From: Crambe crambe
Taxonomy: Eukaryota > Porifera > Demospongiae > Poecilosclerida > Crambeidae
Direction: 5' to 3'
NCBI GenBank assembly: GCA_963924555.1
Contig: OZ004582.1
Location: 1,612,001-1,676,000 of the forward strand
DNA: 64,000 bases
The notes below the pieces were generated by a model. That model searched no databases, had not been told where the DNA came from, and was given only the letters and a program-made list of their open reading frames with translations. Below are positions 1-64,000 of this stretch, piece by piece (positions within the stretch are counted from its first letter, which is position 1; every line of letters starts with the position of its first letter). The position numbers were made by a program, and so were the translations under genes.

Positions 1-306
1 GCTTACTCTGGAATAATTCTCTGTCTGGGCTGAAACAATAGCAGCAGGGAATCACGAAAGTCTTGATAATCCACCAACAGGTATTCTTAACTTTGGTAGT
101 CGTCCTCGTGGTAGGTCAAGTCATTTTGAAGAAACTCTATCAAATGCAGTAGGAAAGATAGCAAGTGCCCTCTCCCCAACAACTACATGTACAACAAGCA
201 GTTGAAGGAGATGGTGAACCTGCGTGATCTAGGAGCACTCACCGAGGATGAATACGAAGAGCATCGCTCAATTATTGTCAACCAAATGAGGAAACTACCA
301 TTGTAA
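1..306 (+). pseudogene. C-terminal fragment of an unidentified protein
   Basis: An open stretch in frame 2 covers roughly positions 17-187 and reads as a charged, Ser/Gly-rich segment. It is followed in frame 1 by NLRDLGALTEDEYEEHR and a basic end before a TAA at 304-306. The leucine-rich 'LRDLGALTEDEYEEH' segment resembles the short C-terminal SHOCT-like helix found at the ends of unrelated proteins. The one-base change of frame between the two parts, near 160-190, suggests a degraded gene, or an intron boundary I cannot place. The product cannot be named, and the start lies outside the window. Confidence 0.3.
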
Positions 307-559
307 TTAATATCAAAAAAATAAAACAAAGTAAGATTAGTTCTGATTATTTCACAATGTGTATCCTGAATGTTGTATGTAGTATACAATCCTCCTGACT
401 AGTGTTAAATGCCAAGGACACTATCAGACGAGGGAATGAGGTAGATTGGGCAATGACATAGTTGGCTTCAGAGCCAGTGCCACCTTTCAAGTTGTGGTTC
501 ATATCTGGTAACATTGCTAAATGTTTTGGCTGCAATCCGATGGTGAGTGGTGTTTGCTG

Positions 560-1065
560 ATTCATGGAATGGAATCTCAATGTTCATGAAACATGACAGG
601 CTCAATCCAGTGTTGTCAGATGCATCTGGTAATTATGGATGTGGGGCATTTAGCGGGAGCAGGTGGTTCAAATTTGGATGGGAACCAGGCATGGAGGAGC
701 TCCACGTAATGATCTCCCAATTGTGTTTGCAGCTGCAGTCTGGGGGACAAGTGGGTTGGCAAATCAGTGCAATGTCGATGCGACAATGAAGTAGTGGTGT
801 GGTACACATCATGCACGTGAGTGATGTCAGCAAATTCAATTGTATGATGTCAGCATCCCATATTTGATGCAATATCATCGTTTATTTTTGGTCTCATTAT
901 CCCCAGGCACAGGAAAATCCAACGATAATTCCGGAGCCTCTGGTGGACCTACTGATTTAAAAAAAGCCCGACTGGACCTCAACGAGGCTGTGGACTTCTA
1001 TTTTTCAAAAGCATTAGCCCAGTCCACTCAGCGATCATATTCTTAGTCCAGGAAGGCGTGGCTCA
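560..1065 (+). mobile_element. DIRS-like retroelement fossil (RNase H and tyrosine recombinase start)
   Basis: The first part encodes SDASGNYGCGAF followed by a WF..GW segment. This is the RNase H signature of DIRS/Ngaro-type retroelements, which carry a tyrosine recombinase instead of a DDE integrase. About 250 bp downstream, ALAQSTQRSYS matches the usual beginning of the recombinase N-terminal domain in the same family. The domain order therefore fits one element on the plus strand. Only fragments remain, it is broken in several places, and neither the terminal repeats nor the recombinase catalytic half is visible. It looks old. Confidence 0.6.
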
Positions 1066-1339
1066 TAGGATCCAAATATTTCTAGCATGCCAATTGTACA
1101 TACACTTTTTGTTAACCATCATAATTATGTTCGTGTGAGGGAGCCAATGACTGCTGACACGGTTTCTTCCAGCAAGACCTGTGTAGAGGTGGTCAGGGTA
1201 TGCTAAACCTGGGTGTTCACCCAGGCAATAAAAATGGAATAAGGGGTGAAAATAGGTGCTAGTATACCTACCACAAGTCATACAAGCCTGTTTCTCAGCC
1301 AAAGAATGATAATGAGATCTGATAAATGTTAATATGTTT

Positions 1340-3100
1340 AAATCCACTTCTCGGGCGACCAGCGATTATCCTCCTGTCTCGATAGATTCCGAAGCATTTG
1401 ATATTATCTCAGCTCATCCAAAACTGTTTCATGGCCTAGGGGAGTACCGTATCCAGCTATGTCCATTTGCCCTATCAACACCAAGAAGGATCGATGGAAA
1501 AAAAAGAGATCATCTCAAAAGTGAATCGACCAACTGATTGGTGCTCTGCTATGGTAGTTGTACCCAAGAATGATGGTTGAGTTAGAATAACGAAGCTGAA
1601 TGAAAGTGTGAAGCGACCAAGCTAGATGCCAACTCAGGGTTCTGGCAGGTCAAGCTGGATCCTGAGTCGGCTCTCCTCACCACATTCATCATACCATTCT
1701 GGAGATTTTGTTTCAACATTCTTCCATTCGGCATCAATGTTCGTTCTAGATGGTCTGGAGGGAGTTGTCAATCAGACCGATGACACACTCGTGTATGGGA
1801 AGACCAAAGCTGAGCGATTGGCTCTAGTACTTAAGAGACTAGAAGCAGCCAGAGCGACACTTAATCGAGACAAGTGTCAGTTTGCCAAAACCACTGTGAA
1901 GTTTCTGAGGCACATAGCAGATGGCATCCAGCCTGACCCGGACAAGGTGAATATCAATGCCTAAATTACTGAAATCCGGCGATTTCTGGGCATGACTAAC
2001 CAGCTCAGCAAGGTTTTACCTCGAATGGCAGAATGTCTAAGCCACTTCTGAAGCTACTCAGCAAGAATAACAGTTGGTGTTGGTCTGAACTGCAACAAAA
2101 GGCCTTCGAAGTCATCAAGACAGAGCTTGGTTCCAACCAAGTGCTAGCACTGTATGATCCGACAACTGAAAACCTGTAATGTACGCATCCAGAGAGCAAA
2201 GATATGCACTAATAGAAAAAGAGGCCCGGGTACAACTTGGAGGTTCAAATATTTCTTGCTTGGTGAAAAGTTCCACATCTATACAGATCACAAGCCACTG
2301 ATTCCCCTCCTGGGTAACAAATGACTGGACGAGTTGACACTTCGAATCCAACGGTTTCATATGAGGCTTCTTATGTGCCGGGGAAGGATTTGGATTTGAT
2401 CATCATTGATGCTGTATATTGCGCCTCCCGGCTCCAAGAAATAAAAGCGCATCAACAAGAAGATGAGGTTTGCAAACAGTTGATGTCTTTTGTGATCAAT
2501 GGTTGGCTCCACAAGTCACAACTAAAAGGCCCTGTGAAGAAATACTACTCTGTGTCTTCTGAACTGTCCGTAATTGATGGTCTCCTTCTGCGAGGGAACA
2601 GAATTGTTGTCCCTTCAGCCCTACAGTCATTCATGAAGGACACCAAGACATCATAAAGTGTAGAGATAGAGCACAGCAATCAGTATAGTGGCCAGGGCTT
2701 AGCACTCAACTAGAAGCTGGAAATGGGCCGGAGTGAAGTGGTTCCGGTCGCTATTTCCTTTCTTTCAGATACACTGTACAGTTCAACACTACATCTTCGA
2801 ATGCCCATGGCAAAAATTAGGAACTGATCTCTTTGAGTGGAAGGGAGGTTGATAGTGGACTATTTTTCAAGGTTCATCGAGATTGCAAAACTTACAGGAG
2901 AGTCAAGTGCAGACATCATACAACACATGAAATCAATTCTTGCTCGCCATGGAATTCCAGAAATAATGGACCAAAATTTTCCGTGGCTGAGTAGCTGATG
3001 AGTATGGGTTTTATCATAAAGGTAATTCCAGGCCAAATCAACACAAAAAAATGAGCACCTCCTTAGAACACACCGAAACCTGGGGTACACATACCCTACC
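1340..3100 (+). mobile_element. Ty3/Gypsy retrotransposon fossil (pol remains)
   Basis: Pieces of pol occur in the expected order on the plus strand. An RT beginning with a GLG and TPRRI-like segment comes first. It is followed by the RT palm and thumb region (GKTKAERLALVLKRL, LNRDKCQF), an RNase H start (KPLLKLLSKNN, FEVIKTEL), the linker with VSYEASYVPGKDL, and an integrase core segment (DYFSRFIEIAKL, ILARHGIPEI). This is the classic Ty3/Gypsy order RT-RNase H-integrase. It is heavily broken, with many breaks, and no LTR could be matched at either side. A second element of the same superfamily lies near 18-20 kb. Confidence 0.8.
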
Positions 3101-3488
3101 ACAAGTTAGCAACCCACACCTAATTTCTGCACCACATATTAAGTAATGTAATTGACCTCTTAACAAGTGACCACTCACTTTAGGCACATCATCTGAAAGG
3201 AAATTTCATATTACTGTCCCCTAGAATTAATTAGAGCAAGAGTTATTAGCTGAAGAATGCAGGTATATTGCCAAAATTTGTGAAATTTCAGTGGCTCATA
3301 ACTAGGAAGCCATACACTCTTTATATTGTACAAGTTTGGTGATGGGATCTCGATGGGATTGGAAAACACAGGCTTTCAAACACAGCTAGGTAACAGTATT
3401 AGCTATACCATGTTAGTACATGTACTCTGTCAAAAATATCTTCACAATGCATATAGCTAAACAAATCATTGTTGTTGCTATGGTAATA
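3101..3488. other. AT-rich spacer without recognisable gene
   Basis: This stretch separates the Gypsy fossil from the minus-strand gene downstream. I see no domain, no terminal inverted repeat and no tandem array in it. Confidence 0.4.
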
Positions 3489-5686
3489 CTAATTGTACTT
3501 ATAAGTTAGCTTTTCAGTGGCAAGTTTGCTTTCTTTTCTACTGAGAGTGTAAGTATGGCCAGTAGCAGTCTTTGCATTAACCTTAGTTAAAATATCACTT
3601 GAGGGAACAACTAGGATGTCTGGTTGAGTGGGGTACTTAAAGGAATGGGAAGGCCCTTGTGGATGCAGGAATGTCACCTTCAATTCAGCATTCTCCTTGT
3701 CTGTCTCAAGCACTAAAGCTAGCCACCAATGAGCATCATAAACACACGTGACGAAGCCAGAAATATCATCGATTGCAAGTTCACTTTCTTATTTTGTCAC
3801 CTTTTCTGTTTTGATGGTTGTTGCTCTTGAAAATGATCGTACTTGAATACTTTCTTGTGATACAGGAATAAAAGAGTGAAATTTGCGCGTTCCTGGTATG
3901 GTGCGGGATGCCTGAAAGCAAGATTTTTCACTTCTTCATACTCTGAGCAACTGCAATACTGGAAAACAATTCCTTGTATGTTGTTGGACGCCCATTCAAA
4001 CAACTGATGTGGAGTCATTATCTGCTGATCATAAGGTCTTTGGAGACTGGCTCGGGAAGCAAGGTGCTTTACAGTTCCGCCAACACCATCACATGCTCCT
4101 TTGCCATGGGATGTAGCACTGAAGTGCCATTCAGCTTTAACACCAAAATCTGTCTCATGATTGCACAAATTCACAAAATTCTTTCGGTTCTTATACTGTG
4201 ATGCAGCCCCATCTGAGAAATAGATTATCTTCTTTGGTCCGGTATGAAGAACTTGCTTGAGAAAGGTGATCAGATTCTTTTGAAAAAGGTAAAGAGCTAT
4301 GGTGTCATGATGCATACAGTCAGAGATTATCACATAGCTAATATGACATTCTTCTCCTGACTGTTGGTAATAAATTACCATAGTTCTCAGAGAAGTCTGC
4401 TTGTACAATCAACTCACCAGTTTGGAGAGTAGACTTACGCTCACTGAAAAAGGAGGCCTGTTGTGTTGCAACAAATGAATGTGGAATGAGAAGTTTGAGT
4501 TTATCACAGAAAAACTCAACGAATTCATCGGCTGGTTTGCTGAATGTATCCAGTGTAGAGCGATCCACTGAGACCCACTGTTTGAATGTTACGTAGTCAA
4601 TCACATTGTCATCAAGCATACTGTGTAACACCTCCTCTAGAGCAGCAACTAGGTAAAGGAGGATTGCATATAGCTTGTGAAATACAGTGTTGGTATGCTT
4701 GAAGGGATGTACCATTGGATGTAGTGAGTCCCTTGATACTTTGCATCATCAGCTGATGTATAGTGCATACGCAAACGGAATGGGTGCCACTTGCACCTGC
4801 CAAAACACAATGCCTTGGGCGCAGTTCTGCAAACTTTGAGAATCCTATCTTTTGCTCTGGATGCTTATCTTTGAACAAACGATATAGCTCTCTTAAGTTT
4901 GACAGAATAAGCCTCTTCTGTATTGTAATTCGCCCTTCTGCTCCTCTGACAGATATGCAATCCTTCTTTCCTGGCATCACCCTACTATTTTCATCACTCT
5001 CATAGAAATGGACGACTACATCAATGGATGTTTGTGGGAGTGATCTGCCAGGCTTAGGGTTAGGTGTACTAAAAATTCCTTTTTCTCTAACTAATTGCTT
5101 TGCCTCCCTAGCCATGAAATTCGATGCTCCAAATTCTGATTCAATCTTTCTGAGTGACCAACTTTTGGGAACAATAGTCAATATTTGGAGCTTCTCACTT
5201 CTTGATGCTGTGGAATACTTTTCCTTTAATTGTGAAATTATCTCCTCATCTGGATTTGGTTTCTCATCTATACCCACCCTTTCCATCATTTTCACAATAG
5301 TGTTTTCTCTTCTTGTACTTTTTACTCTGCAGCTTTCTTTTCGTAATTGGAGTTTCTCCAGCGACTTTCAGGTAATCGTTGACTCTGGTTCGTGATTCTG
5401 TGGTAAGGTACTGCTTGATGGGAGAAGAATCTGAGGATGAGGATGAATCTGAATCTGAGGATGAGTCTGTCATAGTGGGTTCTTGACCGAGCTCTATCTC
5501 AGATACTCTTGGTTATATGGTGAAGGCTGTTCCTCTATGAATGATCTTGATTGAGACTTTTCTGATTCTGTAGGCTCACTCATACTTACACATCTGCTTT
5601 GTTACTGCCCTAAGCTGACTCTTTTTTCTGACAGTGTGATGGACTTTGTTGAAGGGGTTGCAGCAACTCTGTCTCCACTCAGCCAT
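3489..5686 (-). pseudogene. DDE-like transposase-family protein, uncharacterised animal family (possibly Sola-like)
   Basis: The probable first exon runs 5686-5590 (start MAEWRQSCCNPF) and ends at a GTAAGT donor. It is followed by an acidic Ser/Asp linker and a helical region. Next come FYESDENSRVMPGKK, CVLAGASGTHSVCVC, QADFSENYG, YFSDGAASQYKNRKNF, HGKGACDGVGGTVK and, at the C-terminus, CVYDAHWWLALV with HPQGPSHSF. I recognise this order from a high-copy family in cnidarians, sponges and insects. The three Asp motifs (ADFSENY, SDGAASQ, CDGVGG) look like a DDD/E nuclease set, which is why Sola is offered, tentatively. One-base frame changes near 5280 and near 4640 break the reading, so this copy is probably inactive. 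The transposon assignment is inferred; no terminal repeats were found. Confidence 0.6.
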
Positions 5687-5692
5687 ACCTTC

Positions 5693-6054
5693 TGTGTTCC
5701 CACTGCCAGGGACTACAGCAAAGTTGAAAAATCAATGTGTATAATAGTATAAAGGACGTAACACTTTGAGAAGTAGTAGCTGCCTTTCCCATTTCCCTGT
5801 GACGCTTCCCCTTAATATGTGTAGTAATGTCATTTCTGCCCCCGTGAGAAATACTAAAATCAGATGAGCACAAGGAACAGTGTGCAAATGTGTTCCCTAT
5901 AATGTTATAATCAATTTTTCTGTATTCTACAGGCTTATGTACCTCTACGACTCTCTCCTATCCCAGGATACTCCTTTATCCAGGAAGAATCAAAATGAGA
6001 CTGCCTCTTGGGTTTTTTGGGAGGAGGTGTTCCAGGGACTTCACACTCAGCCAT
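5693..6054 (-). CDS. N-terminal zinc-finger fragment, two exons (hAT-associated type)
   Basis: Exon 1 (6054-5943) begins MAECEVPGTPPPKK, a basic tail, then WIKEYPGIGESRR. A GTACAT donor and a TTATAG acceptor join it in frame to exon 2 at 5896. That exon reads NTFAHCSLCSSDFSISHGG and GRNDITTHIKGKRHREM. The C..C...H....H spacing with FSISHGGRNDI is a one-finger BED/TTF-like motif known at the N-terminus of hAT-type transposases and their domesticated relatives. The reading continues only to a short unrelated tail, so the catalytic part is missing. It abuts the start of the gene at 5686 and may be a truncated element beside it. Confidence 0.55.
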
Positions 6055-6490
6055 AAGAAAAGTCAACAAAGAGCTTACTAACTTTCAAGATTGTCAAAGT
6101 AGCTAACTGGCAGCACATGTGCATGTAATGATAAATGTCATATCATGTAATTTCATTGTGTCAGCTGTCCATAGTGCAGTTGTGGAGCAAAGCCTTGCAG
6201 TCTGCTTCAGCAGACTGTTGAGCTGTCCGAGGTTGCACAATACTACAATCCGTTGCGGGACACATTTAGCAATCACTATTACGGGACTGTCCCGGAGCTT
6301 CCGGGACAGGTGGAGGCTATGAGATTAGCGTCTTTCAGCTAGAGCTAGGCAACTACCTGCCCCATAGTGTCATTGTTGTCTTCAAAATTCTTATGGCAAG
6401 ATTTACAAATCTTGATTTGATGCTCACTTGAGAATCCACTGCTCAAAACCTTATATAATACAGGACTTTAAAAATTCCTAGCTTGCCTGA
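6055..6490. other. Intergenic sequence, no gene recognised
   Basis: There is a short perfect inverted motif, CAGTCTGCT/AGCAGACTG, near 6200-6220, and a Pro/Ser-coding open frame near 6119-6322 without homology I recognise. Nothing else stands out. Confidence 0.35.
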
Positions 6491-7534
6491 TCAATGCAGT
6501 TGGTGAGTTAATAAAGGAATAGTGATGTTCACATTTCCACCAGTAGTGGTGGAGAGAGAACGAGGCTTGTTAAATGTTTGATTAGTAGATGTCCTAAAAT
6601 TGGAGTTCAGCATTCCTGTGGAAGCAGATGTGGGAGATGAGGTAGAGGGGTGTGTGCTCATTGCTAAGGTACAAGAGGTTCCCATAGTGTGTGTGCTCAT
6701 TGCTAAAGTATAAGAGGTCGTCATAGTACGATCTGTGAAATATGGAGCTTCTGGAATGGAAAGACAAGTGTTTGGTGGAAATGAAGCAGAGGTTGGGGTA
6801 TTCACTTGCAAAGCAGAAGAGGTCAGAATTTCTGAAACATGGACTTGAACGGGTTTCTACCAGAACTGAAGCACGTTTTTTTCTCTTGGGAACCCCACCT
6901 TTCCTACCAGAACCATTTGGCAGTCCATAGCCATAAGATTAGGGCTGCATTTCTTTTGCTTGTAGTTTTCTATGAAAGAATTCAAATCTCCAACACTGGA
7001 AGCAGCTATCGTATGAGAACATATTGAATAACCTTTCATTTCTCATCACAGATATATTGTTTTTCATCTGTGCTTCAAGAGGCACCACCTTCCATTAAAA
7101 GTAACCATTCAGCTTTTCTCCACATATATATCCTTTAAAACTGATGTAGATAAAGAAGTTATCCTACTTGAGGGCAATACTCGGGAAGGAACTGCCACTC
7201 TCCACAATCAAGTTCTTCTTTATGTCGATCTGTTACTGATTCTAAATGCTCAATTAGCATAGGTAACGTGTTTTCTTTCCAATCAACTTGTTTCTTAATG
7301 ACATGATCGAAAGATTCACTACAATTTGTTGTAAAATGATAAATTATTCCACTTCTCTTTTATAGTCTTCAGTGCTTTCCAAAAAGAATCATCAGAAATA
7401 GCATGCACCAAGCCCATTTTTAAATGGCTCCCAGTTTTGCACCCAAATATGTCTGAAAGAAACTCACTCCAACTATTCCTGGGAGCATGTAGTTTGTCCT
7501 TTATGTTTTGACAAAGATGATTTATACAACGCAA
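6491..7534 (-). pseudogene. Transposase-like gene with SWIM-type end, C-terminal half
   Basis: Reading the minus strand, the upstream piece gives CINHLCQNIKDKL, DIFGCKTGS and GLVHAISDDSFWKAL. This is a segment I know from MULE-like genes of cnidarians and sponges just before the SWIM finger. Downstream come ICSHTIAASS, DLNSFIENYKQKK and, in another frame, GLPNGSGRKGG, the conserved tail of the same family. A Ser/Thr-rich, repeat-like terminal stretch (repeated YTLAMSTHTMGTS) follows to the stop. Stops and frame changes separate the pieces, and no catalytic Asp/Glu motif is left, so I treat it as a remnant. The MULE-like assignment is inferred from family memory. Confidence 0.45.
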
Positions 7535-7539
7535 GTGGC

Positions 7540-8078
7540 CTGGAGGGCAAGTGAAATCAGACCATAGCCCCCCTCCCCCCCCCCCCTTTTGAAGTATATA
7601 ACCTGTATGCTCATCTAAACACAGGCAGCATTAAAGAAGCTTAAAAAATATGAAAAGATTGAATTTGTACTGAACTCAACTCAGCATGATGACTTATCAG
7701 TGCCCACAACAGGTCAATACTAAGCAGATGCACATGGCAAAGGTGATGTCTGTGGAAAAAAGATGTTGATGACCGACTTGGATTCAAAAAGGACCAGGCA
7801 AAGAATCGTAAGTGTCAGCGTGCTGGACTTCAACACTAGTACTTATTCCCTCCCTTTCAAAAAGTTGCAGGTAGCCGAGGAAATCGATGGAGTTCGATCA
7901 CCTACAGAGTTGGTATGTTGAATCATCCTTTATAATTAAGCATTGATGTGTCTTAAATATTCCTTTAAACAGCGCTTGCTGTGTACACACGAAGTCCTGC
8001 TGCATGTGAGGCCCTTAAAGGGTTCAATGTTCTGAAACTTCCTAGTGTATCTTCACTAAAAGCTTTCACTTATTTTTT
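7540..8078. other. Non-coding stretch with a C-rich run
   Basis: A run of about twenty C residues, interrupted once by T, lies at about 7568-7588. The rest carries only short open frames on the plus strand without recognisable domains. Confidence 0.35.
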
Positions 8079-8357
8079 TTAATCAGCAAAAGTGGAATGG
8101 GTATGCATTGCAAATGTTTTTTGTTCATCCCTTAGGGACAGTTCAACATCTACAGCCTTCTCATTTTTTAAGGCTTCCAGTGTGCTAACATGCCTTAGAA
8201 AATCATTTGACATAGTATGACAAATTTTCAAGACTAACTCTTTACACAATGATGCCAGAATTTCATCGTCGGGAACTGCAACTAAAAGTGGCTTAGCAGT
8301 TTCACAGAAATTCTGTGTTAATATTGTTAAAGAAAGGTTCTCCCTAATTTTCTGCAT
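8079..8357 (-). CDS. Fragment of an uncharacterised helical protein
   Basis: An open frame of 92 codons contains LVLKICHTMSNDFLRH and VELSLRDEQKTFAMHTHS. The spacing K(I/L)CH...N.FL...L......LRD....H is reminiscent of a module present in multi-copy uncharacterised proteins of sponges and cnidarians. It shows no transmembrane segment or signal peptide. It is followed by poly-A-rich sequence on the upstream side and may be one exon of a larger minus-strand gene that I cannot assemble. Confidence 0.3.
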   Translation of the reverse strand: MQKIRENLSLTILTQNFCETAKPLLVAVPDDEILASLCKELVLKICHTMSNDFLRHVSTLEALKNEKAVDVELSLRDEQKTFAMHTHSTFAD

Positions 8358-9334
8358 CGAAAAAAAATATTTAAATTAAGGGCACTAGCTATTTACAACA
8401 GTTCATACACCTTGAAAAACTCTTTCCCGTGTTTTGAATATTCCTGGTAGTTTAGTAGCTTTCGAATTTCTACTACAGTTTTCCTGATAAATGCTGTCCT
8501 ATATCTCTGAGCAGTTTCTTTTGGGACTTACAACCGGATGCATGAAAACAAGGCAAAACCACCCAGCCTGTAGAGGCTTGTTTCATATAATTATAACATG
8601 TTACTGTTTCTCGAGTTCTGGTGAAATAGTGATGAGATTTCTCTTTTCATGAACAGCAGCCATGGAGCCTGTGAAAGAAATGATAGCAAACTCAATCCTA
8701 TCATAATGCAAATTTTAGTGTTGCTTGCATAATAATTATTAATACCTCAATTCAAGGTGTACAAATTTAACTATAAGCATACAAATTTGTATGCCAATGA
8801 TTATAAGTTCTTATCTGGATTGGTATGGACATACAAATTTGTATGCCCAGTCAACAAAGCACACCCAAAATCAATAATACATAGCTGCATGTACATGTCA
8901 GTGGGATATTGACACTTACTAGTTTCTGTTACATCAATAACTGTTTGTCCATCGTAACTGAAAGTTTTGATAATTTGGGAGTCATCATCATGAAGACGTT
9001 GTGATGAACATCATTAGTGTGCTCTTTTAATAATGTTCCATCTTGAGACCAATGTCCCACTACCATTCCTTTAATAGCTGGTGTTAGTAGCCTATTCACT
9101 TCCTTACTTGTCACTGCAATTAAGAATTTAAAAAAATGTATATAGCTATACTAGTTAGTCAGAAAAAATCGATAGCTATAGTGATGTTAGTATTTAAAAT
9201 CAATATGGAAGCTCGGGATTAATATCACAGAGGATGAAGTTGAATTTAAGTGTATATTGACATAGTTGCATTAGCATATATACCTGGCTGGTCCAGTAGT
9301 GCCACAATGTGGTGTATAGGTGATTGTTACCTTT
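8358..9334. other. AT-rich stretch, small minus-strand frames only
   Basis: The stretch holds the duplicated 16-bp palindrome annotated separately. A short minus-strand frame at 9114-8929 (MTSKEVNRLLTPAIKG, GHWSQDG) does not match any family I know. Confidence 0.3.
8778..8845. repeat. Perfect 16-bp palindrome present twice
   Basis: CATACAAATTTGTATG is its own reverse complement and occurs at 8778-8793 and again at 8830-8845. About 36 bp of unrelated sequence lies between the two copies. Confidence 0.8.
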
Positions 9335-9780
9335 ACTCTGGCCATCCATGGATAGCCCATGGACAGGGCTTACTATCTCAGTGAAGGGGTGTAAAAGTTT
9401 TTTCATCGTTCAAAATAGTCCATGGACAGGGCTTACTATCTCAGTGAAGGGGTGTAAAAGTATTCCATCGTTCAAAGTATCTCTGGCCATCCATGGATAG
9501 TCCATGGACAGGGCTTACTATCTCAGTGAAGGGGTGTAAAAGTATTCCATCGTTCAAAATATCTCTGGCCATCCATGGATAGTCCATGGACAGGGCTTAC
9601 TATCTCAGTGAAAGTATTCCATCGTTCAAAGTACCTCTGGCCATCCTTGGATAGTCCATGGACAGGGCTTACTAGGGGTGTAAAAGTATTCCATCGTTCA
9701 AAGCATCTCTGGCCATCCATTAAAAGTATTCAGTATCTCTGTCCATCCATGGACAGGGCTTACTATCTCAATGGAGGGGC
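9335..9780. repeat. Tandem repeat, 82-bp unit with shortened copies
   Basis: Each unit contains CTCTGGCCATCCATGGATAG, GGACAGGGCTTACTATCTCA and TATTCCATCGTTCAAA. Unit starts can be placed at about 9335, 9481, 9563, 9635, 9707 and 9737. The 9481 unit is 82 bp; later units are 72 bp or shorter because of internal deletions, and one extra partial unit lies near 9416. ATCCATGGAT inside the unit is palindromic. On the minus strand part of the array stays open and encodes a repeated peptide (ERWNTFTEIVSPVHGLS, MDGQRYF). That looks incidental, because unit length and phase are not conserved across the array. Confidence 0.85.
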
Positions 9781-9955
9781 AGAGGAGGTACGACACGAGT
9801 GTGCCTTTGCTGAGCTGGCAAGTCAAAAACCATGACGTAATCGCCCAGAGAGACAGAGAGTAGAGCTTGGGAATCTAGAGCTAGGGAGTCTACCACAGAA
9901 GATGGCCAATAATATAATTCTTCCGCATCATTGAATGCAAATGTCTATCCTATCC

Positions 9956-10824
9956 ATGGGAGTTGAGTTTACTTATTGTGTACCAACATTTTCTGTTATC
10001 CGTGTTCCACTGTGAGAAGTAACTGTTCAGATAGAAGATTCCAGTGGATCAGTCTACTTGTTCGATGGATTCATCAGAAGTGAACCCTCTATGAGAGCAT
10101 CAACTCATGTACCAACTATCATTACTATGAGAGAGCATTGTTTTATTCCAGTAAGCACCACAATTGTCCTTACAGTGCATCTGGAAAATAAGCATATTGC
10201 AAAAATATGTCTAACTTTTTGTTGTTGTTGGTTTAGGTTGATGAATTTTGTAAAGTGGTATATGTTCGACACTTGAGAGCATTTGAATGCAGAGGGCTCC
10301 TAATAATTTGGCAGTATGATCTTCAGGACTTCGATTCGGACACAGGCACAGATAACACAATGATGAACAGAGTATTAGTAGTGGAAGTTCAACAGATCTT
10401 TCTACGGTTGCATTCAAATGCATAGGAGTCACCCGAGACCCATCCTACCGGGTCGCTTTAAGAACTGCAAAAGAACTGTTGGACCGCAATGAGGATGTCA
10501 CACTGAAATTAGTTCATGAGCCAGATAAAAGCTATATGTTTTAAGTGTAAACTACACAATGACTGGATGGCAATTGGCTATGTTGTGAGTGAGCTGTGTG
10601 AAGAAGTACACAGTGCATTCTCATCTAATTCTATTGTTTCTGTGGAATTTGCCTGGGTCAAGTACAAGTTGTGGAAGAAAGCACCTGGATATTATGCAGC
10701 CATTAATATTACTCGGAAAGGAGAGTGGTCCAAAAAAATCAAGAATTGTTCCAGTACTTTTTTTAAACAACGAATTCCTTCCACTACATCAATATCATGT
10801 AATAATGCACATCTAGTTAGATAA
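9956..10824 (+). pseudogene. HIRAN-like domain protein of sponge/cnidarian type
   Basis: Exon 1 starts MGVEFTYCVPTFSVIR. After one in-frame stop it reads VQIEDSSGSVYLFDGFIR and REHCFIP up to a GTAAGC donor near 10151. A TTTAG acceptor near 10236 opens exon 2 (VDEFCKVVYVRHLRAFE, LLIIWQYDLQDFD). Further on come IGVTRDPSYRVALRTAKELL, VTLKLVHEP and, in another frame, HNDWMAIGYVVSEL, VEFAWVKYKLW and PGYYAAINITRKGEW. The IGVTRD...LVHEP...IGYV pattern follows the HIRAN-like layout seen in uncharacterised animal proteins. The stop and at least two frame changes make this copy non-functional, unless the splicing differs from what I can trace. Confidence 0.55.
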
Positions 10825-11176
10825 TCCCTGCATAAGAATGTTCAGCCAAATGATATTGACACCAGGTGGAGGTGGCAGATTAACTGAGCTCTCGTATGTT
10901 TACTGGTTGGGGTAAGCATGTCAGCTAATGCTCTCTCAGACATTCGAGAATACTTAGATCTCAAGTCACTTCTTATTTGAGTTGTGTTCACCATTGCTTG
11001 TGAAGCCTAGTAATTGTTTCATTCAAACAGAGTATACTAACCTATTACTTCCATTCCACGGTTCTTCATAAGTTTCGGAATGCACTGAATTGGGATGGCT
11101 TAGTGTCCCGCAACTCACTGCTGATCATCACAACAAAAATGTGAGAAGCTGGTGTGTGTTTTTGCCGGGATAAATC
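10825..11176. other. Intergenic region between convergent genes
   Basis: Open frames here are short. TGTCAGCTAATGCTCTCTCAG and neighbouring sequence could be a last exon of the plus-strand gene, but I cannot support it. Confidence 0.3.
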
Positions 11177-13053
11177 TCAAATGAAACTTGTGAGAGATTT
11201 CTTGAATTGAGACAGATTTACACTTCCATTATTTGAAGCATCTGCACTGATGTGTTCAATCAAGGATTCTGCATCAGTGATTAATTGCTGGTTGAGGTCT
11301 AGCAGTTTTGTTAACTCCTCCAGTGTCCAGCCAAGCTTCAACATGGCCTTGGTCTGAGAGCCACTCTTCTCCATATGATTTCTGAATGCTTCATCAGTTT
11401 TCTTTAAGGCTTTACACAAAGTATGTAATGTTTACAAGATAATTACGAGTGTAAAAGTGAACACTAACAATCAATAATAAAACTCTTATCCTTTGAGAGG
11501 AGGGCAGAACATTTTCTTAGTCCAGTGATACAAGTGGTAGTGGTTCCCGGTGAAAGATCATCAACAAAACTAAGAGTCTCTCTGTAGTGCTGATATTCAC
11601 GTTGAAGCTCCCCATCGTCAAGATCGACATCACCAGACCACCGCAAATGTGTTGATTCCTTAAGACCTTCAGTCAAGTCACACCCATCCCCTTTCATCCA
11701 CCATCTGGCATTTGGACTTCTTCTGGCCGCAGCATCAAGCATTGCAATCTGAAAAATAATATTTAATTATTATAGTACAAATAATAGAAAGTTACCTGAA
11801 CTTCAGCTCCTAGAGTTATACCACTGTCTACAATATGTCTTTGTACGCTCAGAAAGACCAGCTCTCGCCTGCATGGATACAAGTACTGCACAGTGAGCTT
11901 GTGTTACACATGTGTGTACCTCAACAGGGACTCTTTTGGGGGTTGGATCATTATTACTAAGTGATGTGCTCCTCCACATTGGTCCACAAAAAAGTTTTAC
12001 CCATTTTGTCCCAAACAAGGAGTACATAGATGATAGCCACATTTCATAATCATGTGGACATTTTAGCTGAAAATAAATGAAACAATAAAATTCAGAAGGT
12101 CTAATTATCAGTTACCTGTTCTAACTGTTGGCATTCTGTGGATTGGCATAAGTGAATCACTCCCATCAGATCTCTTAGTGCCTAGGGTCTTGGCTAAACT
12201 ATACAACACATTACTTCTTTTTCCATCCTGCAATTCTTTCATTCCTTTATAAGCCAATACTAAGAAATCTTCGGGAACAATAAAGCTGGAGTTGGTTGCA
12301 GCATAGTGGGAAAATAGCTGAGAAAGTAGATCAAGTTGCTCCTCACTGCCAAGTTTTTCAGTCAACTGAAAATAAGTATTCAAGAGTCTGTGGGTATCAG
12401 TTTCAGTAGACGATAACAAAAACTTAGGAACACCCTGAGGCATTTCAACATATGAAAAATTCCCTCTGAATCTTGTTTCGACAACTATCACCTGTGTATA
12501 CAATGATAATGTACACACCAAGTGATAATTTTTAAACCTACGTGTACGTTCTACTTGTCCAGCAGACTTGTAAGAAATAAAATTGGAAAGATTGGACCAA
12601 AACTTGTGGTGCCTTCCAAATGACGGCCACTTTGGGTATGTCCCTTCATGCACACATATTCAACCAACACTTTCACTTCTATTTCAGACCAAATCTAGTA
12701 AATATAATACATAGCTAGCTACCATATTTTCTGGTACATGTAGCTAGCAATTTTAGGTGATAGTTTTACACTACAACCTCAACTTTTAACTAGCTAGCTA
12801 GTATTGTAGTTAGTAGTAAGCTGCTGCTACATACCTTTGACAAACTATAATGAAGAGATTTTCGGGCTCCCAACGTTGGGGGTCGATTTTCAGACGCAAG
12901 TGGGCTTTGGACACTTGAACTTCTCACTGGCGAGGATGGGTCTTGATCCGAGCAAGAAGGGTCGTCGCCGCGTTCTTGCTGGTTTGGCGTCGAAGGGGTA
13001 GGAAATTGTGAACTTCTTCGACTTCTTTTCCACGGTTGGGTCGGAGTAGCCAT
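11177..13053 (-). CDS. Multi-exon uncharacterised gene, sponge-type family
   Basis: Exon 1 (13053-12835) encodes MATPTQPWKRSRRSSQ and a Ser/Pro-rich, low-complexity N-terminus, ending at a GTATGT donor. The next exon gives EIEVKVLVEYVC and YPKWPSFGRHHKFWSN, which resembles a small SANT/Myb-like module. Further exons give MPQGVPKFLLSST, MWLSSMYSLFGTKWVKLF, RELVFLSVQRHIVDSG, WWMKGDGCDLTEGL with WSGDVDLDDG, and a helical last exon ending in a stop at 11177. I recognise WWxKxDxCD...GL...W.GDVDL.DG from uncharacterised multi-copy animal proteins. Introns are about 40-60 bp. Frame fit across two of the junctions is imperfect, so either the exon boundaries differ or the copy is mildly damaged. Function unknown. 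Confidence 0.55.
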
Positions 13054-13267
13054 TTAGCTGGCAATTTCGCGCGATCGCACGGAATTCTAGTATGGACAGG
13101 AGGGCATATAAATATAAATATTTCAAAATATTTTTGGGCTATTTGTGGAGCTATCTGTTATATCTCAGTCAAGCCATGGGTGATGTTTACATTATTGAGA
13201 AATACGAGTAAAATGATAAGAAATGTTATTAGCAATCCACATTGTGGGATATATTTAGTAAGAACGC

Positions 13268-15907
13268 TCATGAATTCTTCTTTTTTGTCCCTCGAGTGGC
13301 CTTATCTTCAATCACACTTCCAAGACCTGCTTCTTCCAAGTCACGTATAGCAGCCACAGCTCCACTCTAAATTTTGTGCGTAAGCATACTAAATTTATTA
13401 CACACCTTTTTGGATGTGTTGGATTGCTTCTTCAAAAGCAGTATGCTGGCAGCATGTATCTACATAATCTTGAGCTGCCTTCAGTGCAGCCTCTGAGTTG
13501 TTGGAATTTCTCCAGGAGAATCAAGGTGGAATAAAACATGCATTACTGCTCAGAATTAAACCTTTCGATTTGCTCAGCATCCCTATTAATAATATATGTA
13601 TATAAAGGAAATAGATAAATAATCTTTCTGCTCTTACAACTATAAAGCTTTATTCTTCGTACTTACTGCTGTCATAAAATTATATGCTATCTTTTTCTCA
13701 GCCATTGCTGAGAAAATGCAGATAGTTCAATGAGGCTGGCAGGACACCATTCTCTTTTTTCTATGTAGCATGGTACGTATAGATTAGCATCGAGTAATTT
13801 GAACCTATGATCCAATGATCCTAAGGCTTCTGCTTCAAAAGATTAGAGCTTATATAGCTGATAACTAAATTTTCGTTGAAATTCTAGGCTTCATACTAAA
13901 ACCAGCTTTTTAAAAAGAGCTTTAACGAGAATATTTTGCTTGGTTACATACCACTAAGTGGTGGTCATTCACACTTGAGTAGCTTCAACCACATGTTGTG
14001 AAGGTGAGATATCAGTTGTACATTTTTTTTTTCGCTATCTCAATCAATCATGGTTGGATATTTGAATAGAAGCTCTTTACACTAGGATGTTAAGGTGTTA
14101 AGGGGAGGGCCTGTGTGGTCCCTTCAGAAATATGCTGGAGTTGTATACTCATGAAATAGCATTTTCCTTAGCATTCTGGCTACATAATATTATGGCATGA
14201 AGGTTGTTGTCATGTGATACAATTTCCACATTAACATAATTATAGTCACCATGCATGTGATCACATTTGTGGTTGAAAGGGATCTGAGCACTATACTGAT
14301 TATTTTTATTTCCCTATAGCAACTCACCAGATAAAAGCTCATCTACTCCTGAAATGGATCGCAGCTGATCTTGAATGAAATCGTATTTAGTCTAAATTGA
14401 CTGCATGGTTCTGGTATTGTGAATTGCGAGTAGACTCAGGAGAGGACCACAAAGTTGAAAAAAGAGTAACTGCAAAGGGTACATGCAGAGTGTCACTGGT
14501 CAAAATCCGGAAACCACACAATAACACACCAATTAAATATAAACTTTCACTCTTACTGGGTGTAAATTTTTTTTAGTTCAAAATCACTGAAGTGTCGAGC
14601 TTTAAATTGGTCTGCTATCTTTGATATCAGACCACTAATACCAAATGACCTAACAATTCTCTGAATGGTCTGTCATTTGTATTATTACAATGCAACATAC
14701 CCAAATCAGAAGTAAATGTCATTCACAGGTTCAAGGGTTGAAAAATTTGCATACGATGGCTTAGGGAAAATCCACAAAAATCTCGTAGAAAGTCCCTTTT
14801 CAATATTTGATGGCATTTCTATTAAGGAGCGAGCAACTGTTGGTTGAGTAAACCCTCCTATAGTAAGACTTGTCTTTTCCATAACGAAATTAGCTTCTCC
14901 ATTTACTATATCAAAGTAGAGATTTTAATGTTGACTGTGCATTATGTGGTTAGGGAGAGGGTCTTACCTGTTTTTCTTGACCACGGATGGCCATTATATA
15001 ATTACAAAATACCATGAGTCAGACAAACCCCTGGACTTATATGCGTTAGAAAGGCAGACAACTCGTCATAGAGTCCAAGTGCCATCATTGCCCCCATTTT
15101 TTCAAAAGTGGCTTCATCTAGTAGCCAAGGTGGACTCTTTTCATTTAAGCCTACTTTAGCTCGAGCTTTACGAAGAAGCCCTAAGAGGAATTTATACGAT
15201 GGAGATTTGCCACTACCCATTGGCATTCCAATTGAAATCCACAAAATAATGGGTTCCACTCATTCTGTTCCTGGAATTTTAATGGTTGCATGACTCATAG
15301 TAAAAGAAGTTACAACCAAAATCCCACTCAAAACTGCAGATGGAGGCCTTTCCTACTTGTTTACAAGCCTGCAAAAAGTTATATAGCTAACAGTGAACCG
15401 TTTACATAACACAAGCCACAAAAGGATACCTACCTCTTGAATATTTCTTGGATAACATTCCCAGTGAAGATCAACTTTCCAGCATTTTTCAAGTGTTTCA
15501 GCTGAGCTTGAACTCCTTGGTGTAGCACCAGTAGCCATTAATTGAATTAAGCAAATTTTGACAAAAGAAAGAACATGTGCCAATCTATTTGGACCATGTG
15601 GTGCATGCATGCATTTGACATGGTAGGAGTTTTCAAGAATGTCACGTCGCCTCATTGCATAATACCACATTATTATTCTTACTCCCTTTAGCCATTTCAG
15701 ATTTAATTAGTTTGTTATGTCGAGTGAAAGAAGTCTCATCCTCTCCATCAGGAATGACAGCATCTTCCCAGGAGACTGTTGTTTTAATTTTATGGACTTT
15801 GGGGGCGAGGATGACTTAGGGGACAAGGATTTCGGGGGGGGGGGGGGGGAAGATTTCTTGCACCTTCGAAACTCTTTATTAACGTCTAACAAATTATTAC
15901 AGAACAA
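13268..15907 (-). pseudogene. DUF3987-like (helicase/primase-like) gene, multi-exon
   Basis: The first traceable exon holds a Pro/Ser/Lys stretch over a G/C homopolymer run. An exon ending HWECYPRNIQE meets a GTAGGT donor near 15430. The exon after that gives PPSAVLSGILVVTSFTMSH and, past one in-frame stop, WISIGMPMGSGKSPSYKFLL, a P-loop-like GSGKS segment. Then come LDEATFEKMGAMMA and GLYDELSAFLTHI, and a later exon with NFVMEKTSLTIGGFTQPTVA and GLSTRFLWIFPKP. The order P-loop, YDEL, GGFTQP, RFLW.FPKP fits the DUF3987 family. The last two exons, joined over a 39-bp intron, end in SGAVAAIRDLEEAGLG and a stop at 13268. About 1.1 kb between 13.56 and 14.68 kb shows no coding sequence and may be intron. 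The in-frame stop suggests a pseudogene. Confidence 0.55.
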
Positions 15908-15959
15908 GAATACACTTCCCAGAAAAAAAAATTACCGTTGGAGATCCAGTGGCTGAGGT

Positions 15960-16212
15960 TGCCTTTAGAAATGGATACTTGGTGATAATTTCTGATGCTA
16001 CTCATACAAATTCTTCTTTAGTTGGGTACCTAGGAAGATAGAAGACATAGTCATCAAAACACTGCTAAACAAAAAGCAACTAATCTATAACCTCTTATAT
16101 GAAAACATAGCAGATGCCACAGATGAGAGAAAATGCTTTCTTGCTTCCTTTGTTATTCTTTTATTCTTAAGGCATATTTATAGGCGGCGCGCGCAGCCGT
16201 CCGTGTCTACAT
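15960..16212. other. Short intergenic stretch
   Basis: AT-rich sequence followed by a GC-rich island (GGCGGCGCGCGCAGCC) just before a perfect hairpin. No gene is visible. Confidence 0.35.
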
Positions 16213-16234
16213 AGAGAGTGCTACCGCACTCTCT
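16213..16234. repeat. Perfect 9-bp stem hairpin
   Basis: AGAGAGTGC, a four-base loop TACC, then GCACTCTCT. It stands 30 bp before the next coding fragment. It could be a transposon end or a chance structure; no poly-T tract follows that would make it a Pol III terminator. Confidence 0.5.
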
Positions 16235-16265
16235 GATAATATTATTTAATTAATAGGAGAGTGGT

Positions 16266-17128
16266 ATGAACCTGAATATAAATGGTACATCACACAATTT
16301 TCGTGGAACTCTTACCATTGTGTGTGCAGATAACCTAGCCAGCTGGTCATTAGGCGGATACAAGGCACTATCAGCTGCACTTCGCAAATGTAGATTTTGC
16401 ATGGCAGTTGATGAGGATATGAAGTCTAAAGTATGTAATTGCTTTCTTTAATCTTTTATAACAAGTTTTTGCTTTTAGTTCATCATACCTGACTCACTCA
16501 TTCAAATCACTGTTCCCATCTCAATGGTCCTTTACATAATCACATCTCGTGACTCCATACTCAACACCTCCAAATTTTTTCATGTTACTGAAGGCCTTGC
16601 ACCAGGAAGTAAAAGAACTCCTCCTGGACCAAAGACTGATTTCTCTTGCAGAGCTGAACCGTAAGATAGCCTTGTTTCCTTATGGATATATGGACTCTAC
16701 AAATAGACCCGTGCCAATAACAAATTCTTCCCTTACCTCGTCTGATCATAATCTGAAACAAACAGGTACATCATCATTGTTATGAAATTTTGTTTGGTCT
16801 GGCAGCTGTGCAGATGTGGTGTCTAGCTAGACTTCTACCACTAATAATTGGCAGCAGCATAACCCCAAATGAACCTCACTGGGAAAACTTCCTGCTTATG
16901 CTCTCAATTACTGACTACTTGTTTGTTCCAATTTCTTCAGAAGATATTGCAGTTTACCTAAAGTCTCTTATCCAACCAGCTGCCCCTATCATACCAAAAC
17001 AGCACTATCTGATACATTTCCAGAGTGGAAACATAATTAAGAACCAAATTAATTATGGGACTCCTTCATTAGGGAGGTTTTCACAACATTTCGACCAGAA
17101 TTACGGGGGGCATGTCCAAATTTTGTGA
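16266..17128 (+). pseudogene. Transposase-like family fragment (DNLAS..GGYK..CRFCMA type)
   Basis: The first open part reads FRGTLTIVCADNLASWSLGG and YKALSAALRKCRFCMAVDED, with two cysteines suggesting a zinc knuckle. After a gap come LAELNRKIALFPYGYMD and RPVPITNSS, then LLPLIIGSSI, HWENFLLMLSITDY and PIIPKQHYLIHF. This matches a high-copy uncharacterised family of cnidarians, sponges and fish that I take to be transposon-derived, because the arrangement recurs as dispersed copies. The three parts are in different frames and the final W-rich motif is degenerate, so this is a truncated, decayed copy. The superfamily is uncertain. Confidence 0.5.
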
Positions 17129-17194
17129 GTATACGGAGCCCGCTCTTTACCTGGGAAAACGAGGTGAGTAGCTAGCTAGTGCTAAAGCTGTATC

Positions 17195-17752
17195 ATGCCA
17201 GTCAGAAACAAACGTTCGGAGTCTGGTGGGAGAAAGAGTTCCCATTCACGCCCGAATCGACCAAAAAAGCTGTGGAATAGGAGTGATGAAGCGATGGTCC
17301 AGGCTATGGAAGCTGTCAGATCTGGACGTATGGGCACCAACCAAGCTGCCAGAGCGCACAATGTCCCACCTACTACGCTGAAGGACAGGCTATCAGGCAT
17401 GGAAGTAAGTCTGGTCCTAAACCTTACCTTACTGAAAGGAGGAGGAAGAACTACCTTAACTAGGAGTTGGCAAGACCAAAAGAGAAGTGCTCTATTGTTA
17501 AGAGGACACTACATAAGAAAGGGAGGAGCTTTGATAGTTTTAATGGTGAAGGGTGGTGGATTAGGTATGTGGAGCACCATCCCACGTTATCATTACATAC
17601 TAGTGATCCGTTATCGAGGGTTCGAGCTAATGATGGAACTCCAGCTAAAGTGTAGGTCCAGTGTACCAGTGAGAGCTGATCAAAAGATGGAGAAGGCCAT
17701 TTTGTCTGTGTGTGTGGTGCAATTTTTGTATAACTGTCATGTAGCTATGTAA
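17195..17752 (+). pseudogene. pogo/Tigger-like transposase, DNA-binding half only
   Basis: The start MPVRNKRSESGG is followed by MVQAMEAVRSGRMGTNQAA and VPPTTLKDRLSGM, the Psq/CENPB-N helix-turn-helix. In another frame come KRTLHKKGRSFDSFNGEGWW and HPTLSLHTSDPLSRVRA, the second CENP-B-type (HTH_Tnp_Tc5) helix-turn-helix. No DDE domain follows. The frame change between the two motifs is near 17465. The copy is therefore a 5' fragment of a pogo-like DNA transposon. A separate DDE domain of the same superfamily is at 60.4-61.2 kb. Confidence 0.7.
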
Positions 17753-17976
17753 TGTTTCAATTTTTTGATGAAATTTGTGCTTGTAAAATTGTAAAGTATA
17801 ATAATAAGGTGATATGGTTTGTTTTTTATTGTAGTATTTATTTCAACTTGAATAGTACCAAAAATGAGTAATGGTCGACAACAGTACAATAGTAAGTCAA
17901 CGGTTGGTCGAGAATAGGTAGAGGTCGTCGACAATAGATCAAGAACTAGCGCTATTAAACGGTTATGTAACTTTAA

Positions 17977-20080
17977 CTTTAAAGTCCTATTATTCTACAT
18001 GGTGGCAGCGGTGTTCTGTGTGTCTTGCTTGATTTGAATGATTCTTTAAAGTCCTATTATTCTACATTGTGGCAGCGGTGTTCTAGAGCTATGGCACAGA
18101 TACAACTACAGCCTCCAGAGAAATTTGATCTCAAGAATCCAGACGACTGGACCCGTTGGAAACGCCGTTATGAGCAATTTCGAATAGCCTCAGGATTGGG
18201 AGAGCAATCAGATGCTAAACAGATTAGCATGTTTCTCTACTGCTTAGGAGAAGAATCCGAAGCAATTCTAGCCTCATTAACCATCACCGAGGAACAAAGA
18301 AAAGTGTACACCTCTGTACTTGAAAAAGAGATGGTGAAACGGCAGACTAATATATCGCAGAACTCTTTACACTGATAGATTATCATGCTCTCAAAGATGA
18401 GATGCTTAGAGACATGCTTGTAGTTGGCATAAAAGACTGCACTTTCCGAAAAAATGCAGTTAGATCCAGCACTTACCCTGGAAAAAGCTATTTGGCAACG
18501 TGAGGCTGTTCGCGAGCAACATCAGCAGCTCACCAACAAGGACGACAGAATGCTTGCAGAAATCCACCCCCGATACAGTGAAAGGAGTAGCCAGTGGCAG
18601 AAAGCTAGGACAAAGCCATTCTTCACCCAGCAGAAACAGGTGCGGCAAAAGTCAACATCCTTGTGAAAGGTGTCCAGCCAAAGATGCTACTTGCCATAGG
18701 TGCCACAAGAAATGACACTATGGTGCACAGTGCTTGTCAAAAGAATGTTCAAGAAGCATCAACTGATGCTAATCTGGATTACGCATTCCTTGGAACAATT
18801 TCAAGCACTAAAGAACCTTCATGGAAGCAGAATGTATCCCTTGAGGGACAAGAGACTCTATTCAAGCTGACACAGGAGCAGAAGTCACAGCAATTACAGA
18901 AGAGTCCTTCAGGAAGGGTACTCTACGGGCCGGCTCATCAGACATTAGAGGTAATGGGACAATTGGACGGAACATTTTCACACAAAGGAAAAGAAGCAGT
19001 ACGTATGTGGTAAAAGGGCTACAAACCAACCTCCTAGGACTCCCTACCATCACTGCCCTAAACCTCATAGCCCGGGTTGATGCAACAGCTACAACATCAG
19101 AGACGAGTTTTCTTCAGTCTTTCAGGGACTCGGTAATCTAGGAGAGGAGTACACCATCATTACCACTACGACCTAAGGTCAAAGAAGAGCTGGAACACAT
19201 GGAAACGATGGGGGTGATATCGAAAGTATGGTGTGCAGGAATGGTTGTTGTCCCAAAAAAGAATGGCCATATAAGAATTTGTGTTGACCTCAAACCCCTG
19301 AACTAAAATGTTCTCAGAGAAGTTCACCCTCTACCTACCGTGGATGAAACCTTAGCTCAGCTTACCGGAGCAAAGATTTTCAGCAAGCTGGACGCCAACA
19401 GTGGGTTTTGGCAGGTCCCTCTTGCCCCTGACTCCAACATTCATCACACCCTATGGCCGCTACTGTTTTAACAAACTTCCATTCGGAATCACAAGTGCCC
19501 CAGAACACTTTCAAAAGCAGATGTGCAAAATCCTCTTAGGAATGGAAGGAGTCCTTTGCCAAATGGATGACGTACTTATCTTTGGAAAAGATGAAGCAGA
19601 GCACAATACCAGGCTAACAGCAGTACTTAAAAGGATCCAGGAAGCAGGTGTCACTTGAATCGAGACAAGTGTGAGTTCCAGAAAACAAAACTCGTATTCT
19701 TGGTCACCTCATAGATTCACAAGGCATCCAGGCAGACCCAGCAAAGACAACAGCTATCCAAGAAATGGAATATTTACCGGCAAGCCAGAAAGGGACCACG
19801 GAGTACAGCACTGCTCAACAGTCATAAATTCATCACAAATGGCCTGAAAAAAGCAAGATCAGCACTGCCATCAAACCCTACTGGAAAGCCAGAGGAGAGC
19901 TAGCTACCTGCAATAATCTCCTTCTGTATCGCAACCGGATCGTCATACCCCAGTCACTTCAAAAAGAGACATTGGAGCGAATACACGATGGACACCAAGG
20001 AATCCTGAGATGCCGTCAGAGAGCAGTATGGTGAGCAAAGGATTCAGTATGGTGGCCAGGAATTTCCATTCCACCTACAT
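17977..20080 (+). mobile_element. Ty3/Gypsy retrotransposon fossil (gag-pol)
   Basis: A gag-like N-terminus near 18.1 kb (FDLKNPDDWTRWKRRYEQF, then LYCLGEESEAIL) is followed by a CCHC knuckle near 18.7 kb. The RT region then shows KLDANSGFWQVP, GRYCFNKLPFGITSAPEHF and QMDDVLIFGKD, and remains of the linker and the H2C2 region of integrase follow (NRIVIPQSLQKETLERIHDG). Gag, RT and part of integrase are thus present in the usual order. Upstream, a roughly 41-bp leader with TGGCAGCGGTGTTCT occurs twice (17977-18017 and 18044-18084), just where a primer-binding site would lie. Broken, with several breaks; no LTR pair could be delimited. Moderately old. Confidence 0.8.
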
Positions 20081-20660
20081 AGCTCAGCTACTTCTCTTTT
20101 CCAGTGCACTTCCACTACCATACTTAGAAAGTGGATGCAGGTAAGTCAAACAGCAACATTACAAAAACTCATTAATCTTTCATCTAAATTATCCCATGAA
20201 GGCGCCAGGCAAGCGTAAACCTGGCATTTCAGTTCATTATACCAATTGCTTTATAAATTTGCAGAACTGCACTGATTAAAATTATTATTGCAATAAACAT
20301 CGCGATATTACCTCATAAAAGGGGCGGGGCCACTAATCTCCTTATGATACACCTGCACAGGGGTGTGGCCATTTGATGGCATCCACTATAATCTCAAGCA
20401 AGACATACGTACCATCTCAATGATTATTTCAGTGATCACATACGTAATTAGCTAATGCTGTTGCACTTTAAAATGTTGACTCCTTTCAGTACTCCATTAC
20501 ACTGCAGATGATCATCCTTCAAGGTGGTCATACTCTCCTCCCTGAACAGAATGAAATACCATTCAAGGGAGCATTATACATTAAATATCTATCAATTTTA
20601 ATAATCACAATGGAAACAAGTGAATGCAAAAAATTTCTTAGAGATAAAAATGTGAAGTAG
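20081..20660. other. Intergenic stretch with a dispersed 28-bp motif
   Basis: The only feature is CCTTCAAGGTGGTCATACTC followed by TCCTCCCT at 20516-20543, nearly repeated at 61843-61870. A partial palindrome around GGGCGGGGCCAC ... GGGTGTGGCC lies near 20320-20370. Confidence 0.45.
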
Positions 20661-20662
20661 TG

Positions 20663-20922
20663 ATGGCCCCAAATTTAGCACATAGCTATTACAACTGCAG
20701 CTCCATTATGCCCCAAAAATCTAGCTGCACTACAACATCAAAGCAGTAGCTATGGCCCCAAAATCTAGCTGGAATATGTACTATAACTGCATGCAAGAGA
20801 GTGAACTTAGTGAAGTAATCCCTTACCCATCACCAAGTACAAGATACTATTTTGATGTTGCAGTGCAGCTAGATTCTTGGAGCATATAACTTGGTTTCAT
20901 AATGTGCTAAATTTGGGGCCAT
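20663..20922. mobile_element. Fold-back MITE, about 260 bp
   Basis: The left arm (20663-20742, starting ATGGCCCCAAATTTAGCACA) and the right arm (20850-20922, ending TGTGCTAAATTTGGGGCCAT) are inverted copies about 75 bp long with scattered mismatches. About 107 bp separates them, including a third partial copy of the arm sequence (TATGGCCCCAAAATCTAGCT near 20751). It encodes nothing. I did not find a convincing target duplication. It ends only 36 bp before the hAT element. Confidence 0.75.
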
Positions 20923-20958
20923 CCGTTATTATGGCAACTTTCAAGTCATGTGGTAGCG

Positions 20959-23560
20959 CAGGGATGAAAATAACAGTCGGCCACCGGCAAAAATCCGCTC
21001 AAGAAGCTTGATTGGCCTGTCATTTGCTTAAGTGATCGGACACTCCAGCCGATCGATACAGTAGCTAAAAAATTAATTATTGGTGGGCGGGGTCCTATAG
21101 TCTGCGCGCGCAAGACTAAAGTTAACAGCTGCATATTGAATCGTTGAACTTTGAGCAAGCCTTTTTCGATCCATAATGGACACCCTAGACAAGTCACTAG
21201 TGTCTACTCTGTGGTGTGTTGTTTGCCGTAAGTATGAAAGCCAGATAAATAGCCATAAAAATTTCTCCAGAGCATGGATTGATGGTTCAAGCAACCACAA
21301 GACTAGCAATATCACTGACCATGCTATGAGTGAGCAGCACAAATCTAGTATGACTCTTTTTCGTAGGGATCAAGCTAAGAGTAGGAATGATCCAATTACT
21401 ACTTATAGCCCCATAGCTCGTGGTCTTTGTCATCCTGTTTAAGAGCAGATCAGGAAGAAGTTTGAAATTAGTTTTATGCTTGCAAAAGAGCATATACCCT
21501 TCTCGAAATATTCAGTGATTCATGAGCTGGAAGAAAAGCATGGAGTGGATCTTGGATCAACATATAAAAATAGAGATGCTCCCCGTAATTTTTTGCATTG
21601 AGACCCAAAGGAGGGATTTTCATCACATGCTTTCATCTAAACATTTCTATAGTATTTTAATGGATGGGTCTACAGATGTTGAGAACGAACTGTTCGTGAT
21701 TCTTTTTTGTGATATTGATGATGAAATTCAGGAAGTGAAAACAAGTGCCAGGTATTTGTGTGTAGTAGAGCCGTTGAAAGCTGATGCAAATGGATTGGTA
21801 GACTGTCTTGGTAAGGCTCTTACGTGCATGGGTATTGAAGATATTTTGGTTAGGGAGAATGTTTTGAGTGTTACTGACCATCCAGTTCTTGTTGGATGTG
21901 GAACTGATGGTGCCTCTGTTAACGTGTCCGATCAAAATGGAATGCGAGGCAAGTTGCATGCTGCTTTGTCGTGGCTGTGTTGGGCATGGTGTTATGCTCA
22001 TCGTCTTGAGCTTGCATGTAAAGATGCCTTTACCAGTCAACTCTTCAAAGAGATTGATGAGATGCTATTGAGGCTTTACTACCTCTATGAAAAATCACCT
22101 AAGAAATGCCAGGAGCTTTCGGATTTAATGGATGATCTGAAAGAAGTATATGAATTCCCCGAAGAAGGTGGTTGTGTTCCTGTGAGAGCTCATGGAAGTC
22201 GCTGGATTACTTCAAGAGAAAAGCTTTGCAGAGATTTGTTGATCGATATGGAGTCTATCTTAAGCATCTGGGAAAGCTTGTAGAAGACAAGTCAATCAAG
22301 AGTGTTGACAGACAACGCTTAAAGGGTTATCTACTGAAGTGGAGAGAAGCAAAAATGCTATTTTGTTCTGCTTTGTATACAGATGCACTTAAGCCTGCTT
22401 CTGTACTTAGTCTGTCCTTACAAGAGGGTCACATTGATGTTATACAAGGGATCAAGCACATCCTGAAGTCTCACAGCTCACTAAAGAAACTGTCTTCCCA
22501 AAATCCAGAAGAGTGGCCGGTGACCAAAGTGGTTTTGAGCAAGATGAAGGATGAGCATGGTGGTAAAAAATATCAAGGTTCAGAGCTGTATCAGTTCAAT
22601 GATGGCACTTTTCACAGTTGATCAGCAAATGCGTGTTCGGCTTGAGTGGTCAGGTGTAGATTTGATGCGATCAATTATTGTCTTTCTAGACACTCAAAGC
22701 TGGCAAGATTCAGAAGAAAGTTCTAAAGATGATCGTATGAGTGAAATTAAATCAGCTGTTGTAAGTCTTACTGAAGTCTTTCGTGCTCCTCTGGAAGTAA
22801 AGGGTGCTGACCTCAGCTCCATTCTTGATGAGGTTGAGGATATTGTTGAGTATGCTTGGGCTTACCTTAGGGTTGAATCCAACACTTATAAGAAAATTTG
22901 GTACCAGCTACGAACAACACCAGATTCTGTGAAGTGGCATAATGTCATACAACTCTGTGAGCTACTTTTCAGCTTACCATTTTCTACAGCTAAAGTTGAA
23001 CGTTTATTTTCGTCACTGAAAGTTGTCAAAAACGAGAAAAGGACAAACTTGAACTGTTCCACTCTCAATGACTTGCTGGAGGTCAAGACTGAAGGACCCT
23101 CTGTCAACAATTTTTCAGCTGATGCAGCCATGGAGTTGTGGTGGAAAGATTCAACAGGACGAAGAGTTAACCAGAATCATCTGAAACTGAATTAGATCTT
23201 GAAACATGGGATGATCGGTTTTGTGAGGGTACAATTCAAGATGTGGACTCAGGCTCTGACTAATTTTGTATCCTGTAATATTATCATACACTATCATATG
23301 TCTTGGTTATTAACCATAACATAGCTACCACTGTCATGATAATAATACAAAGCAAACATACATAATTGCACCTACGTAGCAGCCCTAGCTATGCATGCAG
23401 TCATAGTGTTTTCTCTTGAGTAGCTGCAGGGTACCCGGGTACACAGGGTACACAAGGAACAAAATTTAGTATGTCAGGTCAAACACCAATGATGGCCTAA
23501 CAAGTAGTACTTTGGTCTGACAAATTTCAGGTTATGTTATTAAAATTATTTTCATCCCTG
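20959..23560 (+). mobile_element. Complete hAT-type DNA transposon, 2602 bp
   Basis: The left end CAGGGATGAAAATAA matches the right end TTATTTTCATCCCTG as a 15-bp terminal inverted repeat. TAGCG stands directly before the left end (20954-20958) and directly after the right end (23561-23565), a 5-bp target site duplication. Most hAT elements make 8-bp duplications; a hAT5 group with 5 bp is known. The element carries one transposase gene on the plus strand, with about 215 bp of leader and about 300 bp of tail. Both ends are intact, but the gene is not. Confidence 0.9.
21176..23263 (+). pseudogene. hAT transposase (ZNF862-like), broken
   Basis: The N-terminus MDTLDKSLVSTLWCVVC begins a TTF/BED-like zinc finger (C..C ... 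H....H, with HAMSEQHKSSM). The catalytic region has ILMDGSTDVENELFVI (first Asp) and VGCGTDGASVNVSDQNGMRG (second Asp), then CYAHRLELACKDAF. An insertion domain comes next (VRAHGSRWI, LQRFVDRYGVYLKHLGKLVE). The C-terminal dimerisation block reads LCELLFSLPFSTAKVERLFS and KNEKRTNLNCSTLNDLLEVK, and the tail is acidic (DSGSD). The layout matches ZNF862/KIAA1586-like hAT proteins. It is interrupted by a TAA at 21440 and by frame changes near 21590, 22215 and 22615, so the element cannot move itself. The conserved peptide between the breaks implies fairly recent inactivation. Confidence 0.85.
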
Positions 23561-23855
23561 TAGCGTCACCTGATCTAAATTCACCTAAGCCCCAAAATTG
23601 CTCGAAGAGTACCAGACCACTTTTCCCTCCTTGGAGGGTGATATCTGGGGACAAGAGTACTCCATGTTGGCATTATGATACTCTAAATAATGCCCATTCT
23701 AATGTTAATTATTCAAATTGAAGCACACCTGAATGTTAGATGTATCTTGCTATGTAAGATAATTTGTGAGTATGGTAGCTAACTCACAATGAGATATTAT
23801 GCGTCAGAAACTCGACACTCATAAAGACTTGTCAGCCCAAAAAATGTTTACTCGG

Positions 23856-24730
23856 ATGTAATGGCCATTCAGTTGAAATTCTGAAAGAACTCCCCTTTAG
23901 AGTTCAATTTAAGAGTGAACGTGCTGTGGATACAGGTGGAGTTTCTAGGGACATGTTTTCCTCATTTTGGGAGGAAGCCTACAGAAAAAATTTTGATGGG
24001 GAGAGTTTAATACTATTCTGGCACATGGGTTCATAGTGTGTGGCTTCCTCCCAGTTCGCATAGCCTTTCCAGTTCTTGCTGCAATTTTTCATGGTCCTAA
24101 TGTAAAAAAGTCCCTGATACTTTACGAATCATTTGTGGATTACCTTAGCTGTCATGAAAGTTCACTTATTCATGAAGCAATCAAACATGGTGAGAAAGGT
24201 ACTTCATTTTCGTCGCATATGCAGGCTGACCTCATTAATACTCTAAGTTGATTGGGATGTACTCTAATATCAAGAGACTGGTAATTACCATATCTAAGCA
24301 TCTGCTTGTAAATAAGCCACTAGGAACACTATACCTTCAGATCAGGGGTTCCAATTCCTTATCACAATTTCCTTAAGCAGTTTTCTATTCAAAAATTATT
24401 TAAAGCGCTCAATGCTACATCAGCTTCTGTGTTAAGATATGAAAGATATGAATTTTGCTGAGGATCGAGTGTTTAGGTATCTCCTCACTTTTGTTGGTAG
24501 TGCTAAGATAGATCAGCTTCGATTTGTTTTGAGATTTGTTACTGGAAGTTCGGTCCTCATCGATGAGCATATTACCATTTCCTTCAATAACCTTACTGGC
24601 CTAGCAAGGTGACCCATCAGCCATACATGTGACTGTGGGTTAGAATTACCCATATCTTATGCCTGAATTCGAATTTAAATTTTCAAAAATTCTATCCCAT
24701 AAAATGTCATGGGTGATGGACGCAATTTAA
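23856..24730 (+). pseudogene. HECT-like ubiquitin ligase domain fragment
   Basis: The translation gives HSVEILKELPFRVQFKSE and RAVDTGGVSRDMFSSFWEEA, the characteristic beginning of a HECT-type catalytic domain (usually 'D.GGvsRE/DmF'). After a frame change come GFLPVRIAFPVLAAIF and LILYESFVDYLSCHESSLI. Then, in other frames, FVGSAKIDQLRFVLRFVTGS and, near 24600, a segment resembling LARxPISHTCDCxLELP. I know this set from expanded G2E3-like families in sponges, which lack the ordinary C-terminal Cys layout. Several stops and shifts make it a pseudogene or a partial copy. A related piece lies at 40.3 kb. Confidence 0.6.
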
Positions 24731-25194
24731 CACTATGAATATGATGAGTTTGCCATTAACTCTTCCAACGTTCAAAAACTATTCTTGGAACAGTAACGGC
24801 TTTGTGTGTCTCAGGTGTTTGACTATTATGCATGCGGTGTAATGGTAGGAGGGTCATTTCTTTAGCCCTATAAATGGTTGATTAGGGTGTGAGATTATTC
24901 TATCTTATGATTATTCCAACTACTTGTAAATTCCTCGAGAGCATGGTTCTGTCCACCCACTGACCGTCCGCTCACCCTCGTAAGTGCTCCTGAGCGTGCT
25001 TGAAAACTTGCTCATCACCTGTAGCAAGTGTTTTTAGGCAGGTGATCACACCAAAAACTTGGATACAAAGTACAAAGCATCAGTGTGCCTACAGCTGGAA
25101 AGGTGATGGTGATCTCTTATTTTTGTAGCTACATTACAATCGTCTAAAATGATTATTATAGCCACTTACTCTGGTCAGAGTTCCTCATTCTGTT
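24731..25194. other. Intergenic, no gene recognised
   Basis: Mixed-composition sequence without open frames of note. It precedes the transposase-exonuclease copy, but I could not find the TTAA-flanked end expected for that element. Confidence 0.35.
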
Positions 25195-26640
25195 GTGTCA
25201 ACAGATGATACCAGCGGCAAGACCATTGCACAACGAAACAAGGCTATGAACCGTGTGAGGGACCTCGTGAGTGCTGGTGATTTTCCTTCACAGCTGAGGG
25301 AGGAAATTCAACACCTCAACAAAGATGAGCGGCAGGATCTCCTTCAGAATGCAGGATTTAGATCAGGAGGTAAAATAATTATATCCTAGATCATCCATTC
25401 AAAAGTTTACAAGGATCTCCCCATACAGTTGGGAATTTCACTTAGTAGTGAAAGTAAGCAGAGGAAAGTTGCCAGTTGGTTTGGAATGAAGGCAACACTG
25501 AGCTGTGGGTAAAGCTAGGTGGGGTTCATCTTTTCGAGATGAACTTCCAATGTTGCTCGCCCAAATTCCATCCAAATCACCTGCGTCTTCACAGCATTCC
25601 AGATAGCCGGTCAAACCTCAACATCACTCTTCAAAGATACCAGGAGCAAATCAGTCAACTCCAGTCCCATGTTTGGAGGTACATGATTGCATTATGTGTG
25701 ATGTCAACCTCCTTCTTAACCAGATAAAAACCAGATAAAAGTCCCTGAGGATTTACCTCTCTGGGGATTATGAATTCCTGGGGGAAATGTATGGGATCTC
25801 TGGAGCTTCAGGTAGTCTATTCACTACTTACTGCCATATAAGGATGACAAGAAGTGGATAGCATCTTTTGATGGCTTCTACTTGACGAAAGGGCACTACT
25901 CCAAAGGGCACTACTCCAACAACTGCTCGGCTACTCTCCACGATTACCAATCTGGTGGGATAGCATGGTTCTGTCATCGAACAAAGAGAGGTCTAGGACA
26001 CAATTGGGAGGGGACTTCAGCTGGAGCTGAGGGGGATATGTTCAGAGAGCTGCTAGGGAAAGCTAAGGATGCTGGGTTTGTGGTACAGGAAATCATCACG
26101 GACAAGGATTCGTCAGTGAACGCAATCTTTAGTAGCAAGTTTCCTGAGGGCACAATCACATAATTGTGCCAACCATAGCGCCAAGACCCTGCACAAAGAT
26201 TTGCAAAAAAATAAACCAAGCAAATGTCAGGTAATGTGACATCTACATATACCAGGTCCTGACTTACTTTACTGATAGTGCCATGCTGATGGCTTGGAGA
26301 GGTGCAAGAGGATGACTGATCCATTTATTGGGAGCTGCAAGGCAGCCTTGAATAACCTGATCTCATCAGACAGTCAGAAGACCCATACAAGGATTTTTCC
26401 CAAGGGATGAGATGCTGCAGAGACACTGAACTTTGATGATGTAGATGATGCTGATTTGGGGCTTGCAGTAGAGGATAGTGAAGATAACGATTCAGGAAAT
26501 GAGTCCATGTAAGTTGGTGATGACCACACACATCCCCTCTTGTTTCTCTACGATTGCGAGTCCACTACAGCAACACCACCTTTGAGAGTTTGGTGAAAAT
26601 AGCTCGCTCAATCCCACAAGCTGGTATCACTGAATAAAAA
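25195..26640 (+). pseudogene. Kolobok-like transposase-exonuclease fusion, decayed copy
   Basis: A helical N-terminal part (IAQRNKAMNRVRDLVSAGDF, LREEIQHLNKDERQDLLQNA) is followed by WIASFDGFYLTKG (first Asp), GIAWFCHRTKRGLGHNWEGT and IITDKDSSVNAIFSSKFPEG (second Asp). The frame then changes at a TAA, after which CANHSAKTLHKDLQK continues. Next comes a CKAALNNLISS segment. Downstream, LLFLYDCESTT and FESLVKIARSIPQAGIT match the first exonuclease motif of the intact-looking copy at 50-53.8 kb, in the same order and orientation. The segment holding the transposase Glu and the rest of the exonuclease is missing or unreadable. A GGGCACTACTCCAA duplication near 25892-25921 is private to this copy. 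No terminal repeats were found. Confidence 0.7.
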
Positions 26641-26880
26641 GTAACAAAAATAATTATTTTGTTTCAGTCACCAAGGTAACCAACATCACACCTAAGCTCC
26701 AAAAGTTTGTCTGTTGTTTGTTCAAGGATCATAGTTGTCACTTGTGCTATATATATATAAATTTTTTTGTCTAATTTTGGGTTATTAATTTAGTCGCTGA
26801 GTGGCTGGTTTTCGCAAATTGGGTCACATATGGTAAACCTAATTATGATGTAAATTAATAGAAAATACATTGAAATGCTA
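26641..26880. other. Short intergenic stretch
   Basis: It contains CGCAAATTGGGTCACATATG near 26814-26833. A close relative, GCAAATCAGGTCACATAT, lies near 38048-38065; this may mark the end of a dispersed element. Confidence 0.35.
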
Positions 26881-28138
26881 TCACTTAATTGCCTTCTTGT
26901 ATTTTTTAACTCTATCATCCAGTTCAAGACCCTCCAAATATGCAAACATAATGTCTAACTTTTCAGTGAATATTTTCCAATGTTACAGAGTCATACGACA
27001 GTGGAACATTCTTTCAAAGTGACATAATCGAATAATTGCAATGAGCTTTTGTGTATCTCTTTAGTTGAGCCCATACCCTCTCTATGGGATTCAATTCTGG
27101 ATGGAATTTGGGGAAAAAAACTGGAATATGTCCATGCTTGATAAGTAAAGTTTCAATGAGGCTCTTCTCATCCCTGAAATTGGAATGCTTTCAGCAGTGG
27201 TGTCAATTCCTCTTTCTTGCAAAAATGCTTTCATCCCTTTCGGTGTGCCTCACCAACGTGTATCATGCATGACTCACTGTTTTCCCACCACGCTTGACAT
27301 TCATGTAGTCTACATCGAGTGCATCGTCCGCCATGGTGGCATGGCAACTACTGTGATCAAATAACCAGACATGTCACCAACCATCTTTTATCGGATATTT
27401 AAATTCAGCAATTTTTGTTGCTCTCTCCATTTGGGCCACAAATTTGTCTCTGGTCCAGTAACCTTCTTTGGGTTCCCCATATTCTAGAAACTCTCAGGCA
27501 TACTTTTTGAAGGCAAGAAATCCATTGTGTTCATCAATAAAGTCAGAAACCATGATTCCAGCACCTTTACTCTTTGGCTTCCTTTTAATCCCCATTGTAG
27601 AGTTTGGTCATCATTACAAATGTACTTTCATCATGGCAAAACAGAACTGTTTATGATCTTTTCTCAAGAGGTGCAGGATCGATATCTTCAGGAATGGCCT
27701 CTTCAGTTGGTAAAATGTAGGAATCCAATCTTCACCATCTTTCGTAAAATTTTTTCTGATTGTAACAACATCAGGACGTTCATGGCCATCAATAAAGATT
27801 CCTTTCTTAGTTTGTGTAGCCACTTACGATTGATACCTTGCATGGAAACCCTGGTTCAAGAGTGGAATTAGGAAGGAGGGACTTATTCTTACAAAAGTCC
27901 ATTGTGGTGATATTCGGTTACCCTTTCACAGGCTCTGACATATGTGGCAGTTTTCTTAATCCTCATTTGACCATAGCACACTATTCCTCCGGTAACAACC
28001 TTGTTTACTTTCAGGAAAATCTCCACCATTTGTAATGAGGTCAGAACGCCACTGTCGTACCGATCTTTCGGATTTATCAATCAATTTTGCAGTATGTTTT
28101 GCAGCATTAGTCCAGGTAAACTCAAGGTCCGATATCAA
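26881..28138 (-). pseudogene. Tc1/IS630-type DDE transposase (HERPDVV family), broken
   Basis: On the minus strand the N-terminus gives SVRQWRSDLITNGGDFPESK and YRRNSVLWSNED, a helix-turn-helix-like region. KGIFIDGHERPDVVTIRKNF, the family hallmark, follows. Near the end, PKFHPELNPIERVWAQLKRY is the motif carrying the last catalytic Glu, and the protein closes with LELDDRVKKYKKAIK. The catalytic core between them shows many stops, although GMKAFLQERGIDTTAE is still readable. The family is common in cnidarians and fungi, and the LNPIERVW motif places it with Tc1/IS630/pogo-like nucleases. I could not find terminal repeats. Function as a transposase is inferred from the motifs. Confidence 0.65.
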
Positions 28139-28612
28139 ATTTTCACCAAAATGACTTAATCTGTTTGTATACGGAAAAATATTACAGTATCAGAGTGTAT
28201 CAGGTTTGTCACCACCATCATTGAGACCCCGTCCTACGCAATGGACAGTTCATATCATCCAGCAGGGCCACGATGAATATGCTGCAAAAGGAAAAGGTTT
28301 ACTGATGCAGATGGAGTCTTTTGATACTTCTTTAGCTTGAAGCTTGCTTATTTAGTTTTCGCAGCAGCTGAACAATTTTCTGTCAACCTTCACCACAGTT
28401 GCTGAAGGACTCAGAGCCGACTCCCTTAATCTTATTTCTATTTCTAAAGAGTTTATATCTGCAAATGTGCGACGTCAGAACTTTTTGGTAAATCTAACTA
28501 ACTAGCTGTGTCTGTTTTCTAATAAAAAAGCATATATAAAATAGGCATGGTTAAGAAAAGTGGGCATTGTCAGCAAAAATTTTCCCACACACAAGTATGC
28601 GGATAAAACCAG
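28139..28612. other. Intergenic stretch, no gene recognised
   Basis: A few short frames occur near 28300-28500 (LNNFLSTFTTVAEGL, LISISKEFISANVRRQNF). They look like an ancient coding remnant but cannot be assigned. Confidence 0.3.
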
Positions 28613-28648
28613 CCCCCCCCCCCCCCCCCCCCACTTCTTACGCCCCTG
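28613..28648 (-). repeat. Poly-C run next to a MITE-like end
   Basis: A 20-base C run is followed by ACTTCTTACGCCCCTG. Read on the minus strand this is CAGGGGCGTAAGAAGT and then a G run, the usual layout of a hAT-type MITE end in such genomes. The partner end was not found. Confidence 0.5.
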
Positions 28649-28904
28649 ATTTCCTTTATAAATTTCATCAAAGAGGACCTATATAAAAAAGCACAAGACA
28701 AGAGGAGGTCTCCTCCTCGAGAATCACAATAAGACTCACATGAATGACGAGAGGAAGTCTCCTCTGAAATCGAGAAGAGTTGCGAGCAGTGACTGAGGTC
28801 TACCGTAGTCAAGCAGTTTAGACCTATTGGTTGAGGTGTGGAGTTATCCAGAGAGTGGTCAAGGCTATATCATCTCTGTAGAATATTATCCACAAAGCTC
28901 TACT

Positions 28905-29090
28905 ACAGTACTAAGGACAAACAGACAGGCTCAGGCTGGCAGTCACTATCAGTACGCGGTATCTCTACACCGTGAAGAGGGTGCTGATGCTTCTTGGCCG
29001 TCTACAAATCAAGCCCATTATGACATGCAGAGAACTGACAGAGATTGCAGTGTAAACAGACTAGTAATCGCCAAAGAGAGAGCCATGGTC
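28905..29090 (+). repeat. Dispersed repeat, copy 1
   Basis: The segment holds ACAAACAGACAGGCTCAGGC, CACCGTGAAGAG.GTGCTGATG and AGAGATTGCAGTGTA, and ends CCAAAGAGAGAGCCATGG. The reverse complement of 58065-58220 carries the same blocks in the same order with small gaps. No ORF is shared between the two copies, so this is a non-coding dispersed family. I see no A or B box clear enough to call a SINE. Confidence 0.65.
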
Positions 29091-29279
29091 AGGGCTGTAG
29101 CCAGGAATTCAGAAAAGGGGGTGGCTGAAGAATATCTGCGTGCTTACGCGCGGAAAAAAATTGGCCTGGCCCACCCACTTTCCCTAACCCCACCCTAAAC
29201 CACCCCCACTCGATGTTCTACTCAATTTCCCTGACTGCTAGTGCCTCATTTTCTCCGAGGGCGGCGTCGTGCAAATTCA
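29091..29279 (+). other. MITE-like end and spacer
   Basis: CAGGGCTGTAGCCAGGAATT followed by a G-rich stretch looks like a degenerate relative of the CAGTGGCGTATCTAG end seen at 55708. A complete element cannot be delimited. Confidence 0.35.
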
Positions 29280-30260
29280 TCTATCACTGATGAAATATCG
29301 ATTGGAATGTCAGAATGAAAGTGAAGCATAGATAAGGATGTCATACGTTTGGTCATGGTGGACCTAATGGATGTTTTGATAGAGAGTAAAATTTTCATGT
29401 TAGGAAGCATGGCGTAAAGCAGGGGCTACTTGTGTCGGTACCCATGTTGTTGCTGCTCTTGCCACCACTTGATTAATTTTTTAGCTGCTACATCTTCCAG
29501 TGCTTTGGAGGTAACCCAAAATTGCTGTATTTTGATGATGACTTGTACCAAATATCGTCCATTAGTGTATTACCGTCGCTGTATTTCCATTCCAATGTTA
29601 GATCATATTCTTTCTGTAGAGCGATGAGACTGTCTCCCACAAAACCCTAGGCATAGATGGCACAGTATTCACATTGGAACACATACTTTCAACTGTGGCA
29701 AACCACTGTGTATGATAAGTGTCAATATATTCTCTGACTTCCTGCAAAGTAGTTTTGATGGTGTTGATTTTATTTGTAGCTTCGATTAAGTCTTTAGCTT
29801 CTCTGCCTGAAAGTGATGTTTATTGTACTCTTTATCTATTCTGTACTCTGGCTAGTATCTGGTCACGAATATGATCTGAAATCAATTGATTTTGAATGTC
29901 TCTATACGTATATGTAGCATTTCTTGGAGCATTACATAAATGTTCAGCATGAACAACATCATCTCCAGCATCTATTCTGAACTTGAGGAGTGCCCAAAAA
30001 TTGCCATAATTGATAGTCTCCTTTTTCAACATTAAGAAGGCTATACGTAATGCGATATTCTATCTTCCACATAGAATAATAATCAATATTATTGAACTCA
30101 GTTTCAGCTACAGCTTTGTTAATTTGTTGACTGATACTTCTTTGCTCACCTTTCATGACCCGAAGAAATTTCTCGGCCTGAACCACTGCAGTGATATGGT
30201 ATATAGTTCTTGCTTTTATGCTTATCAAGAATTTCCAACACATGCTTGGGCTGGTGACGC
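29280..30260 (-). pseudogene. hAT transposase fragment (DUF4371/ZMYM type)
   Basis: On the minus strand the upstream piece reads KARTIYHITAVVQAEKFLRV and KGEQRSISQQINKA. Next comes FWALLKFRIDAGDDVVHAEH with APRNATYTYRDIQNQLISDH, the DUF4371 start that lies just before the catalytic Asp in ZMYM-type hAT transposases. Further down, ATNKINTIKTTLQEVREYID and YHTQWFATVESMCSN belong to the insertion region, and the last readable part is VPSMPRVLWET. The catalytic core between the two is deleted. It resembles the copy at 54.6-57.1 kb but is shorter and older. Confidence 0.6.
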
Positions 30261-30783
30261 CAGACTAAAATCTAGACTGCTACAGAAGGCGAGACACTTC
30301 GTTGTAGAAGAGAGTTTGTCTCACGGACTATCTGCTCCAGGTTTTTTTTCCAGCTGCTATCGATATCGCATCGCATACGCATCGTAGTCATATGACGTCA
30401 GACTTCATTTATTATTTTCGAGGATTCTGATCGACTACGAAAAAAACGAAAATAAAACCCCACCGAAAATTTATGATTACGGTATGCTGCAACTATGACA
30501 TTTCTGATGTTCTGTTGAAATGATGTGGTCTATTGTGTACCTCTATCAGAGTCAACAAGGGTGAAGAACATCTTTCCTACAGCAAAATCTACATGTACTC
30601 TCTCCCAAGGACATTGACGGGAGCAATGGAGATTGTTTCTTGTCTGCTGGCAAGGATCACACTCACTCACATAACGCTCTAGGTCACGGTCCATTCCTGG
30701 CCACCACTATGATAGCTATTCATTTGTACTTTGCTACTCCTTAGAATATTTTGATGTGAGTTTGCAGGCAGCTGCATAAATTC
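30261..30783. other. Intergenic stretch, no gene recognised
   Basis: The sequence includes ATATCGCATCGCATACGCAT near 30362-30381 and an AAAAAAACGAAAATAAAA block near 30440. There are no coding features. Confidence 0.3.
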
Positions 30784-30867
30784 CTACAAGCCGCTTAGAT
30801 AAGCCTAGTGCCTACAAGCCGCTTGGATAAGCCTAGTGCCTACAAGCCGCTTAGATAAGCCTTGTGC
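30784..30867. repeat. Tandem repeat, three 28-bp units
   Basis: CTACAAGCCGCTTAGATAAG plus CCTAGTGC is repeated at 30784, 30812 and 30840 with one or two mismatches. A fourth, much weaker unit may lie near 30910 (TACAAAGCACTTAGATATGT). Confidence 0.9.
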
Positions 30868-31000
30868 CTGCTGCCCAAAAGGCTGTAGAAATGTCGAGCT
30901 GATGGTTTATTTACAAAGCACTTAGATATGTCTAGCCCTACTGTCCACCAAAGCGATGTAGAAATCATTCAAGTATAACTGGAGCATGCGCATAAATGCA

Positions 31001-31090
31001 CGCGGGGCAAGTGGAATATGCGGAAAACATAATCAAGAACGGATACGCGGGGCAAGTGGAATATGCGGAAAACATAATCAAGAACAGATA
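31001..31090. repeat. Tandem duplication, two 45-bp units
   Basis: CGCGGGGCAAGTGGAATATG through AAGAACGGATA is duplicated at 31001 and 31046 with a single visible mismatch. Confidence 0.9.
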
Positions 31091-31130
31091 CGGAAACGGA
31101 AAGCAAAAACGGAAAAACTCCACGTGTTGC

Positions 31131-32020
31131 TCAGAGTATAGTAGAGAGGTGAGATGGATGTGATAGTAATTTCTGACTCCGACTCTGACTCTGATGGACA
31201 TGCTGCAAAAAAAAAACCTTCATCTGCCCATGTACCAAACCTTCCTCGTCAACACCATAATCAACATCTACATTATCAAAAAAATCCATGGCTGTTAAGC
31301 CTAAATGCCTCAATCGGAGGTAAATAGCTGGTGTGGCGTCATCCCCTTTTCTGTTCTGACACCATGAAAATGTAGTGCAAAGCAAAAAGATGTTTTTCAT
31401 TCACGGAATCGAGAAGATGGTTATACTCTAAGTAGTAAAAGAGATGGTAGAATAGTTGAGTGGCACAGTGGTGGAGGTCTCGCCACAGCCTTTCAATCCG
31501 CTGATTATGTACAAAATTTCCAATGAGTGCACTTTGTCTATTCCATGATGATGGAACATGTGTCGCACCACCAACGTATTCTTGAAGGTACTCCATATTC
31601 CCTTACTGCTTTGAGAACTGTATTTGAAGTGTTATTGTCTGAACACTTTAAAAATACAATCAATCTACTATGACCGTCTATTGCACAGTGTGTGACTAGT
31701 TGTGATGGCCATCTATAAAATTAGAGTATATGACATTTTTCCTTTACTTATGGTGAGTAATATCTAGCATATGGTACTGTCCCTGACAATGGGCAATTGC
31801 TTGACGATTCAGATTGCATGAATAGGGAATAGGCATAATTTGGCTGTACAAACAGCTTGGTCAAACCTCAAATTTTTTTTGACTACACCCCTGTACATAC
31901 AAGATTACACACTTCAATGCGCCACAATGAATTGGGACCTGGTACTGAGTATGGTTGACAACGTGCAAGTTGGCCCTTCCAGCGAAGTGCTGCTTGTATG
32001 GGATCTATAAAACCAACAAA
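31131..32020 (-). pseudogene. Integrase-core DDE transposase fragment (IS3-like, possibly IS3EU)
   Basis: The pieces in order on the minus strand are IDPIQAALRWKGQLARCQPY, CAIDGHSRLIVFLKCSDN (first Asp), [30 protein letters not shown] (Glu) and FYHLFYYLEYNHLLDSVNEK with LFALHYIFM. This is the order of an rve-type catalytic core in a family known from fish, cnidarians and sponges. Repbase places similar IS3-like proteins in IS3EU; I am not certain of that name. The segment with the second Asp is missing and the frames change several times. A better preserved copy lies at 40.7-41.6 kb. Confidence 0.6.
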
Positions 32021-32319
32021 GCAATTTAATTTATGTTTACCTTGTATCATCACTGATATTATTCAAACACTTGCGGTAGTGATCACTTTAGTGGAGAGAG
32101 CAAACCTGACCCTTCTGGTACCCAATTAGGCATCAGCAGCAATCAGGTGTATCGGCTGATCCCCTAGATGCTTGCTAAAGCAGCTATGATTGACATAATC
32201 ATGAAGGCTTCTGGTAGTTTTTAACAGATCACTAGTATCCCTTATCCTTAATGGCCCAAACTTGAAAGATCAAGAGAGGTGTGAATCACAAGTATGTCTC
32301 ACTGCTTCACAGGTTATTG

Positions 32320-33431
32320 GGATCAACTATATGGACATGCGCGTGCGTGCAATTATACGCGCGAATTGAGATAACCACACCCCCATGAAAGAGGTTGCCA
32401 AAAGAATTTTGAACGAACTAGCTGCTGCTTGCCTACACCCATCCTTGACTGACTTATACGGCACCATGGGGAGCGAGCATTAGGTGTATGGGACGTACTA
32501 TTCACGCACTGTTGTGACTCCAAGGCTAGGCAACACTCGCCCAGCTTGCAGTGTGGGCCAAAGGGCTCCCTAAGGCAACCAAAGAGTTTGAGGTCAAAGG
32601 TCGGTGCCGTTTAAGTAAGCAAGAGTAGTAATCATAGATATAAAGTAGGGTGATATTGCCCAAAACGTCATCATTGCTCCTTCCATATCTTTCTCGCCAC
32701 ATGAATTCATCGAGATAAGAAGGAAGCATGGAGCGATGGCAGCCTCTCGTTCTCTTTAGTTTGATCTTTGCCCTATTCCAGTAGGATTCGATATGATTGG
32801 TATGAACCCCAGTAGGACTAACGAATTCTACAGAATGATTGACAGTGCTGTAGCCCGAAATAGCAGGTGTAGTGGCCAAACTGTTGTACGCTGCCCAACC
32901 ATCTGACCAGATGGTGGTTCCTGGCTGTAAGTGTGCCAGGATTATGGGTAGAAGGGTAGCAGCATCCCTGTGGCCAACTAGTTCCATATACCCAAGGGCT
33001 GGGGTCACACTCGTATCACACTTCCTCTTTGGCGTCTGTGACTGGATACTGCCTGGCCCACCAATGCATCAACAGAAGCCACTTCTGAAGGGAGAGCTTC
33101 GGTTTCTCAAAGAAACTACCCTTCCTGATGCTAATGCATTTGTGACAATCAGGATAACGCCATCGGCAGCCATCACTTATATCCTGCCTGCTCTGGAGTA
33201 CCATCGTAGTGCCGCATGGGCACTTTTTCTGGCTGGCAAGAACATGTTTACCCTGCAAGAAGGTGATAATACCCAGGAGTGCCTCCAAAGGCTACAGGCC
33301 CAAGCTCAAGAAGAGACATTTCCCGCTTCTTTCACGCCAAAACTTTAAATTACAATAGTAATGATGTTATCACGTTTAATTTCGCGCGTATAATTGCACG
33401 CACGCGCGTGTCCGTATATTATAGTTGATCC
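32320..33431 (-). mobile_element. Merlin DNA transposon, 1112 bp, with 8-bp target duplication
   Basis: The left end GGATCAACTATA, then GCGTGCGTGCAATTATACGC, is mirrored at the right end, giving an inverted repeat of roughly 45-50 bp with one short length difference. GGTTATTG flanks it on both sides (32312-32319 and 33432-33439). The right arm of the inverted duplication has the same flanking sequence near 37410-37425 with a single GGTTATTG and no insert, a natural empty site. Length, GG-starting ends and the 8-bp duplication fit the Merlin superfamily, as does the ISXO2/IS1016-type transposase inside. Confidence 0.92.
32526..33288 (-). pseudogene. Merlin (ISXO2-like) transposase with internal deletion
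   Basis: The N-terminal part has a zinc-ribbon start (CPCGTTMVLQSR), a following WRYPDCHKCISIRKGSFFEK motif, and LSLQKWLLLMHWWARQYPVT. The C-terminal part has PALGYMELVGHRDAATLLPI, TTIWSDGWAAYNSLA (Asp), VNHSVEFVSPTGVHTNHIES (with the final acidic residue in HIESYW) and YLDEFMWRERYGRSNDD. These are the signatures of ISXO2-like transposases. Between DAKEEV and TSVTPALG the family normally has about 90 residues, including the first catalytic Asp (IDES motif). They are absent here, and the two parts are in different frames. The copy therefore cannot encode active transposase, but its ends could still be used in trans. Confidence 0.85.
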
Positions 33432-33444
33432 GGTTATTGTGTAC

Positions 33445-33900
33445 CTCCATGCAAAGTCTAGGCATGTTCTTCGACGGGAACCACCCTTGCCAATTTTCAA
33501 TGTTCATTGAGGAATGGATTAAGTTCCCTTAAAAGCTGTCTGAGTGAGGCACACTCCAACGAAGAAATGTGGATTGAGCTTGCACTTGAGCGAAAGACAA
33601 TCTCGGTGGCGTTGAACATGGCATGGATGTGCAGAGACAAGGGATTGAGTACTATTTTTGATCAACCACTTTACACCCTAGCAAAATTGGTACAGTGGAA
33701 ATGGCCAACTGCCTATGGTGAATCTGTGTATGTTGTCATCACCATTCTTGCTGGAGCATATTTTGAGTTAGTTTTGGCTTTCGGAAGGGAAAGAGGTTCG
33801 CTACAATTGAAAGCACGAGCACTGCCAGTTTTTCATGCACTGACAGGTTGTGGGCATTCAGAGGGAAAGGCAAGAAATATACGAAGAAATTACTGAAACA
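33445..33900 (+). pseudogene. XPG/FEN-like nuclease-related fragment, left-arm copy
   Basis: The sequence reads LSSLKSCLSEAHSNEEMWIE, ERKTISVALNMAWMCRDKG and, later, ILAGAYFELVLAFGRERG and KARALPVFHALTGCG. In animal relatives the last motif is usually followed by D and a GKGKK segment, as in the helix-two-turn-helix of XPG/FEN nucleases. Compared with the right-arm copy, this one lacks the stretch containing HHEEADILQ and RTVDTDVI, so it has lost an internal piece. The protein is part of a high-copy uncharacterised family. Confidence 0.5.
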
Positions 33901-34227
33901 TTCGCGTTTTTAGCAAGCCATCCTTATCTGATGACTCCATTCAATGTGACAAAACCAGTTCCCTGAATTATTCTGCCACAAGAATTGAGCCATGGATTTT
34001 TTTATTTTTTATTTTTCTTTATAACTTTAGTGTCCAAATGGGCACAAGGCGAGCCAACTAGCCACTGGCTAATACTAAGGCTGCCTAAATAAAAACATAA
34101 ATGAATCAAACAAGACAGAGCAAACAAAGTAATAGCTGCTATTGTAGTCAGCATTTAAAGAGTTGTAGTTTCAAGTGTTTCTTAAAAGCCAGGTGAGATG
34201 TTAGGATACCACCTACCAAAAATACCC

Positions 34228-34693
34228 AGGGGTGGCTCTACTGGTTTTAAGTTTGGGGGGGGGGGGGGATGCTGGTGTGCCAGAAAAAATTTGAAAACCA
34301 CGCCAACTTTTATAAGATACAAATAGTCATTGAAATGTTCCAAAATATAGTGATAACCTAAGTTCAGTGTGCCTGTGAGATGCTGTGAATGTGTAATATG
34401 ATGCAGTTATTCAGTCTTTTTTCAGACATTGTTGTAAGGTAAAGACGCAACAATTTATGAACTTCTGAAAGTATTAATCGATTTGCAAGTGTGGTCATTG
34501 CTTCACATATGGTCTGAATGCTAGTTACCTTTTTAACATCTTGTAAGGCTTGGTGAATAACATCAACTAGAACTCCAAGAGGTTTCTTTAGTCGATCATT
34601 CTTAAAAACTGACTCTTGGATGACTTAAAGCTCTTTTTCATGAAGATCTCCATTAGCAGCTTCGATAAGGAGTGATTCCATCGCAATCATACG
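34228..34693 (-). pseudogene. hAT (ZMYM1-like) transposase C-terminus, left-arm copy
   Basis: This is the inverted counterpart of 36328-36741. On the minus strand it contains the segment that, in the other arm, reads as the end of a hAT dimerisation domain, and it closes with the CAGGGGTGG terminus and a 14-base G run at 34255-34268. It is truncated where the arm ends near 34693. Confidence 0.55.
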
Positions 34694-35869
34694 TTTTATG
34701 GCTCCCTTTCTGGGATAATTATAAACAACCCCTTCTGGGTTTTAATGACCGAATCTCTTTGCGTAAACACAAACGTCTGTCTCCCTTCTATGGTAGCAAA
34801 CAGTTCCATAATTTTCGAGGGTAACGATTCAGCTTCGAAATGGGGTTGACTATTGCATGGAAGTCTCTGCATAATTATCCAGACACTCCTGCCACAATCT
34901 GAATGGATGGCAGTAACTTCAAATCCCTTCAGTCCTTGGAAAATCTGCCCATAATTTCTTTGAGCTTGGGACTGTATCTTAGCCCAATCCAGTTTTACCA
35001 AACAGAGTAGGCCCTTTGCTCATCTACCACTATCAGTGGTACCTTTGTGGTAGTCATCCCTAACACTGTTGGACATGACTAAAACACGGAACGGACTAAA
35101 TACCGGATCGAAAAATGGATCAAAGAATATAGTAGCTATAGTCACTCACTTCCACGATACGCTCCCGTAGTGCAGTCTTATTCTGTCAACGCCAGCTACT
35201 AGGTAGAGCAGCACAGTACAGCTAGCTAGGTTCAACGTTGTTGTCACCTTACCTATACACGCCCCTCCCATACACGCATGTGCATAATAATTATAATTAT
35301 TATACTTTGCTAAAGAAACCAAATGATGAAAGAAATGACCAGAAACATTCCATGAATGAGAATTACTCGGAGTTTTGGAGTCATAAGGCTTCCACCCCTT
35401 TACAACCTTGACATGTAGAGACACGGTTGTTTATGTAAATGGTAGGTACCTGAGAGTGTTGGAAAAACGTAGCTGAAAATTGTAGTTGATTGTATTTGCG
35501 CTCAGCTAACTTAGCCATGGTCTTATATGTATTACATGCATATTAAAGATTCATCATAATTATAATCCACATGCTCTATGCCTTGTTTATTACATACCGA
35601 CTGGATATACACCATCTATCTTGCCACAAAGTTGTCGAAACCTTTCTTTCCAGTACAATAGGCCGTGCCGCATTCATTCACAATGCTCAACTTGGAAGAT
35701 GTATCTTCAATATCAGCAGATGCTTGGTTTATTTGATCTTCCCAATACTAGAGCTGAGACTTTGTAGTTCTAAAAGATATGCTCACTCAATGTGCTTGGC
35801 CTTTATTGTTAGCATTAATGCAGAAAAAAAGAAATGGCTTGGCTACTTTATTTAGAAATGAAGTCCCAG
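34694..35869. other. Spacer between the inverted arms
   Basis: A 101-codon minus-strand frame at 35001-34696 (MVKLDWAKIQSQAQRN, FEVTAIHSDCGRSVWIIMQR) has no family I recognise, but its codon pattern looks protein-like. The rest, including frames at 35146-35424 (-) and 35571-35855 (+), has no recognisable domain. Confidence 0.35.
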
Positions 35870-36741
35870 CTGCAATACTTGTCCACTAGCTCACTCTCTA
35901 AATCTGTGCATTGATTAACCAGTACAGTGTCATTCTGGAAACACTAGAGGAAATTCATCAAACAACCCGTGATGATCATGGATTGAAGGCAGCTGGAATA
36001 CTTTCTGCATTCGAAAAATTTTAAAAAAATTCATGAAACTAGGTCACCTCCTGTTCAGTGCTGCTGAAGAAACATCTAAATTTCACAAGCCAAGAACATA
36101 AGTATTCCAGAGGCAACATCAATACAACTAAAGCTTTTTATAAGCGTCGGAGGAAAGATTGACAGGTTTATCAGAATGAGGCTCATTCTTTGGAAATAGG
36201 TGAACCTAAAATACCAAGGTACAAAAAGCTACCAGTCAACCCCACCAGTTCAGTGCACCAAAAGCTTACTTTCGTAAAATTTATTATGAAGCTTGCGACA
36301 TCCTTATTCAAGAACTAGATGATCATGAAGCCTATGATTGCGATGGAATCACTCCTTATCGAAGCTGCTAATGGAGATCTTCATGACAAAAGAGCTTTAA
36401 GTCATCCAAGAGTCAGTTTTTAAGAATGATCGACTAAAGAAACCTCTTGGAGTTCTAGTTGATGTTATTCACCAAGCCTTACAAGATGTTAAAAGGGTAA
36501 CTAGCATTCAGACCATATGTGAAGCAATGACCACACTTGCAAATCGATTAATACTTTCAGAAGTTCATAAATTCTTGCGTCTTTACCTTACCATTCCTAC
36601 AACCTCTGAATGAAGTTACATTCACAGCATCTCACAGACACACTGAACTTAGATTTAATATGATCTTATAAAAGTTGGCGTGGTTTTCAAATTTTTTCTG
36701 GCACACACCCCCCCCCCCCCCCCAAATTAAAACCACCCCTG
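35870..36741 (+). pseudogene. hAT (ZMYM1-like) transposase C-terminal third
   Basis: Readable pieces in order are NQYSVILETLEEIHQTTRDD, FTSQEHKYSRGNINTTKAFY, IPRYKKLPVN, KIYYEACDILIQELDD, NDRLKKPLGVLVDVIHQALQ and LSEVHKFLRLYLTIPTTSE. YYEACD.LI..L and LRLYLTIP.T.E are the dimerisation-region motifs of ZMYM1-like hAT transposases. The reading changes frame several times. It ends in a 16-base C run and CCACCCCTG (36733-36741), the reverse complement of a CAGGGGTGG end, so the 3' terminus of the element is probably preserved. The first two thirds of the gene are missing. Confidence 0.65.
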
Positions 36742-37493
36742 GGTATTTTTGGTAGGTGGTATCCTGAATGGAGTCATCAGATAAAGATGGCTTGGTAAAA
36801 ACGTGAATGTTTCAGTAATTTCTTCGTATATTTCTTGCCTTTCCCTCTGAATGCCCACAACCTGTCAGTGCATGAAAAACTGGCAGTGCTCGTGCTTTCA
36901 ATTGTAGCGAACCTCTTTCCCTTCCGAAAGCCAAAACTAACTCAAAATATGCTCCAGCAAGAATGGAGATGACATCTGTGTCCACAGTTCTCACTTCAAT
37001 TCTACTCATTTCCTGTTGCAATATGTCGGCTTCCTCATGATGCAGACCACCAAGCATGACAACATACACAGATTCACCATAGGCAGTTGGCCATTTCCAC
37101 TGCAAGGGTGTAAAGTGGCTGATCAAAAGTAGTACTCAATCCCTTGTCTCTGCACATCCATGCCATGTTCAACGCCACCGAGATTGTCTTTCGCTCAAAT
37201 GCAAGCTCAATCCACATTTCTTCGTTGGAGTGTGCCTCACTCAGACAGCTTTTAAGGGAACTCAAACAAACATTCCTAAAGTTGGAAATGCTGAATTCCA
37301 TCTGGTTGATTTGCTTGATGCACATTGAAAATTGGCAAGGGTGGTTCCTGTCGAAGAACATGCCTAGACTTTGCATCCAACTTGGAGGAGGGTGTTTTTT
37401 GAAGTTGTACACAATAACCTGTGAAGCAGTGAGACATACTTGTGATTCACACCTCTCTTGATCTTTCAAGTTTGGGCCATTAAGGATAAGACT
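36328..37493. repeat. Right arm of the long inverted duplication
   Basis: It mirrors 32240-34693 without the Merlin insertion. Both arms contain the hAT C-terminus, the poly-G/poly-C run with CAGGGGTGG and the XPG-like coding. The outer limit is near CCATTAAGGATAAG at about 37480-37493 and the inner limit near ATGATTGCGATGG at about 36330. About 1.6 kb separates the arms. Confidence 0.8.
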
Positions 37494-37583
37494 GCCAAGA
37501 TTATCGGCAGATAACACACACACAGTTCCATAAATAACTGAAATTTCATCCGTTCCTATGGTAGCAGTTACTAGGTAACACAC
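36812..37583 (-). pseudogene. XPG/FEN-like nuclease-related gene, right-arm copy
   Basis: The first frame reads CVLSADNLGSLILNG, CLTASQVIVYNFKKHPPPSW, MQSLGMFFDRNHPCQFSMCI and ALNMAWMCRDKGLSTTFDQP. The second, overlapping frame reads GLHHEEADILQQEMSR, EVRTVDTDVISILAGAYFEL and KARALPVFHALTGCG. EEAD, DTD and TGC(D) are spaced like the acidic active-site motifs of XPG/FEN nucleases. In family members I remember, the block continues as D....GKGKKTAW. This copy has lost the Asp after TGC and changes frame near 37080. The family is repeated in cnidarians and sponges. Whether it belongs to an Academ-like transposon, which also encodes an XPG domain, is open. Confidence 0.5.
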
Positions 37584-37593
37584 AAAGATTACG

Positions 37594-39060
37594 TACTAGC
37601 TTCTGCATGTCTTCAATGAATGGACAAAGAACTGCATCCAATCCATAACTAACTAAGAACGAAATTTAGGAGGCAGATTCCCCAGGGTGAAATAAAAAAT
37701 GGTACAAAGGAGGAAGACTTGGTATAAAAATTATTGATCTTATGAATTTTTTTTTATTATTAAGCGCTGATGTCCTTTCATCACCTATTTTTAAACAGTG
37801 CAACAGCTTATGTATCAACATGCCAACTAGTGACTTATATCACAATCAGTTTGGATAATACACGTTTGAAATATGAACTAAGCTACCTTGTTGCTCTCCG
37901 CTGAGCTTTACTGGATGGAGTTTTCTAGGAGCTGTTCCTCAGACATCATAGGAGCTAGAGCTTTGAAATTTGCACAGTAGAGAGCCAGAGGGCCATAGAT
38001 AATGACATAGCATTTTTAAAAATTTTTTTGCTACAATGTGGGTTTTTGCAAATCAGGTCACATATATCCTATGACCGCAAAAACACTCCTAGGTCTCCTA
38101 AATGGGTGTTCTCCCCCTAAGTGAGTCAAATAACCCCTCACCCGTACCCACAGCAATCTTACAAAACTACTTTACTACACTCCTAGGTCCCCTAAATGGG
38201 TGTTCCCCCCCAAATATTCCTACTTCACTCCTAGGCCTCCTAATTTCCAATAACCACACCTGTTGCCTCTAATCTTCTTTGTCACTTTTGTGAGTACTTG
38301 AAGAAAAAAAAGACCAGAGCTAGTGATAGTAGTTATCATGCATTTACTTTTGATGTTTTTGCAAGAGCAAAATTCAACTGGTGGCTAGCACAGTGATAAT
38401 AGGTAGCTTTTGGGTAATCCTTCTCGAACAACCATATCTAACTACCTGTGATAGAATCGCATTCAATAAATTCTATCACTATCTCGGATCTAGAATAATT
38501 TCTGTTTGCCACATCTGTGTGGATCATCTCAGATATCAGTGTTTCATATCTTGCTGTTCTTATTAGTGACCACCACAATCATGCCTAGATTTATTTTGAA
38601 GTAAGTTTGATCATTAACTTTTTCAAATGCTGCGGATCTTTTTAGATTTGGTCCCCTTTTATGGCAATGAAACATTCCTATTTCAAAAAAACTCGCTCAG
38701 GAAATTTTATTAACATTCCATACACTCTAGCTTCAAGACACCAACAGTTTCAGTGTTATCTTCTCCTAATACCAGAGCCATCGTAATTCCAGGGATGATG
38801 TGCATTATTTAAAAAGCCAGGATTTGATTGAGGGTATAATGTGTTTCATTCCTACATGTGTACAGGCTCCACTGCTGGTCCTATTGCTGACTTGGATGTT
38901 TCTACAGTATTTTTGAGTAAGTGATTATTGTTTTTTTTTAACAGATCATGTTAATCATTTTGTTCATTGTAGAGCAAAATGAGTAGTCATTGATGGAGTG
39001 AAATTTAAGAATGATGCTGTTGTTTATGCTTTTGATGCTGACTTTATGTTGCAACTGTCA
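37594..39060. other. Long AT-rich stretch without recognisable genes
   Basis: It includes a weak triple repeat of CTCCTAGGTCTCCTAAATGG-type units near 38085, 38177 and 38233. A GGTCACATAT block near 38056 is shared with 26.8 kb. Short frames near 38381-38566 have no homology I recognise. Confidence 0.4.
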
Positions 39061-39069
39061 TTTGTAAAG

Positions 39070-39730
39070 CAGATTAGGGAGTTGTGAAATCCCCAATTGA
39101 CTTGCAATCTCCTCATTGAGTTTATTTCTAAACTTTTTCCCATTATCTGATGTGAGAATTCTTGGTATTCCAAATTGCATAAAGATTTTTATTAAAAATA
39201 AATCATTATTAGCTTCCCTGTAATACTTATGCTATCTAGCTACTTTCTTCTCACCTTGTGGAGACTCTTAGATGTACTTTTGTCTGGTAAAGGCACAGCA
39301 TTAACAAATTTCGAGAAATAATCACTGACGGTTAATATGTATAGATTTCCAGAATAAGATGTTGATTTATTGGTCCAATGGAATCTATTCCCACATGGAA
39401 CCATGGTGACTTTACTGGAATAGGTTTTGAGTTCTGGTATTTTGTTTGTAAGCTTCCGGTTCACTTTTTGGCAAATATCACAAGATACCTACATGCATGC
39501 AGGCAAGTAGAATTATGATAGTAAACAATCTATACAGTAACTATAATATACATGAAATGTGAAAACTTTGCAGAATAATACATCAAGTCACATACAAGTG
39601 ATACATTTGAGATATTGCTCTTACCATTTCAGTTACATCTTTCCACATGTACCGTTCCGAAATCTTGCCAGTAGTTTTCTTGATACCCAAGTGGCCACAT
39701 GACAAGCTCGAAGAATCCTTCACTGTTCTT
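39070..39730 (-). mobile_element. Gypsy-type integrase fragment, spliced (Ginger-like or retroelement fossil)
   Basis: On the minus strand an H2C2-type segment (SCGHLGIKKTTGKISERYMW) ends at a GTAAGA donor. A TGTAG acceptor about 140 bp on leads to SCDICQKVNRKLTNKIPELK, then ILTVSDYFSKFVNAVPLPDK (Asp of the core) and FMQFGIPRILTSDNGKKFRN (second Asp). The core is of Ty3/Gypsy type. An intron inside the integrase would favour a Ginger-type DNA transposon, which uses the same integrase fold, over a retrotransposon. Only part of the element remains, and it looks broken. Confidence 0.6.
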
Positions 39731-39989
39731 CCTGACTTGTAATGTAACGTAACTCAACAATGTAATTGATAATGAAAAGCAAAACTATTTAAAGCTGCAT
39801 GCCTAGATATAAAGTAAGGTATATAGACTGTTGTTCTTTTATCTTATGTTATTTACCTACTGGTGATGACGTCATTGAATATTGAAAAGGAAACCAAGGT
39901 AATGGAAATGCCTAAATAATACTGTATCCCTTTCCCCTTTGATAGTCCCAGTCCTATTTATGTGTCATCGCTCCCTGTAAGTGATGATA

Positions 39990-40671
39990 AACACTGGCAT
40001 ATTAGAGAACTTGGCTGAAACAAGGCATATTCGTGCTGAACAGGACAGAGCTTATGAAGAATCCTTAAGGATTGACAAGAATAAGGTATAATTTTCATTC
40101 AAAAGTGGTTGGAAAGATTCATAACCTAAATTCTACTAATAGGCTGAAAAACGTGCTCAAGAGTTAACTGAAGCTAATGAGGCAGAAGAAAGGTTAAAGG
40201 TAAGCAATTAGAACTCTAATTACTGCCCTGCTGGGATTTGAATAAGGATGTAAATTTTCATAGAGACTAAAAGAAGCCAGGGATTTTCTTCGTGGAAAAT
40301 ATCATGATAATATCAAAAATGTAGTGAAGGTGGCTAGATACGAGTTTTTGGTTAAGCCTCTGGCTGCAATTTCTCAAATAAATAGTGGAATCCAGCTATA
40401 CATATTCCATTCTGGAAAAAAACAGTCTGTGCAAAAGATGAAGCAGCTATACGCCGCTTTAACTGCTACGTCTGAAAAAGTTGTTGAGATTTTGGAATCG
40501 AATCCACGTGATCCATCCGAGGAGAGGGTAATGTCTTATTTAGAACAGTTTATTGGTAATATGAACAAGGACATGTTGAGAAGATTTCTTCGTTTTACTA
40601 CTGGTGTGTTTATAGAATTCAATGGTCTGCTCGAGTTATCTTCAACATACACTACCACTATAATCTTATAG
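39990..40671 (+). CDS. HECT-like gene, 3' exons, truncated
   Basis: Three exons are joined by short introns with GTATAA/AATAG and GTAAGC/CATAG boundaries. The first gives [20 protein letters not shown], the second [19 protein letters not shown], the third [15 protein letters not shown] and onwards. The R..QD.AYEESL..D..K pattern and coiled coil are what precedes the catalytic region in expanded UBX/HECT-like proteins of sponges. The third exon ends [11 protein letters not shown] and [11 protein letters not shown], the distal HECT-like segment seen also at 24.5 kb. The product then stops abruptly at 40671, exactly where the opposite-strand DDE element ends. Truncation by that insertion is therefore likely. 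The upstream exons could not be placed. Confidence 0.5.
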
Positions 40672-41584
40672 CACATCTTAACATGCCACGCCAGAGCCTC
40701 TCAATCCTCTGATTGTGAACAGAGCTACCAGTGATCATGCTTCTTCTGTGAGCACCACGATACTCGAGCATGTGTCTTGCTACTAAGACATTCTCCCCAC
40801 CCTGATCTGATATGACATGAGATGGTAGCCCATAGAGTTGCACAGCACCCAGGAATGCATCATACACTGTTGATGAAAAGTTATCAGTGGAACACTTTAG
40901 GAACACTATCATCCGGCTATAACCATCAATGCCACCATGCACAACAAACTTCCATCTGATCAACTTGTGGTTGCCATCTAAATAAAATTATATTCATTCA
41001 ATGTAGAAGTTGTGGGAACATAACATAATTTAGCTATCTTCATAAACAAGGTATGTTGCATGTGCAGGACAGGGTTTAACCTACCAATATGCCACAAGGC
41101 TGAATACGGCCGCCGGGAAGTAAGGCCACCCCTCCATCTAAGAGCTGTGTGAAGAGGGTCTGTAAGCCTTATGGCTTGTCTCAGACGATCACTGTATCCC
41201 ATACTTCGGATCCTTCCCATGAGTGATATTTCTATTATGTTAGGAGTCTCACGAATGACTGGTTTAATGGAGAATCCTAGAAATGTTTTTACTGAAGCCC
41301 AACTTCATGCATTAGTCCAGGAGATTAAGCATGGTCAGCCTGAACTTGGTGAATGTGCGACGAATACTCAACATCTCTGTTATATCTTGTAAATACATCC
41401 TAATCACTAAATTTCCATCTCCTGCAGCTTCCTGCAAATTTTCCTTCAGTGCATGCAAAGCAATTATACACACTTCAAGTCGTTCTATGGCATAATTAGC
41501 ATAAGCATCATTTGCAGAGTCAAATACTCTACTAGAAGACTGCAAAAATTGTCCTAATTCTTCAAAAAAAGTCTCCCAACCCAA
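40660..41584 (-). pseudogene. Integrase-core DDE transposase (IS3-like, possibly IS3EU), better copy
   Basis: The N-terminal exon-like frame (41584-41312) is helical (WETFFEELGQFLQSS, IALHALKENLQ). Then IRSMGYSDRLRQAIRL and LHTALRWRGGLTSRRPYS lead into the catalytic core: [20 protein letters not shown] (first Asp), [20 protein letters not shown] (second Asp) and [18 protein letters not shown] (Glu). The set D-D-E is complete, which is better than in the copy near 31.5 kb. The frame changes at least twice and the normal C-terminus (LFY.LE...LLD) is missing after 40660. The rve-type fold is clear; the superfamily name is tentative. Confidence 0.7.
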
Positions 41585-41614
41585 GAGATCAATTTATAGA
41601 GTATGCATAAGCTT

Positions 41615-41700
41615 ATAATGCATGCACTATATCATAGTGCGTGCACTATATAGTAGTCCATGTACTATATTATAGTCCGTTCACTATAATGTTTATTGGC
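41615..41700. repeat. Degenerate short tandem repeat around CACTATA
   Basis: Four related units of about 22 bp (TGCACTATATCATAGTGCG, TGCACTATATAGTAGTCCA and two more) occur in a row. Each is itself partly palindromic. Confidence 0.6.
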
Positions 41701-41989
41701 CATACATCCTATTAATTTATTTTTGTTACAAACGGCGTGCCATACGCACGCATGCGCAGCAACCTGCGTCGCACGCGCGGATCGCGTCCACGTGGCGAAA
41801 GTAGCGCGAGCGATCTCTCTTGCACGCATGCAATGATGGAATCCTTCTATAAAACCTGTGGTCACTGTGACAAACATAGCTACAGAGGGGGCCAGGTGTA
41901 CAGTGAACCTGGTCTGTTAATATTTTGTCAACTTTGGGAGGTATATAGCCTTTTGAAATCACTCATTATGCCTGTGTAACTTTTTTATT

Positions 41990-44900
41990 TTAGGCATACA
42001 AGGAGCATTATAGATTATTTTTTCATGGAGAGTGGATACGGAATGATAAGTATGAAGATGATTGCAAGAGTTCTGCATCTTCTTCAATGTGTATCTCATT
42101 GCCAGATAATGAAGCTTCTATGATTAGTAGTGATGATGAGTTCATGCAAGATTATCAATCAGATGGTAAGTTTCTGTACAAAAAAAAAAAGAGGCAACCT
42201 TGAAAGCATTGAACGTATCAGAGGCAGTAAAGTTGAGATCATTAGGCCTGTACTTCAGTTTTGCAACTCATACTGTGCTTCTGTATAGAAACAAATGGTA
42301 CCCTACTGTATTCTAATAATCATTGATTTATTTTCAACAGATATTCATGTCCCACAGTATTGGAATGAAAGTGATTTGGAATTGAGTGATGATTTTTCCA
42401 TTTCCAATGATTGCAATGAACCACCTACACCTCATTTTACAACAGATGAAAATCGAAATGAAGATCATGAAGCATTCATTTGGTGGGTAATTTCTTTTTC
42501 TTGTGTATTCCAAACACTCCATTCTATTTCATCTCGAGCTATTGGGTGTTACTTGGAAGCATATTTTAATTTCTTGGCCGTTATTCTGATGAAATAACAA
42601 AGATTGCTCTTGCTTTTCCTTCTACTCTGCATCAGAGAGAAAAATATTTAAAGGATAAACTTTTTATTCCTCAAATTTATCGTTATGTAGTATGTCCTTC
42701 TCGTCTTTCCCTCTACAAATACGAGCATTGCTTTGAAAAACAAGGTATATCTCGAGTAATCAGGATGTGTAGTGAATGTATGCACTCTAAAAGACGATAT
42801 CATGTGCCACTCTTGAAGCAAGTTGTTTCAAGTAGTGGTAACTTGAAATTCTACCCCTTCTTGGTTTTCCCTTATAGCTCATTGATTGAATCCCTGAGAT
42901 CTTTTTTTGTCAGGCCTGGTTTTTATGAGCAGTGTGATGAATGGCGGCAAAACTTAATGCAAAACCATTCACTACATGATTTCTATGATGGTAAAATTTG
43001 GAAGAGCTTTAACAATGGCGAATCATTTCAAGAAAAGAGTAATTGTTTAGGATTCATGCTTAATGTAGACTGGTTTTAGCCCTATAAGCATAGAACATAC
43101 TCTATTGGAGTGATGTACTTGGCCTTCATGAATCTTCCTCGTGAAGTACGCTTTAAAAGGGAAAACATAATTCTGGTAGGCCTAATTCCTGGTCCTTCTG
43201 AACCATCAAAAACAATTAATTCTTACTTGACTCCACTTGTGTCTGATCTCCTCACACTTTGGGATGGAGTAGATTATGAGACCAATAAATCTGGCATAAA
43301 AACTATTAGAGCTGCTTTACTTTGTGTTGGATGTGACTTGCCTGCAGGTAGAAAAGTTTGTGGATTTCTATCTTTTTGTGCCAACCTAGGGTGCACAAGA
43401 TGTTACTCCAATTTTGGAACAGGCATATTCGGTAGACAGGACTATTCTGGTTTTGACAGGAGCAAGTGGATACAATGTACAAATGAGCAACACAGAAAAG
43501 ATGTCGACGAAGTACGAAAATGCTCAACTATAACTGCAAAACAAAGTAAAGAGAGTGAATTAGGGTGCCGATATTCATGTCTGTTGCAGTTACCATACTT
43601 TGATCCAATCCGTATGTTGGTAATTGATCCAATGCATAATCTATACCTGGGTACTGCAAAGTTTATATTCAGTGGTATTTGGCTTAAAAAGGATTTCATT
43701 AATCCGACATTGATAGATGATATTAACAGTAGAATATCTTCTTTGGTTGTACCTCCGGAAGTTAGGTTTGGTAGGTTACCTGCTTGTTTGGACTACCCAT
43801 CCTCTCTTACTGCAGAGCAATGGATGCTCTGGGTTAATTATTACTCTGTATTTGTGACTTAAGGGGTCACTTCGCGCAAGATAAATTTTTGAGATATGTG
43901 CGTTTAAACTAGCCTTAAGTAAAAAATAATTTCTTTTTTCCTTGCCTCCACAGTATCTTCAGTCCTTTGTCTAACTTCCTGTCAAATTTCAGGAAGTGGG
44001 AAGGCTTTGAAGGTGGCAAGCGCTCGAGTTGAAGTGAGCTACCTCACCTGGAACTTATTTCACATCCTACGTGCCCAAATTTCAATGTTCAATTACGGAA
44101 GACGTATGAGCATAGTGCGCGGAAATAAGGGAAATTCCCCACATAATACTAAAATTCTTTATGATGATTTCTATTGAATACAAGTTAGCTACACAGGTAA
44201 TTAGATAGCCACAGATAGGTTGTGGTAGGGGCCATCCAACTTTACAGGTCAGAAGATTCGGATTTGGAGGTGCTGGATTCTATTTGTCTCCTTCAACCCC
44301 AGGACAGTTGACCAACACAGCCCTGATCCTACCAGTGTCTAGATTCCAACTCAGGCTAACACCGCTTCCACAGAAATCAACTAATAAAGCTTAACATAAT
44401 ATAATAGAGATGGGATCATAAAACTTCTAAGTACTTTAAAACTACTACGAACATACCTTAGATAACCAAAACACTCAAAGATAACTACGTAGTAAAGCTA
44501 AGTCTACTTCTTCTCCACACAGCTGCTACACGAGGTAAGAAAAATTGAATGATGTCATCGCATTATACGGACTCACGTAAAGATTTACGAGTATTGGGTA
44601 TTGACCGGAAGTTCAATGTTTAGACGCCGTTTATTGCAAAACGCTTATTCAATCTTTCTCTGAGGTGATGCACTTAAACGCTTATAGCTCCGCGGTAGTT
44701 AAGATTTAGCCTCAAGCGTAGTATCGATGAAATTCTAAGGTAATGAGCTATAGCGTGGTACTAATAACTCAATTTTTGATTTCTGCGCGAAGTGACCCCT
44801 TTTCCTAAATTCAGTCACATTTTGCCTGCATCACATCATCCCACCTGAGCACTTGGAGTGCTGGAGACACTTCGTGCTTGCATCAAGAATTTGTGTAAAC

Positions 44901-45412
44901 GTCAATTGAACACTAATGATCTGAAAATTGCTGATGCATTACTTTTGAGATTTTGTTCCCGGTTTCAAAGTCTGTATGGGTGTGAAGCAGTCACACCAAA
45001 TATCCACTTGCATGCACATCTTTGCGATTGTGTTGCTGATTATGGCCCCCTCTCTTCATTCTGGTTGTTTTCCTTCGAGCGTTTTAATGGTATATTGGGG
45101 GATGAACCCACCAACAATCGGTCAGTTGAACTGCAACTGATGTCTCGGTTTGTGAAGGATAATTCCCATCTTCGTTTAATGTGTACCTATCCATTTGCTT
45201 CATCAGATACAGCAACCTTTTCTCCTACAGAATATGAACTTTTATCTGATATCTACACTCGTTTGCATCCTGAGTATAAAGAATTGTATCTTCCAAGATC
45301 TAATCGAAAAATGCTCTGCATTACTAAATTTGTGTCTTCAGCTTCCGAGAACTCGGTGTATAATGACCCAGATATTCGTCCTGCCAAAGTATTGTACTTC
45401 TTTATTCATTAA
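41990..45412 (+). pseudogene. CACTA/Plavaka-like transposase (tnp2 type), split by a MITE
   Basis: An acidic N-terminal part (SLPDNEASMISSDDEFMQDY) leads to FPSTLHQREKYLKDKLFIPQ, YVVCPSRLSLYKYEHCFEKQ with C..C, and HVPLLKQVVSSSGNLKFYPF. Next come FYEQCDEWRQNL, ILVGLIPGPSEPSKTINSYL (core start), LLCVGCDLPAGRKVCGFLSF and MLVIDPMHNLYLGTAKFIFS (the Asp-containing DPMHN motif). After the MITE the rest follows: LHHIIPPEHLECWRHFV, TPNIHLHAHLCDCVADYGPL, FWLFSFERFNGILGDEPTNN (likely Glu) and an end at 45412. This is the tnp2-type layout of Plavaka-like CACTA elements. Besides the insertion, frame changes occur near 42170-42600, after 43079 and near 44875. Terminal CACTA-type ends were not found. Confidence 0.8.
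43863..44799. mobile_element. MITE of 937 bp inserted in the CACTA-like transposase
   Basis: The left end GGGGTCACTTCGCGCA and right end TGCGCGAAGTGACCCC are a perfect 16-bp terminal inverted repeat. The interior has no open frame of interest. The flanks TTAA (left) and TTTT (right) do not match, so the target duplication is unclear. A TTAA site mutated on one side, a 2-bp duplication, or none, are all possible. The coding sequence of the transposase resumes shortly after the right end, which shows that it is an insertion. Confidence 0.85.
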
Positions 45413-45989
45413 AACATTCAATTGGAAAACCTCATGAAGTTTGGTGTCATAATTTTGTATGAAAGTTGCAACAAAATTTTTTTTATACCAGTACATCATA
45501 TTGTTTCAATGTTACTAACAGCACAACATGTAATGGAGGAAGAAAATGTACTTGTAACTGTTCCTTTAATAGCATAGTTTCATTGCATCACATTAAATTT
45601 CATCCCATTTTAATTTCCAATTATAGCACTATTTGATTAGTTATATCCTTATTATTACTAAATTAAATTTTATAATACTAAATACCCAAAAATTTTATTA
45701 GTGTAAGAAACAGGTTATCCATGGTTATTCATAGTTGGTTATTCATGGTTATGCATGGTCAAATCATTACTTCGTGAAGACCATATATAACCCCTACTAC
45801 AGCTCTGAATGACCTGTGAAACTGGATTGTCCAACCTGATCAATCTTCTTAACTGTTTAGTCATCTAGCTGAATGGCCCTACCACACCTTTTCTATCAGA
45901 ATATTAATCGTGCATATCTCAGTAGGTTAGTTGACCTTTAAAGTTTGTGAGACTCTCTAGCTCCCTCAAAATTAGTTGCATCGTGCTAC
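45413..45989. other. Intergenic stretch after the CACTA-like element
   Basis: It carries a short GGTTATTCATGG-type repeat near 45715-45760 and otherwise AT-rich sequence with nothing recognisable. Confidence 0.35.
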
Positions 45990-46230
45990 GGTACTTTGCA
46001 AAGAATACTTTGCAACCAGTTCGCGAGTGGTTCGCGAGCATTGGCGAGTGGTTCGTTATGGCCTAGCATAGGCGATATGGTTAGAGAACCACCTTGAGAA
46101 CCAGCTTCGCGAAGCAGCTTCAAGAACCAGTGATTCTAAGGCTTCAACTTTGTGTAAATTGCTCAAGAACCTTCGTGCGCGACAGCCCTGTGATGCCACT
46201 ATTTTTGCTGGAGAACCTCGCGACAATCTT
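45990..46230 (+). repeat. Dispersed GC-rich repeat with TTCGCGA words, copy 1
   Basis: GCAAAGAATACTTTGCAACC, then GTTCGCGAGTGGTTCGCGAG, and GAACCAGCTTCGCGAAGCAG. The reverse complement of 53880-54125 has GCAGAGAATACTTTGCGACT followed by similar TTCGCGA-rich sequence. The family is unlike its AT-rich neighbours in composition, and both copies lie beside DNA transposons. Confidence 0.6.
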
Positions 46231-46374
46231 CATTATGTAAACTCGGTGGTCTAGTAGCCAAGCAGTTTTTGCTTGAGCTACGAAGAATAGAGCTATACGT
46301 ACCTCACATTGCGGGAAGATTTTTGGTTAAGAAGCAGTGTGCGAGCTAGCTAGACTACGAAGCTATGGTCTATA

Positions 46375-46720
46375 GTGACTACACCAAGCAACGTGTACTC
46401 AGTTTATACTGGTCCAGTCTCCAAAATCGTGGAATATTTAGTTCTTGAAGATGGTATTCTTTCTACTAAACAAGGTATTCGCCAGTTTCTAAAGCGATTT
46501 CATTTGACCAAGAGCATAGGTAGAAAGCCTGGCTCTGGCATGCCTCCGAAATTGTCACCAACAGTCCAGCAATTGATTGAACATACGTGGTGTCATCAAA
46601 CCAAAGAATAAACAGGAGTTAATTGAAGGAATTGTTAGATTTTGGGCATCTGTTGATGTGTACAAGTGTCAGCGTTACATAAATCACCTAAGGAATAGAA
46701 GTGCAAGGTGAACCTACTGG
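46375..46720 (+). pseudogene. Tc1/mariner-like internal-deletion derivative
   Basis: The first part reads GILSTKQGIRQFLKRFHLTK and IGRKPGSGMPPKLSPTVQQL, the paired-type helix-turn-helix and basic hook of Tc1/mariner-like transposases. It breaks off after LIEHT, where the frame changes, and continues as GVIKPKNKQELIEGIVRFWA and VDVYKCQRYINHL, the last helix region behind the DDE core. The whole catalytic domain between the two is missing, so about 250 residues were deleted in one step. This is how non-autonomous derivatives arise. No terminal repeats could be matched. Confidence 0.7.
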
Positions 46721-47312
46721 TTACTGATCCATGAGTATAACTAGCTTTGTATGGTATTCTTATCCTGCTACTTATGCATGCATGGTTGTTATATAATACA
46801 ATGTGTGTAGTGTATACAAACATTATGATGGTTCAACAAGAGGAGGGTATGGTTTGGATAGACTCAATTTTCTTTATTGCAAATAATATGAGAGAACACA
46901 ATTGAATGAACTATATAGCTACGTAGGACTGCACACACAGCCTCCTGATGCTTCTGCTACCATGACCAGAAAGTGCCACAGCATTTGCATATTATAGTCT
47001 TATAGACCAGCCCCAATTACTGCATGGAGATATGAGGAATGAAGCCAGCTGGCATTCATTTTTAGCAGAGAGGTTCCTCCCAATATAAAATTTTATGGCT
47101 GTTCTGTCATATAAACTAGAGGTGCATGCTTCGGATGACACCACTGGACAGGGAAGAATAGGCAAGTTTCATTGATGTCATTACAAAGCTGATTGGAATG
47201 CAATTATAACATTACATTAACGAGTATAGACCATCAAAGCAATGGTAAATGCGCATTCCGCAGAGTTTGGCAGGATTTTGAGAGAGAACCTCTGCATAAT
47301 GTCCAGATCGAA
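46721..47312. other. Stretch without recognisable genes
   Basis: Frames on both strands are short. Sequence near 47000-47300 might be the 3' part of the minus-strand gene next to it, but no motif supports that. Confidence 0.3.
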
Positions 47313-50077
47313 CTAAGGTTTTAATATTTCCTCCCTGCCAAAAATTGCTTCCTTGGCCAAGGCTGTGGTGAGGTTTCTTAAACTGGCAGTATCATTCTCA
47401 TTTTGTGTAGTACATGTTTGTGGCGGCAGAGGTGTCGATTCTTCATGGGTGGCAGTCTGAGGAGCTTGAGGTGACAGTAGAGGTGTGACACTTCTAGATT
47501 CACTTCTGGCACTTCCACTCCAAGAAGCATCATAGCCAATACTGTACCACTTTTTGTGGTGGAAGTGGAGGCAGAGAGACTGATTGGTGTCTTTGTGGAA
47601 GTTCAGGAAATGACAGTCCAGAACTTGAATTTGATGGAAGTGGAGGGAGTGGCTGACATGAGCCTGAAATTCCAAAATTTTGAGGAAGCGAAGGGGGAGA
47701 GAGTGCTGAAAACTTCCGAGGACATGGCTGTTTTTGTGGTGGAAGTGCAAGTAGAGAGACGGCTGATACGAACTTGGTATTGTGTACTCCTGTTGTCTAG
47801 AGCTTTGAGTAGGTGGACACAGAGGAAGAGATGGATGATGCAAGTCAGTAGGTGATTGTTTCTCTTGATCACAGTTTACAGGAAGTGACCTACTAGAGCC
47901 TGGGAGTGGCTGATCCTGTGGGTGACCAGAGATGTCAAATGGCTTCTCCTTACTAGATCTTAGCTGTTCCTTGTTACCATTAATTCGATATTAACCGTTT
48001 TATGTTAAAAGTCAAAACAACACAGTAAGAACATAATTTTTCAGCATATCGAATCGAGTCAATGCATTCTTCGTGTAGCCAACGTCCACACACACATAAC
48101 CCACTCAGCCTCCATTCCATTGTGAACATCTTCAGAATAAGTACGTAAGCAGATTCTTCCTGAGCAGCCCTTTCTCTGCTTTCTAGTTTTTCCATAGTCA
48201 ATCTCACTAACAACTGCTCAAAGTTCAGCTTCTTCATCCACTTAGATAAGGTTTCGGGCCTGGCTTGACACCTTGAGATGCATATAGATGCCTATCTTCC
48301 AAGGCACTGAAGGTAGCCCTTCTTACAGGCACGCCTTTCTTCACACTGTCTCAGTCAAGGGCAGCCAACACAACAGTAGTATAATAGCAGGAGCTGACTT
48401 CGAAAGCAGCCTCCTCTTTCGCCGAGGTATCCTAGAAAGAGAAACCAACAGCATGCATGGTCTATGTTGCATCCAAAAACATCGAGAAATTTGAGCAAGC
48501 TAAAAGTGTTTTAACTAACTAAACAACATATACAAGGTTTACTGTCATCAAAACAACTTTTATCAGTTATTAACTTGCCTTGGAAGAACTGCAGAAGATG
48601 ATCAAGGCTATGTACTACATTTGCAGTACCTGTCACAAGTTTAGTTTCCATTCCAGTGCCGATAATTGGCAGCTTACGCTACATGGGAGAGATAAGAGAG
48701 ATTATCCACCATTGTTAATTTTACAAGACTATATGAGTCCAACTGGACTCTGACTTCATAAACCCAAGAGCACTAAGTCGTTAAAGAACTTAGGACCTCA
48801 AAAAGGCATAGAGAATATACAAACTGCATGCACATTTTTTTCATTTTTTTTTGTACCAGTGCATGATGAAACTTCAATTGAAGCCTTGGCTGATCTCCAT
48901 ATCATATACAGCCAACTTTTTAAACTTGACTAAGGGTCTGAAAAAAATCATTCTTGTGGTAAAAAGCTTGCATGGTTGTGGTAAAATGCAGAGTTATGAC
49001 TTTTATTATGATACCTTTGGTGGGTGACTCCTCTCCAATACATATGATACTTCCAGCCTTCTTTTCAACCATTCTTTTCTTTTTTTGTCTTCCTTTTGCC
49101 CCCTGCATGAATTAATTATATAGCTATAGTAGCTAGCTATATAGCTATAATTATAGCTATATAGCTAGTTAGCTATTATAACAAGTGCATGGTGCGGAAA
49201 TCCTATGATATGATAGAATGGAAAATATATGAGAGACATAATTATACGTAACCGGCTACAGCCATGACAAAATTAGTGAGTGATAGGCTTAGGTAGATTA
49301 TGCTCAAGATTCTATTCCACAATGCTCCAAAATGCTACCTATTATTCCCTCAAATGCACCAATTATTCCCAGATTATGCTTGCCCAGTCCACCAGTAGCA
49401 GAGCTAAAAGTTGCTTAGCCATTGCCATAGTGATAGCTGTCCATCTAGGCACTGTTACAGTGTAGCACCTCAGGCAGTAGAGAGTGAAGTCTTTATTTCA
49501 GATTTGCATGCAGCAGCTCCAATTCCAGGAAGTCCCGATAATTCCCAAAATTATGCTGGCATAATCTACCTAAGCCTAGTGAGTGATCATGAAACTTGAT
49601 AATAACCAACCATGCACACTGCATGACTTGCCTTTCTGTGGCAGTTTACTTGAGGTCTGGAGGTCCAGGTTTTTTTCAGATTTTTTTCCTGTACCTATAA
49701 AATTATTAATCTACAGTTATCTCAGTTTCAGTGTAATAGCTAATCAGCTACACCTTAAAATAGTTTAATAGCTATATAACAATACCTGCAGCTGGATCAA
49801 CAATAACTCCTTTCCAATTTTCAATGCTGCCACCCTTCCCCGGCCATGGAATAACGACGTCTTTTCCCAGTACCAGATCCTCGACATTATATATAGCGAT
49901 TCGAGTCTGGCTGTCCACCATGATCTTCTTTCCGTCCCACCGCTTTGAAGAATTACCGCCATAAAGAATGCAATACTTTCGCTCTCCTGCTGTATTTTCA
50001 TAGGCAGCCTTTCCTCCAGAAGATGGGAGGCCTTCTGCCGCAGACCTTAAGGGTGGTCGGACACCTCGCCCACGCAT
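47313..50077 (-). CDS. Poorly understood multi-exon gene, fragments
   Basis: The 5' exon, read from 50077 to about 49782, gives ERKYCILYGGNSSKRWDGKK and VEDLVLGKDVVIPWPGKGGS, then ENWKGVIVDPAA. It ends at a GTATTG donor and joins in frame to an exon near 49107-49012 (KGRQKKKRMVEKKAGSIICI). Separate downstream frames give LPIIGTGMETKLVTGTANVV (about 48680-48600), FEQLLVRLTMEKLESRERAA with CVCGRWLHEECIDSIRYAEK and LCSYC (48237-48010, a RING/PHD-like cysteine pattern), and finally LTTALAKEAIFGREEIL (stop 47313), vaguely BEN-like. Whether these belong to one gene is uncertain. The 5' exon runs into the end of the Kolobok-like element: its ATG at 50077 lies inside the transposon, which sits at this exon's upstream edge. 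Confidence 0.3.
49115..49185. repeat. Simple repeat of TAGCTATA words
   Basis: A roughly 70-bp stretch consists almost entirely of TAGCTATA and TAGCTAGC, many of them palindromic. Shorter runs occur throughout the window. Confidence 0.7.
49284..49578. mobile_element. MITE of 295 bp with 8-bp target duplication
   Basis: TAGGCTTAGGTAGATTATGC at the left end and its exact reverse complement at the right end form a perfect 20-bp inverted repeat. GTGAGTGA flanks both sides (49276-49283 and 49579-49586). The 8-bp duplication fits a hAT-type (or Merlin/P-type) mobiliser. It has no coding capacity. Perfect ends and perfect duplications suggest a recent insertion. Confidence 0.93.
50047..50063. repeat. 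Left terminal repeat and TTAA of the Kolobok-like element
   Basis: TTAA followed by GGGTGGTCGGACA, the exact inverse of the right end. Confidence 0.93.
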
Positions 50078-53000
50078 GGTAACTAGGGGACAGTATCTCG
50101 AAAAATACTTGCAGCAGACACTTCTAACAAGCACAGAACTATAACAGTGCTATAATAGTACTACCTGGACAAATCTCACTGAGGTTATGAGCGATCTCAT
50201 TATCAACATAAACGTCACTCTATCTCGACGATCGCTAGGAGGCAATGGCATATTTTTGCTCTACTATCTACCATTCCAGTCTCCTACAAAACTACGTTTC
50301 GCTTTTATCGATTTTAACTTTGCACACACCATGTTAACTGCCATGCAAAATCTAGACCATATATCAACAAAAGCAAAATGTAGTTTTATTTACCTTACTT
50401 CATACTAGTGGCATGCAATATTTGGGCCCAGTCCCATACTTGGTTCCTGAGCTAGAGTTGTTGGAACCGTGACCTAGAACAATAGAGCCGCGCCCCCTAA
50501 ATAATTGTACGCGCGAGTGAAACCTCCTGAACTTTGGTGGCTCTGAAAAGAGAAGTCGAAGCGATGGCGAAGAGGGAATCCTGGGAGGTAGCTGGAAGTT
50601 GAAGATGGTGGTGGCGAAGGCTCAACAGGATCCGCTCAACATAGCCGTGGGACTCGCGCGACTAAGGGTGGAGAATCTTGGATAGCTTCTCGCGAAGGGG
50701 CTTGCTGTTCACTCCCTTGTCCTTCAGAGCTTGCATGAAGACTTCCTTGTCCTTGTGTGTGCAGCGAAGCTTGGAAAGATCTTCATATCCAAGACCAAGA
50801 GTATCTAGCCGTTTAGCTTGAGGTTTGGTGATGCTAGGCTTCCCTAGAGACTTCACGAGGGCAGTTATTCTCTGGAACAGTCGCTTTTGTTCAATCCACG
50901 CAGTCATCTGCTTCTTTGGAGAGCGAGTAGGAAGCTTGGAGAGGCAACTGACTAAGGATGGGTGAGTGAAGACCTTTTCCATAGCTAGAATATCTGGCAG
51001 AGCCCTATGCTACTATCAAACTCTTAGCAAATACCATCTATGTCAGATCCCACTATATGCTTGTGCAGCTTTTCCATCCCCAGAGATACTCCTCGAAGGC
51101 ATCCATCCCCATCTTTCTTCATCTAAATAATTATATATCAATAATATGTATACCCTTCGTAGAAGTGGCAGCGTGTCGCTGAAATGTCAGAAAATCTCAG
51201 TTGTTGAGGGTGTCTCTCCACTTCAGCTAGAAGGATAGGGAAATCGAACGCAAACCCATTGTGGGCTACTAAAACAGGATAATGGAGGGTATGTGTGGCG
51301 TCACTGACATGGGAGGTGATAGTGATGACCCAGTCCAAAAATAGAGGGAACACAACAGAAAGAGGCCTTTCACTTCGTAGCATTGTGGTGGTGATTCCAG
51401 TGACCTTGGTTACTTCGAGTATAACAGACATTGTCATAATTATTATTTATAATAATGTCGTAATAGTACCAGCTGCTGGGATGCGCCTGGAGGTCTTCAC
51501 AAGACTGGAGAAAGTGGGAGAGCTAAGAGGCACGGGGGAAGCTATCACTTTGGCTGCCATGTCAGTGATATGATCGTCATAGATGCTGAACCCTGTCGTT
51601 TCACAATCATAAAATATCAGAAGAGGGTGTGCATCATCACTGCTATCCTTTTCCTCATCTAGTGACTGATCATCAACTTCAGGGTCAACATCTACAGGAT
51701 CAAGGTCAGCTTCTTGTGGTGTTGTCACTGCACTCTCTGACTCTCCCTGGCCATCTCCAACATATTCCCCAACAGCACACCCCATTTCACGCAGTGTCTC
51801 CATGTACACCTTCTCCTGCTCGTAACGGAGCTTCTTTGCTATGAGAGCGAGTGCACTTTATTTAGGACTGAATCTGCATAATCAAACTACCTCTTATGGT
51901 GATACTCCTGGCTTGACCTCTTCTGTCGGTTCTTATCCCACTCTGCCTGCTCTCTCAGGATTGAGGCTGCTGCAGCTGCTGGTATGTCCACGTGCATCAA
52001 AATGAGGCAGAAAACTTTCCATATGGGACCCAAGTTCTAAAGAGGACTGTAAGTCATTATAATGTTTGTACTCCCTATGTTCGTACCTTGTGACAAATGG
52101 CCATATTCGTCTTGCAGATGTAATGGTTGTGGCCAAGATCTGTCCTCTTCCCCCGGTAGATCAGTGCCAGACCATGGAAACCTTCCACGCCATTGGTAGT
52201 TAGCTCGTCTCCCATGGTCCGACACATAATCTTGTGGGCAATCAGCCATGTCATCAAGCAGGTGCTTGAACCCATCAGCCTGTGCCTTGCACGTGAACCT
52301 CTCTTTGCTCTGATAAGGACTTCCATCCTCATTCACCTGAAGGAGAGTTGGTGCTCATTAATTGGAAACCTACTTGGGATATGTTACCTTCTCATGGTGG
52401 CACCAAGGAGATGTGTGAATATCCAGGCAATAGTGGGAGTGGAAATTCAGGATGGCCTCAGAAAACGACTTGAGTGGATCATCAGACTCCTGTACTTCTT
52501 CGGAGGATATCAAATTACTTAGAGCTGATTTACAATGCCCTAGTAGCCCTTCTGTCATGCGCTTACACCTGAAGTTGTCCACCCGACACTGTAAGTAGAA
52601 GAAACAAGTAAAATATGTAATAATTATAAAATGTATAGCTCACTTCACACTTGTTCCTCTTTATCTTTTCTAAATCCTTATGCAGGGTCTTTGCACAATG
52701 GTTGGAACAATAATTATGTGATGGTGCCCTCAGGAAAGTGTCTGCAAAAGATGGCATTTGTGGAGGAGTCCTTATCAGTGATGATCTCCTTGATTGAAAA
52801 GCCGGCATCCTTCACCTTCCCCATCACCTCATCCAGCATGTTACCCTCCGCTCCTCCAGAAGTGCCCTCCCAATTATGCCCTGTTCCTCTCTTGGTTCGG
52901 TGGGTGAACCATGCAATATCACCAGACATGAAATCATGAATGGTGGCTGAGGCATTGTTTGAGTAGTGGCCTCGTGTCAGGTAAAACCCATCAAATGAGG

Positions 53001-53807
53001 CTACCCACTTCTTTGCATCACCCCTCTGCACTATCATTTGCCTTACCCGACTACAGGACCACTCTGCCAACATGGTGACATGCTCTTCAAGCTTCTGGAC
53101 TATCCGGCGCCACTGATGATCTGAACAAGGTGGGAGCCCCAACCACTCACTCAGTCTGATATAATCTGCATATAGATAAGACGGGATAATACTGATTCCA
53201 CGAGCAAGTTGATTCATGAATATGGAGAGTTCCGGGATGATGAAAACCAACACTAGCACTAGAGACGTAAGTAGACAGAGTTGAAAAATCGTATGGTAGC
53301 CCGACCTTTTCTGCTGCTTGCACTAGCTTTCCTACAGTTGTTTCCCATGCATCACTGGATCTGGGACTAGGATCTGACTCAGGCATCTGAGGATCAGGAG
53401 GAGATTCTGGACTGTCTACGAGAGCGGGAGTCTGAGATACTGGGTTTTCTGTGAGAGTGGGAGATTCTGAGTGAGACTGAGACTCGGCTTCTGGAGGAGA
53501 GAATCTGAATTGGTTGAAAATGCCTCAGCTAGAATTATTTACTGATATTTATTTTTATTTGTATTTCACCTCTCCTGGCATTGCATCTTTTCTTCTTGCT
53601 TGCCATTGCTGCTGCAACAATTTGCAGCTTCCTTTTCCTGGAAAAAGGCATGACCACAGAGCCACAACTGACCAAAGAGATAAGCCAACAATTGCGCGCC
53701 AAATTGCTACTCCACTTCAATTTTTGCGCACTACATTTCACGTGGTGCGCTCGCATTAATTAAGTGGTTAAAATTACAACCGCGCGGGTTGCTATGTCCG
53801 ACCACCC
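50051..53807 (-). mobile_element. Complete Kolobok-like DNA transposon, 3757 bp
   Basis: Perfect 13-bp terminal inverted repeats (GGGTGGTCGGACA / TGTCCGACCACCC) are each flanked by TTAA. TTAA duplications are typical of Kolobok and piggyBac. The transposase inside is not piggyBac-like but carries the GHNWEGTS-type D-D-E motifs of the animal family I associate with Kolobok. The element has one gene on the minus strand with eight short-intron exons, about 145 bp of 5' leader and about 600 bp of 3' tail. Ends and splice sites are in good condition. The reading frame has several small breaks. Confidence 0.88.
50662..53651 (-). pseudogene. Transposase fused to DEDDh exonuclease (Kolobok-like), 8 exons
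   Basis: Exons can be placed at 53651-53570, 53523-52644, 52588-52388, 52336-52087, 52036-51891, 51855-51470, 51412-51154 and 51122-50662, with GT-AG introns of about 35-60 bp. After a basic start (MPFSRKRKLQIVAAA) and an acidic Ser/Pro linker come WVASFDGFYLTRGHYSNN (first Asp), GTGHNWEGTSGGAEGNM and IKEIITDKDSSTNAIFCRHF (second Asp). HCAKTLHKDL, CRVDNFRCKRM and LTTNGVEGFHGLALIY (Glu) follow, then a coiled linker. The C-terminal part has IFYDCETTGFSIYDDHITD, VLVAHNGFAFDFPILLAEVE and HRALPDILAMEKVF, the complete D-E-D-H-D set of a DEDDh exonuclease. Breaks: frame changes near 53270, 52713 (at a TAA) and 52210, an 11-base insertion near 51175, and damage near 51020. Confidence 0.85.
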
Positions 53808-53811
53808 TTAA
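53795..53811. repeat. Right terminal repeat and TTAA of the Kolobok-like element
   Basis: TGTCCGACCACCC followed by TTAA, the exact inverse of the left end. Confidence 0.93.
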
Positions 53812-53879
53812 TGGCCAGCTAAATAGAGCTAGCACTACTTTTTCCAGATTCGTCTATAGCTAAGCATAACAGAAACACT

Positions 53880-54125
53880 AGCTATAGCCTCAAGACTAGA
53901 CCCTCGCGAGCCTCACGAACCTTCGCGAAGTAATTAATACTTGTGGTTTCCTGGCATCTTCGCCACGGCCTTCTCTAGGGATGCTCGTGACTATGACTCC
54001 TTCGCGTGAACTGGAAGCAGCCACAGCCTTCTGGATACTTCTTCATGTTCGCGACTAAGACGCCTCGCGAAACCTCGCGAACCATTCGCGAATGCTCGCG
54101 TTCAAGTCGCAAAGTATTCTCTGCA
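53880..54125 (-). repeat. Dispersed GC-rich repeat with TTCGCGA words, copy 2
   Basis: This is the inverted relative of the copy near 46.0-46.2 kb. It has GCAAAGTATTCTCTGC at one end and CTCGCGAAACCTCGCGAACC-type sequence inside. The copies are too diverged to delimit ends. Confidence 0.55.
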
Positions 54126-54589
54126 AACTACCATATATCAATCATCTTATGTGTAGCTAACAAATTAATTATTGTATATAAACTTCATTATGCAACACAG
54201 TGGGATTCATAAAAAAACAAACAAAATGTGAACAATCAAGTATTGTTAAGTAGTGCAGCAAGAGATATTTATGGAAAAAAAAAGAGCAAGAATCTCCAGA
54301 GTTTGCTTTCTCAGCTATATCCTTTATTGTTTTTGCTTTTATATACCTGCTCAGATTGTGAGCTCGTGCCAGTGGTCTCGTGGAAAATCTGGGGCTAACT
54401 TGCCCTCTGATTTTCCCCAGCACCAGCAATGGCCAATGCCTCTGTGAAGGATACCTCCTGTGTCAGAGAACATACAAAATTACAACTACCGACGTTATAG
54501 TCAGATGATAGACAAAAAAACTCACTTAGTAATGTCAGAGGGTTCAGTGTGGTGTTCCTGATAAGGATTGTACTCCCTCACTTGCCTGT
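54126..54589. other. Stretch next to the hAT gene, no clear coding
   Basis: The minus strand may contain the 3' tail of the hAT element. No terminal repeat is evident. Confidence 0.35.
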
Positions 54590-57080
54590 GAGGTCAAGTC
54601 CAATGCAATTTTGATGAGGCCTCTCAACCTCTGATTCAGGCGCATTGTGAATGCAACTCGACAGTAGTCAACGCTGCAGATAGAGGCACTGGCTATTGGC
54701 TCTCTCTGTTTCACATGTAGTAACAGGTAATGTGCATACTAGGGAAAGCATCTTCATCACAGCATAGTAGAGCTCCTTGAAGAGTGTCAGGCCTGTTTTC
54801 AGGTGGCATAGAATCAAATTTTATCTTCCACCTATTAAATTCTGTACAGAGCAATTGAGGAGATGGCAGATCTGATTTGTACAATTCACCTAAGAAGAAT
54901 TGTAAGATACAGAAGTGGAAGGTACAAGACCAAGCAATTTTATCTTTTGCTGATGAATTGGACCAAATCTGGTTTCAATTTCTGTGGTGATATGATCCAA
55001 GAATGGTATCATGATATTCCTGCGATAGTACACCTCTGGGCTGTCTGCTGGAATGTTAGCTCTATGTACTTGTCGTGATGTATACCTTGGAGTGCTTACA
55101 GGAATGTCAAGACTATCAGCAAAGGCTTTGATTTCTTCAAACCAAGTGTGAAATTCAGCTTCACAGTTTGTTTTCAGTAGTTCCATCTCCAATTGTACAT
55201 CTGAAACACGTTCATAAGCAGAAAGAACATCAAGAGTTTTCTTTTGAAGGTTGATTGTTAAGCATCGAAGACTGCTAAGGATCCTCATGCTAATGCTGAA
55301 TGAAATCAGAAAGTCAAAAGAAGTGAGTTGACGGAGGAAGCCATTTGCTTTGGTCAATGTTTCCGAGTCCCAAGACCAGTTGCCATGCTCAGAACTACAA
55401 GTACTGATAGATTCCATTACTTTATCCTCTCAACCCAGCGTGTTCGACATAAATCTTTTAATTTAACTCTTTTCTCAGCAGGTGTAACTGAATCAATTAC
55501 ATGCTTGAAAAAATGCTGACGGTTTGGGGAGTAATTGAAATATTTAGCAATTTCAGAAATGACACCATTGGCATTTCTAATATTGGGAATTGAACATGCT
55601 TTAATAACACAAAGATTTAATTGGTGACTATGGCAGTGAGTATACAAGGCTAAAGGGCATACTTCACGGATTCTTGCCTGAACACCCACATTATTGGAAG
55701 ACATGCTCAGTGGCGTATCTAGAATTTGAACTAGGAGGGTGCTAGATAATGCGCGTGTAAGCGCGCGCGAAATTTTTCCGAACCACGCCCAGTTTTGATT
55801 AACCACACCCTCTTTATTATACCCAGATGATGGCCTAAGTATTAGCTACCCTACTTTACCAGCGTACAGGATCAGAAGTGAGAAGACACTGGTGCAGACT
55901 GAATAAAGAAGCACAGAGATTTTAGATCGAGATGTGCATTATTTAGGGTAAAAAGTGCCGGGCGCATGCGCCTCGCCGATGTGATTATTATTGAACTCTG
56001 ACCCAATGCTGCTCTTTCTGTAAGTGTAATATTAAACTGCTTGCTAGATGATCAGCTTTAAATAATTGGATAGATAACTATAGAAGCGAGCCTACTGAAA
56101 AAGCTAGCTAGCAGCTGAGGGGGGTGCTCGAGCACCCTGAGCACCTCGCTAGATACGCCACTGATGCTTGAAGCACCATCATAACCTTGACCTCGACAAT
56201 ATGCAACATCTAACTCATGTGCTTGAAGCCAAGAAAGAAGAGCAGCAAAAATGGAATCACCTGTAATGCGTTCTACGGTGATAAAATCAAGAAATTCTTC
56301 TCGGATTTGTTTATCACCATCAACAAATCTTATAACTACAGACAACTGCTCTAAGTTAGCACACTTCATCCGCTAATATGGTGAAGAACTTAGCAGCCTT
56401 AACTTCATCAATGATCTTTTTCTGGATTGTGCTGCCTACTTAAGATCATTTCATTTTGAACTGTCTTAGAGGTGTAAACAGCATTTCGAGGTGCGTGTGT
56501 ACATAACACCTCATCTGTTTGGGCCCTGAACTGGATTAGTTCCATGAAATTACCTTTGTTATCACAATCTGTTGCGGTGTAATCATCTCTATGACCTCTA
56601 AATGAAAGACCTTGCTTTCCACAAAAGCAAACACACTCGAACAGAGACTTTATCTCTTCGTGCCTCTTGTTGAGCATGCAAGCAACATTTCGGGTTGGAG
56701 AAGAACAAGAATCTCTGATAGCTACCATTCTAATCATGGAATCCTGGTGGTAGCTGTTCTCTTCATGACTGAAAAGCTGATAACTGTTTAGTCCATACCT
56801 GAAAAGGCCTAGTCACAAATAATCCCAGCTTTTGCCGCCTAATATCACTAGGAGCAAACAAAGCACAAGCTTTGCAATAGACACCATCTTCAGACATGCT
56901 GTAGTGCAACCATGGGTGATTTTTACAAAGGATCTGGAGTATGTCTAGCACATCAAGATTAATGAAAGAGGGAGAAGGAGAAGAAGATGATGATAGGTTC
57001 GAGGAAATAGGTTCAGGCTCTGATTGGGACCTCGAGTCAATTTGAGGAGGAACAGAAGACTGCTCCATGGGCACAGGCAC
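54590..57080 (-). pseudogene. hAT transposase (ZMYM/DUF4371 type), split by a MITE
   Basis: The protein begins MPVPMEQSSVPPQ with a Ser-rich stretch, then HYSMSEDGVYCKACALFAPS and KLGLFVTRPFQVWTKQ, a TTF-type zinc finger. GLSFRGHRDDYT, FMELIQFRAQTDEV and NAVYTSKTVQNEM form DUF4371. LEQLSVVIRFVDGDKQIREE and VAYCRGQGYDGASS (Asp region) end at the MITE. After it come MSSNNVGVQARIRE, YTHCHSHQLNLCVIKACSI and LKDLCRTRWVERI, then the long helical insertion domain (QLEMELLKTNCEAEFHTWFE). Last are FNRWKIKFDSMPPENRPDTL and, in another frame, LVCTLPVTTCETERANS of the dimerisation region. Besides the insertion, frame changes occur near 56440-56690 and near 54750, so it is inactive. Other ZMYM-type pieces in the window are related. 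Confidence 0.8.
55708..56163. mobile_element. MITE of 456 bp with 5-bp target duplication
   Basis: The ends CAGTGGCGTATCTAG and CTAGATACGCCACTG are a perfect 15-bp inverted repeat. ATGCT flanks both sides (55703-55707 and 56164-56168). The surrounding transposase sequence joins smoothly when the insert and one ATGCT are ignored: GYDGASS before, MSSNNVG after. A CAGTGGCG end with a 5-bp duplication fits the hAT5-like group, as does the element at 20959. Confidence 0.93.
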
Positions 57081-57280
57081 TGTATTATTATCAAAAGCAA
57101 TTTTATTAGCTACACATGAATCTATTGAATAATAACTTACAGTTTTCCTCTGAAGTTTTTTTTTTCTTCAGCCATGTACCCAGAGAGGTTTGACCAGCAG
57201 ATCTTTTCATGGTCAGGTGGTGTAGTAAAAATTATAGTAAAACTAATAGTCTTGGAACTACAAGTAAAAAACAACAAAAA

Positions 57281-57433
57281 ACAGCTTCTCAGGTTCAACA
57301 ACTACAGTCTACAGCTTCTCAGGGTCAACAACTACAGTCTATAGCTTCTCAGGTTCAATTTCTCAAGTTCAATAGTCTACAGCTTCTCAAATTCAACAGG
57401 CTAGGAAAAAAATACAGCTTCTCAGGTTCAACA
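57281..57433 (+). repeat. Tandem repeat of 30-bp units (ACAGCTTCTCAGGTTCAACA)
   Basis: Units start near 57281, 57311, 57341, 57379 and 57413. The first three are exactly 30 bp apart; the later ones have small insertions and deletions. It lies upstream of the hAT gene start, where a promoter or subterminal repeat region would be. Confidence 0.85.
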
Positions 57434-57439
57434 CGTGTT

Positions 57440-58060
57440 TATTGAAAGATGGGCAGGGCCGACCAATGTGGCTAAATTGCATATACCGCGTACCGCGCGC
57501 GATCTCTTGCGCATGCGCGAACACGAGGCAGGGGGGTTCTTAAGAACCCAAAGAACCTCCTCTAAATCCAACACTGGTTATGATCCCATGCCTTACACAC
57601 CCTAGATAACCAAGGCTAGGAATGCCTCGGCGCTTAAGTGCGACCTATTTTTATTACTATTTATTTTAAATGCTTTACAGTGAATATATGAGACAAGTAA
57701 AAGGTGATAAAGATACACTGAGGAATCACCAGCTTGAAGCCAGAGTCCTACAAGGGTGATTATAATGTTTGAAGGAATTGCTGAACACTTGCTGCATGGG
57801 ATAATGATTAATGAAAACTCCAGGGGTTGTGGGGCAACAAAATGTTGCCAAAATGGCTGTGGAGAGTTCCAAATAATGCGCATTGAGCAACATGGCTTAT
57901 TGTAGTAAGATTAGTATTTACACAGCTAGTATTCTTGCTGTTCAACGCTTAGAACTGCCGTTTTGAATGGCTATTCTCACGCATAGCTTGATTGAAGTAT
58001 GTGTACTGGATTCTCATTGTTTGGAAGCCTCAAAGTCTTAGTTCTGAATTCTCCTTCACC
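57440..58060. other. Intergenic stretch
   Basis: A CpG-rich island (CCGCGTACCGCGCGCGATCT) near 57487-57506 is followed by sequence without genes. A minus-strand frame at 57883-57602 has no known domain. Confidence 0.35.
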
Positions 58061-58064
58061 ATGG

Positions 58065-58220
58065 CTCTCTCTTTGGCACGTTCATGTACACTGCAATCTC
58101 TGTTGTTTTTGTTCACTGCTGTCATATAGAAGCATCAGCACTTTCTTCACGGTGCAGAGTTACCACGTAGTGACTGCGAGTCTGAGCCTGAGCCTGTCTG
58201 TTTGTCCTTTGTAAGTGCTG
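58065..58220 (-). repeat. Dispersed repeat, copy 2 (inverse of 28.9 kb)
   Basis: On the minus strand it reads ACAAACAGACAGGCTCAGGC, a CACCGTGAAGAAAGTGCTGA block and AGAGATTGCAGTGTACATGA, and ends CCAAAGAGAGAGCCATGG. The blocks and their order are the same as at 28905-29090, with different spacers. Confidence 0.65.
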
Positions 58221-58324
58221 TACTGTTAGTAGATCTTGTGCTAGAGCTAATGCACGTGCTTGATACGCATCATTGTGCATCATTGCGCGTGCATGTGAAA
58301 CGTACCACCGTGCACGCATAGATG

Positions 58325-59115
58325 GTCGCCTTCAGCGCTATGCCTCGGCACTTCGAGGCAAAAAATTAAGAGTAAGGTAGAGTCAATGGTTATTTCAATA
58401 TTTCAATTAGTAGATATTAGGTTTTTGAATTATTTTCATAGTATTAAGTTTGATCATAGATCTTTGAGTGAGGATTACAAAGTAGTAAAAAACAGTTTTT
58501 GACATAGTAGTGAAGTGTAGTGTGTTGAGTGTGTGTGTTAAATTATACTGTAACTGAATCTTACATAATGTAAGTGATATTTTTAATGGGAGAGTTTTTG
58601 TTGTTATATAAATGGAGTTATAAATAAAGGTTAAATTTGTATCAAAGTATAATAATTATGTTTAACAGGATGGTTTTGACATAATGAAGTGTGGAGAGAG
58701 TTAAGTTTCATGGAGTAAGGGGGGTCAAATTGAAGGCTTCCGGTCAAAAAGGTCAATAAAACGCTTTTTTAGGAAATTTGCATCTTCACCGCCAAACAGT
58801 AGTACTATGATTGGGCTTCAATTAGTAGAAATGAAAATGTTGCACGGGTGCTATTACATTTGTCTGACAAGAGAGACTGGAGAATGGCTGAGCCTGAAGC
58901 CAGTGACATTTTAGAACCTGCAACAGATAGCGACTTTAGTTTCCTGTACTCACCTGGTGTTGCGAGGATAAAGACTGTTGAGTTATCCAGGTAGGTGACC
59001 TGTACACAGGTCTGTAACAGGTCAGTAAAATCTACAAGTCTGTAACAGGTCCGTATTTTTGGACTGTATCAGACCTGCTGCCCCACCAACTGCCTACAGA
59101 TCAAAAATTAGTACT
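58325..59115. other. AT-rich stretch without recognisable genes
   Basis: GCCTCGGCACTTCGAGGC (58342-58359) is a small imperfect palindrome related to GCCTCGGCGCTTAAGTGC near 57625. A short ACAGGTCTGTAACAGGTC duplication lies near 59000-59060. No protein-coding feature is visible. Confidence 0.35.
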
Positions 59116-59120
59116 TCGTT

Positions 59121-59240
59121 CTACATGTAACAGAACTACATGTAACAGAACTACATGTAACAGAACTACATGTAACAGACTACATGTAACAGAACTACAT
59201 GTAACAGAACTACATGTAACAGAACTACATGTAACAGAAC
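59121..59240. repeat. Tandem repeat, 15-bp unit ACATGTAACAGAACT
   Basis: About eight units follow one another, one shortened by two bases. ACATGT inside the unit is palindromic. The array ends in GTATGTAACAGAAC, which then meets its own reverse complement (GTTCTGTTACATAC) and could form a hairpin. Confidence 0.92.
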
Positions 59241-59376
59241 AGTTCGTATGTAACAGAACTTTGTTCTGTTACATACCTGTTATAAAATGCTTACAAGTTG
59301 TAGATTTTTCGCTGTGTAGCTATAACACAGCTGTTGCTATGACATCATTTTTTGTTTTGTTTGGTTCGTTTTTTTA

Positions 59377-60385
59377 ATGAGTAGGGAACATGAAGAAACT
59401 CACAGGGGTTGGAAAAGACAACGAAATCCCAATGCATGGAGAAAGAAACATGTCAAAAAACCAGGTTTGCGTAAGAATGCGCCATGTGAAGCAGTTTCCA
59501 GCCAATCGAAATGTTGTAAAAAACAGTGTCTAAGAAAATTTGCTGACTCTCACCTTATTAAGCTCAGAACTGAATTTGCAGCATTGTATTACGAACAACA
59601 AAATGTATATTTGAATGGTCTTCTTCACCGTCATGAAACTAAACAATCGAGTGGTCATAAACGTAAAGGGAAACCCTGCACTAAGTTCCAATGGAAAACC
59701 ACTGGGAAGGCCCCCTGCAGAAAAAAGCAAGTTCAGCTTTGAGTATAGTGTGAGGAATGATAAACTATTAATGTTAAAGTGTGCCAGAAAGCTTTCTGTA
59801 AGATACATGGCTTTAGCCCCAAGTGCTTACAAATATTACGTCGTAAAATTGAAGGTGCTGAAGAAGAAGCAACAATAGAGCTTGACAAACGTGGTAAGCA
59901 TAAGAATCAAGTACAGGTAGGAGAAGATATTCGTGAACTAGTGAACATATTCGTTCATTTCCAGCTAGGGGTAGTCATTATTCTCGAAAAGACAATCCTG
60001 GATGTACCTATCTCCCACCAACACTTTCAATATCACGCCTTTACAAAGACTTTTTAGAGAAGAATGACCCAGAGTTTGTCAGACTCCGAGGAAAACCGAC
60101 AACGAACAATTTCTCACCAGCCATTGCAAGAACTCAGAAAGCCAATGGTTTCTGAGCACTTTTATCATGACATATTTGTCACAGAATTTAATATCTACTT
60201 TGGTTTTCCTAGAACCGACACTTGTGATACCTGTGACTCGCTAAATATCAAGATTAATGAAGCCACAGAGGAATCTGAACAGACCAGACTAAAGAAAGAG
60301 TTGGAAGCACACCAGATACTAGCTAAATCAGGATTTAAAAGACTGGATGCCTCGGCACATAGTAAACTTATTATTGGTAAGGTTT
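59377..60385 (+). pseudogene. Unnamed animal transposase-like family (DTCDTCD type), N-terminal part
   Basis: Pieces on the plus strand are NPNAWRKKHVKKPGLRKNAP, CCKKQCLRKFADSHLIKLRT, LGRPPAEKSKFSFEYSVRND, VCQKAFCKIHGFSPKCLQIL and KRGKHKNQVQVGEDIRELV. Then come KPMVSEHFYHDIFVTEFNIY, GFPRTDTCDTCDSLNIKINE and a helical LKKELEAHQILAKSGF. The Cys/His-rich spacing with FGxPRxDTCxxCD recurs in dispersed proteins of insects, cnidarians and sponges. I know it only as an uncharacterised, transposon-like family. Frame changes occur near 59690, 59780 and 60020. The gene is cut where the next element begins, near 60385. Confidence 0.5.
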
Positions 60386-60389
60386 TGGT

Positions 60390-61245
60390 AGGCCAACAAC
60401 CCTTACATATGGAAAGAAATTATCATTTGTCAAGTCTTGCAAGAATTAGGGTATGGTTGACAAGAGATATTGTCACTGATATTGTATACAATTTCTTACA
60501 GGATCAAAAACAAGCAAATCCCTTCAAGGATGGTGTTCCTGGTGGCAAGGATTTCTGCGAAGATGGCCCAAACTAAAAGAGAGGGAACCTCAACACCTTT
60601 CTGCCAAACGAGCCACTGCTGCTAGTCCAGAGACTTTGAGGAGTTAAAGGAGTTTCTTTGAAGACATTGTTTTACTCAAGCGTCGTGGACCAGTTTCAGA
60701 CTATGCTGCACATATTTGCAATTCAGATGAAACAGGTTTTTGTCTGGGTATGACAAGCAAAAAGATCATTGCAAGATGTGAGTACCTGGACAGAGGGAGA
60801 TTATGGTGTCAGCCCCTCAGGTCAGATGGAAGAGCTACTGGACCAGTAATCAGAAGGTGCTTGACTGCAGGATAGAATTGCTGTTTGAACCACTGGAGAT
60901 AGTTGACCTCTTATTTTTTGATGGACATGAGTATCTCCCTCATCAATCTCTAGGAATCCACCTGTTTTGCCTGCCGCCAAATACTACACGTTTTACAGCC
61001 ATTGGACGTTGGAGTATTTGGACCTGTAAAAACACAATGGCGAATTATCTTGAAGAAATACAAGATTGCAACCAGAGCCATAAACATCACAAAAGAACGC
61101 TTCCCCGGTTTAATCAAGCAGCTGTGGGACAAATCCATGCTACCAAATCACCTCAATTCTGGTTTTGAAATAACAGGATTGGTAGGATTGGTACCATTCA
61201 ATTCTCTAAGTAGGGATGGCAGGTCAAAGTTCATAGGACTGTAGC
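60390..61245 (+). pseudogene. pogo/Tigger-like transposase, DDE domain
   Basis: RDIVTDIVYNFLQDQKQANP and FKDGVPGGKDF are the linker between the CENP-B helix-turn-helix and the nuclease. FEDIVLLKRRGPVSDYAAHI and CNSDETGFCLGMTSKK follow (first Asp in SDETGF). DLLFFDGHEYLPHQ (second Asp) and GIHLFCLPPNTTRF continue the DDE_1 domain. MDVGVFGPVKTQWRIILKKY, in the next frame, contains the third Asp, and the end reads RFPGLIKQLWDKSMLPNHL. A piece of about 50 residues between the first and second Asp is missing. Frame changes occur near 60570, 60780 and 61000. The DNA-binding half is absent, replaced by the element upstream. Confidence 0.75.
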
Positions 61246-63181
61246 AGCCAGTAAGTCTGTATGCTGAACATTATTAGAACAAACTGAACAAAAGTTGATT
61301 ATTATTATGTTAGTGAATGAATTTTAGATTTTTGAACATTCTAGACTCTACTGTGTAGGTGTAATGATTCACTGTAGCCTTCTGAGAACCTGTAGAGCAA
61401 GGGTAGAAGAGAAAGAAGAGTTTTTAGTTTGCTGCAGCTATACTACGCCTATACTACATATAATGCACACTTTGTGCTGCCGACCATTACCTACTTCATA
61501 TACTACAAGGTGAGTTGATTCAGTCTATGACGGCTTTATGAATTAGCTTGTCTTACCTGCTTAATCATCTGTGGAGTTCTCCAAGCAGTATAATTATTAA
61601 CTTTTTACATGCCATAATTCTAAATGAGAATGTGGAATCTGTAGTACAGACACTGCTAGCTAGCTCAACAGTATTGAATGCTTTATAGATTATTCAAAAT
61701 AAAATACCTCGTGTTAATCCACAAACACACATAATTCAAGACAACCAAATCTCAGCAGCCATTATATGAATGAATGTAATGATTAGTTTAGCTACTCTGA
61801 TCAGACGGTGTTCTACGATAAAGATTTTATGCTGCAGTCGCTCCTTCAAGGTTGTCATACTCTCCTCCCTCAAGACAACAAAACTTCAGCTATAAAGAAA
61901 AAAAAATGAATTCATTGCAAATACCCTGAAAGTGTTCAATGAATTGTCCTAGCTATAGCACGTTGGTTTCAATCAGACATTTGCGCTTAAGTTATTGCGC
62001 GTACTTACGGTATAATGGAATTGGTCTCTAGCAACCAGACGCTTGGTTACTATGGCTCTATATGGCCAATAGAGTTGCCTGTTCTTAAAATAACTGTTGG
62101 GATGAGGAAACCCACATTACACGATTTAACGGTACTGCGCACCTGGTTTCTTAGCAACCTTCAAATACGATTGAAGAAGGCGGTCTGTTCCCAGAGCCAT
62201 GAATACCAATCAAGATTTACCACAAGGTATAGAACTAGCAGTTACCACAAATATTCAGTCAGACAGTAAAGTAAACAGTGTATCTTTTTTTTAACAGCAA
62301 TGGAGCTAGTCTCGCAGGGCAGACCCTTTACCCAAAGAGGGGAAGGGTCTGGTGATGCTGGTTGAATGATTCTGTGCCAGTGGAATGTACATAAACGCCC
62401 ACTCACGTGCCAATCAGTGCAATTATTTTGATTTTCGCTTTATTTTTACTTGCAAAAAAAAAAAAGACAGTGGGTATACAGCGCTGCAAACAGCCATGTA
62501 GTTCCCATTCTAAAGGAGATTACCTCCATGCTGTTTCGTGAATGCGACTTTCTGCATGGTTCCTCCAGCCAACCGCCCATCGTGTGTTTTTAGATAGTCG
62601 TGAAGAATAAGAATTTATCACTTAAGCCGATCATTGGAAAAAGCTTAGATAGGAATACTCACTTTTCTGTGTGCAAATAATTAATGAAAGTGAAAGGTAT
62701 GAGAGAAGAAGTTCTTAATATAGTGGTGAAAATTTACGCTCAGAGATAAACCAGATGTGTTCGTTTGAAGTAAGTTCGGTGCTTAGGAAGTCGTCAGCAG
62801 AAGTACTGCAAAGGTTTGATCAGAGCAAATTGATGAATGAGTTGAACAACATGATAAAAATTCTTGGGGGCTGTATGTGTAAGAAGGCGTCTTCAAAAAA
62901 GTCTCTCGTCAGCCGAGATATAATGAAAAAGCTATAATCAGTATTTCATTCTCAGATACCGAAATCGACGAATGAATTTAGTGCAGCGAATTGTATCTGT
63001 CCTGATGCTCAAAAATCAGTACAGTAGGCCACTCAAAATTAATGTTCTTAGGTCTCCTTTATTAAGAGATCACATTAATACAGAGAGGTGTCCTTTAAAT
63101 TGGGTAAAAAGAAGTTTTAAAATGGAAAAATGAAATATTGAGGAAGACGACATCTGAGGTAATTTTGTTACTGTAGCACTA
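61246..63181. other. Long stretch without recognisable genes
   Basis: It contains the second copy of the CCTTCAAGG(T)GTCATACTC motif (61843-61870) and TCTCGCAGGGCAGACCC near 62312, possibly the end of an MITE. A 60-codon frame at 62755-62937 (MCSFEVSSVLRKSSAEVLQR, a basic C-terminus) has no recognisable domain. Confidence 0.4.
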
Positions 63182-64000
63182 TTGTGTGATGAAAGTAATG
63201 ATTATTTTCTATCCAGGATAATGGTAGTGGTTTCTCTCACTGCAACTACATCTGAAATTTCACGTGATGATACCCTTGTACAACATTGTCAGTCCAGTAC
63301 CAGTGAATCGTCTTCTGAACGTTCGATTATCGCTCCTGTAGGAAGTCCTATTAGTGATATATCTACATCATCTGTCTTATCTATGGAGAGCATAATTATT
63401 TGGTGCAGAAATTTCTTTGAAATCTCATTCGTGGACATTTAAGTTAGTCGGGGATTACTCTGCTCCACACCAGCAGGGCAAGACTGCAAGCCAACCAGAG
63501 CGGCAATCCCCATCGGCTGGAGGACAAAAGTCTCCTGTGCAGTGCTATGGTTAAGAGCCCTGCCAGAGGGAAAGGAGGACCAGCAGAGACCCCAGGCAAG
63601 GATCACCGTGGGAAGAGTGCAAATATGCAGGTGGCTAACCTTACTCCCAAAGGGCTGGAGAGACAAGAGGAGAATGAGCCACCAGAGGGCGGTGATGGTG
63701 TAGGGGAGGCATTGGGGAAGGTGACTGCTAGGATGTACTCCATTCAATCCAATCTTAAAGCAGATTTCGGCAAACAAAGCTAATGTTGGGTTAGTGGTAG
63801 GTTGTTGTGGGAGGTTTGTAGCTTCTGTGGTTGGTTGCTGATCTTGAGCTGGCAGTTGAGTGGCTTGGAAAGGAGTTAACTTAGAATCTAGAATGGCTTT
63901 CCTGGACAATGGGTGAATGCCAGCTCCCCTGAATCCTCCTATTAGATGTTCTGGTAGGAAAATTTTGTCCCAAATTTTTGCAATTAGAGATGGAAAAATT
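63182..64000. other. Window end: open frames without homology
   Basis: A plus-strand frame at 63182-63442 is Ser-rich. The two strands of 63439-63909 are both open. The plus-strand version (KSPARGKGGPAETPGKDHRG, then EALGKVTARMYSIQSNLKAD) looks more like a real basic, helical protein and could be the first ORF of a LINE whose remainder lies outside the window. That is a guess. Confidence 0.25.

Follow-up and report, generated by a model that had tools for sequence, protein, structure and literature searches.

Transposons of the Kolobok superfamily are described as having TTAA duplications and 5'-RR...YY-3' ends, the latter in contrast with piggyBac, and as encoding a transposase with a DDD/E triad, a C/DxxH motif between the second D and the E and, in almost all lineages, a zinc finger between C/DxxH and the E (PMC9587614). 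In KolobokD, described by Kojima and Bao in 2022, a Kolobok-type transposase with a CCHC zinc finger downstream of its first catalytic D is paired with a DEDDh exonuclease similar to TREX, which the authors compare with TREX and exuperantia, while in KolobokE a PD-D/ExK nuclease lies downstream of the transposase (PMC9587614). The available part of this description does not state whether the KolobokD transposase and exonuclease form one polypeptide (PMC9587614). In two pseudo-nucleases, the PXL domain of PML-1 and Drosophila Exuperantia, a helical part resembling a SAM domain comes after the exonuclease fold, and this SAM part is described as absent from nucleases other than PXL and Exu (PMC12934764).

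Here we analysed a transposon that lies within a 64,000-nucleotide stretch of the genome of the sponge Crambe crambe (the window). The element is real: it is bounded by TTAA target-site duplications at 50047-50050 and 53808-53811, inside which lie the 13-bp perfect terminal inverted repeats given in a preliminary description of the locus (GGGTGGTCGGACA, 50051-50063 on the plus strand and 53795-53807 on the minus strand). Counting the TTAA, the inverted repeat is 17 nt long, and a search with this 17-mer at up to 3 mismatches returned two matches in the window, namely the two ends of the element (0.07 expected). The window holds 299 TTAA sites, among which six pairs, 0.5-8 kb apart, have an exact inverted repeat of at least 10 bp just inside; all but the element's own pair fall within a single long inverted repeat at 32.2-37.5 kb. 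When the flanks are joined without the element they give a different open frame, the site into which the element was inserted. The element begins with GG and ends with CC, as in the 5'-RR...YY-3' pattern that contrasts with piggyBac (PMC9587614), and no piggyBac Pfam match was found in the scanned proteins, so that piggyBac was rejected.

On the minus strand, the motifs ASFDGFYL, IITDKDSS, NGVEGFHG, FYDCETT, AHNGFAFD and HRALPD, originally proposed as a D-D-E set followed by a DEDDh set, were recovered in that order. The gene as drawn starts with an ATG and a basic N-terminus in exon 1 (53570-53651), followed by predicted intron 1 (53569-53524) and by exon 2 as read (53236-53523). Exon 3 (52717-53235) encodes the transposase core in frame 0, with the first (ASFDGFYL) and second (IITDKDSS) catalytic D, and ends at the ACA before a TAA; at this ACA-TAA-T (52713-52719) there is an in-frame stop and the conserved frame shifts by +1, in which the exon continues (52644-52715) through a CxxH motif (CSNH) and AKTLHKDL. 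After intron 2 (52643-52589), exon 4 (52388-52588) carries a Cys/His-rich stretch, CLDIHTSPWCHH, which may correspond to the zinc finger between CxxH and the E. Beyond intron 3 (52387-52337), exon 5 (52087-52336) supplies the third catalytic residue (NGVEGFHG), and exon 6 (51891-52036), between introns 4 (52086-52037) and 5 (51890-51856), holds the end of the transposase and linker sequence. Exon 7 (51470-51855) has linker sequence as well, and contains exonuclease motif I (FYDCETT); motif II (AHNGFAFD) is in exon 8 (51154-51412), and further exonuclease sequence in exon 9 (51054-51122). Introns 6 (51469-51413), 7 (51153-51123) and 8 (51053-51010) separate these exons from one another and from exon 10 (50662-51009), which encodes motif III (HRALPD), a tail of about 95 amino acids and the stop codon. 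All of these features lie on the minus strand.

The claim that GT-AG introns connect the whole gene held in part: eight of 31-57 nt can be drawn, including introns 1 and 6, the two whose positions the preliminary description had given, but two of the places where the frame changes have no possible intron. The conserved reading shifts frame four times (at ~53.3-53.2 kb in exon 2, at 52716, at ~52.24-52.21 kb in exon 5 and at ~51.19-51.17 kb in exon 8), and a single open gene was not confirmed. An enumeration of possible introns (GT-AG or GC-AG, 20-150 nt, both anchors retained) gave none at the second and fourth changes, a single 22-nt candidate with a GC donor at the first, and seven at the third, two with GT donors (28 and 34 nt) and five with GC donors. 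For the first and third places, no relative has good enough coverage to judge these odd candidates. The case for the fourth change comes from the frame read downstream of it, FSDTLPLLRR, whose aligned counterparts are DTLPL in 9l8b and DTLPALR in TREX2. Because two of the changes have no possible intron and the other two only odd candidates, a continuous protein is not demonstrated, and since the frame is interrupted as assembled, this copy was probably mobilized in trans, has decayed since it inserted or contains errors of assembly.

As in the Kolobok superfamily, the element has a TTAA duplication, and FD, TD, CSNH and VE, corresponding to the DDD/E triad with its C/DxxH motif, occur in order, albeit in different frames. 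The transposase part had no Pfam match above the cut-off (two were at chance level, E 0.14 and 0.29), two further pieces of it had none at E<=10, and no PDB sequence matched it better than E 0.37. An AlphaFold2 model of exon 3, made from a single sequence (pLDDT 43), had no Foldseek match at E<=0.001 among the 50 of 737 matches listed. As Pfam, PDB and the model gave no support, the Kolobok assignment rests on the ends, the motifs and the published description. The locus shares with KolobokD the TTAA, the RR...YY ends and a Kolobok-type transposase accompanied by a DEDDh (DnaQ) exonuclease (PMC9587614), but differs from it in its interrupted frame and in a shift to the +1 frame at a stop codon, which a second copy shares. 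Reading 'downstream of the first D' as the interval that ends at the second D, we found no CCHC finger: this interval has zero Cys in copy 1 and two, with no CCHC pattern, in copy 2. Since neither copy has the finger, we call the element a variant. It resembles KolobokE in being a Kolobok with a downstream nuclease, but the class of nuclease is different.

The assignment of the exonuclease, made from sequence similarity, is beyond chance. With introns removed and an X placed at the exon 8 frame change and at the last intron, it matched Pfam RNase_T (PF00929) at 3.8e-15 over profile positions 1-164 of 164, and the DxE, D and HxxxxD motifs of the DEDDh class span the whole domain, with one frame change inside it. 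The best PDB sequence matches were 9l8a (7.3e-9), 9l8b (7.6e-7) and 9mrc (1.2e-4), all named exodeoxyribonuclease III, together with TREX2 (1y97, 4.1e-6) and polC (2p1j, 2.1e-5). The similarity to TREX1/TREX2 and Plex9.1 includes DxE, HNGF.FD (in TREX) and HxxxxD; to our knowledge, these are host enzymes that are not joined to a transposase. The entry 9mrc is zebrafish Plex9.1 (PMC12934764). In a low-confidence single-sequence AlphaFold2 model (pLDDT 51.5), the exon 10 tail was predicted to form a long helix plus four shorter helices, a layout like the helical part that follows the exonuclease fold in PML-1 PXL and Exuperantia, although those are pseudo-nucleases (PMC12934764) whereas the exonuclease here keeps its motifs. 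Foldseek with this weak model gave no match at E<=0.001, and no title with a SAM domain, among the 50 of 104 matches listed, and the 38 sequences matched at E<=10 include neither PML-1 PXL nor Exuperantia. Because the models are too weak and Foldseek found nothing, we make no claim of fold for exon 3 or exon 10, and treat a SAM-like tail as a lead only. Four scans of viral contigs gave 9, 23, 37 and 5 candidate stretches, none of which was confirmed as a relative, and a fifth, by pattern, gave no match. In genome contigs, a scan with 45 candidate stretches left 4 loci, each in a record titled as a bacterial metagenome-assembled genome, and these match the exonuclease part only, at 24-33% identity.

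A second, diverged and internally deleted copy lies elsewhere in the window (25846-26690, plus strand). It contains a transposase core with the same frame change, followed by the start of the exonuclease, in the same order as copy 1; the transposase part has one intron homologous to copy 1 (26231-26278), and the exonuclease part one more, read by eye (26624-26667). Both catalytic D and a CANH motif are kept in this copy; the region of the third catalytic residue, the E, is deleted. The counterpart of exon 8 scored 32 against a shuffle maximum of 37, and so did not rise above the shuffles. At its ends, the best TTAA-flanked pair matches at 7 of 13 positions, and two sites resembling the terminal repeat match at 10 of 13 with no TTAA pairing. 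The preliminary description had suggested looking for the same domain order in other copies and had named, as evidence against a fusion, most other copies ending before the exonuclease; this one copy has the expected order and does reach the exonuclease.

The +1 frame change at ACA-TAA-T falls at the same codon in both copies (26158-26164 in copy 2), between the second catalytic D and CxxH. The copies have diverged at pS 0.73 and 1.02 and pN 0.15 and 0.20, with silent sites saturated, and the protein is conserved between them in frame 0 before the site and in frame +1 after it. An interruption shared with so diverged a relative may be a control signal, and the shared site, the saturated silent sites and the conserved protein, compared between two copies in one assembly, together suggest that production of the full transposase-exonuclease is gated by a programmed frameshift. 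An intron was rejected as the cause: in copy 1, the site cannot be bridged by a GT/GC-AG intron of 20-150 nt with both anchors kept, and in copy 2 the two that do (28 and 37 nt) delete residues common to the copies and have no counterpart in copy 1. RNA folding of the 66 nt downstream gave z of -2.9 (copy 1) and -1.5 (copy 2), and of 90 nt, -0.5 and -1.4, respectively; the folds differ between the copies and, as no RNA structure is common to the two, we do not claim a stimulatory element. In the literature searched, mostly by title and the start of the abstract, we found no description of programmed frameshifting in eukaryotic DNA transposons, which does not prove its absence in print; PMC5014426, in its available part, concerns LTR elements.

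Building on the observed anatomy, domain order and exonuclease motifs, and on the same order in the second copy, we think it fairly probable that this is a KolobokD-like cut-and-paste transposon of the Kolobok superfamily whose functional relatives make a single protein, in which a D-D-E/CxxH transposase is joined to a TREX/Plex9-like 3'-5' exonuclease that would trim DNA at excision. The transposase would pair the 13-bp ends and cut at TTAA. The exonuclease, brought along by its covalent link, would trim 3' ends where the element is excised or on the products of failed excision; being a 3'-5' enzyme, it would leave 5' overhangs, and these would favour clean rejoining at TTAA. The joining of the two enzymes in a TTAA Kolobok-type transposon, as initially interpreted, is supported, but not the intact gene nor the implied novelty of the pairing, KolobokD having been described in 2022 (PMC9587614). 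That the enzymes are instead two neighbouring genes, or the exonuclease a host gene hit by the insertion, could draw on the frame changes, given which no continuous open frame is shown through the whole gene. Yet a single pair of terminal repeats encloses both enzymes, which share one orientation, phase-compatible introns can be drawn across the linker, and the joined flanks give a different open frame where the element inserted. Since copy 2 has the same order, with one homologous intron in the transposase part and, by eye, one in the exonuclease part, chance neighbours are unlikely, in agreement with the preliminary description, and we regard two separate genes as highly improbable. It is also conceivable, if rather unlikely, that the exonuclease acts away from the transposition complex in the manner of TREX1, clearing away loose transposon DNA that has been excised or nicked (or RNA) so that neither host sensors nor repair would be set off, the fusion serving co-expression only. 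The nearest solved relatives by sequence, which include TREX and Plex9 enzymes, and the comparison of KolobokD exonucleases with TREX and exuperantia (PMC9587614) would fit such a role, but a single polypeptide brings the nuclease to the ends, which a bulk role would not need.

There is about an even chance that we are dealing with an ordinary fossil of a dead element, in which every frame change, the shared one included, reflects decay or assembly error and the gene is unregulated. This would be compatible with the family identity favoured above. Four frame changes, two of them with no possible intron, the internal deletion of copy 2, and a nearby transposon remnant (21519-23192) that is likewise spread over overlapping ORFs of different frames are all as expected of such a fossil; against it stand the perfect terminal repeats and duplications, the intact motifs and a frame change that two copies, saturated in their synonymous divergence, have at the same codon, which is hard to obtain by independent decay. 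We put forward only as a doubtful possibility that synthesis of the transposase in this lineage is gated by programmed +1 ribosomal frameshifting at the in-frame stop of ACA-UAA-U, between the second D and CxxH. Most translation would then end in a truncated protein that has the N-terminal part and two of the three catalytic residues and might act as an inhibitor, and a minority would yield the full transposase-exonuclease.

A transposase that brings along an end-trimming exonuclease would allow the processing of excision sites to be studied in a self-contained system. If the tail is SAM-like, for now only a lead, such transposons would be candidates for the origin of the EXO-SAM module seen in PML and Exuperantia. 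Translational frameshifting is a known means of control in antizyme and in bacterial insertion sequences; if the +1 site is real, a eukaryotic cut-and-paste transposase would be gated at the level of translation, and an animal-type DNA transposon would be controlled in a similar way to these.

The element, a Kolobok-like transposon, occupies 50047-53811 including the TTAA on both sides. As the preliminary description had proposed, these flanks enclose perfect terminal inverted repeats of 13 bp (GGGTGGTCGGACA), and the 17-mer formed by TTAA and repeat matched the window at ≤3 mismatches at two places, the element's own two ends (0.07 expected). Among the 299 TTAA sites in the window, six pairs lying 0.5-8 kb apart carry an exact inverted repeat of at least 10 bp just inside; the sixth is the element, and the other five all fall within a single long inverted repeat at 32.2-37.5 kb. 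Seven pairs of arms are listed for this repeat (32241-37490), 61-210 nt long and 92-99% complementary, and it contains an IS1595/ISXO2-like transposase ORF (32529-33068, minus strand, E 1e-15). When the flanks of the element were joined at a single TTAA, a minus-strand frame was open across the insertion point (LFSWPLRSAAEGLPSSGGKAAYENT...; 49772-50046 with 53812-53840), so the element, judged from this frame, may interrupt a host exon; the scanned part of the frame had no Pfam match above the cut-off.

The element holds one gene region, on the minus strand, in which the D-D-E and DEDDh motif sets previously named were all found, in the stated order. In its C-terminal part, a query without introns, in which X marks the last intron and one frame change, matched the full Pfam RNase_T profile (3.8e-15), and the motifs DxE, HNGF.FD and HxxxxD are all present. 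The best solved-structure matches were the exodeoxyribonuclease III entries 9l8a, 9l8b and 9mrc, the last being zebrafish Plex9.1 (PMC12934764), together with TREX2 and polC. By these sequence matches, the exonuclease domain is genuine. For the end of the tail after HRALPD (50662-51009, minus strand), a low-confidence prediction gives a long helix and then four shorter ones. This arrangement resembles the one described for the SAM-like region in the PML-1 PXL domain, a region that by the account in PMC12934764 occurs elsewhere only in Exuperantia. The tail is possibly of this kind, a lead that neither sequence searches nor Foldseek (best 50 of 104 matches) supported or extended.

The transposase part had no Pfam match above the cut-off (two chance-level matches, E 0.14 and 0.29; two further pieces gave nothing at E≤10), so assignment to Kolobok rests on the D-D-E and CxxH motifs, TTAA and RR...YY ends, the features described for the group (PMC9587614). 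Recognisable transposon domains occur elsewhere in the window: a tnp2-type transposase at 43080-43859 (+) (Transposase_21, 4.8e-15) and a hAT dimerisation domain in the ORF 22548-23192 (+) (Dimer_Tnp_hAT, 1.1e-4), to whose remnant the overlapping ORFs 21519-22280 and 22154-22618, both lacking a Pfam match, may belong. The ORF 17186-17749 (+) encodes a Psq helix-turn-helix domain (1.1e-10). Remnants of these types (hAT, tnp2, IS1595-like, Psq domain), like the shortness of the introns, would be consistent with an animal host.

Searching the translated pieces against the whole window revealed one other locus, a diverged, internally deleted relative (copy 2; 25846-26690, plus strand). Its transposase core is 72% identical to that of the main copy over 102 residues, with an intron at a common position (26231-26278). 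Beyond the internal deletion lies a remnant of the exonuclease: first HPLLFLYDCEST, whose local score of 74 exceeds the highest value among 60 shuffles (43), next NTTFESLVKIARSIPQA, and then, by eye, the homologous exonuclease intron (26624-26667). The exon beyond scored 32, below its shuffle maximum of 37. Copy 2 lacks the region of the third catalytic residue, and no termini could be located for it. Since copy 2 runs on into the exonuclease, the only relative in the window (n = 1) keeps the domain order of the main copy, rather than ending before the exonuclease.

The preliminary description had also proposed one gene with GT-AG introns of about 35-60 bp. Domain order and orientation bear this out, and eight such introns can be drawn, its two among them, with lengths of 31-57 nt; a continuous open frame, however, was not found, and the gene is interrupted as assembled, its conserved reading containing four frame changes. 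We listed every possible GT-AG or GC-AG intron, 20-150 nt long, that leaves the anchors at either side intact. For the second (52716) and fourth (~51.19-51.17 kb) frame changes there is no candidate; for the first (~53.3-53.2 kb) there is a single one, 22 nt long and starting from a GC donor; and for the third (~52.24-52.21 kb) there are seven, of which five use GC donors and two (28 and 34 nt) GT donors. These odd candidates look unlikely because they would remove coding-like sequence, in a part that no relative covers for comparison. An apparent fifth frame change, ahead of HRALPD, was rejected, as a 44-nt GT-AG intron bridges it.

The second frame change is common to both copies: at ACA-TAA-T (52713-52719, minus strand; 26158-26164, plus strand), ...FPEGTIT is followed by TAA, after which the reading resumes in the +1 frame as CSNHCAKTLHKDL or CANHSAKTLHKDL. 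Between the copies, pS is 0.73 and pN 0.15 in frame 0 upstream (100 codons), and 1.02 and 0.20 in the +1 frame downstream (52 codons), so that saturated pS with low pN indicates that protein sequence was kept on both sides; wrong-frame controls, with stop codons dropped (leaving 91, 86, 44 and 42 codons), gave dN/dS ratios of 1.3-2.1. Within ten codons either side, 13 of 15 comparable codons are identical, against 50/106 overall (permutation fraction 0.0012; 0.008 to 0.014 at the other three distances tried; 0.07 if the unchanged-codon window is placed anywhere). The pattern hints at programmed +1 frameshifting at a stop codon. Counting against this are the sample of two copies from one assembly, the three further frame changes in the main copy, which have no comparable sequence, the failure to find a downstream RNA structure common to both copies, and two possible introns that bridge the site in copy 2 only; the shared change may instead be a sequence-dependent assembly error.

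The preliminary description knew of no function described for the pairing, yet both the pairing and a proposed role are already in print (PMC9587614), for KolobokD, a Kolobok lineage with a DEDDh exonuclease (Kojima and Bao 2022). The element shares with KolobokD this exonuclease on a Kolobok-type transposase, but lacks its CCHC finger, which according to that paper lies downstream of the first D, hardly varies, and is shared by KolobokD with a few further lineages; between the first and second D it is absent from both copies. We therefore file the element as a Kolobok with a DEDDh exonuclease, KolobokD-like rather than a proven member. In the mechanism we propose, the transposase would cut at the element ends, and the fused exonuclease, carried to the same ends, would take 3' nucleotides off the flanks or off excision products; the 5' overhangs so exposed would suit TTAA rejoining. 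By analogy with TREX1, the exonuclease might instead serve bulk clearance of stray DNA, a rival role that we regard as less probable.
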